IMG/VR virus record: IMGVR_UViG_3300021197_001279
Coordinates: 22,005-86,004 of that record
DNA length: 64,000 nucleotides
DNA from: a virus
Reading direction: 5' to 3' (one strand)
Part shown: positions 1 to 64,000 of the stretch, piece after piece
Layout: each line of letters opens with the position of its first letter
Position numbering within the stretch: the stretch's first letter is position 1
Position numbers and translations under genes: made by a program
Notes under the pieces: generated by a model
Database searches by the model: none
What the model saw: only the letters and a program-made list of their open reading frames with translations
What the model was told of the DNA's origin: nothing

Positions 1-44
1 TCACGGCTCACTATACCTTCAGTCAATTTTGATACAATAGACAT
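1..44 (-). CDS. Probable major capsid protein (gp23-type), N-terminal 14 codons only
   Basis: An ATG at 44-42 opens a frame that runs off the window edge; the visible peptide is MSIVSKLTEGIVSR. The ribosome-binding site AAGGAG lies about 6 nt upstream. The assignment rests on position: in T4-like phages the capsid gene directly follows the scaffold gene, and this frame starts 22 nt after the scaffold stop. The sequence itself is too short to prove identity. Confidence 0.6.
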   Translation of the reverse strand, partial: MSIVSKLTEGIVSR

Positions 45-65
45 TTTTTTACTCCTTATAAATTA

Positions 66-1319
66 TTATTTAATGCCTGCGAGTTTTTGCATCTTTTCCA
101 TAAATGGATCAGCGCTTTTGTTCTCGCTTAAGTTTTGTCTCGAATTAAGCATAGCCGAAAGATTCGCTCTTCGGTTGACTGACTCGCTTAGTGATTGTGG
201 ACCTCTCTTTTTGGAGTTAGATCCCACTGTTGCTTTGAGTGTCTCATGAAGTTGCTTTGCTTCTTTTGGAGACTCCGCTGCGGCAATGGCTTCGACAATT
301 TTTTCTTTTTGTCGCTCATTCAAGGAGGCATCGCTTAAAGTGCGGTTTTTGTAAATTAACTTTGCGTTTGATAGCAAAGTTGCTTCAAGTTGTTCTTGAA
401 GTCTGTATATCACGTTTTCAAGTTTCTCATTTTGAGAAGCAAGTACGGAAACTGTTTCGTGAAGGTCAGAGACTACACCAGGGTTTTCTGTAAGGGAGTC
501 ATCTTCCTCTTCTTCTAATTCGTCTTTATCACTGTGAGCATCATGTGCTTCTTGCTTTGCATGTTCATATTCTAAAGTGGCTTCATTTGTTTGAAACGTT
601 CCATCCTTATCTTCTCCCAAGTCAACAGTGATTTTTTCTTCTAGTACTTCATCTTCACCGAGAAGGTCAAGTAATTCTTGTAATTGAAGATCCATGTCGT
701 CTTTTTCTGCATCTTCTGTGTCCACGGTATCATCAGTGTCGGACAAAAGGCTGTCAAGGTTACCCAGATCATCAGAACCAAATTCAGCAGCAACATCATC
801 ACGAGGAAGTGCATCTTCTAATGGCGCATCATCCATAACATTCATTGCTTTCTCAAGAGCATCAAGGTCAATACTAACCATTCCATCGCCAAGGTCTTCA
901 ACATCAAGTGAAAACTCAACAGATTGATCAGCAGACATAGATGGATTACCAGCAAAAGGTGCTTCAATTTCACCAGCAGGTGCACCAGCATCCATTCCCA
1001 TCTCTTCTTCTTGCAAGATGTCTTCTTCGTTTAGTTCTTGAAGATCCATCTCATTAACAAGATAAGGCTTCTCGCCTTCGGCTTGAACAAGATACTGTCC
1101 TTCTTGATTGAGGTCTTCGATGATCTCAACTATTTTTTCTTCGTGTCTTCTTTTAGACCCACAACGGGATTCCGCCACGGGTTCCCCTTCAAGCATGGAC
1201 TCTACGGCCTCTTTGATGTGTGGAGCATATTTTTCTATGATAGCCTGCTCGGCGTTTTTGAGTGCTGCTTCGCGCAAAGCGGCAGCATCAACAATGGCTT
1301 GTTCTAACATGCTAGACAT
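66..1319 (-). CDS. Prohead core scaffolding protein (gp22-like)
   Basis: A 417-aa, very acidic, low-complexity protein. The N-terminal 60 residues are predicted helical and Ala/Glu-rich. The middle (about 90-290) is packed with Asp/Glu, and the last third (about 290-350) looks like coiled coil, followed by a basic tail. This is the composition of T4-like scaffold proteins, which form the inner core of the prohead and are cut up by the gp21 protease at (L/I)-x-E sites; several such tripeptides are present. It sits directly before the probable capsid gene, as gp22 does in T4. The start is supported by AGGAG 8 nt upstream. A late-promoter-like element lies at 1353-1359. It is much longer than T4 gp22, which is common for marine relatives. 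Function is inferred from composition and position. Confidence 0.72.
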   Translation of the reverse strand: MSSMLEQAIVDAAALREAALKNAEQAIIEKYAPHIKEAVESMLEGEPVAESRCGSKRRHEEKIVEIIEDLNQEGQYLVQAEGEKPYLVNEMDLQELNEEDILQEEEMGMDAGAPAGEIEAPFAGNPSMSADQSVEFSLDVEDLGDGMVSIDLDALEKAMNVMDDAPLEDALPRDDVAAEFGSDDLGNLDSLLSDTDDTVDTEDAEKDDMDLQLQELLDLLGEDEVLEEKITVDLGEDKDGTFQTNEATLEYEHAKQEAHDAHSDKDELEEEEDDSLTENPGVVSDLHETVSVLASQNEKLENVIYRLQEQLEATLLSNAKLIYKNRTLSDASLNERQKEKIVEAIAAAESPKEAKQLHETLKATVGSNSKKRGPQSLSESVNRRANLSAMLNSRQNLSENKSADPFMEKMQKLAGIK

Positions 1320-1352
1320 TAATGGGTCTCCTGAGAATACGTATTTCTTTAT

Positions 1353-1359
1353 TAAATAG
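1353..1359 (-). promoter_or_regulatory. Late-promoter-like element upstream of scaffold
   Basis: Reads CTATTTAATA in the direction of transcription, 33 nt before the scaffold ATG. It matches the CTATTTA(T/A)TA element found before other late genes in this window. Its role as a gp55-dependent promoter is inferred. Confidence 0.4.
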
Positions 1360-1398
1360 TGTTCTCGATAAGAAAAGGAAGTTTATTCGCCGTAGTGG

Positions 1399-2172
1399 TT
1401 ATTCTGTTACTGTTACTAAATTTCTCATTAGATTCGCATCTACTCTGTGAGTATAAACATAAAATCTTAATGGCTGGTTAGGGTCAAAATTAGAATTGAA
1501 AGTAGAATTGTTACTAACTGTAACACGATCAACATAATAACCGTGAGTAGTGTTGTATGTCTGCCATTTGACAGTTAAATTTCCGCTGCCATCTTTTGAG
1601 AATCTAACCGCATTGACGGCGAGAAATTTAACACTATTCCCGATAAGGTTCCTATTGGTTGTGTAAACCTGGCCTTTATTATTTCCTGATCTCTGATCTA
1701 GCCAAAGAACCGAGTTTCTTTCAACATCAGAGTATTGGAATGACTCTAGATCATCCTCAGCCATGAAGCCATAGAAAGCACCTTTACTCTCAACCTCAAA
1801 CCTAATAACAAGGTCTGTTCCGTTTGAGATGCTAGCGATGCTTGGTAAAGTAGCAGTCAGAAGTGCATAGACTTGATCATCATTACCGTTTGGAAATTTG
1901 TCTGCTCTAATTCTAAAAATGCTAGCGCCCGTGCCATCATCTTCGTACTCATATGTTAAGTCTGATTGAGGGCTTTGGATAACTTGATCTAGGTATGATT
2001 GATTTTGTACGCCTTGCATGACAACCATAGCACCATACTGGTCGATTCCCTCTTCATCTCCGCCACCATCTGGTGTTAAGCCGTCAACCTTCTCAATGCT
2101 ATCAGCACTAATACCCTGTATCTTACTTAAATTACCAAGACTAATGTTAATTATTTTTGTGAAATCTGGCAT
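1399..2172 (-). CDS. Putative virion surface or tail fibre protein
   Basis: A 257-aa protein. The N-terminal 35 residues contain short repeats of the form 'IxNISLGNLSKIQGIS', a module I have seen at the start of many marine phage structural proteins. The rest (about 60-257) is rich in aromatic, Asn, Ser and Thr residues and looks like a beta-sandwich; no catalytic motif is visible. The start codon overlaps the stop of the upstream gene (TAATG), so translation is probably coupled. It is the last gene of the fibre cluster before the scaffold gene. I do not recognise a specific family. Confidence 0.55.
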   Translation of the reverse strand: MPDFTKIINISLGNLSKIQGISADSIEKVDGLTPDGGGDEEGIDQYGAMVVMQGVQNQSYLDQVIQSPQSDLTYEYEDDGTGASIFRIRADKFPNGNDDQVYALLTATLPSIASISNGTDLVIRFEVESKGAFYGFMAEDDLESFQYSDVERNSVLWLDQRSGNNKGQVYTTNRNLIGNSVKFLAVNAVRFSKDGSGNLTVKWQTYNTTHGYYVDRVTVSNNSTFNSNFDPNQPLRFYVYTHRVDANLMRNLVTVTE

Positions 2173-2732
2173 TACAACTCTATCCAGGTACTTGATGGAT
2201 TAAAATAGATAACATTAGAGGTGTTCGTACAGTAACCAACGATCCTTACATAGTCTCCTCCGCCGCTTGGTGCGGTTGTATCCATACCACCAGCAGTTGC
2301 GCTAATGTAGACAGCCTTACCGGCAGAGAAATTTGATAGATAACTATGGGCATCAAACATTCCTCGGATTAAAACACCTGCACCGGCAGGGTCTGAGCCT
2401 AATGCAATTCCTAGCAATTGATCTGCACCGGATGCCACAGCATCGGCATCCACTTCTGTCCATGCTGAACTGCCATTAAGGTAATACAATTTTCCAGCAG
2501 TCAATGTGCCTGTTCCAAACTTTACAATCTCGCCCATTCCGGTATCATTTCCGTACTGTGTTGGGTCGTAATAAGTGCTTGCACCACCGTTTTTAACCTG
2601 AAATCTTAATGAGCCACTTGTTTCTAGATCAATCTGGTCTTCACCGAAATCTATTTGCGTATTCCTTTCAGCATCATCTGCTGCTTTAAGATCTCCAATT
2701 ACTTGAGCACCTTTTGAATAATTGTATCCCAT
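2172..2732 (-). CDS. Putative virion surface or fibre-tip protein
   Basis: A 186-aa protein. I place the start at the ATG at 2732, because GGGAGGAT lies just upstream and a promoter-like element (2757-2766) and terminator (2773-2805) sit before it; a longer in-frame extension would run through that terminator. The C-terminal 50 residues (Gly/Thr-rich, then 'RIVGYC' and 'YFNPSSTW') resemble a C-terminal module common on marine phage fibre and capsid-decoration proteins, as I remember it. There is no enzyme motif. The stop overlaps the next gene's start (TAATG). Confidence 0.55.
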   Translation of the reverse strand: MGYNYSKGAQVIGDLKAADDAERNTQIDFGEDQIDLETSGSLRFQVKNGGASTYYDPTQYGNDTGMGEIVKFGTGTLTAGKLYYLNGSSAWTEVDADAVASGADQLLGIALGSDPAGAGVLIRGMFDAHSYLSNFSAGKAVYISATAGGMDTTAPSGGGDYVRIVGYCTNTSNVIYFNPSSTWIEL

Positions 2733-2756
2733 CTGGTTATCCTCCCGTAGATTACC

Positions 2757-2766
2757 TAATAAATAG
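2757..2766 (-). promoter_or_regulatory. Late-promoter-like element CTATTTATTA
   Basis: The exact 10-mer CTATTTATTA lies 24 nt before the ATG at 2732 and just downstream of a terminator. The same 10-mer occurs in two other intergenic gaps (5090-5099 and 32528-32537). Its role as a gp55-dependent late promoter is inferred. Confidence 0.5.
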
Positions 2767-2772
2767 AAATGT

Positions 2773-2805
2773 AAAAAGAAAAACGGACAACCCGAAGGTT
2801 GTCCG
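2773..2805 (-). terminator. Rho-independent terminator with UUCG loop
   Basis: On the minus strand CGGACAACC, loop TTCG and GGTTGTCCG form a perfect 9-bp stem, followed by the U-tract TTTTTCTTTTT. It ends transcription of the 724-aa fibre gene (stop at 2845), just before a new promoter-like element. Confidence 0.85.
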
Positions 2806-2844
2806 CCCAAGTAAAACTTGTAGGAAATAATCCCAATCCGAAGA

Positions 2845-5019
2845 TTAGAATACTCTCCAAAGATCACTAGCTACATAGACCAATTCAACAGCAGCAAATG
2901 GTGACTCAAGACGAATTGAGGCAGCGCCATCAATTAGTTGAGAACCAGCACGGTTGATTGTAATGTAACGTGCAACAGAGCAGTCAGATGGAGCCTTAAC
3001 TTTAACTGATTGTCCTATAGCAGGAGAAGCAGGAAGAGTTACAGCATCTTCACCGTCAGCACTCATGTCAGCGAAGTAGTTAACTCCAACAACAAGAGTA
3101 CCAGCAGCAGCAACGTTCTGAACTGGAACAGCGACATCAGACATGTATGTCTTCAGAACTGACATGTCCATTCTCTTAAGAGAACCGGCATCAGAGAAGA
3201 TCATTTCATCGGTATCAGCAAGGGTACCAGTGAAATCTGTCTGTCCGCTAATAACGTTGTCATTAAGCATAGAGCCTTCAACAGCGTTAGCAGCGATAGT
3301 CAAAGCACCACCAGCAGCGATAGTAGCATCACCACTAACATTTCCGAAGATTTGATCTTCAAGATTTGAGAAAGTGATTTTCTTGGTAACATCACCACCA
3401 GCAGAATCAACAAGTGCAAGACTGTCTGCTTGAGCAACACTAGTCTTTGAAGCACCGAGGCCATTAAGACTAACTTCCAACTTACCAGAAGCAGCAACGA
3501 GACCATCACTGGCCAAGAAGTCACCAATCTTACCGATTTGAGTCTGCTTCATAGTTCCATTGTCATTGTGCAAGAAACCATCACCAGCAGCAAGTGCAGT
3601 AGTACCGATTGAAGAAGCACCATCAAGGAGTGCAAATTCAGCAGCAGTTACAGCAGCAGAAGCATCAGTAGCAGCATCAGCCAAAGCAGGAAGGAAGTAA
3701 GATCCAGCGCTCAAAGTTGGCAATGTAAGAGTAGTATCGGCACCTGGGGCACCTGAACTAAGTACAGTCTCGTGATCATCAGCAGGTCCTTCAAAAGTGA
3801 AAGAACTGGTAATGTTGATTGTGGTTGAGTTAACAGAAGTAACAGAACCATTTACAGTCAAGTTTCCACCAACAGTAAGGTGACCAGTTGTAGAAATAGT
3901 ATCATCAGACTGACTACCGAAAGTAACGTTTCCACCAAGATCAACGTTAAAGTCAATCTTGCTAGCAGCGATAGCAGCATTTGAAGCAACAGAAGCATTA
4001 ACAACAGCATCTGAAGCAAGTTGATCTGCACCAACAGCATCGTCTGCAATCATTGCCTGCTCTACAGCATCATTAGCAATAGTCAAAGCACCACCAGCAG
4101 CAACAGTAGCATCACCAGAAACGTCAGTAAAAACAGCATCACGAAGAACACTGAAATCGATACGCTTAAGGGTACCATCATCAGAAATCATCAACTCGTC
4201 AGCATCAGCAACATCACCAGTCATTGCAGTTTGACCAGTAATAGCAGCAGCGGCAAGTGACAATGCACCACCAGCAGCAATACTTGCTTGACTAGAAACA
4301 TTTGCAAAGATTTGATCTTCAAGATTTGAGAAAGTGATTTTCTTAGAGACATCACCGCCAGCAGAATCAACAAGAGCAAGACTGTCAGCCTGAGCAAGAC
4401 TAGTCTTTGAAGCACCTAGACTGTTAATGTCAAGAGTAAGCTTGTTGTTTCCAACAGTAAGACCTTCATCAGCCAAGTAAGTAGAGAGACGAGAAATATC
4501 GGTTCTCTTAATAGTACCATTGTCACTAACGATTAACTCATCAGTAGCAACAATAGCAGCACCAATGTCATCAAGTCCAGAAACGATGTTGTCGTTAAGC
4601 ATAGAGCCTTCAACAGCGCTTGCTTGGATAGTAGTAGCACCACTAGAAGCGATAGCAACATCACCACTCATAGCAACTTCTTCATATGAAGTGCCATCAG
4701 CAACAAGGATCTTACCAGATGTAACATCTGGCATGATGAACTTAGTTCCTGATTGCATTTCGAGATCCTTATGAACCTCAACACCTTCACTACCATCAGC
4801 AGTAGATAGTTTCATGTAAATGTTTGAACCTTCTTTGATAACAAAAGCAGTTGCTCTAGCATCAGTCAAATTGATTTCCATGTCGTTACCATCAGCAGAG
4901 ATAGAATCTAGTGCAATGTCAGCGACGTTCGTTATGTTCGCATCACCAGCGCTGAGACCATCCTCAGCAGTGATTGAACCGGAAGCAACGAATGCTCCCA
5001 ATTGAAATTTATAAGCCAT
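2845..5019 (-). CDS. Repeat-containing tail fibre protein
   Basis: A 724-aa Ala/Asp/Ser-rich protein. The first 45 residues (MAYKFQLGAFVASGS...) are a common N-terminal module of marine phage fibres. The body is made of degenerate repeats built from 'DELxxSDxGxxKRxD', 'ASKTSxAQADSLALVDSAGGD' -like and 'KKITFSNLEDQIF' blocks, present at least twice with high identity (about 195-250 and 515-570). The C-terminal 95 residues form a separate tip domain ending 'RLESPFAAVELV...DLWRVF', which resembles the tip of the neighbouring 365-aa protein. The strong RBS GGAGG and a late-promoter-like element at 5090-5099 support the start. It is probably a trimeric adhesin; receptor binding is inferred. Confidence 0.7.
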   Translation of the reverse strand: MAYKFQLGAFVASGSITAEDGLSAGDANITNVADIALDSISADGNDMEINLTDARATAFVIKEGSNIYMKLSTADGSEGVEVHKDLEMQSGTKFIMPDVTSGKILVADGTSYEEVAMSGDVAIASSGATTIQASAVEGSMLNDNIVSGLDDIGAAIVATDELIVSDNGTIKRTDISRLSTYLADEGLTVGNNKLTLDINSLGASKTSLAQADSLALVDSAGGDVSKKITFSNLEDQIFANVSSQASIAAGGALSLAAAAITGQTAMTGDVADADELMISDDGTLKRIDFSVLRDAVFTDVSGDATVAAGGALTIANDAVEQAMIADDAVGADQLASDAVVNASVASNAAIAASKIDFNVDLGGNVTFGSQSDDTISTTGHLTVGGNLTVNGSVTSVNSTTINITSSFTFEGPADDHETVLSSGAPGADTTLTLPTLSAGSYFLPALADAATDASAAVTAAEFALLDGASSIGTTALAAGDGFLHNDNGTMKQTQIGKIGDFLASDGLVAASGKLEVSLNGLGASKTSVAQADSLALVDSAGGDVTKKITFSNLEDQIFGNVSGDATIAAGGALTIAANAVEGSMLNDNVISGQTDFTGTLADTDEMIFSDAGSLKRMDMSVLKTYMSDVAVPVQNVAAAGTLVVGVNYFADMSADGEDAVTLPASPAIGQSVKVKAPSDCSVARYITINRAGSQLIDGAASIRLESPFAAVELVYVASDLWRVF
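3301..3456 (-). repeat. Direct repeat copy 2 inside the fibre gene
   Basis: About 156 bp closely matching 4261-4416, exactly 960 bp away. 3347-3384 and 4307-4344 are identical over 38 bases. It encodes the 'KKITFSNLEDQIF' block. Confidence 0.8.
4261..4416 (-). repeat. Direct repeat copy 1 inside the fibre gene
   Basis: Partner of 3301-3456 in the same orientation and reading frame. Recombination between the copies would delete 960 bp (320 codons) in frame. Confidence 0.8.
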
Positions 5020-5089
5020 ATATTTTTTCCTCCATTAGTATAATATTATGACGAGATGCACAAGCCAACCAGTGACAGAGTACACCTCC

Positions 5090-5099
5090 TAATAAATAG
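5090..5099 (-). promoter_or_regulatory. Late-promoter-like element CTATTTATTA
   Basis: An exact copy of the 10-mer in the 102-bp gap before the 724-aa fibre gene, 70 nt from its ATG. The leader downstream also holds a weak sigma-70-like pair (TTGGCT, 17 nt, TATTAT). Which of the two is used cannot be told from sequence. Confidence 0.45.
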
Positions 5100-5121
5100 T
5101 AAATCTTTGTGACAAAGTCTA

Positions 5122-6219
5122 TCAATAAATAAAGAATTTATCACTACCATTGGTATAAACATTAACAGCAGCGTAAGGTGATTCTAGTATAACTGACGTT
5201 TGCCCGTCAATTTTGTCTGCACCAGTTGTCTTGATTGTTATGTTAAAATTATTTGAATTTCCTGCCTCATCTTTTATTATAAAGTTGGCACCACTTGAAA
5301 AACCAGAAGCAGCAGGTAGTCGTATGTCAAGAGCAGCAGAAGCAGAAACACCAAGTATTCGATCATTAACAGATGACGTTATTGTCGATGTCACCGCAGT
5401 TCTGGAGAAAACTGCAGATGAAAGTGTCACGGTAACATCGTTGCCACTATTAGATGCAACAACAGCAGCGCCAACAAAGTCAATACTTGTTGCAGCAGTT
5501 GTTATGTTTGAGCCTTCATCTTTAATAGTTAGATTCCCACCAGCAGAGGATGAGATGTCTGTTAATTTTTCGTTAAGGTATTTTCCTGTATAAATGTAAG
5601 CAGAGGCAGTGACTGGTATTGTAGAGGAGTTATAGTCCTGGATGAAAACAACACCGGAGTAATAATCGACCTGCCAATCTACAGTGTCACCGCTTGTAAT
5701 TTCATTGGCTGCATCCGTTGGGTCACCCTTGTACAACTTAAGGAAGTATTTGTTGGGACTAGCATTTGAAATAAGAGGTGGTACTAATTGTAACGCACCC
5801 CTGGTATCATAAACTCTTTGGCTATTAACAAAGGCACCTGAACCCTTTTGCGGGTTGTTTGAAGTGGTTTGGTAATCCGACGGCAGTTTGAGGTAGTAAC
5901 CATGAGCACCACTTGTTGATGCCTCGTCTCCACCACCGCCTGTATCATTAGCATCATAAATTGTGTCTGACAGTGAGACAACATCTAAATATACTCTCTC
6001 AACAGTGGCAGGCCCACCAGCAGATGCACTCTGTACAGTAAGAAAGGTGTCACCAGGGCTGTTTGGAATAGTCTCCGCAAAAACACCATCTGATGGCATT
6101 GATACGTTTGATGGAATTGCCTCGTTAACGTCTCCCTTTAAGTTAGACGTGTGTGCTTTACCAAGAAGTTTCTTGGCGGCAAATTGCGTTGATGTTAAGT
6201 TAGTTTTTCCCGTACTCAT
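5122..6219 (-). CDS. Putative tail fibre/adhesin protein
   Basis: A 365-aa protein rich in Ser, Thr, Asn and Gly. Residues 1-60 form an Ala/Lys-containing N-terminal region, and the middle (about 110-225) looks beta-rich. The C-terminal about 95 residues are a tip domain ('IDGQTSVILESPYAAVNVY...KFFIY') that aligns with the tip of the downstream 724-aa fibre ('IDGAASIRLESPFAAVELVY...'). The shared tip suggests common origin and possibly a common chaperone, trimerisation or receptor role. It follows the 1659-aa fibre gene by 9 nt. The exact family is not recognised. Confidence 0.6.
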   Translation of the reverse strand: MSTGKTNLTSTQFAAKKLLGKAHTSNLKGDVNEAIPSNVSMPSDGVFAETIPNSPGDTFLTVQSASAGGPATVERVYLDVVSLSDTIYDANDTGGGGDEASTSGAHGYYLKLPSDYQTTSNNPQKGSGAFVNSQRVYDTRGALQLVPPLISNASPNKYFLKLYKGDPTDAANEITSGDTVDWQVDYYSGVVFIQDYNSSTIPVTASAYIYTGKYLNEKLTDISSSAGGNLTIKDEGSNITTAATSIDFVGAAVVASNSGNDVTVTLSSAVFSRTAVTSTITSSVNDRILGVSASAALDIRLPAASGFSSGANFIIKDEAGNSNNFNITIKTTGADKIDGQTSVILESPYAAVNVYTNGSDKFFIY

Positions 6220-6228
6220 TTATTTGCC

Positions 6229-9200
6229 TTAATAAGAGATGTTTATCCTAGATAAATATCCTGTCCAATCTTTGTGTGCCGTAATTTTTACAATTACATA
6301 CTGATTATTTCTAATTTGTCTCTGTTGAAGCTGAAGTTGGAAGCTGTTTCCGTTCGCATCAACTGTCTGATCTAGTCCCGATCCACCACCACCATAGACA
6401 CCAACACCATCAGTGCTGGGCTGTACTCCTGCGGAGTATGGCTTAACAGCATCACCCCAAGCAGTTGATGTATCATCTAAACCAGTAAAAGATGGATCAG
6501 ACGGTATCTTAATTTCTACATTAATAAATTTGTTTGCCCCTGGTGTGCCTGTGTAAAAAGCGCCAGACTTAGCAACTATTGTTGCATCACCATAAAGTTG
6601 TAGCGTTGGCGTTGCCGATGATACACCAGTCTGGTTTCTAAAGTACCTGTAGAATGTTCTGGTGGCTTTTGTTAGAGATGAATAATTTGGATTGTTTACA
6701 GGTGCCTGTAGTGTTCCACCGTTTGCAACGTTTCTTGTATCTCCAGCGTTTCCGATTTTTAGTGGAGAGATAGCGTAACCATTCACAGTCACCATGCCAT
6801 CACAATATGCAGCATAATTTTCGTTATCATTAACAGAATTAGAAGAGTCCCAGGTATTACCACTGTTAGTTACGGCAGCTTGGTTTGCATAATTACCAGA
6901 GACAATTCTGTAGGTTTCTGTATTAAAATACTCATTAGTGTTTAAATTAGTTGAACCAACAGAGCCAGAGTAAACCATGAAAGCAGTTTTTGAATATGTT
7001 GTCGTTGTAAGGTTTGTTTTTATTGGGTGATCAACGGTTGATGCAACGGATACGTCATAAGCAGTAAATAAGCTAAGACCCTCTTTGATACTTGTTAGGT
7101 TATCAAACAAGACACTACCAGTAACCTGTATGTCTTCAGCCTCGCAGTTAGCACTATTGTTTAAAGCAGGTAGTGCAGAAGTTGCAGCAGAGACCTCCGA
7201 ATTACTAACACCATCTCCATTTATGTTAATTTTTGTAACAGAAGAATTGGTAGTTGTTCCATAAGAAACAGCAGTTGAAGAATTCGAGTAAACGTTTGAG
7301 TAAACCTCAGAGGCTATATATTTAAAACTGGCACTTGGTCTACTAGCAAAGTATCCAACTCCTGACTGGTAATACCTATCAAGGTGATCGAAGTTATCTA
7401 AACCAGCCGATGAAGAAGTCATAGCAACAGAACTAGAAGCATCATTGACCCAATCAACATAATTTGTTGTCGTATCTGATCCACCAATTCTATGAATTAC
7501 ACGAGCATAGTTCCATCCGTTTCGCTGGTCAGTCGTACCAATTGTGTAAGTACCAGTCCTATAGTTCTTATTGTAATCAGGGATACCATCTGTTGTCTCA
7601 GAGAAACTTAACGCATTTGCAACAAAACCAGTGCCATTACTGTTTTGACTATTTATTGTACTCACTGAACTAGCCAATTGTATTGTATGTAATTCGCTTC
7701 CGTTCACCTCAATAACAAGAGAGCCTGTGTAAGCATTCTTAAAGGCATTAGTAGTATAGCTTGGGCTGTTGGCTGAGACATCTTCGTTTAAGTTACCGTT
7801 TATGACTCTCAAAGATGTTATAACACCTCGCTGGTCTCCAGAAAAAGAATACACACCATTTGAATCTATGTTGGAACTGCCAATCGTTGAGCGTGTAGCG
7901 TTTGAATATCCAGTAACATCATTAGATGCTCCAAATGACAATTTAGAAGTTGTACCCTGGTCATCAGCATCGATGTCATCAAGAGTTGGGGCTTCTGTCG
8001 GAGCAGACACATCAGATGCTCCAAGTTGAAAATCAATTTGGCTAAATGTACCTGTCCAGCCTGCATCTGCAATCATCTTAACAACGACATAATCATCATC
8101 TGCCACACTCTGTGTGCCAAAAGTTACGCAATGTACAGCATTAGAACTAACAGTTTCACTAGTGTTTGAGTTATCATCTGCGCCATTTATCAAAGCACCA
8201 TTGCCTTCTGCGTAACTGCCAAAGGCAAAGTTTTGTGAAACATCCAAGAAACCAGTTTTATCCGGGAACTTTACGAACATCTGCACGTTATTAGTGGTAA
8301 GCGAGTCGTTGTTAATCCTACTGCTCTTGGTTGTTGTTATTTTTAGATCTCGAATTGTTGCGCCTGATGTGTTTTGTACTTTTCGGAAGTAAGTCCTTGT
8401 CCCGGACACGCTAGAGTAATCAGGCTGGCCGCCATAAGCATTACCAGGGCCAGTGAAATCACCATTAGTAATCCCAGTACCAGAGGTGTTCTTTGGTGAT
8501 TGTACTTTTTGTGCGAATACCAATAGCCCATTTGCATGATCCGAACCAGTCATGTGAGACCCAGAGTGCCAAGTTGCTGATGTTACTGCCGATTGATTTG
8601 CAAAAGAACCAGATGGTAGACGGAAGGCTTCACTAGTAAACCTTTCAGATAAATTAGTTGTGTTGTTCGTAGTGTTGTCTAGTAGGATTCCACTACCAGT
8701 CGCCGGCCCAACACCAGTTTGAGATTTAAACGGATGCGTGACGGTCACTTCATTTGTAAATGATGTGCCATAATATGTTGTGGTTGAGTTTGTAAAGCTA
8801 GCAGTTAATAAAATCTGCTTGGTGTAATCTTCTGATCCTCCAATTGCTGGAGGGGCTTGTGCCGTTGCAGATCCGTTAGTAGATGAGAATGTAATTACAC
8901 TCCCTGTTGGGTAAGTGTTTCTGTAGAAATTTGAAACCTGTGCATTGTAAACTGGAGCAGCAGAAGTATGGTATTTAACACCAGATAAATACTTATCGCC
9001 TGAGAGGCCCAAGGATGAGATTCTAGGGTTGGTAAATGTAATTGCACTACCAGAAGCCTCTCCGTCGTTTAACCACTCTAAGAAGTTGGTTGTCTTCGTG
9101 CTAGCACCTATTACGTGTTTGACCTGAGCATAGTTCCAACCATTTCTCTGATCTCTGGTATCAATCACAACTTTTGAGGTTCTGTGCTTAAAGATTGTAA

Positions 9201-11208
9201 ATGTTTTATTGTTTGCATCTGTAGCCGGATCAGCAACTGAAAGATTGATAAAACCAGATCCGTTTGCATTTAGGGCAATACCAGTACCTGAACCGGCGCT
9301 GCCTGTGCCTAAATCAACTGCTAGATTAATTGAATGAACGGAAGCACCGTTAACAAACAATTGTAGCGAACCAACCTCTGCATTACCAAAAGCATCTGCT
9401 GGGTGGTTCTCATTGGAACCTTCCATATCCTGAGCAACATTATAATTAACCGTCCCGGTAATCTCTTGATCTTTCTGATAAACGCCGAGTCTAAGATTCG
9501 CACCAGATGATGCGATTGTAACTTGGTCGTTCACATCCAGTTCAGTAAAACCGGCAGTTGCTGCTTGCTGTGTATATCCTGTTGGGTCATTTGTCGTGTC
9601 AAAAGAAATCTTCATGGCATGACCAGCAGGAACGTTGTAATCAAGTTGGCTTACATCTGGTGCCGCATTTGGTACTAGAACAGAGAACAACTCATTAAAA
9701 CGGTCTATCGGTGTACCAACAGGGGTCTCAGTTGTAAAGTCTAGGAAGAGTCCATCATTGTAATTTCCATCCTCGGCTGCACCAATAGTTGCGCCACCAG
9801 AACCAAAATCAGCCCAATCACCACCAGAATTCTTAAATTGTAAGGTCCCAGAGTTATCTCTAAATCCATAGCCGCTAGCAGTGTCTGTGTCTCCAAATGA
9901 AATGTAGCCACTACCTTGCACTCGTAAATTGTTTTTGGCAGACAAATACTTACCAGAAACCTCAAGGTCATCTGTTGTTGAATTGAATCCAAGTTTTACG
10001 TCTTGTGAATCTCCAAAGTTTATTTCTCTATCGTCTCCAACAAACACATCTCCCCAACGAAGGCTTGGTGTTCCGAGGGAAAAGTTGTCTGTTGGTATTG
10101 CAGTTGCATCAGCATTATTTGCGGCGATTGATTTAGGAACAACGTTTCCGAAAACAACAAGACCTCTTTGTTGATCAAAATTGTTTTTATAAACTGTTCC
10201 TTGAAAATCACCAAGGACAGCAATTTCTTGAGTCCTGTCTGAGCCGCTAACAACACCATTGGAGGCGGATAATGGAGCAACTGTCTTTAGGGCAAATCTA
10301 AAAAACGATTGTTTGGCTGTCGTATTCTCAGTTCTTTTAAACTGAATAGATCCTACTTCTTCCGCAACAGATGGAGATTCGTTAGTGGGCAGCTTAAAGC
10401 TTATCTCTCCTGCATGTAGTTGATTCGAGGTAGAACCAGAAGAAAATGTCCCGCCAAGTGTGTTAGCCAAAAAGATCTGTGGTCTTTGAGTAGCGGTAGC
10501 ATTTCTATTTTCCATTTCAATTCTTGGTAAACAAACGCCAACATTATTAGAGTTCATCTTCAATGAACCCATATTTATTTCCATACCATCAGCAGGGCCT
10601 GAGCCGGTGATTGTTACGGCACCAGTTACACGAAGGTTTCCTTTAAATTGGCCACCCTTAATATCAAAGGTTTCGCCCGAACTTCCAATAGATCTCAAAG
10701 GGGCAAAGATTTTAATTGGTGATGCCCCAAAGATGCCGCCCTTAAGGGCAACCGGTGCTTCGAACACAGCAGTGCCAGAAACAGTCAGTGCAGGATCTAC
10801 GGCTCTATTGAATGTAGCGGCATCTGGAATAGAAGAGTCGGCAGCAACAGAGGCTGTAGCGCTATATTCTGTGCTTCCTTCTTTGTAAATTAAATCTGAA
10901 TTGTTAGATGATGTTACTCTTATTTGCCCTGTGAATATGTGAGTATCATCAGTAGTGTTTCCAATTTGTGTTGAGCCGGTTTGTGATAAAATTATGGTCT
11001 CGTTAACATTAAGGGTATCAATGTTAAGAGTACCACTTAAATCCATGTCTCCTTTGATAAGAAGACTACCCGTCAAAACTACTGAGGAGCCATCGTAAAC
11101 AAAGCTTTGGCTACCAGAGAGATTACTGGCCGAGTCCGATGTTTGGACTGCATGTGTGCCACCTCTACCAAGCGCACCTGAAACATATGCCCAACCGAAT
11201 TCTGCCAT
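6229..11208 (-). CDS. Giant tail fibre/surface protein with internal duplication
   Basis: A 1659-aa, Ser/Thr/Asn/Gly-rich protein. The N-terminal third (1-about 500) has fibre-like blocks such as 'SLGTPSLRWGDVFVGDDREINFG', common in phage tail fibres. The rest consists of two homologous halves of about 540-600 residues (roughly 520-1056 and 1060-1659). Aligned landmarks are 'DQRNGWNYAQVKHVIG' (near 689) and 'DQRNGWNYARVIHRIG' (near 1229), 'GSLQLFVNG'/'GSLVIEVNG', and 'GWTGTFSQI'/'DWTGYLSRI' at the ends. There is no enzymatic motif. The start overlaps the upstream stop (TAATG). It is likely an adhesin or baseplate-attached fibre; the role is inferred from composition and neighbours. Confidence 0.65.
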   Translation of the reverse strand: MAEFGWAYVSGALGRGGTHAVQTSDSASNLSGSQSFVYDGSSVVLTGSLLIKGDMDLSGTLNIDTLNVNETIILSQTGSTQIGNTTDDTHIFTGQIRVTSSNNSDLIYKEGSTEYSATASVAADSSIPDAATFNRAVDPALTVSGTAVFEAPVALKGGIFGASPIKIFAPLRSIGSSGETFDIKGGQFKGNLRVTGAVTITGSGPADGMEINMGSLKMNSNNVGVCLPRIEMENRNATATQRPQIFLANTLGGTFSSGSTSNQLHAGEISFKLPTNESPSVAEEVGSIQFKRTENTTAKQSFFRFALKTVAPLSASNGVVSGSDRTQEIAVLGDFQGTVYKNNFDQQRGLVVFGNVVPKSIAANNADATAIPTDNFSLGTPSLRWGDVFVGDDREINFGDSQDVKLGFNSTTDDLEVSGKYLSAKNNLRVQGSGYISFGDTDTASGYGFRDNSGTLQFKNSGGDWADFGSGGATIGAAEDGNYNDGLFLDFTTETPVGTPIDRFNELFSVLVPNAAPDVSQLDYNVPAGHAMKISFDTTNDPTGYTQQAATAGFTELDVNDQVTIASSGANLRLGVYQKDQEITGTVNYNVAQDMEGSNENHPADAFGNAEVGSLQLFVNGASVHSINLAVDLGTGSAGSGTGIALNANGSGFINLSVADPATDANNKTFTIFKHRTSKVVIDTRDQRNGWNYAQVKHVIGASTKTTNFLEWLNDGEASGSAITFTNPRISSLGLSGDKYLSGVKYHTSAAPVYNAQVSNFYRNTYPTGSVITFSSTNGSATAQAPPAIGGSEDYTKQILLTASFTNSTTTYYGTSFTNEVTVTHPFKSQTGVGPATGSGILLDNTTNNTTNLSERFTSEAFRLPSGSFANQSAVTSATWHSGSHMTGSDHANGLLVFAQKVQSPKNTSGTGITNGDFTGPGNAYGGQPDYSSVSGTRTYFRKVQNTSGATIRDLKITTTKSSRINNDSLTTNNVQMFVKFPDKTGFLDVSQNFAFGSYAEGNGALINGADDNSNTSETVSSNAVHCVTFGTQSVADDDYVVVKMIADAGWTGTFSQIDFQLGASDVSAPTEAPTLDDIDADDQGTTSKLSFGASNDVTGYSNATRSTIGSSNIDSNGVYSFSGDQRGVITSLRVINGNLNEDVSANSPSYTTNAFKNAYTGSLVIEVNGSELHTIQLASSVSTINSQNSNGTGFVANALSFSETTDGIPDYNKNYRTGTYTIGTTDQRNGWNYARVIHRIGGSDTTTNYVDWVNDASSSVAMTSSSAGLDNFDHLDRYYQSGVGYFASRPSASFKYIASEVYSNVYSNSSTAVSYGTTTNSSVTKININGDGVSNSEVSAATSALPALNNSANCEAEDIQVTGSVLFDNLTSIKEGLSLFTAYDVSVASTVDHPIKTNLTTTTYSKTAFMVYSGSVGSTNLNTNEYFNTETYRIVSGNYANQAAVTNSGNTWDSSNSVNDNENYAAYCDGMVTVNGYAISPLKIGNAGDTRNVANGGTLQAPVNNPNYSSLTKATRTFYRYFRNQTGVSSATPTLQLYGDATIVAKSGAFYTGTPGANKFINVEIKIPSDPSFTGLDDTSTAWGDAVKPYSAGVQPSTDGVGVYGGGGSGLDQTVDANGNSFQLQLQQRQIRNNQYVIVKITAHKDWTGYLSRINISY

Positions 11209-12329
11209 TATTCATCGACCCCAGACCCTGATAGTTCATACATTCTAGCAGCAGGAATCTCTGTTAGTGCTGCTTGAAGTTGATAATCTATAGCAGAACC
11301 AGAGGCGGATAAAAATACTTGCTTGCACTTTACTGGTATTGTTACTTCATCTCCGTTACCTGCCAGTGGCCAGAAGTGAAGATTTCGATAAACGTTGTTA
11401 GTCAAAAAGAAAGGGCCAATTACAGGATTTAACTCATCTGACCCTCCAAAGTTTGTTAGATCATTTAGGTCATCATTATTACCACTTGAGTCTTTAATGA
11501 TTGTATTTGCTCCATCAATGACATCATTTTCATTATCGCCAAATTGATACCATAGTTTTAAGTTGGCGCCCTCTATGTTTCTAGGATCTGCTTTCCCACC
11601 GGTATTGTAAAGCGACGTAACGTTAGCCGCACTTAACTCCGCACTCCATACTGCTACTTCATCAATACCAACTACTTTATCTAAATCAATTCCATTAAAT
11701 AGAACGAACTTGGTTGAACCAGTGAGAGGGTTCCCAGTGGCCCCAGTTGTTGTCGCGACAGCGCTACCATTCCTGTAAACATTAATGGCGCCACCCGCAG
11801 CACCATCAAAGGCCACTACAAAGTGATTCCAGCCATTTGTGAATTGGTTTGCATCAGAATCTGAGAAACTCTTATATGTTCCACCGGCTGTATCCACTGA
11901 TCTGATCTGAAACCTTCCGTTAAGACCGGAGGGGTTTCTTGGTCTAAATTCAATTGCATTATCTCCAGCTTCGTTTTGCAAAGCAATGAAGTTTTCATTA
12001 GCATTGAAAGTGCCATTACCATCACTACCGCTAATCCAAAAGGCAAATGATGCTCCGCTTCCGTTTGGAATATCGAAAACATTATCAGAAGTTCTGAAAT
12101 CCATAGTCCCTTTGGCCGCCAATGCATTGTTACTTAAAGAGCCGAAATGAACACGCAGTTCACCAGAGCCACTGGTTTTCTTAACCTTAATCTCTTTTGT
12201 GACTTGATAAAAAGATATTTTTTCTTCATTCTCATCAGAAATCTGAGATCCGGTTATAAATGGAATACCAGAAACTAAGTAAGAGCCAGCGTTTTGAAGA
12301 CCAGTGGTGTATTTAAATTTTTCACTCAT
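11208..12329 (-). CDS. Fibre-cluster protein with LamG-like domain inserted in a small conserved fold
   Basis: A 373-aa protein. Residues 1-65 and the last about 70 residues align with the two shorter neighbouring proteins (136 and 137 aa): all begin with 'YTxGLxxxGSYxxxGxP' and end with 'VKCKxxFxxxSG...TEIPxxRMYxLxG'. Between them about 230 residues form a concanavalin/LamG-like domain ('SGASFAFWISG', 'GWNHFVVAFDG', 'IDEVAVWSAELS', 'LKLWYQFGDNEND'). LamG folds usually bind glycans or proteins, so this may be the receptor-contacting member of the family. GAGGGGG lies before the ATG. Family homology is seen directly; the binding role is inferred. Confidence 0.65.
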   Translation of the reverse strand: MSEKFKYTTGLQNAGSYLVSGIPFITGSQISDENEEKISFYQVTKEIKVKKTSGSGELRVHFGSLSNNALAAKGTMDFRTSDNVFDIPNGSGASFAFWISGSDGNGTFNANENFIALQNEAGDNAIEFRPRNPSGLNGRFQIRSVDTAGGTYKSFSDSDANQFTNGWNHFVVAFDGAAGGAINVYRNGSAVATTTGATGNPLTGSTKFVLFNGIDLDKVVGIDEVAVWSAELSAANVTSLYNTGGKADPRNIEGANLKLWYQFGDNENDVIDGANTIIKDSSGNNDDLNDLTNFGGSDELNPVIGPFFLTNNVYRNLHFWPLAGNGDEVTIPVKCKQVFLSASGSAIDYQLQAALTEIPAARMYELSGSGVDE

Positions 12330-12339
12330 TTGGTCCCCC

Positions 12340-12753
12340 TCACGTATTTATGCCAGAACCAGTAAGTTCATACATGCGCCCTACTGGAATTTGGGTTTGT
12401 GAGGCAAATACTGAAAATGTAATTGATCCGCCACTGGCATTGGAGAAGTAAATTTCTTTACATTTTAGATCTAAAGTAAGACTAGTGTTATTTGGAACGT
12501 CGTAGTAATGCTTGTTCGCAACAACATTTGCAGTAGAACTAGTTGAGACAAGGTGCACCCTAAGATCTCTATTACTAGTGGTTTCTGTGTTTGTTATTAC
12601 TACCTGCTTTGTTACATGTAAAAACTCAAGTTCTTGCTCACTAACTCCACTACCGGCGGTATGACCTAGTGTGTAAGTCTTAAGGTAAGGGTAGCCTGAG
12701 GAGACATAACAACCTGCTGCCTGCAGGCCTGGTGTATAGTGAAAGACTGACAT
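12340..12753 (-). CDS. Small fibre-cluster protein, paralogue 2
   Basis: A 137-aa protein with the scaffold shared by its neighbours: 'YTPGLQAAGCYVSSGYPYL' at the N-terminus, a central 'VTKQVVITNTE...DLRVHL' strand pair, and a C-terminus 'LKCKEIYFSNASGG...RMYELTGSG'. It is probably a small beta-barrel surface or fibre-associated protein. The start codon overlaps the upstream stop (TAATG). The function is not known; it could be a head decoration or fibre adaptor protein. Confidence 0.6.
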   Translation of the reverse strand: MSVFHYTPGLQAAGCYVSSGYPYLKTYTLGHTAGSGVSEQELEFLHVTKQVVITNTETTSNRDLRVHLVSTSSTANVVANKHYYDVPNNTSLTLDLKCKEIYFSNASGGSITFSVFASQTQIPVGRMYELTGSGINT

Positions 12754-13163
12754 TATGAAGCAACTCCTACTACTCCGTCAAGAGTAAACATTCTTTGGTC
12801 GGGTATCTCGGTTAACTCAGCATACACTTGAGCCTCAGAGGTTCCAGAGCCAGTCCAGATAAATATCTCTTTACATTTAACGTTAAAGCTTATTTCTTTA
12901 CCAGCATTTACAATAAAATAATTGGCGTTATCATTTGCACCGTGAGTGTAGCCATGTTCGCCATCTGCTCTTGGCGCAAAGCCAACCCTAATTGCAGTTG
13001 AACCATCGGTGTTTTTCACTAAAATTGACTTAGAAACTTGAGGAAAAACAAACCTCTCGCTAGTACTAGCATTAATCCCAGTAGAACCAGAAAGGTAAGG
13101 ACGACCAGCAACTTGATAAGAGCCAACGTTATGAAGACCAGCGGTATAATAAAAATTTGACAT
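12753..13163 (-). CDS. Small fibre-cluster protein, paralogue 1
   Basis: A 136-aa protein and the first of three tandem paralogues. It starts 'YYTAGLHNVGSYQVAGRPYL', carries 'VSKSILVKNTDGSTAIRVGF' and ends 'NVKCKEIFIWTGSG...IPDQRMFTLDG'. It follows the ribosomal protein S21 gene by 20 nt and has an AGGAGT ribosome-binding site. It contains no catalytic motif. Tandem duplication with divergence is evident; the molecular role is unknown. Confidence 0.6.
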   Translation of the reverse strand: MSNFYYTAGLHNVGSYQVAGRPYLSGSTGINASTSERFVFPQVSKSILVKNTDGSTAIRVGFAPRADGEHGYTHGANDNANYFIVNAGKEISFNVKCKEIFIWTGSGTSEAQVYAELTEIPDQRMFTLDGVVGVAS

Positions 13164-13183
13164 TTTGGACTCCTATAAGTTAA

Positions 13184-13396
13184 TTAGTTGTTTTGGGCCA
13201 TTTTTCTCATTCTTTTTTTATGCCTGGCAATCGCCTTTTTCTTTGCTAAACGCTTCTTTTCAGAAGGTTTACGAAAATACCTTCTTTCCCGAACCTCGTC
13301 AAAAATTCCAGATTTTTTACATTTTCTCTGGAATCTTTTGATGAATCGATTTGGGTCTTCATTTTTTCTGGGTTTTACCGTAATGTTAGTTGCCAT
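13184..13396 (-). CDS. rpsU: Phage-encoded 30S ribosomal protein bS21
   Basis: A 70-aa, strongly basic protein with the full bS21 pattern: an N-terminal strand ('ITVKPRKNEDPNRFIKRFQRKCKKSG'-type segment, residues 5-30), the central 'DEVRERRYFRKPSEKKR' region (33-49) and a Lys/Arg helix to the end. Length matches bacterial S21 (about 70 aa). bS21 sits near the anti-Shine-Dalgarno end of 16S rRNA and helps initiation; phage copies are known in Pelagibacter phage HTVC008M and many uncultured phages. It may replace host S21 to favour phage mRNAs (inference). It lies in the late block, 1 nt after the 145-aa gene, with an AGGAAAT RBS. This is a confident family assignment. Confidence 0.93.
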   Translation of the reverse strand: MATNITVKPRKNEDPNRFIKRFQRKCKKSGIFDEVRERRYFRKPSEKKRLAKKKAIARHKKRMRKMAQNN

Positions 13397-13397
13397 T

Positions 13398-13835
13398 TTA
13401 ATTTCCTGCTAGTTTTTTCCAAACGCCACTTGAAGCAAAAGCCCCAATGTTAACGCCCGGGTCGTTAGGTGCCATACCGTCTAATGCTTTTGATCCATGT
13501 GGCGCATTTGACGTGCCGCTGTTTCTATTGGACATTGGTGTAGTCCCCTCAAAAAGATCAACACCATTATATGCACCTTGTCCAATAGAGTCAAGAAGAG
13601 CCTTTCGCCTCTGCTTTTCTGCTTCTGCACGTTCATGTAATCTTCGGTTTGCTTGCTCATCAGACTCTAATTGCACTCTCTGTTTGTTCTCTTGCATTAA
13701 AGGTTGTTGGTGTTGAGATGTACCTATCATAACTTCACTAATGATAGTTGACAGGGTACCTTCTTCAAAAATAACTTCTTTAATGCACTCCTTAATTAGA
13801 GGTCTTAGCATTTTCTTTAATTCTGTCTTGTTCAT
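13398..13835 (-). CDS. Conserved hypothetical protein next to prohead protease
   Basis: A 145-aa protein with a helical, charged N-terminus ('LKKMLRPLIKECIKEVIFEEG'), a basic coiled-coil stretch (about 60-80, RAEAEKQRR) and a Gly/Asn/Pro-rich C-terminus ending 'VWKKLAGN'. The gene starts directly after the protease stop and ends 1 nt before rpsU. The N-terminal short helix with Glu residues resembles the leader motifs of several other small proteins here. It may be a prohead core or internal protein; no family is recognised with certainty. Confidence 0.55.
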   Translation of the reverse strand: MNKTELKKMLRPLIKECIKEVIFEEGTLSTIISEVMIGTSQHQQPLMQENKQRVQLESDEQANRRLHERAEAEKQRRKALLDSIGQGAYNGVDLFEGTTPMSNRNSGTSNAPHGSKALDGMAPNDPGVNIGAFASSGVWKKLAGN

Positions 13836-14453
13836 TTAATCCCCTAGAATTCTTCTAAATAGCCCATCGATGTTGTTCTCTTTTCTCTCCTTAAGGCGAG
13901 ATGAAACAACCTCAGACATCCCTCTACCAGGATAAACATAGGCATCTGGAGTGGAAGGTTCGGACACAATGTCAAAACAAATCAATTGGAAGTCAGCCTC
14001 TACAACTGTCTTTCCCATGCTTTCTCGGACAGATCCAAGTCCACGAGAAGAAATACCAAGTTTAACCCCGGCATTCACTAGGTCTTTAAGAATTCTACCT
14101 GAAGGAGTGTCGAGGACTTTAATCTTACCCATAACATCCTTTCCTTCCCACCAAACTTGAGTTATAATGTGAGAAACATTCTTAAGGTTAACAACTGAAT
14201 CGTCTGGGTGATCTAGTTCACCGCATGCGCGATTGTCTTTGACTACCCGACTATAGTTGTCCATTTCTCTCTTAAGAACCTCGTAAGGGTACACACGGCC
14301 ATTTCCGTTCTGCTTGTCTGCAGTTTGAATACGACCAGAAAGAAACATTGTTCCATCGTTCATAGCCTCTCTCTTCTCGGCCTCTGTTAAGAGATCAAGA
14401 CAGACACCATCTTTGCAAAGTTCATAAAATTCTTGTAAAAGTTCTTTTCCCAT
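13836..14453 (-). CDS. Prohead core maturation protease (gp21-like)
   Basis: A 205-aa serine protease of the T4 gp21 (peptidase S80) type, which cleaves scaffold and capsid N-termini at (L/I)-x-E during head maturation. Visible features are 'SGRIQTADKQNGNGRVYP' near 39-56, the catalytic His in 'ELDHPDD' (H82) and the catalytic Ser in 'LGISSRG' (S135/S136), at spacings close to those of T4 gp21. I chose the ATG at 14453 because GGGAAGG lies upstream and the longer frame extends into the terminator hairpin. It lies downstream of the terminase-portal genes as in T4, but its scaffold partner is 12.5 kb further on instead of adjacent. Confidence 0.88.
   Translation of the reverse strand: MGKELLQEFYELCKDGVCLDLLTEAEKREAMNDGTMFLSGRIQTADKQNGNGRVYPYEVLKREMDNYSRVVKDNRACGELDHPDDSVVNLKNVSHIITQVWWEGKDVMGKIKVLDTPSGRILKDLVNAGVKLGISSRGLGSVRESMGKTVVEADFQLICFDIVSEPSTPDAYVYPGRGMSEVVSSRLKERKENNIDGLFRRILGD
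13856..13862 (-). promoter_or_regulatory. Late-promoter-like CTATTTA in the 3' end of the protease gene
   Basis: CTATTTA lies 20 nt before the ATG at 13835, inside the last codons of the protease gene. The spacing matches other copies. Because the bases also encode protein, chance is possible. Confidence 0.3.
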
Positions 14454-14463
14454 ACCTTCCCTC

Positions 14464-14495
14464 AAAATAAAAAATAGAGTGGGCGCCACCCACTC
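14464..14495 (-). terminator. Rho-independent terminator before the prohead protease
   Basis: On the minus strand GAGTGGG and CCCACTC form a 7-bp stem around a 5-nt loop, followed by TATTTTTTATTTTG. It lies in the 91-nt gap between the DUF1360-like gene and the protease. The gap also holds a weaker GC-rich inverted repeat at about 14506-14523. Confidence 0.75.
14468..14477 (-). promoter_or_regulatory. Degenerate late-promoter-like element (CTATTTTTTA)
   Basis: Nine of ten bases match CTATTTATTA. It overlaps the terminator U-tract and ends 14 nt before the protease ATG. The site could be a promoter built into the terminator, or only the U-tract. Confidence 0.25.
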
Positions 14496-14544
14496 GCGTT
14501 AAGAACCGCTGCAACAACGGCGGACTGGCTGTAATGTCCAACGC

Positions 14545-14874
14545 TTAATCACCAACATGTTCACCCCCTGGTCTTGGTGATACTCTTAGGCCAAAGTCAT
14601 TGACTAAAACCGAGAGCAAATAAGTAGTACCCGCCCCTAAACAGGCTAGGCAAAAAGCATTCGCAAGCGAATACTCGAATGTAAATAGTTCCGTAAAGCC
14701 GTTAATGCCAAAAAGAAACAAGGAACACCACCAACCCATGCATAACGGGCAGTTCCATAAAGTGTTCCATTTTTTTGTGTAATCTTTTTTTGGCCTTATG
14801 TTCTCAAAAATCTTTCCGTAGACAATAATAAATGTCATTCCGTAAGCAGTTAAGATGAAATGTAACGTATCCAA
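14545..14874 (-). CDS. DUF1360-like small membrane protein
   Basis: A 109-aa protein with three hydrophobic segments: residues 4-20, 47-62 (after the motif) and about 70-92. Between the first two is 'WNCPLCMGWW' (C42, C45), the hallmark of DUF1360-type membrane proteins, which usually read CPxCxGxW. The function of that family is unknown. It lies between a ParB-like gene (1 nt away) and a terminator. The Cys pair could bind metal or form a disulfide; this is speculation. Confidence 0.55.
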   Translation of the reverse strand: MDTLHFILTAYGMTFIIVYGKIFENIRPKKDYTKKWNTLWNCPLCMGWWCSLFLFGINGFTELFTFEYSLANAFCLACLGAGTTYLLSVLVNDFGLRVSPRPGGEHVGD

Positions 14875-14875
14875 T

Positions 14876-15385
14876 TTAACCTCGCTGTAATCCGTAAGTT
14901 ATTAAAAACCATAGGTCACGATCAAAATAATCTTCTTCTATGTGTTCTTCGCTTTTACCAAAAAATCTTATTTCCACTGGGATTGGCTGGTCTGTTTGGC
15001 ACCCTAGTCGTATACGATGGTTGCCCTCATACACTCTGGCTATGATATCATCACCTTTCCATTCGGCAACAATAAGCACAGGTTCTTGTATTCCCCTTTC
15101 GGCAACGTCGGCTTTGAGATCAGCCCATTCATCAAAATCATAACGACCGGTTCCTAGCCCAGAACCTCTCCTGAAGCCTCTTTCGTGCTCTCCTGCCTTG
15201 CCTTTCATTCTTGTGATTGGACCACCATTATCCTTACAAATAGCAAAACCTCTGTACGTTGCAGTTAAGTGGTCGTTGTCTTTCTCTGTATGATACCCAG
15301 GGTGTTTTTTTAATTTACCCTCAAACTCTTTGTTTTCGTTTAGAAACTTACGCCAACTCTCAAGTATGATTCGTTGTTTACTCAT
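14876..15385 (-). CDS. ParB/sulfiredoxin-fold protein
   Basis: A 169-aa protein. Residues about 83-150 match the ParB-like nuclease fold: a 'DEWADLKADVAERGIQEPV' helix-strand unit, then the loop 'YEGNHRIRLG' (E120-G128) corresponding to the conserved G-x-H-R phosphate-binding motif of ParB N-terminal domains, which binds nucleotide in several families. The first 20 residues ('ILESWRKFLNENKEF') form a short amphipathic helix with possible prohead-protease cut sites (L-N-E), recalling the T4 capsid-targeting sequence. No helix-turn-helix follows, so it is not a partition protein. The start overlaps the upstream stop (TAATG). Substrate unknown. Confidence 0.6.
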   Translation of the reverse strand: MSKQRIILESWRKFLNENKEFEGKLKKHPGYHTEKDNDHLTATYRGFAICKDNGGPITRMKGKAGEHERGFRRGSGLGTGRYDFDEWADLKADVAERGIQEPVLIVAEWKGDDIIARVYEGNHRIRLGCQTDQPIPVEIRFFGKSEEHIEEDYFDRDLWFLITYGLQRG

Positions 15386-15915
15386 TAGTAACTGTACCTT
15401 CCATAAAGGTAAGGAGCAAACAGATTATTTTGATTGATTGATCCCTTCTCGGCCTCGGCAGGAACTTCACCAAGTTCTGTTGACTCTTCTTTATCAGGCT
15501 CAAGTAACGCATCGTCTTGCATGGCATCGTAAGCAGTTGTGCCGGCAATGTAAGACTGTTCTGTCTTAAACCACTCAGATAATGATAGGAGGGTGGCTTT
15601 TATTGAGTCAAGTTTCTCTGACTCCATTATTGTACCTTCCATTGATCCATAAACATTACCGCCCTGGATTGAATCGTATTCAATGATACCTTGCTTTCTA
15701 AGGAACTCTAGCATTCTAGATTCCGCACCGTAAACAAGATCCGACATGATGTCTTTTGGGAAAGCAATTACCTTGTTGTCTTTTTGTTTAATAATGATGT
15801 CAATGTCTTTATGTTCCATAATCATCAAGTCGCCGTTGAGAGCAGACCTAATGTTCATCTCAAATGTTATGTTAAACTCTTTTTCCAACTCTTCAATGTT
15901 AATTTTAATGGCCAT
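15385..15915 (-). CDS. Hypothetical protein, head/packaging cluster
   Basis: A 176-aa protein with an N-terminal alpha/beta part (residues 1-55, 'IDIIIKQKDNKVIAFPKD'), a central helical segment (about 95-125) and an acidic C-terminus ending 'APYLYGRYSY'. The acidic tail with Tyr-rich end could be a protein-docking segment. It overlaps the upstream gene by 11 nt and the downstream gene by 1 nt, so it is translated with the head genes. No family is recognised. Confidence 0.5.
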   Translation of the reverse strand: MAIKINIEELEKEFNITFEMNIRSALNGDLMIMEHKDIDIIIKQKDNKVIAFPKDIMSDLVYGAESRMLEFLRKQGIIEYDSIQGGNVYGSMEGTIMESEKLDSIKATLLSLSEWFKTEQSYIAGTTAYDAMQDDALLEPDKEESTELGEVPAEAEKGSINQNNLFAPYLYGRYSY

Positions 15916-16720
15916 TTCTTTTTACCTCCGCAATGAGGTCTTGAATGTAGAAAATCTCTTCAATAATTTGCTGATTTAGGGGGCTTTGTGCATAGTCATC
16001 CAACTTTGCTCTAACTTTTTGAAAATTTTCGGAAAAGGCATTATTGGCGTTTGCTACAATCTCGGCATCTACGGACTCTTTGAGACGCCCAATCTCTTCA
16101 TTTAGATAAGACTTCAGTCCAAGCCCATTATCAGAAAATGATGTAATGTAATTGGTCAATAATTCTTTTTGTTCTTCTCTCAAAGTTCTATCGTATGTTT
16201 CGTTAAACTTGTTAACAAATGTTTTGTAGGTTAAATTATCAACATGAGCCATCTCTTTTTCTTCTACATCTTCACGAGATAGCAATTCTACCATTCTCTC
16301 TTCTAACATAATTCTCTTTTTAGCATTGAGGGATTTGTTCTGGAAGAATAAGCCAACAGTCGCAATGTCTTTGTAGTTTGGCATAAAGTTAGAATAGACA
16401 CTCGCCCCAAGTTGCTTATTGATCTTATTGATCAAGCTTGTTTGAGAATTGAAAACTTGAGTTCTATCAAGTGATTCGAAGTCAACTCTAGATTCCGTCA
16501 AGAGTCTTGTATGGTACTTGTCTTCTAAGTCTTTTGCTTCTAGCAATTCTCTATAGATACCTAATTCATTTGATAGAATTGTGCCTCTTGAAAAATACTC
16601 TTTAAGAATAGACTTGATTGTTGACTGTCTGCCAGTATCTTCTCTGACTACTGATCTGGTCAATTCTTTGATCAAGCATTCGTAAAGAAAAGCGGTATTT
16701 CTTTTCTTATTGTGTTTCAT
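15905..16720 (-). CDS. Hypothetical helical protein downstream of portal
   Basis: A 271-aa protein, almost entirely helical by composition (Glu, Lys, Asn, Leu) with coiled-coil-like stretches at about 120-270. It begins MKHNKKRNTAFLYECLIKE. It occupies the position between portal and protease where T4 has the small head genes 67 and 68, and its charge and helix content would suit a prohead core component; this is inference from position only. It overlaps the portal gene by 14 nt with AAGGGAA before the start. Confidence 0.5.
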   Translation of the reverse strand: MKHNKKRNTAFLYECLIKELTRSVVREDTGRQSTIKSILKEYFSRGTILSNELGIYRELLEAKDLEDKYHTRLLTESRVDFESLDRTQVFNSQTSLINKINKQLGASVYSNFMPNYKDIATVGLFFQNKSLNAKKRIMLEERMVELLSREDVEEKEMAHVDNLTYKTFVNKFNETYDRTLREEQKELLTNYITSFSDNGLGLKSYLNEEIGRLKESVDAEIVANANNAFSENFQKVRAKLDDYAQSPLNQQIIEEIFYIQDLIAEVKRNGH

Positions 16721-18641
16721 CTTGATTTCCCTTTGTTAAAGATTCAATTAAATTTTGAAGTTCTGCACTGGTATTAAATAGTTTTGTCTCTTCCAAAACA
16801 TCCACTGATTCTTGAACTACGCCACGAGCAAGAGAATCTAATCCGCCGAAGCCAACCTTTCCAGGAAATGTTTTGCGAGAAGTTCCAACTTCACCACTGG
16901 CCTGGTTTCTCATTTGCTTAGATAGTCCGCCTTTTCTATACGATGCCTGGTGACTCTTATAAGGCCCTCTTTTCTTAGGTCGATCATCTCTTTTAGCAGG
17001 AGGCGCTGCAAGAAGAGGGCTGTCATCCCCATCAGTGTCACCACCAGTGTCACCTCCGGTATCTCCAGCTGTAGGTGTTGCTGGTGTATCGTCGGTGTCC
17101 CCACCTCCTCCAAGATCACCAAGGCCAAGGTCTCCTCCGGTATCGCCACCTAAATCACCTAGTCCGCCACCGGCATCACCTGGTGCATCACCAGCACCTG
17201 CGGCTTCAAGACTAGCTAAGAACTTACGGTCATGATACATTTCTCTTTGCATCCGGATAAACTCATCCTCTGACAATCCAAGAAGGTTCTCGGCAACCCA
17301 ACGCTTAGAGAAGTACCCTTCGTTAGCGCCTTTAGCAACATCAAACTTTGTCTTCCAGTTTTCAAGTTCTTGCATCTCGGCAATCTTTGAAGGATTATTA
17401 AGAGATAGACTAAAGTTAAGAAGATCGTCTCCGCGATACCCTAGAGTGTAAAGATGGACAATTCCAATCTTTTCAAGTTCTGCGATTACAACCCTCTGAA
17501 GTCTTTGGATTGTTCTCGCGAATCTAATGTCTTTCTGAGCAAGGGTTGTCTTGTCCTCAGTTGCGCCCTCGCCCATAGACAAGTATGACTGGGGAACTTT
17601 CAGGGCAGAAAACAACTTATCGCGGAGATACTTAACGTCCTCGATCTGTGAGGTAAAAGTGCCACCAGGAAGGTTAGTAATGTCTGTAGAGGATTGTCCG
17701 CCTCTAATTGGTACAAAGTAGTCTTCTTCAATTGAAAGAGGGTTGTAACGTAAATCTACGCGGCCTGTGGTAGGGTCTACAACCTGGTGTCTTTTCATTT
17801 GGGTCATAACCTTTTGCATGTACTGCTCCACATCTTGTGGTGCGATTCCGCCAACGTCAATCTTAAATACACGACGATCAGTGGCACGAACAATTCGGTA
17901 TGCCATCATAGCATCTTCAAGAAGCGTTAACTGTCTCCAGATTCGCCGAGCCGGCTCAAGAACAGATGTACCATAAGGAGCATGTTTATCATGACCGAGA
18001 ACTCTGAAGTGAGCAACCTGCCAATTTTCCAGGGTCAAACCAGCGGTGTTCCATTGGAACTGAATGTAATTTGGATTTGTCTTATCCTCGCCCTCTAATC
18101 TCTCAATCTCTTGAGATGGGAGACCAATGCAGTTTGTAATACCACGCAAGTCGTCAATGTCCAAGTACAAGAACAAATCTCCATACTTACACATGGTACG
18201 TGCCCAACCAAATAGATTGTGTTCGATGTTCAGTGTGTCACGATACAAAGAGTCAAGAACAAACTTTATCTCTTCATTAGCACACTTAATGTGCATCATT
18301 GGGGTAAGGGTCGAATGGGTTGTCATCTCGTCTGCATAGATGTCAAGCGAAGAAGCAATCTCTGGTGTGTATTCCATCTGGTCAAAATCTACGTAACGTT
18401 CAGAACGATTACGGTTAGAGATCATGTTAACCGTGGTGACATTCATCGGGTTGTATTCTGACTTCTTAAATTGTTGACCTGAGGCTGACCTGAATCTTGA
18501 AGCGTACATATCCAAATGTCTTCTTCTTAATTGTCTTCCAGACTGTGTTCTTCGCCTAACAAGAGGCCCAGAGAATACTTTTGTCAATGACTTGAACAAA
18601 TCATTTTGATTATTGTTTGGGTTTCTATCGTTCTTTGCCAT
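16707..18641 (-). CDS. Portal vertex protein (gp20-like)
   Basis: A 644-aa protein of the T4 gp20 family, the dodecameric head-tail gate through which DNA is packaged. Characteristic stretches include 'YTPEIASSLDIYADEM' (near 90), 'FGWARTMCKYGDLFLYLDI' (near 145), 'HAPYGTSVLEPARRIWRQL' (near 220), 'LEDAMMAYRIVRATDRRVFKID' (near 240) and 'KDIRFARTIQRLQRVV' (near 375). The C-terminal about 130 residues are an unusual Gly/Asp-rich low-complexity linker ('GGDTGGDTDGDD') followed by a basic segment and a short acidic helix. It follows the terminase gene by 3 nt. Identity is confident; the tail extension is less typical. Confidence 0.92.
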   Translation of the reverse strand: MAKNDRNPNNNQNDLFKSLTKVFSGPLVRRRTQSGRQLRRRHLDMYASRFRSASGQQFKKSEYNPMNVTTVNMISNRNRSERYVDFDQMEYTPEIASSLDIYADEMTTHSTLTPMMHIKCANEEIKFVLDSLYRDTLNIEHNLFGWARTMCKYGDLFLYLDIDDLRGITNCIGLPSQEIERLEGEDKTNPNYIQFQWNTAGLTLENWQVAHFRVLGHDKHAPYGTSVLEPARRIWRQLTLLEDAMMAYRIVRATDRRVFKIDVGGIAPQDVEQYMQKVMTQMKRHQVVDPTTGRVDLRYNPLSIEEDYFVPIRGGQSSTDITNLPGGTFTSQIEDVKYLRDKLFSALKVPQSYLSMGEGATEDKTTLAQKDIRFARTIQRLQRVVIAELEKIGIVHLYTLGYRGDDLLNFSLSLNNPSKIAEMQELENWKTKFDVAKGANEGYFSKRWVAENLLGLSEDEFIRMQREMYHDRKFLASLEAAGAGDAPGDAGGGLGDLGGDTGGDLGLGDLGGGGDTDDTPATPTAGDTGGDTGGDTDGDDSPLLAAPPAKRDDRPKKRGPYKSHQASYRKGGLSKQMRNQASGEVGTSRKTFPGKVGFGGLDSLARGVVQESVDVLEETKLFNTSAELQNLIESLTKGNQDETQ

Positions 18642-18644
18642 TTT

Positions 18645-20228
18645 TTATCCTTTGTAAATCCAGAAAAATTCTTTTGCTTGCTTTATCTCTTCTTCATACT
18701 TTTGAGAAAATGATTGAGAATATCCTTGCTGTCCTCTAATCTGTGTATTCATTCTTGTCTCTGACTTCATTATGCCACCAAGCATAGCTTTTTTGTATTC
18801 GACCTCCACTTGGTTGGCCTGCAGGGCTGTGTCTCGAACCCAACAACCAATTGCTAATGCCATAACTAGATCGTCATGATAAGAACGCATGGCTTGGGGT
18901 TTGCCGTTATGCCAAATAAAAGTCTTTAATTCGTGAAATAACCTCGTAGAGTGTATACTAATTAGTTTGTTTCTGATGAACTCTTCTAATTTTGCTACAA
19001 TAAGGGGCCTTGTTTTTGTTGAAGTAGTAAATCCAGGCACTGCTCTATCATCATAAGCACCTTTGTATGCTTCAACATATTCATGAGTTCCCTTTATTGA
19101 GTAGTACAAGTTTGGATAAGCAAGGTCCTTTAGTTTTTCCAAAACAGAGATCCCAATACCGTTGTTCTCAACAACAAGCAGACAATCTCCATACTCTTTA
19201 CCTGCATCAAACAGGATCTGTGAGTAGAGGTCTAACGATGGCTTACCTTGATACTCAGCAACAATAGACATGTTATCAACACGTATTACGTGAAAAACAG
19301 ATGAGTCCTGACCATCGCCCCTCGCAACGTCCGCTACCAAGAGATAAGATGCTTCCTCAATGTGCTTCTCCCAAATCCAAAAGTTTCTATCGTGTCCTGT
19401 TCTATAGATTGGATCTTGCTGGCATTCGAACAACCACTGCATGTCATCAGGGTGAACTACAGTATCACCGGATGTATTGAAGTTACACTCTAACTCCTGT
19501 GCAATTTGTCTTCGAGACATGTTCTTTGTCTCTTTCTCAAACCATTCTTGGTTCCTATCGGGATGCACATCCCAGGGTAAATTAATTGGGTGAAAATCGT
19601 TCTCTTCTGACTCTGCATCAACGTAAGTCTTGTGGAACCAATTTCCTACCCCATTTGGGGTTGACAATGCGATACAACGTCCACCAGTTGACAAGGTAGG
19701 GTAAAGACCGGTCCATAGATCTTCCAGGCCGTCTACGTGCGCTGCCTCGTCTATAACGAGCAGTGATAATGCTTCCGAACGACCAGCATCACCAGAGGTG
19801 GTTCCTGCTTTAATTTGTGATCCGTTATTAAGTTCAAATGCTGTCCTATTGTCAACAGAGATTTTTGCAATCTTGATAAAGTCTGGTAGATTGTTTGTAA
19901 TTGCCTTTACTTTCTTTACAAGGTTTGCTGCTGTCTGAAACTTGGTTGCGATGACAAGAATGTTCTTGTCTCGATGAAACATCATAAACCAGACAATGTA
20001 CCCGGCAGAGATTGTCGAGATACCTAACTGTCTGGCTTTCAGAATGATGTTGAAACGATAATCGTTAAAATCCTTAAGCAGGTCCTTCTGGTAGTCGTAA
20101 GTCTTGAATGGAATCAAGCCGTGCATAGGATGAGAAATGCGACAGTAGTTATCAATGAAGTATTGAGGACTCTTGCCGCATCTAATTATCTCTTGAACTT
20201 TTTCGTTTTTGGAAAGTTTATAACCCAT
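18645..20228 (-). CDS. Terminase large subunit (gp17-like)
   Basis: A 527-aa DNA-packaging motor with ATPase then nuclease. Walker A-like 'LKARQLGIST' spans 63-72, Walker B 'LLVIDEAAH' is at 155-163 (D159, E160), and 'ALSTPNG' follows as the coupling motif. The nuclease part shows 'LLVADVARGDGQDSS' (near 300, first acidic residue) and 'LLVVENNG' (near 345), then acidic 'YHDDLVMALAIG' (near 465). This matches the phage-type TerL architecture, a little shorter than T4 gp17 (610 aa). AAAGGAT lies before the ATG. The gene lies directly before portal; no clear small terminase subunit is visible, but the 158-aa gene upstream is a candidate position. Confidence 0.95.
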   Translation of the reverse strand: MGYKLSKNEKVQEIIRCGKSPQYFIDNYCRISHPMHGLIPFKTYDYQKDLLKDFNDYRFNIILKARQLGISTISAGYIVWFMMFHRDKNILVIATKFQTAANLVKKVKAITNNLPDFIKIAKISVDNRTAFELNNGSQIKAGTTSGDAGRSEALSLLVIDEAAHVDGLEDLWTGLYPTLSTGGRCIALSTPNGVGNWFHKTYVDAESEENDFHPINLPWDVHPDRNQEWFEKETKNMSRRQIAQELECNFNTSGDTVVHPDDMQWLFECQQDPIYRTGHDRNFWIWEKHIEEASYLLVADVARGDGQDSSVFHVIRVDNMSIVAEYQGKPSLDLYSQILFDAGKEYGDCLLVVENNGIGISVLEKLKDLAYPNLYYSIKGTHEYVEAYKGAYDDRAVPGFTTSTKTRPLIVAKLEEFIRNKLISIHSTRLFHELKTFIWHNGKPQAMRSYHDDLVMALAIGCWVRDTALQANQVEVEYKKAMLGGIMKSETRMNTQIRGQQGYSQSFSQKYEEEIKQAKEFFWIYKG

Positions 20229-20237
20229 TTAATCCTT

Positions 20238-20714
20238 TTATAGATTTCCCTGTTGCTTCAGGAGGTTTTGTATTTCTTTAACAAGCGAATCCGAAATGTC
20301 TTCTTCTAGTTCCTCTGGTTCATCAGGAATAGCGGCAAGAGATGCTTCAACTGCTTCCGGATCATTACGCATTAAATCAACCGAGCGTGGAGTCTGCCCA
20401 GGGAAAAGAAGTGGGTTTCGGAGAATAAGCGCCTTAAAGACATCAGATAATTCTGGATCTATCTGTGAGATCTTTTCAAAGTCCATGTCCATCTGAGCCG
20501 TGTCTCTACCGCCGTTGTAACGTGCGAATAATTCTGCAAAGGCCGCTTGAGAACCTAAATCAAAACCAAGACCAGGCTGATTGTCCAGGACATCATCAGC
20601 GCTAATGTCTTCGATACCAGCGCCAACAGGCTCGGCATGCTCTTCTTCTTTAATTCTCTGATACTCTTCTTTGACGATTTGGTCAAGTCTTTCTTTTGTA
20701 ATCTTAAGTTTCAT
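20238..20714 (-). CDS. Hypothetical acidic protein upstream of terminase
   Basis: A 158-aa acidic protein. It begins MKLKITKERLDQIVKEEYQRI, a short amphipathic helix similar to that of the 106-aa protein at 23422 (MKLTEERLVKMILEEL). The middle holds 'FAELFARYNGG' and 'DPELSDVFKALILRNPLLFPG', and the end is a leucine/glutamate helix. Position directly before the large terminase would suit a small terminase subunit (gp16), but no DNA-binding motif is evident, so I leave it unnamed. The start overlaps the previous stop (ATGA). Confidence 0.5.
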   Translation of the reverse strand: MKLKITKERLDQIVKEEYQRIKEEEHAEPVGAGIEDISADDVLDNQPGLGFDLGSQAAFAELFARYNGGRDTAQMDMDFEKISQIDPELSDVFKALILRNPLLFPGQTPRSVDLMRNDPEAVEASLAAIPDEPEELEEDISDSLVKEIQNLLKQQGNL

Positions 20715-21253
20715 TGTTCGGTTCCTCTTGTATCATTTGAAGGTCTCTTATCAGAGAATTGTTCTAAAAATTTTCTTGTGACATCACGTTCAGTGTCTTC
20801 AGAAGGCTGGAGGATTGGATCTGACTTCATTCCTGAGATTGTGTAGTGTTGGTATGCCTGAACGAAAGTTCGAACACGAGAGGTGCTTTGTACGAGGATT
20901 TGAGGCTGTCCCTTGGCAGACAAGCGAACAGAGTTTCCTGTAAGTGCCTTATATTCTCTTTGAAGGAACTTCTTGATCTCATTAAGCATTCTGGCGATTT
21001 CTTGGTCGTACTTTGGATCTTTAACATCCTCAAGACGAGTATCGCTTTGATAATTAATAATCATTGAGTTTCCGTAGAACTTTACAGAAAAACCATCGTT
21101 AACTCTTTTATCAATAATTGGATGCCCTTGCTCTCGATTAAGGCCAACTTTTCTTGCTTGACCGTCAAGAGAGTATCTCTCATCATGTGCGCCATCGTAG
21201 GCGTTTGCGGCTGCTTGAGCAAGCCCTTGAACAATTTCGTATGTTGAACTCAT
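20711..21253 (-). CDS. Hypothetical protein, packaging cluster
   Basis: A 180-aa protein with an Ala-rich N-terminal helix ('IVQGLAQAAANAYDGAHDERYSL'), a central beta-rich part ('VNDGFSVKFYGNSMIINYQSD', near 50-70), a Lys-rich helix ('NEIKKFLQREYKALTG') and a charged tail ending KRPSNDTRGTEQ. Translation is coupled to both neighbours by 4-nt ATGA overlaps. In my memory similar proteins sit near terminase genes of marine myophages as conserved hypotheticals. Function unknown. Confidence 0.55.
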   Translation of the reverse strand: MSSTYEIVQGLAQAAANAYDGAHDERYSLDGQARKVGLNREQGHPIIDKRVNDGFSVKFYGNSMIINYQSDTRLEDVKDPKYDQEIARMLNEIKKFLQREYKALTGNSVRLSAKGQPQILVQSTSRVRTFVQAYQHYTISGMKSDPILQPSEDTERDVTRKFLEQFSDKRPSNDTRGTEQ

Positions 21254-21669
21254 TTATTTGGTCTCCATCCCGTTTTCCATCTTTCTTCTCTGCCCTCGAC
21301 CCATTGTATGTAACATTCTTCGCAACATTCAAATTTGGTCATGTACACATCATCATTTGATTTAAACGAATAAGTATTACAAACTGGGCAAGAGCGCTTG
21401 GACTCTTCTTTAACTAGTTTTCTCGGAATAAAAACGCCTTCGACCTCTACTTTGTCATAGTCTTCTAACGTCTCTCTCACGTAAGTTTCTTTGAGTCCGG
21501 CAACGTACTGTTGTTCTTTTTCGTTGTCCCATAATGATTTTGGGTTTACAACAGTATCTTTGCCATACTTTTTTGCTATCGCTTGCTCTATCTTAACAGC
21601 GTAGTTTGGATCTTTATTGGGCACTCTCACCTCTCTCTTGCCAATCGTAAGAAATAGTGTCCTCCTCAA
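21250..21669 (-). CDS. Zinc-ribbon-containing hypothetical protein
   Basis: A 139-aa protein. The N-terminal part is basic and mixed alpha/beta. Residues about 93-122 hold 'CPVC' and 'FECCEECYIQW', two Cys pairs about 20 residues apart that look like a zinc ribbon or knuckle. The C-terminus is Arg/Trp-rich ('EERWKTGWRPNK'), possibly nucleic-acid or protein binding. The longest start is TTG at 21669, overlapping the previous gene by 56 nt; GTG codons at 21630 and 21624 are alternatives, so the first 15 residues are uncertain. The stop overlaps the next start (ATGA). Confidence 0.5.
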   Translation of the reverse strand: MRRTLFLTIGKREVRVPNKDPNYAVKIEQAIAKKYGKDTVVNPKSLWDNEKEQQYVAGLKETYVRETLEDYDKVEVEGVFIPRKLVKEESKRSCPVCNTYSFKSNDDVYMTKFECCEECYIQWVEGREERWKTGWRPNK

Positions 21670-22045
21670 TCGGGCCGCCTTTTGCCCATGTTCTGCATGA
21701 GCGTGCGCTATGACACTTAAAATGATGCATCCAGCAATAACCTAAACGACCATCGTCATCAGAAGTAACACCGGGCATACAGTCATCCATCCTTGGACTA
21801 ATGTCAAAAGCAACACAATTGCCGCAATTTGATTTTTTAGCGGCTTTCTCAGTTGTGTTCCAGTACTCAGCAATGTCTTTCCAGTAATCACCTGGCTCTT
21901 CTACATTAAGAGGGCCGTACTGGATGTGTTCTGCTTTGATTGAAGCATCACGATTCTTTGTGTTTAACTCCAAATCCTGTGTTGCCTCAGGGCATGCAAA
22001 TCCCATAAGTTGCTTCATTGCTTTGATAATTCTAATTTTAATCAT
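21614..22045 (-). CDS. Cysteine-rich probable metal- or Fe-S-binding protein
   Basis: A 143-aa protein. I set the start at ATG 22045, which overlaps the upstream stop as ATGA; a longer frame would lie entirely inside the previous gene. The C-terminal half has the spacing C-x2-C-x11-C-x14-C-x6-C-x5-C, with two His and Trp residues between ('NCGNCVAFD', 'GYCWMHHFKCHSARSCRTW'). Such a pattern suggests a zinc or iron-sulfur site; a HiPIP-like cluster is possible but unproven. It has no transmembrane segment. The role in infection is unknown. Confidence 0.55.
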   Translation of the reverse strand: MIKIRIIKAMKQLMGFACPEATQDLELNTKNRDASIKAEHIQYGPLNVEEPGDYWKDIAEYWNTTEKAAKKSNCGNCVAFDISPRMDDCMPGVTSDDDGRLGYCWMHHFKCHSARSCRTWAKGGPIEEDTISYDWQERGESAQ

Positions 22046-22440
22046 TGTATGTTTTTCGCTGCGTAATAAGTCGCAATCGATGCTCCTGTTCCTATTCCGA
22101 AACCTGCTAAAAACCAACCAATTGTGCGGTATGGGCTTTGTTGTTTCTGTAGTATTTCTATTTCTTCATCTCGCAAACCAATTAAAGTCTCGCTTTTCTT
22201 CTTTTCAATTTCAAGTTCTGCCTTTACGTATTCCATCTCTAAAGCATGTTGAGCAGCAAGAGTCTTCCCTTGGTACTGTAAAGAAATTTGGCACTGCTCT
22301 TGCAACTCTTCGTTGCTAGCAATTAAATTAACAACTGCTTCGTCGTTGAATAGTCTACCATCAATAGGGGCAGGATCACCCTTCTTTATAGTATAACTCA
22401 AAGGCTCAGCAATTGCAAGCGAAAAAAACAAAAAAATCAT
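22042..22440 (-). CDS. Secreted/membrane coiled-coil protein, possible spanin-type
   Basis: A 132-aa protein. Residues 1-11 (MIFLFFSLAIA) look like a short signal peptide with cleavage after AIA. The middle (about 38-98) is a Glu/Lys-rich coiled coil, and residues about 105-127 ('TIGWFLAGFGIGTGASIATYYAA') form a Gly-rich transmembrane helix. Together with the next gene upstream (another TM plus coiled coil, ATGA overlap) it recalls two-component membrane-fusion or spanin systems, but there is no lipobox, so this is a weak inference. It could also be a membrane-anchored scaffold. Confidence 0.45.
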   Translation of the reverse strand: MIFLFFSLAIAEPLSYTIKKGDPAPIDGRLFNDEAVVNLIASNEELQEQCQISLQYQGKTLAAQHALEMEYVKAELEIEKKKSETLIGLRDEEIEILQKQQSPYRTIGWFLAGFGIGTGASIATYYAAKNIQ

Positions 22441-22820
22441 TTATTTTTAATCCCAAATTCTTTGTAGAGTATGTCGTCAATAACTTTTGGGTCATGACTG
22501 TTCTCTATCAACAGTTCCTTAACCCGCTCTGCTCGTCTTTTCTTTAACTCGTCACGAGATTCGTGCATCTGTCTGTCCGCAACTGCAATTGCTTTCTTGT
22601 ACTTCTCTTGCGCTTTTTGCTTAAGATCATCTTCTTCAGCATCTAGATTTTTTAGAGCCTTGCGTTCTTTTTTATACAACTCTCTTGTTGACTTAAGTTG
22701 TTCCTTGGCAGCAGCAGTTCTTCTGTTTCCGGCAAGAAATGCAATTAAGATGGATGCACCAATGACCAGCACTTTCCAATTGTGTTTACACCACAGTTTA
22801 AATGCTGGCCACCAGGTCAT
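22437..22820 (-). CDS. Membrane-anchored coiled-coil protein (i-spanin-like topology)
   Basis: A 127-aa protein. The start is placed at ATG 22820, which overlaps the stop of the preceding gene as TAATG with GGAG upstream; a TTG 15 nt earlier is possible. One N-terminal transmembrane helix (residues about 14-31, 'WKVLVIGASILIAFLAG') precedes a long, basic/acidic coiled coil (about 37-100) and a short C-terminal domain. N-in, single-pass, periplasmic coiled coil is the topology of Rz-type inner-membrane spanins, but sequence alone does not prove it. Confidence 0.45.
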   Translation of the reverse strand: MTWWPAFKLWCKHNWKVLVIGASILIAFLAGNRRTAAAKEQLKSTRELYKKERKALKNLDAEEDDLKQKAQEKYKKAIAVADRQMHESRDELKKRRAERVKELLIENSHDPKVIDDILYKEFGIKNK

Positions 22821-23098
22821 TATCCATGTCTCCAAGTCTTAGCAAGGTCAATGGCAGATTGTCCGCCGATGTACATCATTGCAATAAGACCCCAGGTATC
22901 CGGGTCAAGAGTTGACCAGATCATAAGAGCGGTTGCAACACCAAACACAAGAAGCTTTCTTGAGATTAGTTTTTCTTGAACCCCATCAAGGATTCCTTTC
23001 TCTGGGTCATCAAGGTGCAACTGAGCAGCAACACTTTCGCAATCGATGCTTTCAACGACAGCTTCTACTCTGTCTATTACTTCTTCTTTTAAATCCAT
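22820..23098 (-). CDS. Two-helix membrane protein, holin-like
   Basis: A 92-aa protein. The N-terminal 45 residues are soluble and acidic. Residues about 48-64 ('KLLVFGVATALMIWSTL') and 68-84 ('WGLIAMMYIGGQSAID') form a hairpin of two transmembrane helices joined by DPDT, ending in a short basic tail (TWRHG). Size and topology match small phage holins; the neighbours downstream are also membrane proteins. The soluble N-terminus is longer than in classic holins. The lysis role is inferred from context. Confidence 0.45.
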   Translation of the reverse strand: MDLKEEVIDRVEAVVESIDCESVAAQLHLDDPEKGILDGVQEKLISRKLLVFGVATALMIWSTLDPDTWGLIAMMYIGGQSAIDLAKTWRHG

Positions 23099-23101
23099 TT
23101 T

Positions 23102-23422
23102 TTACTTCTCCTCTTCGAGTTTTCTAAGTCTTTCAATCTCTCTTTTAAGTTCTTTAGAAATAGGAGGTGTCTTTTTACCATCATCCATTAATCTCATGAA
23201 CATCCGAGCAGTACTGGTAAGTTTAGCGGCAGCTTTTTCCTCTGGTGTTTTTCCAGCAGAGCGAGGTGTCCCCATTCTTCCGAGTCCTTTTGCACCTGAC
23301 TGAGCATCAGCCTTTCGTTTAGCATACTCCTCATCGCTTTCACCTTTGGCCCTGTAGACCTCACCCATTGCATCAAGTTCTTCTAAGATCATCTTTACTA
23401 ATCTTTCTTCTGTAAGTTTCAT
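23102..23422 (-). CDS. Small hypothetical protein with amphipathic N-terminal helix
   Basis: A 106-aa charged protein. The start at ATG 23422 is favoured by GGAG 8-9 nt upstream; an earlier in-frame codon would lie inside the terminator region. It begins MKLTEERLVKMILEEL, similar to the 158-aa protein near terminase. The middle is Lys/Ala/Gly-rich and basic, the end is a helix of Glu/Lys/Leu. It is the first gene after the terminator that ends the recombination operon. No family is recognised. Confidence 0.5.
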   Translation of the reverse strand: MKLTEERLVKMILEELDAMGEVYRAKGESDEEYAKRKADAQSGAKGLGRMGTPRSAGKTPEEKAAAKLTSTARMFMRLMDDGKKTPPISKELKREIERLRKLEEEK

Positions 23423-23441
23423 TTTTTTGTCTCCATAAAGC

Positions 23442-23473
23442 AAAAAACCTATCTAGATTTTACTCTAAATAGG
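23442..23473 (-). terminator. Rho-independent terminator after the Mre11-Rad50 gene
   Basis: On the minus strand CCTATTTAGA and TCTAGATAGG form a 10-bp stem (one G-U pair) with loop GTAAAA, followed by TTTTTT. It lies 9 nt after the stop of the preceding gene and ends the early operon. The stem also contains CTATTTA, so a late start within it is possible. Confidence 0.8.
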
Positions 23474-23481
23474 CTTCAAGT

Positions 23482-26400
23482 TTAGATTTGGACGTGTGCG
23501 TATCCGTCTTTCTTCTGTATGTCAATTGTCATATCAACAACGTCTTTGAGAGTTTCGAGGTGTGAAATCAACAGAACCGTCTTAAATTGTGACTTAATCA
23601 TTTGAAGAAGTCTGATAAAACCGTCCATGTGTTCTGCATCCAATGCCGTTGCCGGTTCGTCAAGAATAAACAATTCCGATTTTGGAAGATTGGTTATCGA
23701 GATTAGACCTAAGCGAATAGCCATCGAAGCAATTGTCTTTTCTGCTCCGGAACCCATCGATAAAGGTCGAGGATCGTATTTTGGATGTTTAATGTAGATT
23801 TCAAGTTTGCTGCCAACGTTATCAAAGAATACTTCAAAGTCAACAATACTGTTTAGAATCTTTGCAATCTCTGAGTTGATGACTGATAGCATTGACCTGA
23901 TAACTCTATAAGAAACCCCATTGGGATGCATTGCCTGGATGAAAAGATCGTATGCAATGTAATCTCTCTCATAAGTTTGAATCTCTGCTAGTTTTGCTTC
24001 TGCCTCCTTTATTTGTTGTCGGGTTGCCCCTTCTTCAGATACAAGACCCATTGTCTTCTTTTCGCACCGAGTGAGATCACGAGTCTTGTTTTCAATCATT
24101 GCCCTGACAGATCTAACGTCTCTTTTTAGAGAATCAATGTTATCAAATGCTTCTTGGTTTTCATAGTAGTGATCTTTCTTCTTTCTTAGTTCTCTAATCT
24201 CTGACTTAACGAGTTGCTTTGTTGCTTGCCACATTTGAATTTGAGTTGTGATCTTTTGGATCTTGGCCTCAAAGTCTGACTTTTGCTCTTCAAAGCTGAC
24301 AAGTTGTTCGCGTTGCTGCGTTATGGTATCAAAGTCAAGTGCTTCCATTTCGGACTCTAAGAATGCAATCTCATCTTGTAGATTACTAATTTGCGCTTCA
24401 ATAGCTGGGGCATCTGCCTTTGCTTTGTTAGCATCCTTAACAAACTTGTTGTCAGAACAAAATCTACAATTAGGATCGTATTCGTGATCATGCAGCATAG
24501 CAATCTTTTTATTTAGATTACGCAACTTGGTTTCTTTTGGCCTAAGATCGAGTGTCATCTGTTCATGTTCGTACAGTAATTCTTTATGCTTTTGAACTAA
24601 AACATCCAATCTAGATAATTCTTCTGGGTCAATCTTGGATACTACATCTTCAAGTTTTGTTTGAAACTCAGTACGAGAGATTCCCATTAATTTAATTTTA
24701 CCAACAAGATTAGATTTCTCTCTTGTCTTTTCCTCCAGGTCAGTTTCAATCTGAGTTATGTCAATCCACCCATCTTCTACGGAACGAAGCTGGTCTTCGA
24801 TGAGGTCCGATTCTTCTTCCAGTTCCTTTATTCTTGCTTTAAGTTTCTCGCATAAACCAGACTGTTGCGCTATCTCTTCTAAAATTTCTTCTAGCGCCTC
24901 TTGTCCATGAACCAGTTTCTTATGCCAATCAATGGTACTAAGGTGTTTAATAATACCCTTAAGTTCCGCAGAGTCTTTCTTGGCGAGTTTATGTTTCTCT
25001 TCAAACATCTGTAGATCAAGGAATTTAGCCAGAATCTCTTTACGCTTTGTAGACCCCTCGTTAATGAAGCCTAGAGAATCAAGTTGGGAGGACATAGAGG
25101 TGATCATGAAATCTTCAAAGGTACCAAATGCTCTTCTGATGTTCAGGTCTGTCTCATTACGAGTTGTGCCATTCTTGCTTTCTGCCATCGTTCCAAGAGC
25201 ATACTTGGTAAAGTCTAGGTCTGTTTTTGCTTCTTTTGTTACAGTACCTTTGCTCTTCTTCTCATAGGATTCAAGGGAGCGAGTGATTTTGAATGTGTCG
25301 TTCCCTACCCCTATTTCAAGCTGTACCCTGGCCCTGTCTTTGTTCTGGTTAATAAGGTGGACATTCTTCCTTTCAGTCTTTGAAGTTGTATTGAACATCC
25401 CAAAAAGAACAGAGTCAATGATACTTGACTTTCCAGAGTAGTTCTTTCCAAAGATACCTACAAGCCCGTTGAGTTTAGTGAAATCAAGTTCATTTTTCTC
25501 TCCATAGTTAAACAAGTTGTTCCACTTCATCTTTCGAAGCTTCCAAATAATGTTTCTGGAGATATCTTCACTTGTTTCAATTTGCTTGTTATAGTTGGAG
25601 TTTAATTCAATAATCCTATCCAAAACATCATCAGTGATTTCTTTATCACCCAAGAATTCTTTAATGTACTTCTCTTGTGTATTTGGGTCTCGCATGTTGA
25701 TAATCTTGCTGTCTGGATTATCTCCATCCAAGCCCAGACCAGAATAGCCTGCCTTGTTGACGAAATTGACCGTATAGGCACTCCATTTGGTTCGGGCATA
25801 GTCACAGGCCCTACGCAACTTTGCTAGCGGTAGATTGTAATGTGAGACCAATCTGAGCCTAGCGTTCCTTGGGACATCAGCCTTTGGTAAAGTACCATCT
25901 TGATTAATCTGAACTGTTACAAATGGTCGTGGCGACATAAACAGTCTTGGTTCAACTTTAAACTTCTTTTTGCCTCGAATGTCCCATAGCAAATAACCTT
26001 TGAGGAGAGATTCTCCAAAGTTCTGTTGTACTGTTGATCCGGCGTACCAAATACGACCTTCTTCATCAAGCTTTTGTTTTCTGTGGATATCTCCGAGCAT
26101 AGCATAATCAAACTCATCAAAAATGTTGATTGAATCTTCACCGCTTTCTAGAGTGAACCCGTCCGAGATCTTGCAGCCACGAATCGCTCCATGATAAAGG
26201 GCAATGTTAATCCTAGACTTGCTGCTCGGAGCCATCCAGTTATCTCGGTCAAATACCGAAAGAACATTAAGGGTTATCTTTTTTCCCAATCTTGTTTCCC
26301 CAGAATTCTTCAAAAGGTGTAAGTTGGGGTGCCCAAGGGTTTCTATAATTGGCGTTATTGCATCCTGTCTATTATCGTTCTTTAGGTTACCATCGTGGTT

Positions 26401-26637
26401 ACCAAGAATAAGATAAGTTGGTGCAATGTCAGCCAAGTTTTTAAGAAAGTCAGAGCATAGTTCAAAATACTCTGGGGATAGTTGCGTTTTAGTATGGGCA
26501 ATGTCTCCAGTGTGAATGATGTAATCTGGTTGTTCTCTTTCAAGAGATTCGTAAATCTGTTTGAAAACTATTTTGTATTCTTCTTGATACTTTACATTTC
26601 GAATGTGCGTATCACTAATGTGAGCAAATCTAGTCAT
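23482..26637 (-). CDS. Single-chain Mre11-Rad50 (SbcD-SbcC, gp47-gp46) fusion
   Basis: A 1051-aa protein that joins two subunits normally made from separate genes. Residues 1-about 350 are an Mre11/SbcD nuclease: D9-T-H11, G44-D45, G79-N-H-D82, Y148-H149 and GDIH (182-185). Residues about 370-1051 are a Rad50/SbcC ATPase: Walker A GKNYSGKS (397-404), a long coiled coil broken by a zinc hook CRFC (near 722), signature 'LSMGSGAEK' (near 957) and Walker B 'LFILDEPATALD' (near 993). The complex resects DNA ends for recombination-dependent replication in T4-like phages. AGGAGG lies before the ATG and a terminator follows. The order equals T4 47-46. No stop or frameshift interrupts the frame. Confidence 0.93.
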   Translation of the reverse strand: MTRFAHISDTHIRNVKYQEEYKIVFKQIYESLEREQPDYIIHTGDIAHTKTQLSPEYFELCSDFLKNLADIAPTYLILGNHDGNLKNDNRQDAITPIIETLGHPNLHLLKNSGETRLGKKITLNVLSVFDRDNWMAPSSKSRINIALYHGAIRGCKISDGFTLESGEDSINIFDEFDYAMLGDIHRKQKLDEEGRIWYAGSTVQQNFGESLLKGYLLWDIRGKKKFKVEPRLFMSPRPFVTVQINQDGTLPKADVPRNARLRLVSHYNLPLAKLRRACDYARTKWSAYTVNFVNKAGYSGLGLDGDNPDSKIINMRDPNTQEKYIKEFLGDKEITDDVLDRIIELNSNYNKQIETSEDISRNIIWKLRKMKWNNLFNYGEKNELDFTKLNGLVGIFGKNYSGKSSIIDSVLFGMFNTTSKTERKNVHLINQNKDRARVQLEIGVGNDTFKITRSLESYEKKSKGTVTKEAKTDLDFTKYALGTMAESKNGTTRNETDLNIRRAFGTFEDFMITSMSSQLDSLGFINEGSTKRKEILAKFLDLQMFEEKHKLAKKDSAELKGIIKHLSTIDWHKKLVHGQEALEEILEEIAQQSGLCEKLKARIKELEEESDLIEDQLRSVEDGWIDITQIETDLEEKTREKSNLVGKIKLMGISRTEFQTKLEDVVSKIDPEELSRLDVLVQKHKELLYEHEQMTLDLRPKETKLRNLNKKIAMLHDHEYDPNCRFCSDNKFVKDANKAKADAPAIEAQISNLQDEIAFLESEMEALDFDTITQQREQLVSFEEQKSDFEAKIQKITTQIQMWQATKQLVKSEIRELRKKKDHYYENQEAFDNIDSLKRDVRSVRAMIENKTRDLTRCEKKTMGLVSEEGATRQQIKEAEAKLAEIQTYERDYIAYDLFIQAMHPNGVSYRVIRSMLSVINSEIAKILNSIVDFEVFFDNVGSKLEIYIKHPKYDPRPLSMGSGAEKTIASMAIRLGLISITNLPKSELFILDEPATALDAEHMDGFIRLLQMIKSQFKTVLLISHLETLKDVVDMTIDIQKKDGYAHVQI

Positions 26638-26672
26638 TGTTCCTCCTACGTATAGATTCGATATCCTCGGGA

Positions 26673-26679
26673 CTATTTA
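26673..26679 (+). promoter_or_regulatory. Late-promoter-like CTATTTA on the plus strand
   Basis: CTATTTAC lies 22 nt before the ATG of the small plus-strand gene, the same spacing as on the minus strand before the genes at 2732, 32505 and 52474. The role is inferred. Confidence 0.4.
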
Positions 26680-26701
26680 CAAATACCGGGGGGCCTCATG
26701 A

Positions 26702-26869
26702 ATGAACTGGGCGGTTGTTATACTGTTTATTGTAATGTCAATTTTCACATCTGAACTCGTGGATTCTGTGAGGAATCGTCGTAAGTTTGACCTTGCAGAT
26801 CAGTATGTAACTGCACCATTTCTTGGCATTATTTTCCTTGCTGCTTTACTAAGCGGACTCCTCCTCTAG
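26702..26869 (+). CDS. Small two-helix membrane protein, opposite strand
   Basis: A 55-aa open frame on the plus strand, MNWAVVILFIVM... to ...LLSGLLL. Residues 3-15 and 38-55 are strongly hydrophobic and flank a charged loop (SVRNRRKFDLADQ), giving a hairpin membrane topology. It fills the gap between two minus-strand genes and ends 21 nt inside the 3' end of the acidic 71-aa gene. A late-promoter-like CTATTTA lies 22 nt upstream; a G-rich stretch serves as a weak RBS. It might be a holin, superinfection-exclusion or membrane-perturbing protein. It could also be a chance frame; hydrophobic composition and promoter make me lean to real. Confidence 0.5.
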   Translation: MNWAVVILFIVMSIFTSELVDSVRNRRKFDLADQYVTAPFLGIIFLAALLSGLLL

Positions 26870-27064
26870 GCCGTCTAGGGGAATCTTCAACTCCTCTAGA
26901 GCCGACATGGCAGCCTCCATGTCATCATAGCCATCTCTAATGAAGCCATAATAAAGGGCTTCAACATCATCTGTTAAATTATAGTTATCTGCGTGTCGCT
27001 CGGCTGCTTCTAGCCATGTTTCGTCTTCATCGCGATAAAATGGAATAAAAATATCTTTGCTCAT
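26849..27064 (-). CDS. Small acidic hypothetical protein
   Basis: A 71-aa acidic protein rich in Asp and Glu with alternating helices ('DETWLEAAERHADNYNL', 'YDDMEAAMSALEELKI'). There is no Cys and no hydrophobic segment. Its start overlaps the thioredoxin stop (ATGA), so the two are probably made together. It might be a small adaptor or inhibitor; no family is recognised. Its last codons overlap a convergent gene on the other strand. Confidence 0.55.
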   Translation of the reverse strand: MSKDIFIPFYRDEDETWLEAAERHADNYNLTDDVEALYYGFIRDGYDDMEAAMSALEELKIPLDGLEEESA

Positions 27065-27381
27065 GAGTTCTCCTTATTTGTATTAATAAAACTGTTAATT
27101 TCATCTGCACCTCTGGCACCAATAAGTTCTGCCACATCTTCACCGTTAACAAACATAAGCAGTCTTGGCACAGATCTAACGTTATAATTATTAATTAGTG
27201 ATCTATCCATTGAGTCAATGTCCACCTTATAAAAATAAACATCTGAATGTTCCGGTGTCACACTAGTCATTGTCCTACTCAATACTTTGCACGGTTGGCA
27301 CCATCCGGCTGAAAACTGTATTATAACGTTTCCTGCGGATGTTAACTCTTCAAATTTCTCTCTATTGTCTATAATTTGCAT
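27061..27381 (-). CDS. Thioredoxin
   Basis: A 106-aa classic thioredoxin fold, full length. The active site is WCQPC (27-31), with Gln in place of the usual Gly; the cis-proline loop 'VRSVPRLLMF' and the terminal 'LIGARGADEINSFI' helix are present. It is likely a dithiol reductant, for example for a ribonucleotide reductase (gene not seen in this window), or a polymerase factor as in T7. The RBS is AAGGAAG, and the gene follows tRNA-Leu in the early operon. Confidence 0.9.
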   Translation of the reverse strand: MQIIDNREKFEELTSAGNVIIQFSAGWCQPCKVLSRTMTSVTPEHSDVYFYKVDIDSMDRSLINNYNVRSVPRLLMFVNGEDVAELIGARGADEINSFINTNKENS

Positions 27382-27404
27382 TTTTCTTCCTTTGTTGATT
27401 TATG

Positions 27405-27487
27405 TGGGATTGGGGGGACTTGAACCCCCACGCTCAATGAGCATAGCATTTTAAGTGCCATGTGTCTACCTATTCCACCACAATCCC
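27405..27487 (-). tRNA. tRNA-Leu (anticodon UAA)
   Basis: On the minus strand the acceptor stem is GGGATTG paired with CAATCCC, with discriminator A. The D-arm is GTG...CAC, and the anticodon arm TGGCA-CTTAAAA-TGCTA gives anticodon TAA. A variable arm GCTC-ATT-GAGC marks a class II tRNA, and the T-arm is GGGGG-TTCAAGT-CCCCC. CCA is not encoded. It reads UUA/UUG, fitting the AT-rich phage codons. A promoter-like pair ends just upstream (27496-27523). Confidence 0.95.
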
Positions 27488-27495
27488 ATAATTTT

Positions 27496-27523
27496 AATGT
27501 AACATGTTCACAAAATTTGTCAA
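27496..27523 (-). promoter_or_regulatory. Sigma-70-type promoter before tRNA-Leu
   Basis: TTGACA (27518-27523), 16-nt spacer, TACATT (27496-27501) with a TGT extension before the -10. The predicted start falls at the tRNA 5' end. The -35 overlaps the primase stop. Confidence 0.5.
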
Positions 27524-28458
27524 ATACTATTGAGCATTTTTTCTAAAAAATACATTTCATTATCTATCGGTACTGATAACTTTAATTTGTCTCGAAATGT
27601 TTCTGGACTCATTGAGCCGATGTCCTCGTAATCATCAATTGGAACCTTATGAATTTCAACATCGTATTGAAGCATCGACATAATAATCCACTTTGCTTTC
27701 TTTTCAGCATCCGGGTCTAAGGCAAGATACACAGGAGTATCATGAGCAGCGATTGCTTGAAACAGTAATGACTCAGGTCGCAGTGTTGAACCAAGAATAG
27801 GGATGGAATTCTCACCAGCAACAATAGCATCAAATGCACCTTCAACAAGAACCAGTGGCTCATCCCAATCAACGCTCAATTCATTAAAGATAATATCTCT
27901 GCCACAAGGCGGATTAAGATACCTACGGTTATGCCCAACATAAGAGCGAGCGATAAAATAGTTAACGTCCCCATCTGAATTAAACGATGGGATAATGACC
28001 CTTCCGCTGTATCTTCCTTTCTCACAGTATCCGATTTTCCATTTAAGGATCTCATTTCTTTCTATACCTCGATTACGTAAATAGTCTAAAGCACGTTTTG
28101 AACCCAAAGGTAGGTGCTTATTGCATAAAGAGACAAACTCAGGAGGAAGATCAATCACTTGCCTTTCTATAACATCGTTCATTTCGTTTAAGATTTTATC
28201 AAACTCAGACAGGTCCATTCGACCAATCAGTTCTAGATACTGTTGTCGTTGCTTGTAATTGCCAAACTTGCGGACAAGACGATAGATGTTCTTGCCACGC
28301 TGATCACATACCCAGCACTTGAAAGCGTTCAGTGAAAAGTTAACTGACATCTTTTTCTTGTGATGACCACAGTATGGACAGTGAAAGAGAAATTCATCAT
28401 TGGATCTTCTATAAGACCCTAGAACTTCTGTTAAAATTTTAAGTTTGTTGTGTTGCAT
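27520..28458 (-). CDS. DNA primase (gp61/DnaG-type)
   Basis: A 312-aa primase. The N-terminal zinc ribbon has C27-P-Y-C30 and C48-W-V-C51 ('HCPYCGHHKKK', 'FKCWVCDQRG'). The Toprim catalytic part follows: 'VLVEGAFDAI' with the acidic residue near 206, and 'VYLALDPDAEKKA' near 248. This is the organisation of T4 gp61 and related phage primases, which make RNA primers for lagging-strand synthesis with the replicative helicase; the helicase gene is not seen in this window. RBS GAGGGG. The gene has its own sigma-70-like promoter at 28475-28503 and ends at the tRNA promoter. Confidence 0.9.
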   Translation of the reverse strand: MQHNKLKILTEVLGSYRRSNDEFLFHCPYCGHHKKKMSVNFSLNAFKCWVCDQRGKNIYRLVRKFGNYKQRQQYLELIGRMDLSEFDKILNEMNDVIERQVIDLPPEFVSLCNKHLPLGSKRALDYLRNRGIERNEILKWKIGYCEKGRYSGRVIIPSFNSDGDVNYFIARSYVGHNRRYLNPPCGRDIIFNELSVDWDEPLVLVEGAFDAIVAGENSIPILGSTLRPESLLFQAIAAHDTPVYLALDPDAEKKAKWIIMSMLQYDVEIHKVPIDDYEDIGSMSPETFRDKLKLSVPIDNEMYFLEKMLNSI

Positions 28459-28474
28459 TTTTACCCCTCATGAA

Positions 28475-28503
28475 AACCTATCACGGCGAGGCAAAGTTGT
28501 CAA
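28475..28503 (-). promoter_or_regulatory. Sigma-70-type promoter before primase
   Basis: TTGACA (28498-28503), 17-nt spacer, TAGGTT (28475-28480) with a TGA extension. The -35 is perfect, the -10 weak. It lies in the 55-nt gap before the primase gene. Confidence 0.5.
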
Positions 28504-28513
28504 GTATTTTTGG

Positions 28514-29017
28514 TTAAATTCCTGAGAGGGCAACAATAACAGAGTCAGCCATGTCGTCTGTTCCGGGTCTTGGGTTACCGTGTCGTGTTAGTTCTACAAC
28601 AAAATCATTAGGGTATTCGTTAGCAACCCATTCAATGATCATTTTCTTGGTATCGTCTCCACGCTTGATCTTAAGTCCAACTTTCTTTCTGGCTGATGAT
28701 GCGTTGACAAGTTCGGCTTCCATCTCAAAAACAATTGGTACCAAGATAGAAATCATACCATTAAATCGTTGAAGCTTGCTCATGGTCATGGCAGTTGTCT
28801 TCCCGCCAGAGAAAGCCATGAAAGGTGCTTCAATTACAACTTTATTTATATTATAATTATTATTTATATTATTTAATATATCATAAAACTCTAATGCTCT
28901 TGTCTCTAAAGAAACAGAGGATTTAAATTTTTTAAATTGACACATAAGAAGTTTTTTGTCTTGATCAATTATTGAGTAGCCGATCTTACTGCTACTTACA
29001 TCTAAACCTAAAATCAT
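28514..29017 (-). CDS. RuvC-like Holliday junction resolvase
   Basis: A 167-aa protein of the RNase H-like RuvC type. Acidic catalytic residues are visible as D6 ('GLDVSSSKIGYS'), E63 ('VVIEAPFM') and D155/D158 ('GTDDMADSVIVAL'). Such phage enzymes cut branched DNA before packaging, the job done by gp49 in T4. The middle contains an Asn/Ile run (NNINNNYNIN) with very AT-rich codons. It is coupled by an ATGA overlap to the 59-aa gene and lies second in the early operon, with primase next. Confidence 0.82.
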   Translation of the reverse strand: MILGLDVSSSKIGYSIIDQDKKLLMCQFKKFKSSVSLETRALEFYDILNNINNNYNINKVVIEAPFMAFSGGKTTAMTMSKLQRFNGMISILVPIVFEMEAELVNASSARKKVGLKIKRGDDTKKMIIEWVANEYPNDFVVELTRHGNPRPGTDDMADSVIVALSGI

Positions 29018-29193
29018 TTGTTACTCTTTAGCAATTGCTCTTCAAGGTCTCTAATCTCTTTCATTAACCTTGAGTATTCTCTAATGTTTCCATTTCTTTG
29101 AAACTCAATGGACTGCTCGTACTTCTTGTCGATCTGGGATCTTATCTTTTCATCCTCAGTCGGAAAGAACAAATTATATATAAATTTAAACAT
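29014..29193 (-). CDS. Small charged helical protein, first gene of the early operon
   Basis: A 59-aa protein: hydrophobic start MFKFIYNLFFP, then a charged helix with repeated Glu/Arg/Lys ('KYEQSIEFQRNGNIREYSRL', 'EIRDLEEQLL'). It has RBS AGAGG at 6 nt, lies 22 nt after a perfect sigma-70 promoter, and its stop overlaps the resolvase start (ATGA). All this makes it a real gene although it is short. As the promoter-proximal gene it may be an early takeover protein; the function is unknown. Confidence 0.7.
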   Translation of the reverse strand: MFKFIYNLFFPTEDEKIRSQIDKKYEQSIEFQRNGNIREYSRLMKEIRDLEEQLLKSNK

Positions 29194-29214
29194 AAAAAAC
29201 CTCTACTATGTTAA

Positions 29215-29243
29215 ATTATAACACATTTAATCTTAAATGTCAA
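29215..29243 (-). promoter_or_regulatory. Consensus sigma-70 promoter of the early operon
   Basis: TTGACA (29238-29243), 17-nt spacer, TATAAT (29215-29220), plus an extended TGT before the -10: both hexamers match the consensus at every base. Transcription should start near 29208, about 15 nt before the first ATG. The -35 lies in the last codons of the preceding tail gene. Confidence 0.92.
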
Positions 29244-30420
29244 GCTTTAACTTAAACAAAAACTCTCTATCTTCTGTTTTTCTAACAGGGGTTGCAAGTT
29301 TGGCATAACCAATCAGATTCTTCTCATCATCATACAAGGCAACCTTGGAAATGTATGTCTCTTTCCTAAACGGCGGAGTAGAGCCTGTAAATGGCGAATG
29401 CACAACGTTTGCTATCTCCATGCTAGGTTCGGTATACATGTAAGAGGAGGTTGCTTTCGTTGCAAATCTCCTAGAAGCATTGGTATCTTTCAAGTATGTT
29501 GGGTTGTTTGAATGGTTAAGTTCATTATATGGCGCCTTAGCTAGCATAGTTAATGTTTGAATGTCATTGGTACCTTGAAATTCAATGGCGCACGAAGCAG
29601 ATAAAGTTGTCAATGCAACATTAGCCGGTGTTAGGCCGTCGTTAGCACCTCGGCCAAAGTAAATCCATCGAGGACTACCGTTCGTTGAATTGTCAATTAA
29701 GTTCCCAATCACTGCTGGTCCAAGATCAGTTGATCCCGTTAGTAGAATAATTCCTTCGTTGTAAAGTATGGAACCCACAACCCCACCGGTAGTTGAACCA
29801 GAAACTTGAACTAGATCACCATTAAAACGAGAGTCAGATGCTTGCGCTGCAAGTGTCCCAGATACATACCATTTAAGATTAACAGTACCTTTCTTAATCG
29901 ATGAGCCGTAGAAGATACTTGGTATGGTAATCATGTTTACAGCATCAGTGTTCGAACTTGGTGTGGAATAGTAAGTCTCAAAATCATAGCGCGGAGAAAG
30001 ATAGGCATAATGATTGACGGTATTCTTAAGGGCCTGTAGTCTGCGAAAGTCTGTGCCCGTTGTGCTATTTACAAAATACCTTGTGATGGAGGCTGATAGG
30101 TTGTAGCTTGATGTTATTTCTTCTCCACCGTACCCGTATTGCGTGTTCCAATCCTTCTTACTTATTGTCTTGAACGTATTTTTAAAGCCATCCTTGACAA
30201 CAAACGGATAAATTGTTTGCGCAGTGGGCCTATTAATGTTATACTCATAAAGTGAAATAAAACCTACGGGCACCCCTTTAATGTTATCAAAGTGTGTACC
30301 AGAGATGTTTGTTTCGTTATTGATGTATACAGAGCCACTTTGAATGTAGAATTCTACATTCGGGTATGTCTTTATTGTATTGACGAAAAGATCGTCTTCT
30401 GTAAATTTGTAGTATGACAT
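29233..30420 (-). CDS. Putative tail/fibre structural protein (paralogue B)
   Basis: A 395-aa protein, related to the 372-aa product next to it. Shared marks are 'IKKGTVNLKWYVSGTL' (against 'IKKGTFELELGID'), 'SGSTTGGVVGSILYNEGIILLTGS' and the C-terminus 'LYDDEKNLIGYAKLATPVRKTEDREFLFKLKLD'. It is probably a beta-rich tail protein. It is the last gene of the tail module, and the sigma-70 promoter lies inside its 3' end. The ribosome-binding site is weak. Function is inferred from neighbours. Confidence 0.6.
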   Translation of the reverse strand: MSYYKFTEDDLFVNTIKTYPNVEFYIQSGSVYINNETNISGTHFDNIKGVPVGFISLYEYNINRPTAQTIYPFVVKDGFKNTFKTISKKDWNTQYGYGGEEITSSYNLSASITRYFVNSTTGTDFRRLQALKNTVNHYAYLSPRYDFETYYSTPSSNTDAVNMITIPSIFYGSSIKKGTVNLKWYVSGTLAAQASDSRFNGDLVQVSGSTTGGVVGSILYNEGIILLTGSTDLGPAVIGNLIDNSTNGSPRWIYFGRGANDGLTPANVALTTLSASCAIEFQGTNDIQTLTMLAKAPYNELNHSNNPTYLKDTNASRRFATKATSSYMYTEPSMEIANVVHSPFTGSTPPFRKETYISKVALYDDEKNLIGYAKLATPVRKTEDREFLFKLKLDI

Positions 30421-30426
30421 AACATT

Positions 30427-31545
30427 TTAGTAATCCAATCTGGCCCGGATGGTAAATTCTGTATCTGGTGATTTCTTCAGAGGTTCTGATAGTTTGGCAG
30501 TCGCCATCAACTCATTGTTGTCGTTGTAAAGCCCAACAGTAGTAATGTATGCTACAGGGTTGTCAGTAGACTGTGACTTGACACGAATTTTTGAAGAGTC
30601 AACATAAGTTGGGTTTGAACTATAGTTGAATTCATTGTGATTTGCGCGACAGAAGTAAACAGTTGAATTTAACTCAGTTGTGTTATTAAATTGCATGTTG
30701 TAAATTCTACTTCTGATTGCATCGGCAGATGATGAAATCTCAGAACCAGACAGGAATTGAAAACCTGTTACTCCGCTGGTAGCAGAGAAGGCTGTGCTGT
30801 TTAAGGAATTATTTAAGATACCGGCATCAGCCTGATCGTTAAATACAGAACCTGAAATGACAGCGATTCCTGCTTGATAAAAGATCAAACCAACGGAAAA
30901 ACGATTGTTGTTCTTTAACTGTTGTCCGTTTGAAACAGATGCAGTTGCAGACAAGATTCCATATTCTCCAGCAGGTGAATTGACAAGATAACTTGGTGAT
31001 GCTAAAGAAGCACTGTAATCTGTAATTTTAATTCTGTTATTAAAGTTTGTACCAGTGTGAGTGAAAACATCATCAATACCAAGTTCTAATTCAAACGTTC
31101 CTTTTTTAATTTCATCCTTGTTAAGGAGTCTTGAAAAATTAATAAAGAAAACACTGTCTAATTTTGTTCCACCGTCAAGTAGGTTTCCGTCCTCATCAAA
31201 AGCAAGAATAGAACCGGTTGCATCATAACCCATAAGAACCTGAGCCATCTGGTTGTAGATGTTCTTTTTCTTAGTTACTTGTACTGTGGTGTCATCAAAA
31301 AGCGGAGTATCAACACGCAAACCAAAAGTAATATCAAAAATATGGTTCGCCGAAGAACTTAGGTAAGGGTAGTCATAAACTGACTGGAACATTCCGTGGG
31401 TGTAGTTTTTAATGTTTGGCTCAGCACCATAGGTACCTCCAGCACCATACGTACCAGAAATAATTGTTCCAGTTAGTGGGATGGCCTCATGTAGAAGGGT
31501 TCTTGTTGAAACTACATCGTTTTCGTTTAGTGGTTTATACGTCAT
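30427..31545 (-). CDS. Putative tail/fibre structural protein (paralogue A)
   Basis: A 372-aa protein, homologous along most of its length to the downstream 395-aa protein. Landmarks are 'DEIKKGTFELELGID' (near 155), 'AGIAVISGSVFND' (near 230) and the C-terminus 'LYNDNNELMATAKLSEPLKKSPDTEFTIRARLDY'. The Gly/Tyr-rich 'GTYGAGGTYGAEPN' near 33 is a short low-complexity turn. AAGGAT precedes the ATG. It is likely a tandem-duplicated tail component; a precise T4 counterpart cannot be named. Confidence 0.6.
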   Translation of the reverse strand: MTYKPLNENDVVSTRTLLHEAIPLTGTIISGTYGAGGTYGAEPNIKNYTHGMFQSVYDYPYLSSSANHIFDITFGLRVDTPLFDDTTVQVTKKKNIYNQMAQVLMGYDATGSILAFDEDGNLLDGGTKLDSVFFINFSRLLNKDEIKKGTFELELGIDDVFTHTGTNFNNRIKITDYSASLASPSYLVNSPAGEYGILSATASVSNGQQLKNNNRFSVGLIFYQAGIAVISGSVFNDQADAGILNNSLNSTAFSATSGVTGFQFLSGSEISSSADAIRSRIYNMQFNNTTELNSTVYFCRANHNEFNYSSNPTYVDSSKIRVKSQSTDNPVAYITTVGLYNDNNELMATAKLSEPLKKSPDTEFTIRARLDY

Positions 31546-31554
31546 TTTTTATCC

Positions 31555-32505
31555 TTATGCAAGTCTAATGTACCTAACCGGTACGTCTAAAATACTACCT
31601 GTCTTAACGCCGGTAATTCTAACGTTGGTGTCGATGAAGCGAACACTACTGGTTCCACCACCGCCGGCTGTTCTGTTTGTCAAGGTATCAGTGCCACCTA
31701 GTTCAGTAAATAGGTATGAACTTGTGTTTGTGTCCATTGAGGACTTGATCTTGAACGATACTCGTGTTCCTCTTGGTCCGCTGATTGCTTCAGTTGTCAC
31801 ATTACCATCCTCAAGGATCTCGGTTACAAAAGTGTCTCCAAGGTCTACAGTATAATATGCAACATTATCATCATCGATATAATCAGGGGTCGCCTCGGTG
31901 CCTTCGCGATCTGCTAGCTTACCAAGTCTATTATCCATCTGGACAATATAACTAGTTTCTTTCAACTCATCATCAAGCTTTCTCTTTGGAGAAATTTCTG
32001 TAGTGTTAAGGCCTTGGTCAACCTGTATGTAGTTTTCACTAGCAAGAGTCTCGCCTCGGATAAATCCTTGAACAATGGAGCCATCAGCAGCGACAGCTAC
32101 ACCAGTAGTTGTTGAGGTGCTTCCATCATTATCTTCTGTTTCTGCGTTAACAGCAACCAAAAACGCATTCTTTGTCGCATGTCGCTTGGTGTTATTGTTT
32201 CTTTCGTTAAGAACACAAACAGGCAAAAACAATAACTCAAGATTGTCATAGGTCAGAAGCCTAGTTTTAACGCTAGAAGCGTTGTTTGTGAATGCCTCTA
32301 GAATAGGTGTCTGCAGGATTTCAAGGTCGTAGTATGAACTACCACTAGCATGATTCTTGTTGTAAAGAGAATAATCAATCTCTTCATCTGCAAGAGCAAA
32401 TTTTGTGATCTGGAATGAACCATCACCCTTTGCTAAAACTTTTCTTCCGTGGTCTGTGAGCACGACATCTAGAATAATGTCACCGCTGTTGTCTAAAAAG
32501 GCCAT
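31555..32505 (-). CDS. Putative tail protein with LTxHGR N-terminal module
   Basis: A 316-aa protein. The first about 50 residues ('GDIILDVVLTDHGRKVLAKGDGSFQITKFALADEEIDY') align with the start of the 321-aa protein at 38362, whose remaining parts differ. The C-terminal third ends in beta-rich 'VRFIDTNVRITGVKTGSILDVPVRYIRLA'. It has a late-promoter-like element (32528-32537) and GGGAG upstream. It is probably a virion component located at the tail; the N-terminal module may be an attachment or assembly domain (inference). Confidence 0.6.
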   Translation of the reverse strand: MAFLDNSGDIILDVVLTDHGRKVLAKGDGSFQITKFALADEEIDYSLYNKNHASGSSYYDLEILQTPILEAFTNNASSVKTRLLTYDNLELLFLPVCVLNERNNNTKRHATKNAFLVAVNAETEDNDGSTSTTTGVAVAADGSIVQGFIRGETLASENYIQVDQGLNTTEISPKRKLDDELKETSYIVQMDNRLGKLADREGTEATPDYIDDDNVAYYTVDLGDTFVTEILEDGNVTTEAISGPRGTRVSFKIKSSMDTNTSSYLFTELGGTDTLTNRTAGGGGTSSVRFIDTNVRITGVKTGSILDVPVRYIRLA

Positions 32506-32527
32506 TTAATAACTCCCATTACGTCTT

Positions 32528-32537
32528 TAATAAATAG
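32528..32537 (-). promoter_or_regulatory. Late-promoter-like element CTATTTATTA
   Basis: The exact 10-mer lies in the 39-nt gap, 22 nt before the ATG at 32505. Inferred late promoter. Confidence 0.5.
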
Positions 32538-32544
32538 AATTAAC

Positions 32545-34440
32545 TTAGAATTCTTCTTCTGATTTATTTTTCTTCAATTTAAAATTCACATTATAATCAA
32601 TTATTTTACCTGTTGTTGTAGATTTAACTCGTATTTTGAACCTTCTACCCCAAACAGATTCCTGGGCAACACCCAGTTTTAATCGATCAACCGTCCCCTT
32701 ATAAGTATCTTTGTTGAACAAAACATTCTGTTGTTCGTCAAATAAAGTTTGCTCAATAACCGGAGTTACTTGAAAAAGGCTCTTGAATGCCTTCGACATT
32801 TGATAGACATCCGGCTGTGGAAACTCATATTTACTAACCACTACTTTGGCATCATCTGCATCTGTCAACAGTTCTACTTCATAAACAGGTGAAGGATTTG
32901 ATACCAAGTCTTTTTCATTTATCTTACGAAACATGTAGTAATACTTAGTGTTAGGAGCAACCCGATCAGTAAACATTGCATCTTCAGTCTTGAAAGGTGC
33001 GCCAATTTCAATTAATTTCTTGTCCCTAAAGTCATCATAAGATGATGGTGGCATTTTTGTTTTAAAGATCTCGTACAAACCATCTTCTCGGCTTGTACTA
33101 AATTGAAACAATTGTTGCCCTTCTCGCCTGTTTATTGTCATTTCTTCAAGTTGTCTTTCATCTTCTGGTAAAACAGTGATAAACTCACTCATCATTCTGC
33201 CCTTTGTGGGAGATAAGTAAATGTTTATTTTGTTCTCTGAGTTCATTCTCGTAACAAATCGAACGTCTGGTGGTAGTGACGGAGGCTGGATAACCTTGAT
33301 TGTTTGGGTAAACATCTCAAAAGGTACAATCATGACTGTTGGCTTGTTAACTACGTCTACAAGTGCCTCATCCTCTACAAAACGGAGATTGGTGTACCGA
33401 TAACTATTACCTACCAGAATGTAGTGCGCGGTACCTTTGTACGCATAGGTTTCACCATACTTTATTTGCGAATCCATAAATGTTGAGATGTCATCCTCTG
33501 CCGGTATGTAAACCTGTTGTGCCTTGGGGTCCACTGGTACTCCCAAGTATTTGTCTATGCTGTAACAAAAGTCCTCTTTGTAACACTCAGTGTTGGCCAC
33601 AATGTCCTTAAAGCTTCTGAAGTTTTTTGACAACTGTCTTACATAAGAAAGAAACAGGGTTTTCTTAAAGGTGTTAATCATCTCAGAATCATCTATCTTG
33701 TCCTCGGAGTACAAGTCAGACTCAAATGATTCAGAATTAACCCAATTCAATAAACTGTAGATTGGAACTGGTGTGTCTTCTGAGACTGTCTGATTATTTT
33801 GGACACTAAAGGGAATCTCTACTTTTTCTCCCTCAAGATAATCATTCAGCACTGTATCATACAATCCAACTTTTCTCAGGAAGTTCGTAAAGTCATTTGT
33901 CACTCTGTTCTTAATAGCAATCTCGTTGTAGTAAGGCTTATCGTCAACCTCTTGATGGCCACCTGGTAAAATCAATCGTGATAAATCAGCGCCCTCAGGA
34001 GCCTGAAAGGCTGGGGGTAGTGCAGCTTCTGGAACTGCAACTGAAATTCTGTCGTATTCTGGGGAGTTAAAATTAAAGTTACTAAACACATCATAGGTTG
34101 CGGCAGTTTTATTTAGTGAAATTGTCTCTACATCAAGGGCGTTTTGAGGAATCTCAAATGTTGTGTAGTGGTCTGTGTAGTCTACATCTAACGTTAGATT
34201 TTGAGAGACTAAGGATCTGACCGAAGTACTCACTTTTGAGGTTAATTTAATTGTCTGAACTTCTGCGATAATTCCATCTTTCTCTTCTATTTTACGTCCA
34301 CCGTATTCAAGGTTAAAAAGCCTAGAGTCTATGACTTTAATTCTAGCAGTGCCAAAACCATAATTGTCAACCACTTTGGCAAAACCAGTGGCTACTTTTA
34401 AATTGTCCTGTGTTGATTCGGCTATCTTTACTTTTGGCAT
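32545..34440 (-). CDS. Large virion structural protein with FN3-like segment
   Basis: A 631-aa protein. The middle (about 300-400) contains 'EDDISTFMDSQIKYGETYAYKG', and about 480-525 has a fibronectin-III-like strand pattern ('VAPNTKYYYMFRKINEKDLVSNPSPVYEVEL'). Acidic patches and a Lys/Glu-rich C-terminus (KLKKNKSEEEF) are noted. The start overlaps the upstream stop (TAATG). It belongs to the tail/baseplate gene series by position. No T4 counterpart is recognised; no enzyme motifs. Confidence 0.6.
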   Translation of the reverse strand: MPKVKIAESTQDNLKVATGFAKVVDNYGFGTARIKVIDSRLFNLEYGGRKIEEKDGIIAEVQTIKLTSKVSTSVRSLVSQNLTLDVDYTDHYTTFEIPQNALDVETISLNKTAATYDVFSNFNFNSPEYDRISVAVPEAALPPAFQAPEGADLSRLILPGGHQEVDDKPYYNEIAIKNRVTNDFTNFLRKVGLYDTVLNDYLEGEKVEIPFSVQNNQTVSEDTPVPIYSLLNWVNSESFESDLYSEDKIDDSEMINTFKKTLFLSYVRQLSKNFRSFKDIVANTECYKEDFCYSIDKYLGVPVDPKAQQVYIPAEDDISTFMDSQIKYGETYAYKGTAHYILVGNSYRYTNLRFVEDEALVDVVNKPTVMIVPFEMFTQTIKVIQPPSLPPDVRFVTRMNSENKINIYLSPTKGRMMSEFITVLPEDERQLEEMTINRREGQQLFQFSTSREDGLYEIFKTKMPPSSYDDFRDKKLIEIGAPFKTEDAMFTDRVAPNTKYYYMFRKINEKDLVSNPSPVYEVELLTDADDAKVVVSKYEFPQPDVYQMSKAFKSLFQVTPVIEQTLFDEQQNVLFNKDTYKGTVDRLKLGVAQESVWGRRFKIRVKSTTTGKIIDYNVNFKLKKNKSEEEF

Positions 34441-37397
34441 TAGTATCCTCCTCCACCACGTCTTCTGGTTGTTGAGGTAGTTGCGGCTTGCCGTCTTTGT
34501 CTTCTAGTAGAAGAAGAATCAGTTACCTGACCTCTATTTGAAACCCTAGAGCCAACTCTCTGATTTGTTGTTTGACTGGTTCCGATTATCTTTGTAGATT
34601 TAACATAAGAACTATCTAATCTCTGTGTAACTATGTTTGTGGTGGAGTATTTTACAATCGGGGATACCACTGTGGAAATATTGGAAATCGTTAGTGATGG
34701 TATCTCACTGTATTGGGGTGTGGACAGATCTTTATTGGACACAACAAAAGTTTGGTTCCGTACGGGGAACATTAGGTTAGCGCTTGGCCCTAGGTCCATA
34801 GGGGCATCCTCATAGTACCTCATTCTACACAAAAGAGTTGAGTCTTCTGTTACATCCGATGTCTTTAGCATCTCGAAAATAGGCTGCGTTACAATCTCTA
34901 CACCGTTTGAATCAGTAGCAAAGCCAGTGATTTTTTCAATTTTTTGCATGGCTTTGAAAGCAATCTCAAATGCATTTAGGGATGATACTTCCTTGAGCGG
35001 GTCAACGGGCGACTGTAAAATGTTGTTTTTGACAGAATTAGACCTTGAGTTAATCAGCGCCTTGGTTTGTATTGGTTGATTGGCCACATCTTCAGCACTG
35101 TATTTTGCGGAACCTAGAATGTAAGATAAAACATTATCAGCGGAGGCAAAATTATAAGCAGCTGACCCAAGAGTAGGATTGTTATTAAAAGTAGCAACAA
35201 TTTGCCCTACTGCTAGTTGGGTATCTTCGGTCGCCGGTGGTGTGAATTCATTGTCAACATTAATAAATTCAGAATTCTCTCCTAAGTAATGGACACTTTC
35301 AATTAATGTTTTTTGTGCCTCTTCTTCATTCTGGCCTGAGGTGTCTTGTACTTCAGTTTTTAATGATGGATTAGAAAAGCCAAAGCCACGCATTAAATTT
35401 TTTGCCAAACCATGATTATTTTTCTTTCCGACTCTTGTCCGACCTGTCGTGGTTTGACTGGAGGTTCTTCTTATACTAGTTGCAATTTGTCGTGCACCAG
35501 CCACAAGGTCGTTTGTTTTCTTCAAATCAAGGCTATCAACATTCTCAATTGATACCGTCTCGTCCCTGTACTGTAATGATAAAGGCGAAAAGTAAGAAAC
35601 CTTTACGGACTCAAGTGTAGTCAATGCACTCTGCATTTCCTTAGGCAGGGACTTTAACTCTTCTGCTGTTGCAATGTTGGAATCGTAATAAAATCTACTA
35701 AGTTCCTGTGACCCTCTACTAAGTAAATCTTCTGGTCTTAAAACTGGTAGGCCCTTTGTTACAACTGGTGGTATGTAATTGTACGAACGATTGTAATCAA
35801 AGAAATTAACATTGTCCTCGAAAGTCTTATTAAGAAAGATACGAGCCGGCATGAAAGTCGTCTTGGTTGTTTTTGGTGTCTTGCTGTTGTATTCATTACG
35901 AACACCGAAGCGCTCAAACATGAGACTGCTTAAATCGTCTAAATCGGCAATAAATTTTTCTGATGTTGTTGGGTTGTAAGAGGCAACAGAGAAGCCTTTA
36001 ATTTTTTCATTAATGAGTCTTCTTTTCTCTGTGTCGTTAAAATCTTTGAAATACTGTAAATTATTGTAGTAAACTTCTATGATTGAAGATACATCAGCAG
36101 GGACAAAGACTCCATCCCTAAGCCTTCTCATCTCATAATCATAAGAGCCTTTCCTGCTTAATGCGTGATGTATCTCTTTCATTCTGCTCAAAGAAGAGCG
36201 AAGTTGTAAAATTATGTTATCGATGTATTCTTGTGATTTATCTTTAATTGTTAACTCAACTGAATATTTAAAATTACCCTTGTTCTTTCTTGTTTTAGAG
36301 TCATCGGTAAACTCAAACGCACGAATGTTTCTGTTCGTGAACAGGTATCTTTCCTTCAATAGTTCTTGAGGCCTCAGGGAATAAGGCGCTATGTCTGTAG
36401 AAGAGGCAATTATGACACTCTTTTTCGTATTGAGTGTGCTATTTTGGTAAGACCCCATTTTTCCTTTAACTAATCTAACATTGGCATTAAACCTCTTGAC
36501 AATCATTTGGGAGATTTGAATCTGGTTTAGAAAGTCGTTAAACATCCTCGCACTTAAATCTGCTATCTTTGTACCAAGTTTTGTTCTAGTAAGCAATAGT
36601 TGCTTCATGTTGACGAAAAACATTCCATTCAAATCATCATTGTTATTAACAGACAAATGAAGGTTGCTAATCACTGGGTTATTTTGGATTGAGTCTCTTT
36701 GTCTATCAGAAAAGCTTCTCCCTCTTCGGTCTACTAGTTTTAGGTTTTGAACGGTTGCTGTTCTAAGCACGCTATGGGGTGCTGCTGTGTGTCTAGATCC
36801 TTCCATGTACATTCCGTCATGTTGATGGACAGGGCCACTCCAGACCGTATTATCAGGCTTGTAGAACACAGTAGATGTCTTAACAGCAGTGCCTCTTGCT
36901 AATACCCGTTCTGAAACCAGTGCTCCGTGATAAGAGGACAACTCGCCGGTCATGTCAAGTTGTAAAAAGCCACTAAGAGCCTTTGTATCAATGTAGCATA
37001 CTGCAAAGATGGACAAATTTTCTGTATCAGAAGGGACGGTAAACTTAACTTTTTTTACATAAGCACCGTTTAATTTTTTAAATTGTTTAATCGGAAATTC
37101 ATGAATCTTAGTGGTATCATCAAAGAAAGCGTTTTTTTGTAATTCTGATGGTAGTGGAGAAACAGTGCCCTCAGTCAAACGCTGTGAAAGCGATGGTCTT
37201 CTGGTTTCAATCAAGGCAACCTTTAAAAAATCAGAAAACAAAGAGTTGTAGCCCCAGATGGTTCTATCCCCTTCCGTGGCATCAAACAACTCCAAGTTAA
37301 CTGAGCATGTAAAGGACTTGGTTGTGTTATCATCCAAGACTATTCTGGCAATGTAACAGTTCGGGACATTTTCCAAACCTACTAATTCATTCGGCAT
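34440..37397 (-). CDS. Large virion structural protein
   Basis: A 985-aa protein. I set the start at ATG 37397, which overlaps the previous stop (TAATG) with GAGG upstream; a TTG 9 nt earlier is less likely. It is mixed in composition with basic/polar stretches, helical 'QILLQLRSSLSRMKEIHHALSRKG'-like segments around 400-425, and a Ser/Thr/Arg/Gly-rich C-terminus ending in RRRGGGGY. That tail looks disordered. It sits in a run of four overlapping tail genes, so it is probably part of the baseplate or tail-fibre network. Family not recognised. Confidence 0.6.
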   Translation of the reverse strand: MPNELVGLENVPNCYIARIVLDDNTTKSFTCSVNLELFDATEGDRTIWGYNSLFSDFLKVALIETRRPSLSQRLTEGTVSPLPSELQKNAFFDDTTKIHEFPIKQFKKLNGAYVKKVKFTVPSDTENLSIFAVCYIDTKALSGFLQLDMTGELSSYHGALVSERVLARGTAVKTSTVFYKPDNTVWSGPVHQHDGMYMEGSRHTAAPHSVLRTATVQNLKLVDRRGRSFSDRQRDSIQNNPVISNLHLSVNNNDDLNGMFFVNMKQLLLTRTKLGTKIADLSARMFNDFLNQIQISQMIVKRFNANVRLVKGKMGSYQNSTLNTKKSVIIASSTDIAPYSLRPQELLKERYLFTNRNIRAFEFTDDSKTRKNKGNFKYSVELTIKDKSQEYIDNIILQLRSSLSRMKEIHHALSRKGSYDYEMRRLRDGVFVPADVSSIIEVYYNNLQYFKDFNDTEKRRLINEKIKGFSVASYNPTTSEKFIADLDDLSSLMFERFGVRNEYNSKTPKTTKTTFMPARIFLNKTFEDNVNFFDYNRSYNYIPPVVTKGLPVLRPEDLLSRGSQELSRFYYDSNIATAEELKSLPKEMQSALTTLESVKVSYFSPLSLQYRDETVSIENVDSLDLKKTNDLVAGARQIATSIRRTSSQTTTGRTRVGKKNNHGLAKNLMRGFGFSNPSLKTEVQDTSGQNEEEAQKTLIESVHYLGENSEFINVDNEFTPPATEDTQLAVGQIVATFNNNPTLGSAAYNFASADNVLSYILGSAKYSAEDVANQPIQTKALINSRSNSVKNNILQSPVDPLKEVSSLNAFEIAFKAMQKIEKITGFATDSNGVEIVTQPIFEMLKTSDVTEDSTLLCRMRYYEDAPMDLGPSANLMFPVRNQTFVVSNKDLSTPQYSEIPSLTISNISTVVSPIVKYSTTNIVTQRLDSSYVKSTKIIGTSQTTNQRVGSRVSNRGQVTDSSSTRRQRRQAATTSTTRRRGGGGY

Positions 37398-38362
37398 TAG
37401 TCGCAAACCTCCACATCAGTAACTCTTGTTCCGTAAATGTCAAAATCAATAGCCTCACGGTCTGGGCAGTTAACTTCGGCATCAATAAAGATTTCTTTTG
37501 ACTTTAGGCTCTCAAGACCATCGCAAATGTCACTCTCTGGTATCTCACTGTCTGTTAGAAAGTTAAAGTAATGCTCGACATAATCAGGAGTTGGGTCTAC
37601 CGAAACAGGAGTTGAGTCAACCATTAAGTCGTCAACTATTGTTTTTTGTTCTGGTAGGAATTTTAGCGATTTAAATGTTTCATTTCCAGAAACCTCGTCA
37701 TACATAAACACTTCCACTTCTAGACCGTCTTTAAACTTAAACCCATTTAACTCAAGAAGTTCAACGAGTATTTGATCTTCATCAATTTTTATGTATGTGT
37801 TGTCAGGCTTAGTGGCACTCACAGATTTGTTGAGGCTTGATAGTCTACCTCGAACCCTTGGGTCATTTGCGGTATTGCCAACGCTCATTGTGTACTCTAC
37901 ATCACAATTGATTTGCGGAATGTGCTTTTCGTAATAAGAACCAGTCAGTGTAGACTCAACGCTACCAGAGATTTTACCTTGAATAAAAGATGTCTTAAAC
38001 CTTGGAGGCTCATCTTTTGCCGCATCGGAAGTCCCAAGGGGTTCGGTTAAAAAATGAACCCTTTGTTGTGTACTTGGTCTTCTGATTTTCTTAACTGAAA
38101 GGTAGTTTTCTGACTGGGTGATTGTACTACCGGGAGAATCTATGTCTCTCTGTGGTCTTAGGCGTGGTGTTTCTTCAATAATTCTGGTTCTGATAGCGGT
38201 GCTATCCTCGGTAAACCCACCAGCAGCAGCATCATAAAGAATGTCATCATCAAAAAATGCATAATAAGCCGGCTTCAATCTGCCGAGAGAAAGAAGATGA
38301 CGACCGTATGGGGTCAATTCAATTGAGATAACATCTTGTTTTTTATCAAAAAATGTTGTCAA
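37397..38362 (-). CDS. Putative tail protein with LTxYGR module and TTG start
   Basis: A 321-aa protein. Its N-terminal 45 residues ('QDVISIELTPYGRHLLSLGRLKPAYYAFFDDDILYDA') form the module shared with the 316-aa protein at 32505. The centre and C-terminus are acidic; 'VDPTPDYVEHYFNFLTDSEIPESDICDG' is near 260-290. The start codon is TTG, overlapping the upstream stop as TTGA, with strong GGAGGAG 7 nt before it and no better ATG nearby. Neighbours on both sides overlap by 1-4 nt. Probably a tail or baseplate component. Confidence 0.6.
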   Translation of the reverse strand: MTTFFDKKQDVISIELTPYGRHLLSLGRLKPAYYAFFDDDILYDAAAGGFTEDSTAIRTRIIEETPRLRPQRDIDSPGSTITQSENYLSVKKIRRPSTQQRVHFLTEPLGTSDAAKDEPPRFKTSFIQGKISGSVESTLTGSYYEKHIPQINCDVEYTMSVGNTANDPRVRGRLSSLNKSVSATKPDNTYIKIDEDQILVELLELNGFKFKDGLEVEVFMYDEVSGNETFKSLKFLPEQKTIVDDLMVDSTPVSVDPTPDYVEHYFNFLTDSEIPESDICDGLESLKSKEIFIDAEVNCPDREAIDFDIYGTRVTDVEVCD

Positions 38363-41300
38363 AGCCCAACTCCTCCGCCACCAGAAAATCCAGGACCAGA
38401 GCCTCCTCCAGAATTACTACCACCAGATGTCCCTCCGGCTAACAAAGAAGCAGCAGTGGAACCAGCAGAAGCAGCAGGTGTTGGTTTAGCTGCTTGAACA
38501 ACAGCTTTTTGTCTTGTACTCTTTGGAACGTCGGCTTTTATGTCTTGCATTATTTTATTATCCACCGGTGGAGGGAGGTTTCCAAGATTGACTTCCGCAT
38601 CTATTTTAACTAGTTCTACGAGCGAAAAGAAATCGTAAGGCCAGTTGTAAGTAATCCCCGTGTCATCACCTAGTTGACCAGAAGTAGTGCCCTCTAAATC
38701 AATACCTGATGTATCTGCTGTAGTTCCTTTCTTATCAACAACTTTATCGAAATAATTTGTCTTTGCTCTTTTCTTGGCTTTAAAAATCATCCATTGAATC
38801 TTGCTATCAAGATTTGTTTGAATGTTTTTACGAACCTCTCCAGCTTGAATCTCTGCTCCGCCACCAAGTAATTCTTCGCTAACAAGAGAGTGGCCAATAG
38901 TAACCTCTGACTCTTCGAAAGAACGACCAATTTGTGGGGGTAGATTCTGCCACATGTTAGTTACATCTTCTCTGGTAAGATTATGCTTGAATTCAAAAAC
39001 ATACATTGCAAATGGATCAATCTCGTTGTATTTTACAAAGTCCATTGAAGGGGGAAATACATACTTTTTCATGTTGCGAACCATGTCAACAATAGACTTT
39101 CCTGTCTTCGGTTCAACAAGGGGAGGGTACACACCTGGTGCAACTTCTCTTCTAATGCCATCTAGGGCCTCATCGATGTCTCGTCGAGCGATTGAGAAGA
39201 ATTTACGAGTACCGTCTTGTTCTAAGAAAGGCACTGCAACAACAGCCTCAGAAATTTCTTTTACTAGCGGGGCTTCACCAAGACGAACTGGTTCTTTAGA
39301 GAATCCGCATAGATCTGCCAAAGAGCGTACATAAGTATCCTGCTCTGTTCGACGTATTCCTAGTTGTCCTGTCATCCAGTCGGACGGCAGATCAGTTACT
39401 TGAAGGAAAATTCCTTTTGCTGGGTCTGTTTCTATCACACCTTTTTGGTGCCACATGCCTCTCGCTGATGATTCTGAAGCAAATGTCGGAATTGTTAAAG
39501 CACTATCTTCTAGACTGCTGTATGAATTGAAGTTCAGCATTGGAGTTTCGAATTTAGGCTGTATGATCCACCTTGCTTTCCTGTTGTTTGTGACATCTGT
39601 TGTCACATCAATGGTTTCTTCTCCAACATTCTGTGGGTTAATCTCGCCTTTTGAGAAAAGGTTAACGCTTGAGTTAAGTTGCATGGCATTGTAGTTGATA
39701 TAATAACTATTTTGTGGTGCTGAAACGACAGGAGGCTTTGGGACTGTAAATTGTCTTGATGTGTAGTTATAAAAACCTGTTGCGCCCAAGTTTGAATTAG
39801 ACCTGCCACTTGAAGAAGTTATGACCGTGTTGTCTAAAACACTAAGTATCAACTCTCTCCATACGTTATCAGAGCCTGAGTATTCACTGTAGGTTCCAGT
39901 TGCAAAGTGAAATCCTTCATAACCAGTCAAATCACGTACTGTTGAATTTTCTGGTGTCCAATGTCTTGTAAAGTAAGGGTACTTTGAAACGTTAGTTAGA
40001 ATCTCATCAAGTGAATACTTTCTTGATTCTGTCGGCCTAAAGATGACATCACACCAAGCCTCTCCATTATAATAAGGTGGGGTAAACGGATAATTTGAAC
40101 CGCTAAAAGAGTCTGGTCTTTGAAAAGTTCTTGAGCCTAATAGGCACTCGTTACCAAGAGATGGTATTCCGAAAGCCGATGGTCTGGAGTACATCGTAAA
40201 GTTTTCTCGTGCACCACCAATAGCATTTTCATCTTGGGGCGGTATGACTAAAAAATCAGCAGGAGCATTTGTCGTGTTTGCCGCGTACTGGTCCTTAAGA
40301 GAATCGGTTGATTTGTACATCTTGATTCTCATCATGTAGTACTTGCCGGCCTCTGCGTTACCGAATGATGGATTTTGTGACTCAAGCGAGGCTAGAGTTG
40401 TGAAATTACTATCTTTTAAGAAAAACTCTGGAACTTCAGCCAAGAAGTTATTGGCCAACTTCTTGTATAGATTATCGCCATCTCCGGCCCAAATAGCGGT
40501 TAGTTCTTCATCTTGAAGACCGAATGGGTGAGGCTCCTGGGTGGAATATTCATCCTGCGCTAAGAATGTCTCTGGCTCAACAAGTGCTTCAAAGGGTATT
40601 CTCTTACTGAATACTGAGTTTAGTTGATTATTAAATCCCTTATCATGAGCAGAGCCAGTACACAGAGAAGAACCTGTGATAACAAAGTTTATTTTGTCTT
40701 CAGAGCCGCCGAGTGTTACATCGAATGACCCGACTTCAATCGCACCGGCACCACCGTCTTTAGCAAATAAGACTGGGTAGTCACATGCAACACCGGCCTT
40801 AATGGTGTTAAATAAGGCACCTGGTGCAAACAATGGTTCTATCAATGGCTGGACGGCAAATGGCTGGTCTCCTGATGCAATTGTGCCTGTCTGGAATAAC
40901 TGGATGTTATTTGCATATGATGAATAAAACTGCTGACTCATTTGAGTTGCTCTTTCTGCCGGGTAGAAACCCTCGTATGGAAGAAATTTCTTAACAGCCT
41001 TACATCTCAAAGCAAGAGAGATTGGATTAGCAAAATCCTCATGATCTTTCTTGATCAAATCAAAGTGCTTTAAGAATTCACTGTTCGATAGAACTTTATA
41101 GAACGTTGAAGAACCACTAGTGGTCGTATTCTGCTCTAAGGCACCAGATAACTCAAAAATCTCTTTTAGTTCCTCAGTGACACCTTTGGTCTCGTAAGTA
41201 TTTACGTGAGAACTGATTCTAAACTCTGGTACAATTGAGTAGCCTTGACCTTTCAATCGGATGTTTTGATTGAATTCTTCATAAGAATCATAAGATGGAC

Positions 41301-42594
41301 CAGAACCGTGTTGCTTTGCTGCATCCCAAGCTGCGAGGCCTTCAAACAATGAACCGGTTGCAATCGCTGTTTTCCCTGCCGTCTCTGCAATGTCCATGCC
41401 CGGTTGAGGTGAAACAGATTGAATTGTGTTGAGAGTATGTCTTCGAGAATAAAAAGCGGATGATGTTAAGAACTGGTGCCTTGTTGGGGTTGGTGAGACT
41501 TCATAAATTGAAGGAGTACCATCGGCAGCGTATTGACCTCTGGCAATTTGACTATAAGAATTCATTAACATTCCAGCGCCACCAGCAGAAGCCGACAGTG
41601 CAGTGTTGAAAACTGTTGCACTAGTTCCTGTTTGTTTACCAGTATCATAGCCGCCTATACCTACTGCGGATACACCAGATACCAAAATACTGCCACCTCT
41701 AGAGCCGCCAACATAGTAACCGTAAGCAAAAATGCTATTAAAGTTAGTAGATGCACTGGCGATACTTCTTGTTGCCCAATCTTGTTGAACATCGAGAGGC
41801 CACATTGATTGAGACGGAACCGTAATTCCAAAGCCATTGCTAGTTCCAGATTCTGCCCTGTTCTCTCTTGCATCTCTCCAAGAGGTATTCACAAAGAACG
41901 TTCGTGATCTTGTCTTGTCAAGAAAAGCAAATTCCTGCTTTGGCCAAATCTGTTGCTTGTACGAAAGGAATTGGAATCTATCCATTGGTGATGAATCACT
42001 TGCAAGAGCATCATTAAGATATAATTTCTTAAGATTCTCATAGTTCTCATCAGTCTCGAAAACCAATTCATAGTAGCGATTCGGCTCATCATTTGCAAAG
42101 AACATCATCTGACTACCGAAAGATGTCTTTAAACGAACGCTATGCTTGATTTCCTCGTCTTTTGTTGAGTCATAGACACTTACCCCTCCATACAACTCAA
42201 GCGGCTTGTGAGAGGCGTTTACGACCGGTTCTGTGAATACATTAATTGCACCATAACGGTCGGTGATTTGATTTGTTCTTCCTCCGATGGTTACATCGCG
42301 AGAAGTTCCTGGTTCGGTGACGTAAGTAAATGTGTTATTAAGGATTTGATTTCTTGTTAAATGGTTTTGCCCTGCTCGGATTTGTTTCCACATGGGAGAA
42401 CCGTATGGGCCATTTCTGTAAACGTTTAGTCCGTTAAAATAATGACTTGCTAATGAAGTTGAAGTAACATTTGGATTAAAGTATTCACCAGTATCGGTCC
42501 CAAGAGGGTAACCGAGTGTGTTAGAGCCATCAGAGGCGCTAACTGGTTGATTAAAAAGTGTATTTAGTCCGACAAAATCCTGATAGATTGCCAT
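38359..42594 (-). CDS. Very large virion structural protein
   Basis: A 1411-aa protein. The start is ATG 42594 with TTGGAGAA upstream; an earlier TTG is part of that RBS. It is polar and aromatic in composition, with many short Ser/Gly turns, e.g. 'YGYYVGGSRGGSILVSG' and 'SASAGGAGMLMNSYSQIARG'. The last 45 residues are Gly/Ser/Ala low complexity ('GGTSGGSNSGGGSGPG'). No catalytic motif is seen. It follows the 2199-aa LamG protein and overlaps the TTG start of the next gene, so these tail proteins are made from one polycistronic message. The function is structural by context only. Confidence 0.6.
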   Translation of the reverse strand: MAIYQDFVGLNTLFNQPVSASDGSNTLGYPLGTDTGEYFNPNVTSTSLASHYFNGLNVYRNGPYGSPMWKQIRAGQNHLTRNQILNNTFTYVTEPGTSRDVTIGGRTNQITDRYGAINVFTEPVVNASHKPLELYGGVSVYDSTKDEEIKHSVRLKTSFGSQMMFFANDEPNRYYELVFETDENYENLKKLYLNDALASDSSPMDRFQFLSYKQQIWPKQEFAFLDKTRSRTFFVNTSWRDARENRAESGTSNGFGITVPSQSMWPLDVQQDWATRSIASASTNFNSIFAYGYYVGGSRGGSILVSGVSAVGIGGYDTGKQTGTSATVFNTALSASAGGAGMLMNSYSQIARGQYAADGTPSIYEVSPTPTRHQFLTSSAFYSRRHTLNTIQSVSPQPGMDIAETAGKTAIATGSLFEGLAAWDAAKQHGSGPSYDSYEEFNQNIRLKGQGYSIVPEFRISSHVNTYETKGVTEELKEIFELSGALEQNTTTSGSSTFYKVLSNSEFLKHFDLIKKDHEDFANPISLALRCKAVKKFLPYEGFYPAERATQMSQQFYSSYANNIQLFQTGTIASGDQPFAVQPLIEPLFAPGALFNTIKAGVACDYPVLFAKDGGAGAIEVGSFDVTLGGSEDKINFVITGSSLCTGSAHDKGFNNQLNSVFSKRIPFEALVEPETFLAQDEYSTQEPHPFGLQDEELTAIWAGDGDNLYKKLANNFLAEVPEFFLKDSNFTTLASLESQNPSFGNAEAGKYYMMRIKMYKSTDSLKDQYAANTTNAPADFLVIPPQDENAIGGARENFTMYSRPSAFGIPSLGNECLLGSRTFQRPDSFSGSNYPFTPPYYNGEAWCDVIFRPTESRKYSLDEILTNVSKYPYFTRHWTPENSTVRDLTGYEGFHFATGTYSEYSGSDNVWRELILSVLDNTVITSSSGRSNSNLGATGFYNYTSRQFTVPKPPVVSAPQNSYYINYNAMQLNSSVNLFSKGEINPQNVGEETIDVTTDVTNNRKARWIIQPKFETPMLNFNSYSSLEDSALTIPTFASESSARGMWHQKGVIETDPAKGIFLQVTDLPSDWMTGQLGIRRTEQDTYVRSLADLCGFSKEPVRLGEAPLVKEISEAVVAVPFLEQDGTRKFFSIARRDIDEALDGIRREVAPGVYPPLVEPKTGKSIVDMVRNMKKYVFPPSMDFVKYNEIDPFAMYVFEFKHNLTREDVTNMWQNLPPQIGRSFEESEVTIGHSLVSEELLGGGAEIQAGEVRKNIQTNLDSKIQWMIFKAKKRAKTNYFDKVVDKKGTTADTSGIDLEGTTSGQLGDDTGITYNWPYDFFSLVELVKIDAEVNLGNLPPPVDNKIMQDIKADVPKSTRQKAVVQAAKPTPAASAGSTAASLLAGGTSGGSNSGGGSGPGFSGGGGVGL

Positions 42595-42595
42595 T

Positions 42596-45500
42596 TTATT
42601 CTCCAAATAATGCTGATGATGATGGGAACACGATTGCTTCTGTGAATCCTACTGATGAACTTACAATGCCGTTTCGTGGTGCGTAACCGTAAATCTTCTG
42701 ATCTTCTCGCCAATTTGCAGATCCGCTAACAGAATTGTTGATCCAACTGTATTGAAAATCAGATGCAGGAACCAGTGAAGTAATTAGGGCCGTATTATGG
42801 AATTGAGCCTCGACTTCCGCATCGTAAACATCATAAAAACCCTCTGCTATGTCAAAGTCAGTGGTTCCAGTATTCGCGGCTGTGGTAAGGGTGGCGCTGG
42901 TGCTTAGGGAACCTTGAGTTGCTTTAAAGGCAAAACCCTCTGGTACAGCATCGTTAATTTTGTCTCTTTTTGTGTAATCAGTCTCTCCGAGAGGGAAAAA
43001 CTGAGTCAAAGAACCCATCCCACTAGTTGTACCATCTGTGTCTGCGAAGATCTTGGCGGTATCGAGAGCAGTTGCATCAGTTCTTTCGAACACCATGAAA
43101 TTTGAGATAGCGCCGTTAAAAAGTACGTCGGCAAAGTCTAGCCCCATCATGTTGAATTCCGTGGTGTTGGAATTGTATGCCGACGGAGAGCCGCTGTCTG
43201 TAGGTCCGGATGCCTTTGACAATTTTACGTTATTAATTCTAACCTCTGGGTCTGATCCGAATGTTTTAAAGTCAATAATGTAATTGTTCCAATTTGTGTG
43301 TACATGGCCACCAGGTATTGTGTACACAAAAGACCTATGGTTTCCGGCATCTTGATAGATTATCAATCCAACCTCGGTGCTGGATAGAATCTGCACAATA
43401 ATCTTATTCTGCTCGGACATCAAGTATCTATTCGCAGGACTAGCATCATCAAGCTTGACCCACAAAGAAATAGCAGGGGATCTTGTAAAGTCAACACCGA
43501 AATTGGATAATAATGTAGGTTTAACTTCATCCCCTCGATGGACTGCTCTCGCTTTTCTGTCCTGTTGTTCAACCCTCACCATTGTATTTCTGTGTTGTTT
43601 GTGAAATGCTGGCTGTGTGACATAGGTTGCACTTACAACTGATCCAAATGTTGGGTCTGCTCCAAATTTGCCTGAATGAGTGTTAAGGAGTGTTCTAAGC
43701 CCTCGCCTCTCATTAAGTTGATCATTGACTCTTGTCTCGGTAGGCTCACCAGAACCAGAACCTCTTACGGTTAAATTGCGGAAGTTGATTGAGTTATAGA
43801 CTGACTTCTCGCCTGTTGCGATGTCAAGATAACCGCGAGTGTTAACTTGAGGCCCACCAGGAGCAGAGAATCTAGTTGTAATGATGTTCTTTGAGCCTGT
43901 GATGGTCTCTTCTGGTACCTGAAAATCTGTTGACTTATCAGTATAAGAAAGAACCTGTGTGGTCTCTGGGAATGCCGATAGTTCTGCTGGTAAAGCAAAC
44001 CCTGCTGACTTGACAAAATGGCGTTTATTGTTCCCAAATGAATTTAGGAATTCGTATGAATGAAAGTAGTTTCCAACATTTGCAGAGGCTGTTGTTGTCT
44101 GAATGTTCTTTACATTAATCGGTCTCTTGGCTTTTTCTTCTCGGAAATAAATGGCATGTTGTCTTGTAATGTTGGGATAAGGCCCACCATAATCAGGGCC
44201 AACAAATCCAACAGCGCCGTCACGATTTGACACAGTACTATGTTCACCGATAAGAAGTCGCCATGCCTCTGGTCTTGAATACTGATCGTCAAGATTGTTA
44301 ACGGTTGCGCCACCACCCTCAGTAACGAGAGTTGTATCGCGCCTGTTTAAATCAACGTGTCTTGCTTGGTTTCCACCTACCCATTGGTTTGTAAATGGAC
44401 CCTGCATAGGAACTTCATTTGTGATGTCAATAGTATCAGCGTGTATGTTTGTAAAAACTACATTGTTTCTAAATTCATCATCAACTCTTTTGTTGTAACC
44501 GGTTGTTATCGACCCAGAAACAATATTAAACGGCCAGTAGTGTTCTGATTTCAACTTGAACTCAGCATCTGCAAGTGGAGACAACGGAGCGGTACCTTGC
44601 TCATCGGATGATCGTCCAACGATACATTCCGCGTTGAATTTGTAAAGTAAATTTGGATTCAAAACATCATCACACTTTTGCTTTTCTTGAATGCCCTGTC
44701 CGGTACCAAGACCAATACCAAAAACATTCTTTGGCGCACCTGATGCGAACTCTCCACCATGAGGAGTTGTTACCTCACGAACAAAGTTGCGGTTCTTCTG
44801 GAGGGAGTAATTTGTCCCTCCATGAATTGAGTTGTTAAAGCCAATAGAAATAGCGTAGGGGCGAGACAGTTTTCTTCTGGCATAAGTTGAACCTTGGTAA
44901 ATTGTCTTGTCTGGTTGGGCTAAATTGGAACTTGTTTGATTAGTCTGGTTAACTAAAACCTGTCGGATAATCTCACGATCAGCAATGTCTGATCTTTCTT
45001 CCCTCTCTTTCATCCACAGGCAGTTTACATTCTCTCTATTTTGAACAAACTGTCCTTGATCAAACACATCGTTGGTGAGAGATACGCTACTGTTCGGGTT
45101 TATAACAAAATTCTGCCCAGACACTACATCTTGAATAAGGGCATTTGTGTCTCCTGGTGTATCGCCCATTCTCCAGTGGGCAACAACAGAGTTGTTGTCA
45201 GAAAATGCATCAGAAGTAGGGTCAAAATATTTCCCACTATTATAAAGTTCAGAAATCTGAGAGTTTGTTAGTGACCCAGTGAAGAAAGTTATTTCATCAA
45301 ATTCAGTGTCATAGCTACTGTTTGATGCTAATTCTACCCTATCAACAGCACCCTCGATTAAAAAAGCACTAGTATTAGTGTTATCCGAGCCAGGACTGCT
45401 AACAACTGCCTCTGTACCGTTAATGAAAAGTTTTAAATTAGATGTTGGGTCTCCGCTTGAAGCCGTATGAATAATACTTGACACACTGTCTTCTACCTTG

Positions 45501-48500
45501 AAAAGTAGATGTGCCCATGTATCATCTGTGACTGTGGTTCCAGTAAATGTTGCCAGGTTTTGCCCACCTGCTGGGGCAGCGGAACCTGTGGCCTTAATTC
45601 TAACTCTCCAGGCACCAGCAGCTTGTCTATAGTCAATCCTAAATACTTCACTAGATGCTTTCCTGAGGGTTATTTGCCCAGAAGTTGAGGTATCACAGTC
45701 TGCTTTTGTCCAGAATGCCAAGCAAAATTTGTCAGCACCTGTTGATAGGTTTGCTGTTGCTTTATCGTTAGCATCTTGAGCCATTAACAAGGATGTGGTG
45801 TTTTGATATGCATAGGTCTCATAGTTTGGAGCGTGACCAAACTGCCAGTTGTATGTTAATTCGTTAATCCCTCTAATAGAGCCTTCTGTGCTGTCGTGCC
45901 TATCAAGCAGACCGATTCTGTTCTGAAGCTTGTTTCTCTCTAGAATGTGAGACTCTACAACATTTGATGCTGCCTCGCCGAACCTAACAGATGCAGGATA
46001 CAATTGAGATATCATAGCAGAAACAGAAGAGTCTATCCACTTATAATAATTGGTAAATGTTTCAAAGTCAATGTCTGCTGTTACCCTGTTAAAAAACAAT
46101 TCTCTGGCTTTGTCTAGGCGTTTGTAATTTTGCCTATATCTATCTTCTGGCCTTCCAATTAAATTGGCAAACTCTTGAATTGTAGAAAATGTCTCAAGCA
46201 TCTTCTCAGATACAATTGCATTCATGCTCTTTTCTAGGAGATAAAAGTTATCAGATACATCATCATCTTTAATAAAGTTTATCTCTCTATCGCCCTTGAT
46301 AAAAACGTTATCATTGGTATACGAGATTTCAGGTAATTCTTTCTTAAGTGCAAATACAAATCTATTATCAACAAAGGCAGTTTTTGATGCGCCGAAACTC
46401 CTTCCTCTACCCTTGTGTTCTCTTCGAATAATCGTATCTGGCCAGCCGTAAATTGTATCGATAGAACCAGAGGTTATATCATCAACTACAAAATCACCAG
46501 AGGCATCGGAACCGGTTACTGTATCGAAATCCCAGTTTAATATTTTGAGATCCTGGCTTGGGATGTGCTTGTTGGCTATCGTAAACATGTTGGATGTTTG
46601 GAAAGATTCTTGGTTCCCAAAATTACTAGCATCTTTGTTATGTGATTTAATTGCCTCGTTTGGAAGAAAATCTAGCCATGCTCGACATCCACCGACCATA
46701 ATATCAGACTGTTGTTGAGCAGATCCAGTAAAGTTTTCTAATTCAGCACCAACGTAAATTCTTTTTGGGTTTGTTAAGAATGCTGACCCTGAAGCATTAT
46801 TAATTGATGCTGTAAGGCTGATCTCGTAAATTAACTCATCTAAATTGTGATTTACGGCATAGAAATCAACTGTGTAATTTGGAGTTGTATTTGTTACATT
46901 ACCAGCGTAAGGGTATGTGTCTGGTTTTACCCGAACTGCTAAATTCCAGTGGGTATTATCATAAATGTTTTCAATGTAACTTGAGGTCAAATTGATAGAG
47001 CCGTCACGGCTTTTCATTTGAAACTTTGCTCTTTTTGACTCTAGTTCATCTCTCACGAGAAATACCTGAATAGATGCGGTCTCGGGAGTTACCCAGGTGT
47101 AGTCCTCGTGATCATCCGCTGCTTCATGGAAACCGAATAATGAAGATGTTGTGAAAGGAGTATAGAAAAATCCGTTATCCTGCTCTTCTTTTTTGTGAGG
47201 AACAATCATGTCCAATTCTACGGAGAACGCATTGTTCTTCTCGTTACCTGTTGCTCTAGAGCCGGTGATAAAGGTGTTAGTGTTTAGCGTTGAGCCGGTT
47301 TGATAAATCGTAGATGAAAAGTTGTCTAATGAATTAAAATTAATGTAATTTTTGCGTATTGATGTACTTTTTGATTTGTCCGTAAAATAATGTGTTCCCT
47401 GATCAGTATAAACATTAAGCTTAAGCAACTCATCATCAACACCAAAGCATCTAATCAAATTGCGGATTGATCTCTCGGTCCCTTTTGATTTATAGATTCC
47501 TTCAAGGTTATTGTATATATTTGTGTAGATTAGATTCTTGATCTCGTCAACATTCTTGTTAAACTTATTTGTGTTTTCATCGTATGATGTCAATGTTTCA
47601 AAAACATCAGAACTAACAAAAATATCACGGGTCATGAACCCTTTGTCATCAAGTACATTTTTCATGAAAGGGATTGCTTTAAAATTACCATCATTACTTT
47701 GTTGAACGTATTCTTTTGCTTTTAGGTTTGGCAGCGCTGTTATTTGAGCGTGTAGGGTGTCAAAGTAACTGGCTATGATTTGATTTAGATATTTGAGGTT
47801 TTCGTTATCATCCTCATCTTTCATCCATTGCGGCATAGAGTTGTAAATTGACCCACCGTATTCTTCATCGTAATTTGACCCCGAGGTTTCCATTTCAGAG
47901 ATTAAAGAAACAACATCAGGATGGGTAGAGTAAATGATTGGATCAGAGATCTCTGTCGTTGCAAAAGCTGAGCCTGTGTTTCTACCTTGTGTCCCGTCAG
48001 CACCATACCCTGTCCATGCACCATTTGCAATTCGACCCGAGTAATCTAAAATAATAGAGTCTGTTGCTGATGTTCCGGTTATACCCTCATTGAACTTAAA
48101 ATAAAGACCCAAGTCTTTTGTGGCATCATCTGTGTTTGCTCCTCCACCAACATTCTTAAAGTAGTTTAGGCCGACCTCTCTACCTGTCCTTTGAGTTTTC
48201 CAGAACCTAAACTCATCTAGAGAACCTGATAACTTACCATCACCTGATACTTCTGTTCCAGTTCCGTTAGAGGACGATGGAGCGGTAAGCAGCGCACCAA
48301 TTCGACCTTTGACTAATCCACCAATTTCAGAGACAGCTGCTCCGTGGTCTGTTGTTGTTGTCAAAGCACCATTTGTATAGAGGCGACTTTTAATAGATGT
48401 CACTGATTCGTTGAGAACAGTCACAGCGTAGTGATTAAAAGAACTCAAAGCTAGACTTGTACCAATAGTAGTTTGGAAGAAACCATTGGTTCCATTCTGA

Positions 48501-49195
48501 ATTGTTAAAATTAAGTCACTGTCGCTACCGCCGTTATCATCAAGTTCTAGAGTTAATCTACCATAATTAGCCGAACTTGAAATCTCACTGTTCCAAAGGT
48601 CAATAACTACTTCTTTGTCTGAGTTTGAGGCAAATGCTGTTTTTTGGAGATAGAACTCAAATGTTACACCAACATCAAAGTCTAAATTAAATGTTTTCTC
48701 TCGATTTTTTGTAGCATCATACTTAGAGTTTAAATCAAACGCTTTTGATAGGGGGTCCGTCGCTGTGAAGTCCGATGAAATGTGAAGACCACCGGCTATG
48801 TCAATAAATTCTTGATCTTTGTATCCGGACCCGTAACCTCTTGCAGTTTTACTAGTAGCCCCTGCTGATAGTCCGTGAATAATATACCCAGTCGTCTTGG
48901 GGTACTTTTTCTCAAACATCCATCGATCAAGGTAGGATGAAGATAGATGAAATTCTAATTTTTCTTTTTCTGAGCCATCGTAAGGATAATCATCATAGAT
49001 TCTCTCAATAGACTTGGAATAGTAAACCTCGGCCAAACCATACTTAACAAAATTTGAAGCACTGCCAAAATCAATCGGCGGAAGAAAGGTCTCCCTCTCT
49101 TTCGCAACGTTATCGGCAAACTTAGTTGATTCTACATCAGCGCTGCTGCTTTCATAACTTTTTATTGATTTCGAAAATAAATTTTTAATACTCAT
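42596..49195 (-). CDS. Giant tail protein with about four LamG-like domains
   Basis: A 2199-aa protein. Residues about 165-430, 635-840, 1145-1350 and 1915-2090 look like concanavalin/LamG sandwiches, with recurring 'SLxxWV', 'HYAVTVLN', 'FRFWKTQRTGREVGLNYF', 'WAHLLFKVEDS', 'DEITFFTGSLTNSQISELYNSG' and 'FMVFERTDATALD' patterns and 'LGLYFKFNEG' or 'VVAHWRMGD' terminal strands. Helical, aromatic-rich regions lie between (for example 880-1130). Such domains often bind sugars, so this is a likely host-surface or baseplate adhesin. It overlaps the upstream gene by 11 nt. A single protein of this size in the baseplate run is unusual. Confidence 0.68.
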   Translation of the reverse strand: MSIKNLFSKSIKSYESSSADVESTKFADNVAKERETFLPPIDFGSASNFVKYGLAEVYYSKSIERIYDDYPYDGSEKEKLEFHLSSSYLDRWMFEKKYPKTTGYIIHGLSAGATSKTARGYGSGYKDQEFIDIAGGLHISSDFTATDPLSKAFDLNSKYDATKNREKTFNLDFDVGVTFEFYLQKTAFASNSDKEVVIDLWNSEISSSANYGRLTLELDDNGGSDSDLILTIQNGTNGFFQTTIGTSLALSSFNHYAVTVLNESVTSIKSRLYTNGALTTTTDHGAAVSEIGGLVKGRIGALLTAPSSSNGTGTEVSGDGKLSGSLDEFRFWKTQRTGREVGLNYFKNVGGGANTDDATKDLGLYFKFNEGITGTSATDSIILDYSGRIANGAWTGYGADGTQGRNTGSAFATTEISDPIIYSTHPDVVSLISEMETSGSNYDEEYGGSIYNSMPQWMKDEDDNENLKYLNQIIASYFDTLHAQITALPNLKAKEYVQQSNDGNFKAIPFMKNVLDDKGFMTRDIFVSSDVFETLTSYDENTNKFNKNVDEIKNLIYTNIYNNLEGIYKSKGTERSIRNLIRCFGVDDELLKLNVYTDQGTHYFTDKSKSTSIRKNYINFNSLDNFSSTIYQTGSTLNTNTFITGSRATGNEKNNAFSVELDMIVPHKKEEQDNGFFYTPFTTSSLFGFHEAADDHEDYTWVTPETASIQVFLVRDELESKRAKFQMKSRDGSINLTSSYIENIYDNTHWNLAVRVKPDTYPYAGNVTNTTPNYTVDFYAVNHNLDELIYEISLTASINNASGSAFLTNPKRIYVGAELENFTGSAQQQSDIMVGGCRAWLDFLPNEAIKSHNKDASNFGNQESFQTSNMFTIANKHIPSQDLKILNWDFDTVTGSDASGDFVVDDITSGSIDTIYGWPDTIIRREHKGRGRSFGASKTAFVDNRFVFALKKELPEISYTNDNVFIKGDREINFIKDDDVSDNFYLLEKSMNAIVSEKMLETFSTIQEFANLIGRPEDRYRQNYKRLDKARELFFNRVTADIDFETFTNYYKWIDSSVSAMISQLYPASVRFGEAASNVVESHILERNKLQNRIGLLDRHDSTEGSIRGINELTYNWQFGHAPNYETYAYQNTTSLLMAQDANDKATANLSTGADKFCLAFWTKADCDTSTSGQITLRKASSEVFRIDYRQAAGAWRVRIKATGSAAPAGGQNLATFTGTTVTDDTWAHLLFKVEDSVSSIIHTASSGDPTSNLKLFINGTEAVVSSPGSDNTNTSAFLIEGAVDRVELASNSSYDTEFDEITFFTGSLTNSQISELYNSGKYFDPTSDAFSDNNSVVAHWRMGDTPGDTNALIQDVVSGQNFVINPNSSVSLTNDVFDQGQFVQNRENVNCLWMKEREERSDIADREIIRQVLVNQTNQTSSNLAQPDKTIYQGSTYARRKLSRPYAISIGFNNSIHGGTNYSLQKNRNFVREVTTPHGGEFASGAPKNVFGIGLGTGQGIQEKQKCDDVLNPNLLYKFNAECIVGRSSDEQGTAPLSPLADAEFKLKSEHYWPFNIVSGSITTGYNKRVDDEFRNNVVFTNIHADTIDITNEVPMQGPFTNQWVGGNQARHVDLNRRDTTLVTEGGGATVNNLDDQYSRPEAWRLLIGEHSTVSNRDGAVGFVGPDYGGPYPNITRQHAIYFREEKAKRPINVKNIQTTTASANVGNYFHSYEFLNSFGNNKRHFVKSAGFALPAELSAFPETTQVLSYTDKSTDFQVPEETITGSKNIITTRFSAPGGPQVNTRGYLDIATGEKSVYNSINFRNLTVRGSGSGEPTETRVNDQLNERRGLRTLLNTHSGKFGADPTFGSVVSATYVTQPAFHKQHRNTMVRVEQQDRKARAVHRGDEVKPTLLSNFGVDFTRSPAISLWVKLDDASPANRYLMSEQNKIIVQILSSTEVGLIIYQDAGNHRSFVYTIPGGHVHTNWNNYIIDFKTFGSDPEVRINNVKLSKASGPTDSGSPSAYNSNTTEFNMMGLDFADVLFNGAISNFMVFERTDATALDTAKIFADTDGTTSGMGSLTQFFPLGETDYTKRDKINDAVPEGFAFKATQGSLSTSATLTTAANTGTTDFDIAEGFYDVYDAEVEAQFHNTALITSLVPASDFQYSWINNSVSGSANWREDQKIYGYAPRNGIVSSSVGFTEAIVFPSSSALFGE

Positions 49196-50675
49196 TCTTA
49201 ACTACTCTGAACTTATATGAGAAAGGCTGCTCTTCGTAAGTACTTACGTCTGGGTCGTAAACCGAAAGCTTCACTTCATAAATGTAATTAGGTTCGAGAA
49301 TAGAAGTGTCTAGGTCAAAGTAACTACCCGACACGTCATAAGAAAGTCTAGTGTGATTCGTTGATCCTGTTCCGTATGGTATAACCACGCGGTCATCGAC
49401 AGTTCTACAAATTTGATAAGATGCACTAGGGAACACCAAAGAATCAGGAATAGTGCTTGCTACATTGTAAATGTTTGGAGACCAGTTCTTTGTTCTAGCA
49501 TAAACTCTAATTCTGTGTGTCTGATCACAGGCATAAGAATTATTTCTGTTACTAACAGAGAAAACATATTTTTCAGTCTCAGAATAGGAGTATGCTGCGA
49601 GAGTCTTTGGGCTTATTGTTCCAGTGTGAAATTGATTTGCGGTATCTCCTGCTCCGGCTGCGGAATCTGCCAATTTAAACCAAACATCATTTACTGTTGT
49701 CAAATCTGCTGATCCTGTAAAGGCCACAGAAGCAGAGTAAATCCCGGTAGATACAATACCACCAGTGACTGCTAATTGACTAGCGGCTCTAACGTGTGTG
49801 CCGTCGGCCACCAAAATTAACTCATCACCAGTTGGCGCATCTGCTGAACTGGAAAACAGACTTAATCCAATCTTGCCATCTGTCAATGACGGTATGTTTC
49901 TAAGCCTACCTCTAACATAATTGTATAAATACAAAGTGTTTAGGTTATCCTCTCCAGTGGCTAAAGATGATGAGAGATAAAATTGCCCTCTGTCATCTTG
50001 CTTAGAATCGTCAAATCTTGCTTCAAGCACTGGTCGGCTAAAGTAGAACTCAGTTGATCTAGCAAAAAATTTCTTTGTAAAGAAAGACTCAGGGGCACTC
50101 TCTAAAGATGAAGACATCCTAATCATCATTCCATAGTTTGTTTTTGATCCCGCAATCCACTGGTCAACAAGCGTTGTAACATCGACCTCCAGGTCCTCAT
50201 CTCCCACAGGAAAATTAGCAGTAAAAATTGGACTAGCATGTGTAGAACCTCCTTGTGTGCCCCAGCTTGTGGAGCCTTTTCTTCTGATCCAGTTTGAACC
50301 TGTTATATCATAAGTCAGGTCTGTGTAGTTATCCATATCCAGGCCTCGGCCCTCTTCCCACTCAGCAGAAAGCGCTAAGATTTCCATGGTGTAATCTCTC
50401 GGCAAAGTGAAAGGGTGTTTTGCATTATACATCTTTAGGAAATATTTTGTCCCAGTTGGATTACTATCAGCGGTGATTTCACTTAGATCAAACTCAATAA
50501 TCCCTCGCGACTTTTCAGTAGAAAGGCCGCTAGAGTTAGAAACTTGAGCGTAAATTGTAAAAACCTCAATTATGTCTGCTTGGCCCATGTTAGAACCAGT
50601 ACCGCGAATCGTGAGTGAACGGTCAAAGGCATTTGTAATTGTATTATCTTTTAGTGCGAAATATCTTTTAATCAT
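49185..50675 (-). CDS. Baseplate/tail protein with DNRLRE-like domain
   Basis: A 496-aa protein. Residues about 60-220 have the DNRLRE-type pattern: 'RGIIEFDLSEI', 'KYFLKMYNA', 'AEWEEGRG', 'DVTTLVDQWIAGSKTNYGMMIRMS' and 'FFARSTEFYFSRPVLEARFDD'. These domains form beta-sandwich stalks in surface proteins. Residues 250-496 are beta-rich, ending in an Ig-like strand series ('YIYEVKLSVYDPDVSTYEEQPFSYKFRVVKNEY'). The gene starts on the stop of the gp6-like gene (ATGA), so it is likely baseplate-associated. The role of the DNRLRE-like part is inferred from pattern recognition. Confidence 0.6.
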   Translation of the reverse strand: MIKRYFALKDNTITNAFDRSLTIRGTGSNMGQADIIEVFTIYAQVSNSSGLSTEKSRGIIEFDLSEITADSNPTGTKYFLKMYNAKHPFTLPRDYTMEILALSAEWEEGRGLDMDNYTDLTYDITGSNWIRRKGSTSWGTQGGSTHASPIFTANFPVGDEDLEVDVTTLVDQWIAGSKTNYGMMIRMSSSLESAPESFFTKKFFARSTEFYFSRPVLEARFDDSKQDDRGQFYLSSSLATGEDNLNTLYLYNYVRGRLRNIPSLTDGKIGLSLFSSSADAPTGDELILVADGTHVRAASQLAVTGGIVSTGIYSASVAFTGSADLTTVNDVWFKLADSAAGAGDTANQFHTGTISPKTLAAYSYSETEKYVFSVSNRNNSYACDQTHRIRVYARTKNWSPNIYNVASTIPDSLVFPSASYQICRTVDDRVVIPYGTGSTNHTRLSYDVSGSYFDLDTSILEPNYIYEVKLSVYDPDVSTYEEQPFSYKFRVVKNEY

Positions 50676-52474
50676 CTGATAATTGTCCCTTTAATGTCTC
50701 GGTCAGGAAACTTAAGTTCCATAATGACGTTTTTTGGTGCCTTAATAAAAGAGCCGTCTCTAGACATCATATCATCTAGATTAACTCTGTTACTCGAATA
50801 GGAGGAGCCAGAGCGTTGTAGAATCTTGAGGTGTCTAACTTCTGCCACCCCATCTACTTTACCAAGTAAAGAGTAAAGCCTATTAATGTATACAGGTTCA
50901 CCAATGTACAACTTATCTTCAAAGTATTCTTGAAGTTTGCGTATTGACCTACTCAAAACATCTGTATCTGTGAAGCGACTGTCTATTCTTAGCTTAAATT
51001 CAATTCCAAAATTCACAATTTTAGCATCAAAAATGTCAATCACGTCATTCATTGATTTGTAATGAGTGATCCAGTTTTTAAGGTTTGTCTTAACCTTTTG
51101 ATTAACATCCTGAAGTTGACCATCTGAGTTCAGTCCAGTTACATAAAGCGCCATTCTTCTATTGGTCGCACTTGGGTCGTTAACAATAGATGCCCTTTTG
51201 ATCTCTCCAAACTTCTTTGGCATGTTGTATACCGCAGACTCGTAGTCTTGCCTAGTAACTGCTCTGTTTTGCATTGCATAGTAAGCCTTTGCTCTTTCTT
51301 TAATCTCTTCGTTTGTAATTGTAGATGCATCACCAGATACAGGCTCTTCATTTGTTACCTCTAAGGACCCAACAACTCCATCGATCAATACTTGTGATAG
51401 ATCTTGCGGATCTTCAAATTCAATAAATCTGCTGGTGACATTTTGAATAGTGTTCGCCCCAGCATTAACAGAATCTGTTGTGTTAACTTTAAACACAATT
51501 GTTAACTCTGTACCCTGCGGTGCTAATCCTAATTTAGATGTACCCACTAGTTGTGTTGGGTCAAAGCTAAGGTCTGTTACCTGTCTTTGACCATGCATAC
51601 GCAAGAAAACTTTGGCTGGGTCTATTAAGCCGTCTGGTTCATCATTTTCATCTCCAAAACCAAACTGAATGTATGTTCCCGTGTCGTCTTGTTCCATAAC
51701 GAATCTTCTGGCGGCAATAAATGGCTTAAGAATGCTGCGAACGCCATCAGCGGCAGCATCTTTGTTGGTTGTTTCGTTAAACACAACCTCTTGCGTTAAG
51801 TTCTCCACCTGATAGTACTCGTTTCCATCAGTGTCAACCACAGAAATAATTTCAGAAACATTATCGCCACCCACTCGTATTCTTCTAAATTTTTCAAAGT
51901 TTGCATTCGTCAGGTTAGCTGTTGCTCTCTGGAAGATTCCGGACGTAATTTGTCCGTAAGCACGAACTGCGAAGAATGTTGTTGCACCTGTTGAGTCATT
52001 AAATCTTGCGGCCACAACTTCATTGTCCGCATCATCAAACCTAACATCTTCAGTTAAAACATAACTTGCACCGGCAGAGGACTCAAATGTTGTACCTCTT
52101 TTGATAATTGGCAAATAGGCTGTGTCCGGTGCTGTACCATCACTAACAGCCGGAACAAGTACATACATCGCAACGGTGCCGTATGAACTAGGGGTTCCGG
52201 AAAACCTATATCCAAGTGATCTAGCATGCTTTCTTACGTTCTTTCGCTCAAGCGCTGTGTCAAGGAAGGACTCGTTAACACTATAGTCCAGATAGAATGA
52301 CAGAACATCACCCACATAAGCAACTTGGTCCATAAGTAGAGAATTAACTGTACCAACAGAAAAGTCCTTACTTGTTTCTGGGTAAAATCTTTTTGCGTGT
52401 TCTACCAAATCTTCCTTGATCGTAGAGAAGTCTCTAGAGGTGTATTTGATAGGAGTGTTTTTTGTTTTTGGCAT
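50672..52474 (-). CDS. Baseplate wedge protein (gp6-like, baseplate J family)
   Basis: A 600-aa protein that starts with the typical 'IKYTSRDFSTIKEDLVEHAKRFYPE' and 'GTVNSLLMDQVAYVGDVLSFYLDYSVNESFL', continues with 'RKNVRKHARSLGYR' and has the J-type 'TNEEIKERAKAYYAMQNRAVTRQDYESAVYN' (near 385-415). This is the core of T4 gp6 and phage P2 gpJ-like baseplate wedges, which connect hub and fibres and transmit contraction. Length is close to T4 gp6 (660 aa). TAGGAGTAC and a late-promoter-like element (52497-52503) precede it; gp25 lies directly upstream. Confidence 0.9.
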   Translation of the reverse strand: MPKTKNTPIKYTSRDFSTIKEDLVEHAKRFYPETSKDFSVGTVNSLLMDQVAYVGDVLSFYLDYSVNESFLDTALERKNVRKHARSLGYRFSGTPSSYGTVAMYVLVPAVSDGTAPDTAYLPIIKRGTTFESSAGASYVLTEDVRFDDADNEVVAARFNDSTGATTFFAVRAYGQITSGIFQRATANLTNANFEKFRRIRVGGDNVSEIISVVDTDGNEYYQVENLTQEVVFNETTNKDAAADGVRSILKPFIAARRFVMEQDDTGTYIQFGFGDENDEPDGLIDPAKVFLRMHGQRQVTDLSFDPTQLVGTSKLGLAPQGTELTIVFKVNTTDSVNAGANTIQNVTSRFIEFEDPQDLSQVLIDGVVGSLEVTNEEPVSGDASTITNEEIKERAKAYYAMQNRAVTRQDYESAVYNMPKKFGEIKRASIVNDPSATNRRMALYVTGLNSDGQLQDVNQKVKTNLKNWITHYKSMNDVIDIFDAKIVNFGIEFKLRIDSRFTDTDVLSRSIRKLQEYFEDKLYIGEPVYINRLYSLLGKVDGVAEVRHLKILQRSGSSYSSNRVNLDDMMSRDGSFIKAPKNVIMELKFPDRDIKGTIIR

Positions 52475-52496
52475 ATTAAAGGGTACTCCTAAAACT

Positions 52497-52503
52497 TAAA
52501 TAG
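52497..52503 (-). promoter_or_regulatory. Late-promoter-like CTATTTA before gp6
   Basis: CTATTTAAG lies in the 44-nt gap, 22 nt before the ATG at 52474; this spacing recurs in the window. Inferred. Confidence 0.4.
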
Positions 52504-52518
52504 TTTTTTGAACAAAAG

Positions 52519-52887
52519 TTATGCTGCTGTCGTAGTTAATTCAAAGTATTGCACTTCTGATGTTTGATCAATCCTATATTGTATTCTAATGTTCATAGAC
52601 ATCTCTTCAAAACTAATATCAGTACTAAGAATTGTTAAGTAGGGCAAGAATCTTCTTGCTTGGCTTAAAATGTTAGCTTTCGCGGCCTCTTCGGTGTTTG
52701 GGTTTCCAAACTCAAATAGATACTGCTGTATGTTTACGCCAAAATCTGGGTATTCAAAAAATGTTCCGGGAACTGTCAGCATCATAAATTTTAAATTCTG
52801 GTCGATTGCATCACTTGTTTGATCGTCGGCAAACTGTAAGAAGCCTGTTCTGTCTATTACTAACGGAAACTGTATACTAATTGGCAT
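52519..52887 (-). CDS. Baseplate wedge protein gp25 (GPW/gp25 family)
   Basis: A 122-aa protein of the GPW/gp25 lysozyme-like fold found in the contractile tail wedge of T4 and of type VI secretion systems. Visible landmarks are 'DQNLKFMMLTVPGTFFEYPDFGVNIQQYLFE' (the conserved wedge loop, residues 29-59) and 'EAAKANILSQARRFLPYLTIL'. Length is close to T4 gp25 (132 aa). It lies between the 2163-aa protein and gp6, as gp25 adjoins wedge genes in T4-like phages. Confidence 0.9.
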   Translation of the reverse strand: MPISIQFPLVIDRTGFLQFADDQTSDAIDQNLKFMMLTVPGTFFEYPDFGVNIQQYLFEFGNPNTEEAAKANILSQARRFLPYLTILSTDISFEEMSMNIRIQYRIDQTSEVQYFELTTTAA

Positions 52888-52889
52888 GA

Positions 52890-55800
52890 TTAATCCTTGT
52901 CAAATAAACTCTGGAATGCGTTTTTGCAATCTTTACCATCCGCATCAAATGGTTTCTCACTAACAATTCTTCTACGTTGCCACCAAGAAATACTACTATC
53001 CAAATTTAAATACAGTTGAGGTGCAATATTTTCTAAAAATTTACGAGAAGAATCTCTAGATCGTTCTTGACTATCTTGCGGATCGTCGTCATCTGATCGG
53101 TAAACTGAGTTAAACAATTTCCTAGCGATGTCCTTTGAGTCATTGAAAACAAAGCCTTTCCATAAGTCAGCGCCTAAACCAAGTCCCAATAGACCGGCAT
53201 CGTTCTTTTCGCTTGGGTCTCTACCAATTGATTCAAAAAATCCATAGTAAGAATAGATACCAAACACAGACACATAAGATTTAAGAGGGAAACAGTAGTC
53301 AATAAGAACTTGATACTCTTCTGTCTGCACAAGCTTGTCTATGTAGCACTTGAGTTCTTCTCCCATGTTCTCGTCTTCATAATTTATCTCTTTTATCTTC
53401 TTGTCGAAAACATCCTGCTCAAAAGATGCAATAGGTATTGTTCGAGAAGTAAGTGCCCAAGGTCGTGGTTCTTCTTCTCCCTCTATCAGGATTGAAGCAG
53501 GTTTGTGAAAAAATGCTCGGTTTGTCTCTGCGTTTAAATCTGTCAGGTCATAAGAGAAAGCAGATGGAGGGCAATACATTAATCTCACGCCAAATTGAAC
53601 CCCTAATGAACCAACAAGTATCCTATCATCGCTGATTAAATCTAGGTTGCCAAAATAATCTGAAAGCTTTAAACTCTCGTCATAAACAGCCCTGTCGCTA
53701 AGTAACTCTTGGAATTCTCTAATGTTATATACCTGCTCGGCACCATCTTTATCAGTAGCCCTCACATATCTCTCTAGGTAAAATACACCTTTTTTATTTA
53801 AGTCTTGGAACTCCTCTGATGTCATCTCGAGATTGTCAAATACATTCTCTTCTAAAACGTTCCTTGGAACATCAAAAATTGAGCCATACTCAAGCCCAGA
53901 GGCACCACCAGCCACAGGAGCCTCAATTCTGCTCTCTCCCGCTCTTAAAGTTGAACCCCTTACGATACCATTCCTTGACAGCAGATACTTGTTTATGTCG
54001 TACACATGAGGTCGTGGGCGCATGTTGAAGTTAAGCTTGTTGGACAAGATAGTCATTTCTGTCTTTACAATTTCTCGCAAGAATATTTTGGCGGCATCTC
54101 GTGCTTTCCAAATGGTATTTATCTTATTTGCTAATCCAAGTCGGAACGGAGTAAGGGCTATCACTCCGAGACCTGTCCAGATACCAGCCACAGCAGTTAA
54201 ACTAAGCTTGAGCGGGTTATTAGCCTCTTCTTGCCAGTTTTCTCCGTAAGCGATGATTGCAGATCCTGTCGCTATGTCGTTAGCAGCTTGTTCGAAATCC
54301 TGAGTTACAGACTTAAATTCAGACTTGAATCTATCTATTTCCTCTTTGGCCTCTCTAAGTGCAGGGGTCATTTCGATCATACCATCCAACACCATTCTTT
54401 CAACTGCCTGAACTGCTTGCTCTAAAAACAACAACCAATAAGTATAACCCTGTATCACATTGAACAACTTTGTTTGGTCCACGAGACCTTCTTGCATCTC
54501 ATTTACCAAAACATCAACAAACATATCCTCAATGTTTCTATCGGTCATTTCAATACTACCAAATGCTGGAAGGGTTTTGAGAATAAATTCAGTAACGTAA
54601 ACCCGCACAGTAGAAATTACAACACCGTCCATTAAGCCATGGTTGATTGGACTAAACTGTCTATCGAATGGCAACTCAACGCGACACTCAGGGGACAACT
54701 CTAGGCGCTTATCAAAGGGCAGGTTGTCCTCAATCTGCTTTACTCGGTTTGTGACCTGGGCAAGGTCCAAGAAATTAGTCGTGTCCTCATCGCAGCTTGA
54801 AATTTCTGGGATAAATGTTCTAACCAAACCGAGCCAACCATTGTATGTTGCAGGTTCGATGTAAATCTTTGGCCTCTTAAATGAGCCACCATGCAAAGCA
54901 GGGTCCAGAAAATGAACTCGTGGATTCTCTGTGGCGCTTTTACCTAACTTCCTATCTTCTTCCTCAAAAGTATATTCCCAGGTACCAGGATTGTCTGGGT
55001 TTGCATCCGGATTTACATAAATCAGGTCTTTAAACTCAATCTTTTGATCTATGTCATAACCAAATTTGTATCCTACAGGAAGGTTTCCTTCCGGATCATT
55101 TAGAACTGAACTCTTTACAAATTCAAAGATTTCTTGATTAATCGCCTCGTAAACATTTTCGCTCTCTACGTTATCGATTTCTACGGGCCTGTCGAGGGCA
55201 CGTTTTAGTAAATTTTCAAAAACTTGAACGTATGCCTTAGGTTGGTCCGCTAAGGGGAACTCTATGCCCTCTAAAAAGGATTCATCATGGGTAAATGGCT
55301 TAAAGTACACCAAATCGTCTTTATCAACAACAGGTGCGTTACTAAACAGATCCCCTAAGTCTTGATCTGGCCTGAAAGAAAGAAATGTCTCTGTCGTATT
55401 CACATTAAACTGGTTGCCTAATCTGCCTCTTCTCGAGATAATCATTCTAAGTGTGTAATCAGCATCTTCATCACCAGCAGCATTTGTAAAGGAAGAGTCG
55501 ATAACCATACGACCGTCATCTGCTAATTTCGGTGCAGGGACGTTACTTTCCATTTGTTTTCTCAAATGTATACCAACCGTATCGGGGAATTGACCCTTTG
55601 CTTTATCAGGTTCTGACATAATAAAGTCGTTAGCATAAAGAATAGAGCCATTTTCTTTCCGGAACTGCCAGTCCTCGTCTGAGTTAACATAATTCGGGAA
55701 CAAAATAGGAGTATTAGCGAACAATTCGTGTAACTTAAGTGAGTTATCAGCAGTGTCTCGCAATATACTTACCAAGACAGAAGTGAAGTCGCCAATTAAA

Positions 55801-58800
55801 TCGCCATAGAATCCCTTTTCCAAGGTGCTAAAGAAATCATTTATCAGTCCTTTCTTTTGTTGGCGACTCTCTGGTGTCTCAAGAGTAAGTGCGCTTTTAT
55901 TTACAGAACATGTTGGGTCAGCACGGGACATCAGATCATCAATTGCTTGATCCATTAGGCCTTGTGGGCCTTCTTGCATAATCTTCGCAATGTCCCCTAG
56001 ATCATCAAGAACCCTGTCGTTTGCCTTATTGATTAGGTCACGGGCAGTCTCTTCGTCCAAGCCATTATCTGTCAGTAGGCGCTCACGATCTCTGTTCCAT
56101 TGGTCTAACTCGTCCTGGCTTAAACAGATTGAGTCATAGATAGGGCCATCAGGAACTGTGTTTACCTGGTCGATTAATTCTGCCATCAGTTCTGGTGGAC
56201 ACAGAGAACCCGCCTGTTGATAGAATTGCTCAACATCTTCGGGTCTTCCCATTACACCACTATAGTCTGGGCAGAAAGTGTTCACAGCAGCTGCGATTCT
56301 TGCTGATGCATTAGGGCTTCCTTGTCCTGCTAATAGTTGGACGTTTTCTTTCCTAGATGACACAGAGTTGATTGTTCGATACAGGCAACCAATGTCACCG
56401 CCGAAGCCACCAACACCGCCAAAAATACCATCCTTAGTGGCAGCAAGATCATTGTCGTCGCCATCAGGGCAAAAGGCGTCTTTAAATGCCTGATCTAGGC
56501 CATTACCTCCACCACTCAATTCATCAGCAACAAACGCACCAAGCGCATTAATTGAATCACACAGGGCAGAATCAACTGTCTCTAACAACTTGAACAGCAT
56601 ACTAACCATCACTTTTGCCATGGTTTGGCTAAACTTTTGTATGAAGATGTTTGATAAAGTAGTGAGCAAAGAACTATCAAAAAAGTTAGGTACCTTAGGT
56701 ATCTCTGGCATTGTCAGGCCATTCCTAAGATCACCGCAAACATCAAGAGTTAGGGTGCTTAAAAAGCTGTCAAAAGAAGGGTCTGCTGGTGATTGCGAAG
56801 CACACTGGACAGAGGCTATTAATCTTGGCAGCAATTCACTTACAAGAGGAACCCTATCAAGAGTCTGTAGCAATACATCGATCTGTAGGGAGTCCATCAT
56901 GTAGTCAATGTAAGCCGCTGTAATTGTCTTTTGAAGAGACCCAAGTGCATTACCATAAGTACCCGGAGGAGTGTTCTCTGGTGCGTTTGCTTCTCTATTT
57001 GCGGCATCAGACAACATTTCCTTTTCGGCAGCCGGTAGTGCTCTCCACAAAGCAAGTTCTGCACTTCCTGTTTCCAAATCTTTAATCTCTGCCTCAATTG
57101 CTTTGATGTTCTCAAGTTCATTATTTTTAGAAGTCAAGAGAGATTGATAGTCTTGGTTTATGGCGTTTATTCTACCTTGGATGGTATCAACTCGTATTGA
57201 TAATCCCAACTCTTCTGCTTCTACTTGTTCTTTCTCGAGTTTTAGTATTTCTTCAGTGAAAAAGTTAAATTCATTATCGTAGCCATTAATCTCTTCTATA
57301 ATTTCTTGAATCTCGGCTCTTTTTTCTTCTATTAGCTTCTCTACGCTAGCGCCTCCTATCATTTGTGATAGACTGCCATCTTTGTATTTCTGATAAGGGT
57401 TTGAATTTGACATTGAGCCAGGGTCATAACCTGCTTCCCATGGTAATGGTAAATTGCCAAAGTCTCTTTCATACTGCTGACGGATCTTAATTTGGTCCGC
57501 AGGTGGAAGGTTTTCAATGAAAAATCCAAGTACATCAATGTTCATGGACTCAAGCGCAACTCGAACAAGCTTGTCCATAGCATCATCATAGGTGGTGCCT
57601 GACATTAAACAGCGAACAGCACTCATTCCGATGGTCTTAACATTGCAGAGACTCAATACACTTAGGGCATAATTGCTTTGAGAGCCTTGAGGTGAGTCTT
57701 TTAAATTCTGTAACACTGTGCTGTTTGAATTTTTACTGTATGACTTCAAAGTATCTGGTGGTATCAGAGACTTTAGAAGCGTGTCTTGTGCAAAAAACTT
57801 ATCAAACTGTGTCTGGTACGCTACTTCATTGACTTTATCCGCAGTATCAAAAAAGCTTAAGGGCTTTGGCTTATCGCCTGGTCTTGAACAAGAGACATTG
57901 TTGAATTCGTATTCTAATGCCTTCATTAAATCAACGGAATCATTTAAGATAGTGTCTCGCAACTCAACAGCATAATCAATTGCATTGTTGGCAATGCAAC
58001 TTCCAAAATTTTGCTCAACACTCTCGTTACTAAGTTTTCCATAGATAACGGAAAGTTGTGGATAGGTGTATGCTACAAGAAAATCAAGCCACGGATAAGA
58101 CTGTGATGCACGTAAGGACATGTCGATCTTCTTTAGATTTGCGACATAATGCATTGTAGTTGGGTGTTCATCACACCACTCCTTGAAAGCATCAAAGCCG
58201 TTAGTTAATTTACGATATCCACAACCATCAACCTCTACCTTAATTGCCTTAAGTTTGTAAATTTCTCCATCTTTAAACTCTAGCTTGACTTTTCTAACAA
58301 GATTTCCAAAGCCGCTAAGGAGACTGCTAAGTTTATACCCATTAGCCTCAATGATTTGCTGGATTTTATCTTTAAACTGGTCTATTTTTGATTTCTGAAC
58401 CGATGCATAGTAATCAACCTTCTGCGTGTCCTCAGCGCTAAGAGGTTCCACGTCTTGAGTGTCAGAAAAAATTAGATAACCATCTTGGTTGCGCCAGAAG
58501 AGCGATTGGTATGCAGCATAAATACCAAGTGTTGTTGAAAGCCTTGTCAATTGAGGCCCAAGGTCCTCGGACAAAAACTCAACAAAATCAATAGAACGTA
58601 ATTCCGAAACAGTATCGGTAGCGCCGCTTAATTCAATGCTGGGCTTGTTTGGGACTTGATCAAAAACAAAAGCTGGAACTGTAACCTTAACCTTGAGATA
58701 GTTTTCAAACGGGTCAATGTCAAAATCACTAACCACCGCATACAACTCTAGGGCGTAAGGGTTTGTAATCTCGGGATACTGACCTGTTGCAAACTTGGCT

Positions 58801-59381
58801 GCATCAAACACTTCAAAACTATTACCATCCTCGGTTGTCCTGTTCTCTCCTGCATTAGTTGAGTTGGTTGCATCCACTATCACTCTATCAATAGGCGGAC
58901 ATGAATTTCTCTGTGACAGTGGGGCATCCGATAAATCAACCTCATTGACACCTTCAAGAGTTTTTTGATAAGCTAAACTGTAGTTGTTCTGAAGATCAAG
59001 TAATTCTTCTGTTGCCAGCCCTTCAAGCTTAAGGCCAGGGAACGAAGCGCAAATAATTGCATCAGCCTCAAGCTTACCAAACTCTCGCAACATTAAACGC
59101 AAAGCAGGCTCGATGTATTGCCTCAAAGCGACTTCGCGACCTCTTGGTGGGTTTCTAAACTCTGCACCAGTAAGGTAATCACCATTTCTATCTAAACTAA
59201 CAACGCAAGTGTACTCACAAGTTTTCTCGTTTAGATAAGGTCTGTTAACAGTGTTTCTCCAGTCTGGCTCAATGTAGTCTGGGTTTGTAATACAAGTCGG
59301 GCAAATCTTTTTTATCGGCGGTGGTGCAGGAACATCATCGCAAACATCTTTTTGGAATTTTGAGAAATCTTTTTCGGCCAT
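52890..59381 (-). CDS. Giant baseplate-region structural protein
   Basis: A 2163-aa protein. The N-terminus is Cys/Pro-rich ('PAPPPIKKICPTCITNPD'). A long coiled-coil stretch lies at about 690-770 ('EKLIEEKRAEIQEIIEEING', 'LEKEQVEAEELG', 'INQDYQSLL'). About 1720-1745 is a hydrophobic segment ('LTAVAGIWTGLGVIALTPFRLG') that could insert in a membrane or be a buried helix. Many acidic loops separate helices. It is placed between the hub lysozyme and gp25, where T4 has wedge proteins gp7 and gp8, though it is about twice as long as gp7. It may combine wedge and tape-measure-like features; neither is proved. Confidence 0.6.
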   Translation of the reverse strand: MAEKDFSKFQKDVCDDVPAPPPIKKICPTCITNPDYIEPDWRNTVNRPYLNEKTCEYTCVVSLDRNGDYLTGAEFRNPPRGREVALRQYIEPALRLMLREFGKLEADAIICASFPGLKLEGLATEELLDLQNNYSLAYQKTLEGVNEVDLSDAPLSQRNSCPPIDRVIVDATNSTNAGENRTTEDGNSFEVFDAAKFATGQYPEITNPYALELYAVVSDFDIDPFENYLKVKVTVPAFVFDQVPNKPSIELSGATDTVSELRSIDFVEFLSEDLGPQLTRLSTTLGIYAAYQSLFWRNQDGYLIFSDTQDVEPLSAEDTQKVDYYASVQKSKIDQFKDKIQQIIEANGYKLSSLLSGFGNLVRKVKLEFKDGEIYKLKAIKVEVDGCGYRKLTNGFDAFKEWCDEHPTTMHYVANLKKIDMSLRASQSYPWLDFLVAYTYPQLSVIYGKLSNESVEQNFGSCIANNAIDYAVELRDTILNDSVDLMKALEYEFNNVSCSRPGDKPKPLSFFDTADKVNEVAYQTQFDKFFAQDTLLKSLIPPDTLKSYSKNSNSTVLQNLKDSPQGSQSNYALSVLSLCNVKTIGMSAVRCLMSGTTYDDAMDKLVRVALESMNIDVLGFFIENLPPADQIKIRQQYERDFGNLPLPWEAGYDPGSMSNSNPYQKYKDGSLSQMIGGASVEKLIEEKRAEIQEIIEEINGYDNEFNFFTEEILKLEKEQVEAEELGLSIRVDTIQGRINAINQDYQSLLTSKNNELENIKAIEAEIKDLETGSAELALWRALPAAEKEMLSDAANREANAPENTPPGTYGNALGSLQKTITAAYIDYMMDSLQIDVLLQTLDRVPLVSELLPRLIASVQCASQSPADPSFDSFLSTLTLDVCGDLRNGLTMPEIPKVPNFFDSSLLTTLSNIFIQKFSQTMAKVMVSMLFKLLETVDSALCDSINALGAFVADELSGGGNGLDQAFKDAFCPDGDDNDLAATKDGIFGGVGGFGGDIGCLYRTINSVSSRKENVQLLAGQGSPNASARIAAAVNTFCPDYSGVMGRPEDVEQFYQQAGSLCPPELMAELIDQVNTVPDGPIYDSICLSQDELDQWNRDRERLLTDNGLDEETARDLINKANDRVLDDLGDIAKIMQEGPQGLMDQAIDDLMSRADPTCSVNKSALTLETPESRQQKKGLINDFFSTLEKGFYGDLIGDFTSVLVSILRDTADNSLKLHELFANTPILFPNYVNSDEDWQFRKENGSILYANDFIMSEPDKAKGQFPDTVGIHLRKQMESNVPAPKLADDGRMVIDSSFTNAAGDEDADYTLRMIISRRGRLGNQFNVNTTETFLSFRPDQDLGDLFSNAPVVDKDDLVYFKPFTHDESFLEGIEFPLADQPKAYVQVFENLLKRALDRPVEIDNVESENVYEAINQEIFEFVKSSVLNDPEGNLPVGYKFGYDIDQKIEFKDLIYVNPDANPDNPGTWEYTFEEEDRKLGKSATENPRVHFLDPALHGGSFKRPKIYIEPATYNGWLGLVRTFIPEISSCDEDTTNFLDLAQVTNRVKQIEDNLPFDKRLELSPECRVELPFDRQFSPINHGLMDGVVISTVRVYVTEFILKTLPAFGSIEMTDRNIEDMFVDVLVNEMQEGLVDQTKLFNVIQGYTYWLLFLEQAVQAVERMVLDGMIEMTPALREAKEEIDRFKSEFKSVTQDFEQAANDIATGSAIIAYGENWQEEANNPLKLSLTAVAGIWTGLGVIALTPFRLGLANKINTIWKARDAAKIFLREIVKTEMTILSNKLNFNMRPRPHVYDINKYLLSRNGIVRGSTLRAGESRIEAPVAGGASGLEYGSIFDVPRNVLEENVFDNLEMTSEEFQDLNKKGVFYLERYVRATDKDGAEQVYNIREFQELLSDRAVYDESLKLSDYFGNLDLISDDRILVGSLGVQFGVRLMYCPPSAFSYDLTDLNAETNRAFFHKPASILIEGEEEPRPWALTSRTIPIASFEQDVFDKKIKEINYEDENMGEELKCYIDKLVQTEEYQVLIDYCFPLKSYVSVFGIYSYYGFFESIGRDPSEKNDAGLLGLGLGADLWKGFVFNDSKDIARKLFNSVYRSDDDDPQDSQERSRDSSRKFLENIAPQLYLNLDSSISWWQRRRIVSEKPFDADGKDCKNAFQSLFDKD

Positions 59382-59382
59382 G

Positions 59383-60402
59383 TTATTTTCCTATGAATAC
59401 TGTTGTACTGCAAATGTCGTTAGTGCCATTTAGAATGGTTGAGTTATCATCACCAGCGATACCAAGAGAGTTTAGTTCATCAACATAAGAATTGAAATTA
59501 TTCTGTATGTTTCCTAGCGTATCTTTAAAGTATTTAGGTAAATCTTGAATTGCTTGTGGTACAGCTGCACTTGGGTCCGGTGCCACAACGACAACCCCCA
59601 CGCCTCCACCTTGGTGAAAGTGCCTAGCGAAAGCAACCTCAACCTGTATCAGCTTTGTCTCAAGCTGTTGGTGCTTTGATAACAACTTCGCAATCTGCTC
59701 TCGCATTGATTTAAGATAATTCTTTAAGGCTGTGCCACGAACTGCCGGTTCGTAATCATCACTGGTTGTGCTTCCAAGAATAATCCTTGGCTTTTGAGAA
59801 TGTTGCCCGGTCGCTAGCAAGTCTGCTTTTCCTTTGGGAGCAAAATTCCCTGGACCAACCAAGAGCCTTACTTCTTCTCGACCAATTACGTAAGTATGGT
59901 CAGCTTTAATTCCAATACCGGACTTCATTGCTGATGAGATACTTGGGGTTGGGGATGAAAGACCAAAGTAATGATCAATTGCGCCACGCTCAGTGAGGTA
60001 AATTCTAGCACCGTCAGAGGCGAAATTTGCTCGCGATTGTATCTCCGAGGTGTAGACGTCGGGTTCATTGCCAAGCGAGCCTACAACGATGTCTATGGCT
60101 TCGCATTGAGTGTTTCCTCCGCCACCAAGACCAGAGTTAATTGGTCCATAGTTGTCTTTTGTGAACAAGATACGGCCACCGGCTGGGTTGCCTTTTAGTC
60201 TTGTTCTGGACAGTACTTTCTCTACCGGCATTTGAGGGCCGAAAAGAGGTAAGTCCTCTCCGTCTTTGGTAAGAAAGATTCCAGGCTTTGCACTAACTTC
60301 AAAGTTATCATAGGCCTGTTGTAGGGATTCTGATAGTTTTCTTCTTTCATCAAATCCTGTTATGTAGGCCGAGCCTAGATTTACAAATTTCTTATTGCTC
60401 AT
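59383..60402 (-). CDS. Baseplate-associated protein of unknown family
   Basis: A 339-aa protein. The start is the ATG at 60402, which overlaps the stop of the hub gene as ATGA with TTAGGGAT upstream; a frame starting 54 nt earlier would run inside that gene. The middle has 'YVIGREEVRLLVGPGNFAPKG' and 'YLTERGAIDHYFGL', a beta-rich domain. A helix ('MREQIAKLLSKHQQLETKLIQVE') precedes a Gly/Val run 'HFHQGGGVGVVVVAPDP' and an acidic end. It is probably a hub or wedge accessory; no specific family is recognised. Confidence 0.6.
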   Translation of the reverse strand: MSNKKFVNLGSAYITGFDERRKLSESLQQAYDNFEVSAKPGIFLTKDGEDLPLFGPQMPVEKVLSRTRLKGNPAGGRILFTKDNYGPINSGLGGGGNTQCEAIDIVVGSLGNEPDVYTSEIQSRANFASDGARIYLTERGAIDHYFGLSSPTPSISSAMKSGIGIKADHTYVIGREEVRLLVGPGNFAPKGKADLLATGQHSQKPRIILGSTTSDDYEPAVRGTALKNYLKSMREQIAKLLSKHQQLETKLIQVEVAFARHFHQGGGVGVVVVAPDPSAAVPQAIQDLPKYFKDTLGNIQNNFNSYVDELNSLGIAGDDNSTILNGTNDICSTTVFIGK

Positions 60403-61637
60403 GTTATCCCTAATATTTGCTTTACTTTTGCGTTGTTCAAGAAAGTTGTTTTCCATCCGGCAAGTCTTTCTGCAACACCCTCTGGGTATTTGCTATCACC
60501 TTTAGCGGCTGCATTATTTCCAACACCTTGATAATAACTTTCACCTTTTTTAACATTTCTGTCTGGTAAGTCAAATTGGGATGGGTAAGATGCCCATTCC
60601 CGTGCCATTGCTTGAGCAGCAGCGATTGCATCGTCATGTTTGCCAACCATGTACCCATGTAAAGTAGGCTGCTTATTACTAAGAATCAAATAAGCACCCA
60701 TGACATCTTGAATCTCTTTGCCGAAAACTTGATTCTGGTTAATATTTAAGTCTGCTATTACGTTTTGGAACGTCTGGGTACTGTTAACAGAAAAAGATCC
60801 ACCTAGCTGGTATCTTCCAACCGCAAATACTCCAACACCCTTGTTGTTTGCGCTTCTTGAGTTTTGAGATGCTCTAATTTCTGCTATGGTTTTAGTTGAT
60901 AACTTACCAGTGCCGGCACGGTAATCTCCAAATTCTTGAACAACCGTGCTATCACACGTAGTTTTCTCGCCACAATTGTATGCATTGTAAGACTTGGGAC
61001 CTTTGTAGCCTGTCTCGTGTGATGCGATATCATCAAGAAAATCTTTGAGAGCGGGTATGAAATCTTTGTATTCTTGTAGGGTATAAATCTTAAAGCTTTT
61101 CTGTGCAGTGCTTTTCTTTGCTGGTGCGGCATTACCAACTAAAGCTGGTGGTTGGCCCAAGAATGCAGCTTGGGCTGCCTTCCTTTGTTGTTGAACGGTT
61201 CTTTGACCAGGTACTCTTGTTTTTATTTTAGTTGATAAAATTACAGAGCGTTGACCATTTGACTCTTTCATCAAACGACACTCGATTACATCTCCGCTAC
61301 TAGGGATTGTAGTGTTTTCTGGCATCTCGACAACGCACTGTGGATGTAGATTAATAAGTTTGTTAGAAATGTCTGCACAACTTGGCAAGAATGGGTCGGG
61401 GTAGATAAGATTATGTATCCCTATTGGTCTAATCCTAAGCAATACGTAAGTGGTATCGCCAACTTGAACCTTCGTTCCATTGCTGTCTGCCGGTTCGTTA
61501 TCAGATAAAACAATAGCATCAAACACCTGTGGCAGGTTACTGTAAACAGAATCAATGAACGCTTCTTGAAACAAGTCTGCACGACTGCTTAAGCGATCAG
61601 AAAAATTACGTACCTGTTGGGGTGTCAAAATGCTCAT
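60399..61637 (-). CDS. Baseplate hub protein with muramidase domain (gp5-like)
   Basis: A 412-aa protein. Residues 1-about 140 look like an OB-fold hub domain (beta-strands 'TYVLLRIRPIG', 'VIECRLMKES'). A Gln/Ala linker follows, then a lysozyme-like domain from about 190 to 400: 'DDIASHETGY' with the probable catalytic Glu at 208, 'SYNAYNCGE', 'STKTIAEIRASQ' and 'GVFAVGRYQL' near 270, the pattern of lambda-R-like muramidases. This parallels T4 gp5, whose lysozyme pierces the peptidoglycan during injection, but the muramidase is of a different type and position. It begins on the stop of the 98-aa gene (ATGA). Confidence 0.82.
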   Translation of the reverse strand: MSILTPQQVRNFSDRLSSRADLFQEAFIDSVYSNLPQVFDAIVLSDNEPADSNGTKVQVGDTTYVLLRIRPIGIHNLIYPDPFLPSCADISNKLINLHPQCVVEMPENTTIPSSGDVIECRLMKESNGQRSVILSTKIKTRVPGQRTVQQQRKAAQAAFLGQPPALVGNAAPAKKSTAQKSFKIYTLQEYKDFIPALKDFLDDIASHETGYKGPKSYNAYNCGEKTTCDSTVVQEFGDYRAGTGKLSTKTIAEIRASQNSRSANNKGVGVFAVGRYQLGGSFSVNSTQTFQNVIADLNINQNQVFGKEIQDVMGAYLILSNKQPTLHGYMVGKHDDAIAAAQAMAREWASYPSQFDLPDRNVKKGESYYQGVGNNAAAKGDSKYPEGVAERLAGWKTTFLNNAKVKQILGIT

Positions 61638-61930
61638 TTATCTTCTTTCTCGGAATTCTGTATTACGTCAAAAATCCCTGCGAAGTCCTTATCGGTCAAT
61701 TCGTCAGAAGTGCTTTCGCCTTTTTTCATAAGGCCACACAACTTGACCAACTGCTCGTTGGACCTCTGCAGGGTTTCTACGTACTTTGCCAGAACGCCAC
61801 CAATTTGATTGTGTCGGGCCTCATCCACAGAAAGCCACTTGATGGCATCATCAAGCAACTCTCGTGTGATTTGTCGGTCATCTTCAATGTTTTTAATGGC
61901 TTCTTTAATGTGTTTTTCGCTATTACTCAT
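61634..61930 (-). CDS. Small hypothetical helical protein
   Basis: A 98-aa, charged, helical protein ('HIKEAIKNIEDDRQITRELLDDAIKWL', 'NQIGGVLAKYVETLQRSNEQLVKLCGLM'). It lies between the late sigma factor and the hub gene and is coupled to the hub gene by ATGA. A promoter-like CTATTTA lies only 5 nt before its start, which might give a nearly leaderless message or serve the hub gene instead. No family is recognised. Confidence 0.55.
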   Translation of the reverse strand: MSNSEKHIKEAIKNIEDDRQITRELLDDAIKWLSVDEARHNQIGGVLAKYVETLQRSNEQLVKLCGLMKKGESTSDELTDKDFAGIFDVIQNSEKEDK

Positions 61931-61935
61931 ACATT

Positions 61936-61942
61936 TAAATAG
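61936..61942 (-). promoter_or_regulatory. Late-promoter-like CTATTTA before the 98-aa gene
   Basis: CCTATTTAAA in the 19-nt gap, only 5 nt before the ATG at 61930, closer than the usual 20-35 nt. It might serve the hub gene downstream. Weakest of the intergenic set. Confidence 0.3.
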
Positions 61943-61949
61943 GTTTCAG

Positions 61950-62651
61950 TTAGATTTTACCGTCATCCCAGTCCACCTTGAACTCCCTGTATCTCTCCCT
62001 CATTTTATTGAGTTGAGTCACAATTTGCTTGGTGTTCATACCCGTGATTTCTCGTAGGTAAAGATAAATTGCTTTCTTGTTAAAGATGTCTATTTCTTCA
62101 ACAGATGACAAAACAATTTTTACGGCCTCATAAACTTTCCGCTCTTGTTCTTTATCAAAGTCAGAATCCCAAGTATCAATCTCTACCCATAGGTTGTTCC
62201 AAAACTCAGTGTTTATGGACTCCTTGATGAATTGATCTCCTGGGTCAACAAAGTTGGTTTGAAGTTCCAACTCTGCTTCTTCATAAGGCACTTCACGTTG
62301 TAGACGTTTGGTGTTCTTTTTTACCTTGTGAATAAACCAGTTTTTTGTGATAACTGAAAAGTACGAGAACGCTTTTGAGCCTCTGTTCGGATCGTACTTG
62401 TCTAAAATTGTTGTTAACCATACCTTGCACTCCATTCTTAGTTCGTCAATGTTTGGGAGAGAGGTAAACTTGTACGCGAATACAATTTTATCAACCATTT
62501 CGTTAAAAGCTGGTTGAATCCAGTCTCCATATAATACTTCTTTCTCTGCTCGGTCTTCAGAGACACAATACTTAAGTATTGCGTTCTCGTGATCCTGCGT
62601 AAAATACATTCTCCCCATAGGGTTTTTGCTCCTGGATTTCTTTTTCTTCAC
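61950..62651 (-). CDS. Late transcription sigma factor (gp55-like)
   Basis: A 233-aa sigma factor. A basic N-terminus ('KKKKSRSKNP') is followed by 'RMYFTQDHENAILKY'. The sigma-70 region-2-like core is 'ELRMECKVWLTTILDKYDPNRGSKAFSYFSVITKNWFIHKVKK' in two parts, residues about 70-115. A C-terminal helical region ('YLREITGMNTKQIVTQLNKMRERY') recalls a region-4-like helix-turn-helix. T4 gp55 directs RNA polymerase to TATAAATA late promoters with sliding-clamp help; this copy may recognise CTATTTA sites here. The start is GTG 62651 with GAGGAG upstream; ATG 62618 (AGGAG) is an alternative. It overlaps the previous gene by 80 nt. Confidence 0.82.
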   Translation of the reverse strand: MKKKKSRSKNPMGRMYFTQDHENAILKYCVSEDRAEKEVLYGDWIQPAFNEMVDKIVFAYKFTSLPNIDELRMECKVWLTTILDKYDPNRGSKAFSYFSVITKNWFIHKVKKNTKRLQREVPYEEAELELQTNFVDPGDQFIKESINTEFWNNLWVEIDTWDSDFDKEQERKVYEAVKIVLSSVEEIDIFNKKAIYLYLREITGMNTKQIVTQLNKMRERYREFKVDWDDGKI

Positions 62652-62967
62652 GATCAGACTCCTCGGAATATTCGATCTCTAAAGCATCTGTCAATGATGA
62701 TACGTCCGCATACTCTTCTTCCAAAATGTCGAGAAGAGAACGCGTATGGGCGAAAAGGTGTTGGATGTTTTCGTCCCCATAATACGTATCAAGTTGATAG
62801 ATAGCCTTAAGATGATCACGATAATTAGCAACTAGTTCAACTAAATCCCCTATGTTTTGAGAAACATAGGTAATTCTTGTTGATTGCTCTCGTGAAAACC
62901 AGATCAAAAACCCATTAAGAATGAGTGAGATTATTAATGCAAATATGAGCCATAGTTCTAGTGTCAT
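62572..62967 (-). CDS. Membrane-anchored coiled-coil protein
   Basis: A 131-aa protein. The start is ATG 62967, overlapping the previous stop as ATGA. The first 20 residues ('LELWLIFALIISLILNGFLIWF') form one transmembrane helix, followed by a helical soluble part (about 30-110) with acidic residues. The gene ends 80 nt inside the late sigma gene, an unusually long overlap. Function unknown; a membrane-tethered regulator or inhibitor is conceivable but there is no evidence. Confidence 0.5.
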   Translation of the reverse strand: MTLELWLIFALIISLILNGFLIWFSREQSTRITYVSQNIGDLVELVANYRDHLKAIYQLDTYYGDENIQHLFAHTRSLLDILEEEYADVSSLTDALEIEYSEESDREEKEIQEQKPYGENVFYAGSRERNT

Positions 62968-63227
62968 GTGTTTGGTTCCCAATTGTTATTGCGTGCCTTC
63001 TTCTTTGCTTCGTCAAGAATCGCTCTATTTTCCTCTATAGCGTTCTTAACTTCGTCCCCTACCTTACCACTCTCCGTCTTAGTTTCGCGACGAATAAAGG
63101 GCATTTCAGGTACTCTATGGATAGTTTCCAATCCACATTGAAGACACTCATTGTGCTCCTCGCTCATACCATGATAAATATAGTATCCAGTATCACAAGT
63201 TTTGCACATGTAGTGATACTTTGGCAT
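62964..63227 (-). CDS. FmdB-like zinc-ribbon protein
   Basis: An 87-aa protein with an N-terminal zinc ribbon: 'YHYMCKTCDTGY' and 'NECLQCGLETIHRVP', two C-x2-C pairs about 18 residues apart, as in FmdB-type domains. The C-terminal half is charged and helical. The ATG at 63227 lies on the previous stop (TGATG). Such small zinc proteins are frequent in phages and may bind nucleic acid or RNA polymerase (inference). Confidence 0.65.
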   Translation of the reverse strand: MPKYHYMCKTCDTGYYIYHGMSEEHNECLQCGLETIHRVPEMPFIRRETKTESGKVGDEVKNAIEENRAILDEAKKKARNNNWEPNT

Positions 63228-63433
63228 CACTCATCCCCGGTGAGGATAGTCGGCGTTGCTTTGGCTTGAGGAGCCTTCACGGTGGGCGGGTTAACGATTA
63301 CAAGTTCTCCTGTGTCGTCCACCTGCACGCTGAACCCTCGAAGAACCGGAGTGATGTCCGATTGTTCCATGAGGGATTTTTGAAGCGCCATCATAATTGC
63401 TCCGACGGCTTGATTTGATAATTTATGGTTCAT
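63227..63433 (-). CDS. Small conserved hypothetical protein
   Basis: A 68-aa protein: 'KLSNQAVGAIMMALQKSLMEQSDITPVLRGFSVQVDDTGELVIVNPPTV'. It has a helix, then a beta-hairpin and a Pro-rich tail. The start ATG 63433 is preferred for its AAGGAG six nt upstream; an ATG at 63454 lies within the previous gene's end. I remember close relatives in many marine phages as hypothetical proteins. Unknown role. Confidence 0.6.
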   Translation of the reverse strand: MNHKLSNQAVGAIMMALQKSLMEQSDITPVLRGFSVQVDDTGELVIVNPPTVKAPQAKATPTILTGDE

Positions 63434-63447
63434 TTTTTCTCCTTGGT

Positions 63448-64000
63448 TTACCATTTAAAGTTTTTTAAGTAATACTTCACGATCTTCTGAAGTTCTTCGT
63501 CAAATTGTCTTTCGGGTTTCCACCCTAACGATCTTAGTTTGTCATCATTCAATGCATACCTAACGTCTTGGCCGGGTCTTTTAAAAGTTAGATCTAAATA
63601 ATCTTCAACAGGATCTTCCTTTTCGAGATATTGTCCTGTATGATACTTAAAGGAATTAATTACCTTAACTGCTGTTGTTAAATTCTTTTGTTCAAAACCG
63701 CCGGCTACGTTATAAATTTCGTTAGTAGAGCCAGACTCTATGATTGTTATAGCAGCTTTGGCCGTGTCATCTGCGTGAAGCCAGTTTCTAATCGGCTCAC
63801 CCTCATCATGTAATCTAATTTTCTTGCCTCTTTGAAGATGCTTAACGCAAATTGGTATTAGCTTTTCAGGATATTGACCAACTCCATAATTGTTTGTAGG
63901 TCGCAAAATTAAATACTTAATAACGTATGTCCTTGCCCAAGCAAAAATTAACATTTCAGCTGCTGCTTTTGATGCAGAATAGGGGTTGGAAGGCTTTAAA
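63448..64000 (-). CDS. dTDP-glucose 4,6-dehydratase-like enzyme (extended SDR), C-terminal part
   Basis: Only the C-terminal about 183 residues are in the window; the start lies beyond 64000. The active-site motif Y-x3-K is visible as 'NPYSASKAAAE' at the window edge (63961-63999), followed by 'ILRPTNNYGVGQYPEKLIP' and 'GEPIRNWLHADDTAKA' with substrate-loop features, and 'GRDV/GQDVRYALNDDKLRSLGW' near the end. RmlB enzymes make dTDP-4-keto-6-deoxyglucose, a precursor for capsule or O-antigen sugars. In a phage it might glycosylate virion parts or alter host surfaces (inference). Confidence 0.88.
   Translation of the reverse strand, partial: LKPSNPYSASKAAAEMLIFAWARTYVIKYLILRPTNNYGVGQYPEKLIPICVKHLQRGKKIRLHDEGEPIRNWLHADDTAKAAITIIESGSTNEIYNVAGGFEQKNLTTAVKVINSFKYHTGQYLEKEDPVEDYLDLTFKRPGQDVRYALNDDKLRSLGWKPERQFDEELQKIVKYYLKNFKW

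Follow-up and report, generated by a model that had tools for sequence, protein, structure and literature searches.

At 23482-26637 of the window, a single gene genuinely joins the DNA-break nuclease Mre11 and its motor partner Rad50 in one chain. The window is the whole 64,000-nucleotide stretch that was analysed, corresponding to bases 22005-86004 of an 86-kb virus record. The gene is one more member of a known fusion family, common in aquatic phages and giant viruses. In 2011 Yoshida et al. reported such fusions from Mimivirus (R555), Bacillus phage 0305phi8-36, plasmids, bacteria and eukaryotes, and noted that they fall in none of the canonical clades. Inferring that the fusions abound in aquatic viral metagenomes, they made a case for aquatic viruses, possibly phages, as their real home (PMC3175470). 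A sequence-only reading had found the one-frame, 1051-aa chain, now confirmed as open from end to end, and knew of no well-studied phage example; this claim of rarity fails, given a long-known family that includes a phage (PMC3175470) and at least 97 distinct fused frames among the loci collected here.

The fused gene and its setting

Along the chain, the Mre11 nuclease is followed by a capping region, a helix-loop-helix, a short link and a complete Rad50 comprising N-lobe, two coils around a CxxC hook, and C-lobe. The gene lies on the minus strand, no strand having been named earlier. The features discussed here are as follows.

23482..26637, minus strand: single-chain Mre11-Rad50, whole gene (1051 aa plus stop, frame without internal stop)
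25972..26637, minus strand: Mre11/SbcD nuclease domain, residues 1-222 (Pfam; alignment with T4 gp47, E. coli SbcD and other split forms)
26083..26094, minus strand: G182-D183-I184-H185, with Asp at the canonical Mre11 His (P. furiosus His206)
25693..25971, minus strand: capping-like region, residues 223-315 (AlphaFold2 model; PDB matches 3thn, 7dog)
25570..25686, minus strand: helix-loop-helix, residues 318-356 (predicted helices 318-329 and 336-356)
25549..25569, minus strand: link of about 7 residues, 357-363, between Mre11 and Rad50 (model; open in all homologues)
25003..25548, minus strand: Rad50 N-lobe, residues 364-545 (Walker A 397-404 at 25426-25449; Q-loop Q518)
24484..25002, minus strand: ascending coiled coil, residues about 546-718 (model)
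24457..24468, minus strand: zinc hook C724-x-x-C727 (kept in nearly all homologues)
23929..24447, minus strand: descending coiled coil, residues about 731-903 (model)
23485..23928, minus strand: Rad50 C-lobe (signature S963-G-A-E-K967, Walker B D993-E994, D1000, H1026)
27520..28458, minus strand: DNA primase, upstream of the fusion
28514..29017, minus strand: RuvC-like Holliday junction resolvase, same strand as the fusion

The domain reading made from the letters alone was right: Pfam places Metallophos at residues 3-185 (E 3.7e-14) and AAA_23/SMC_N from about residue 367 in one frame. PHROGs assigns residues 323-1046 to the SbcC family phrog_77, and a profile built from 41 homologues hits E. 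coli SbcC and archaeal Rad50 chains as well as S. aureus SbcD and T. maritima Mre11. The nuclease motifs are D9-T-H11, G44-D45...H48, G79-N-H-D82, H149 and G182-D-I-H185, supplying the residues D9/H11, D45/H48, N80/H81, H149 and D183/H185; those of the ATPase include Walker A (397-404), the hook C724-x-x-C727 and Walker B (D993-E994). The motifs listed previously are all present, with two corrections of position: the signature is S963-G-A-E-K967 rather than near 957, and the hook, put near 722, has its cysteines at 724 and 727. One relative (L019) has CKFIC in the hook region instead of CxxC, an unusual spacing.

An AlphaFold2 monomer model (mean pLDDT 82, pTM 0.46) contains nuclease and capping folds, the lobes of Rad50 and a pair of long helical arms that come together at the CxxC hook, with residues 297-310 of the capping-like region poorly predicted. 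As a pTM of 0.46 is low, the placement of the domains, and hence cis versus trans contact, is unreadable from this model. Among the PDB entries that match its fold are structures of Mre11-Rad50 and SbcCD, 3thn and 7dog being nuclease plus capping structures. By analogy with T. maritima Mre11 (PMC3175470), the expected binding site of the helix-loop-helix at 318-356 is the coil root of Rad50.

The neighbours of the fusion are those of a contractile-tailed phage, with genes for terminase, portal, head protease, major head protein, baseplate wedge, sheath and tube. Near the baseplate genes lie two very long minus-strand ORFs, at 42596-49195 (2199 aa) and 52890-59381 (2163 aa). Adjoining the fusion on the same strand is a small replication group of thioredoxin, primase and RuvC-like resolvase, and of 69 loci, among which a few contigs count twice, 65 have a primase homologue upstream of the fusion.

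Mre11 and Rad50 genes are separate neighbours in phages such as T4, Yut3 and 278BB001, and the window frame could on that ground be taken for two genes joined in assembly or sequencing by a missed stop or frameshift, a concern previously raised for residues of about 350-370. The window frame has no stop there, and it is open through the join in 27/27 full-length homologues first checked, comprising 26 IMG/VR contigs and the isolate genome of Mel-JY01; the contigs with the fusion derive from many separate metagenomes. Compared with a 95% identical homologue (L013), the window gene has 13 synonymous changes and 1 non-synonymous change in the 33 codons that span the join (340-372), differences being counted in place of dN/dS since dS is saturated in the link alone. 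The codon differences show purifying selection across the join; in the same comparison, dN/dS comes to 0.015 over Mre11 and 0.058 over Rad50. The open homologues and the codon pattern together rule out a missed stop or frameshift at the join. Independent assemblies share the open frame, so an artefact is refuted for the family and has a vanishingly small probability.

It is also highly improbable that the chain is cut after translation to work as two ordinary subunits, the join being short and fairly conserved, which gives little hint of a dispensable cleavage site. A covalent link had been proposed to fix a 1:1 stoichiometry and possibly to alter how the head opens. Fixing the ratio changes little, the canonical Mre11-Rad50 complex being 2:2 in any case; the fusion ensures co-production, and the subunit ratio is the same as for separate subunits.

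Distribution and origin of the fusions

A first IMG/VR scan gave 39 loci, and a profile scan at least 572 confirmed relatives, of which 80 were kept and some were checked for full-length fusion. Fused homologues with the same domain order, which the sequence-only reading had suggested seeking, are readily found: at least 97 distinct fused frames and several named phages, namely Microcystis phage Mel-JY01, Tenacibaculum phage pT24 and Rhizobium phage RHph_TM2_3B. The fusions of PTm1 and Listeria phage LMTA-57 are known from structure-library entries alone. The LMTA-57 entry (BFVD A0A068CB47) is a 1009-aa fused protein, and in its relative Listeria phage WIL-1 the two genes are separate; the entry represents either a recent fusion or a sequencing error. 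With the RHph_TM2_3B and pT24 fusions as queries, IMG/VR returned no further useful relatives, and tblastn revealed no plasmid relatives of the window fusion.

Among huge phage genomes, LR756501 encodes a fusion of 1202 aa, and the 484-kb LR756508 carries one that is interrupted. In the latter (L046 2944-7169), an ORF of roughly 0.9 kb is inserted in the Mre11 domain just past GDIH; with its repeated CxxC motifs, it may be a homing endonuclease, and no Rfam match to an RNA intron was found in the interrupted gene. The fusion also turns up in assembled bacterial and archaeal genomes, mostly on short MAG contigs that are probably phage sequence caught up in binning. On a WOR-3 MAG chromosome (L132 from 5962, CP070664.1), a fused gene 50% identical to that of the window runs into a run of N, and is probably phage sequence scaffolded into the MAG. 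Two gene halves a few bases apart on IMGVR_UViG_3300030333_003780 (L024 and L033) match the query at 75% and 54%, and this contig is possibly chimeric.

The window protein has the make-up of R555-type fusions, with an N-terminal Mre11-like nuclease and a C-terminal Rad50-like ATPase in one frame, catalytic metallophosphoesterase motifs, and the Walker A, signature and Walker B of Rad50. It resembles giant-virus members over the full chain: the first-ranked BFVD match is from Tupanvirus (E 6.3e-63, 1312 alignment columns), and the viral proteins nearest in fold are single-chain 'DNA repair exonuclease' entries from giant viruses, Tupanvirus and Harvfovirus among them, with that of Tenacibaculum phage pT24 next. 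R555 shares the Mre11-then-Rad50 order, the helix-loop-helix region, the short link and its status as sole copy in the virus, but it is an amoeba-virus protein of 1351 aa with longer coils, against 1051 aa in a contractile-tailed phage. The Mel-JY01 fusion (PP395634, WWT39521.1; 1066 aa) likewise has a primase upstream and aligns over 99% of the query, although identity is just 31% and it is annotated merely as 'AAA domain containing protein'. Those of pT24 (BPT24_019, 1310 aa) and RHph_TM2_3B (EVB95_240, 959 aa) are single chains with GDIH and a CxxC hook, yet are much diverged and lack a homologue of the window primase beside them. T4 gp47/gp46 and bacterial SbcD/SbcC belong to the same two protein families and have the same expected role, but are encoded by two separate genes and carry GHxH at the metal site; the window gene, in one frame, departs from their two-subunit form.

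A tree of nuclease plus head domains was built from 73 rows, of which 19 were fused, phage fusions only. Eighteen of these lie on one side of a branch with an SH-aLRT of 99. The remaining row, RHph_TM2_3B, has a long branch and falls outside the others, its place in the tree being unsure, and a topology that groups all 19 is not rejected by the AU test (p-AU 0.65). This branch and this test therefore make a single origin of the phage fusions likely, short of proof.

Aspartate at the metal site

The modest addition of our analysis, read from aligned sequences, is an Asp at the Mre11 metal-ligand His in every fused protein examined. GDIH in the fused proteins occupies the site mapped to P. furiosus His206 (PMC3175470), canonically GHxH. 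Asp is found there in all of the at least 97 distinct fused frames and His (GHYH, GHFH, GHIH) in 158 distinct split phage frames, counts that are not independent since the frames are related. R555 resembles the window protein in having the same Asp at the His206 site, and in GDxxH, with His for the third Asp of GDxxD (PMC3175470). This His48 is kept in most fused proteins and absent in pT24 and LR756501. Two of the relative scans used a pattern containing GDIH and were biased toward it; GDIH is also present in 26 IMG/VR contigs found without the pattern, and in pT24, RHph_TM2_3B, LR756501, LR756508 and Mel-JY01, all tblastn finds made without it.

Four split loci carry the Asp: L267, L268, L278 and L149, the last being poorly aligned. 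L267, L268 and L278 encode split Mre11 proteins of SPO1-like type that read GDFH or GDYH, and L267 and L278 fall inside the SPO1-like split clade of the tree. The His-to-Asp change has therefore also arisen without fusion. We consider it unlikely that fusion and the change at this second metal ligand are coupled, such that the single-chain viral enzymes would form a distinct class, altered in how they use metal or in how they cut. Decidedly unlikely is a changed nuclease chemistry, in which an altered second metal site would give the fused enzyme a tethering or different cutting role compared with gp46/gp47. The presence of Asp in every examined fused protein, R555 included, speaks for such a change, but Asp can bind metal as well, the remaining catalytic residues are kept and some split forms carry Asp too.

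Predicted role in DNA-end processing

The fusion is very probably the phage's only SbcCD/gp46-gp47 enzyme, predicted to process DNA ends for recombination-dependent replication, in which T4 gp46/gp47 act (PMC3175470). In each of 11 records, three of them of 187-192 kb, the fused frame gives the sole Metallophos match and the sole AAA_23 match, and none of the 11 holds a second, separate SbcC or SbcD. A RecA-type recombinase gene is present in 4 records of 120-192 kb. The sole Metallophos/AAA_23 gene, the primase upstream and the recombinase in larger relatives make a gp46/gp47 role the simplest reading. The intact domains and catalytic motifs of the fusion favour it, as do its viral and PDB fold matches and its primase and RuvC-like neighbours; against it stand the metal-site Asp, which departs from characterised Mre11, the pTM of the model, at which domain placement is unreliable, and the lack of a RecA match in the window's own 86-kb record, which may be a fragment.

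We infer the dimer form, activity and role of the protein as follows. Two fusion chains would most likely pair through their Mre11 nuclease domains and ATP-bound Rad50 heads, with the coils of the paired chains joined at the zinc hook. ATP turnover would open the heads and pass DNA ends to the nuclease, which would trim or nick them so that the phage recombinase could start recombination-dependent replication and repair. The enzyme may also help to degrade host DNA.

Single-chain Mre11-Rad50 is shown here to be common in tailed phages, where the inference of 2011 came from short environmental reads, and cultured phages suited to testing it can now be named. Being compact, a single-chain version could also make structural work on the Mre11-Rad50 complex easier.
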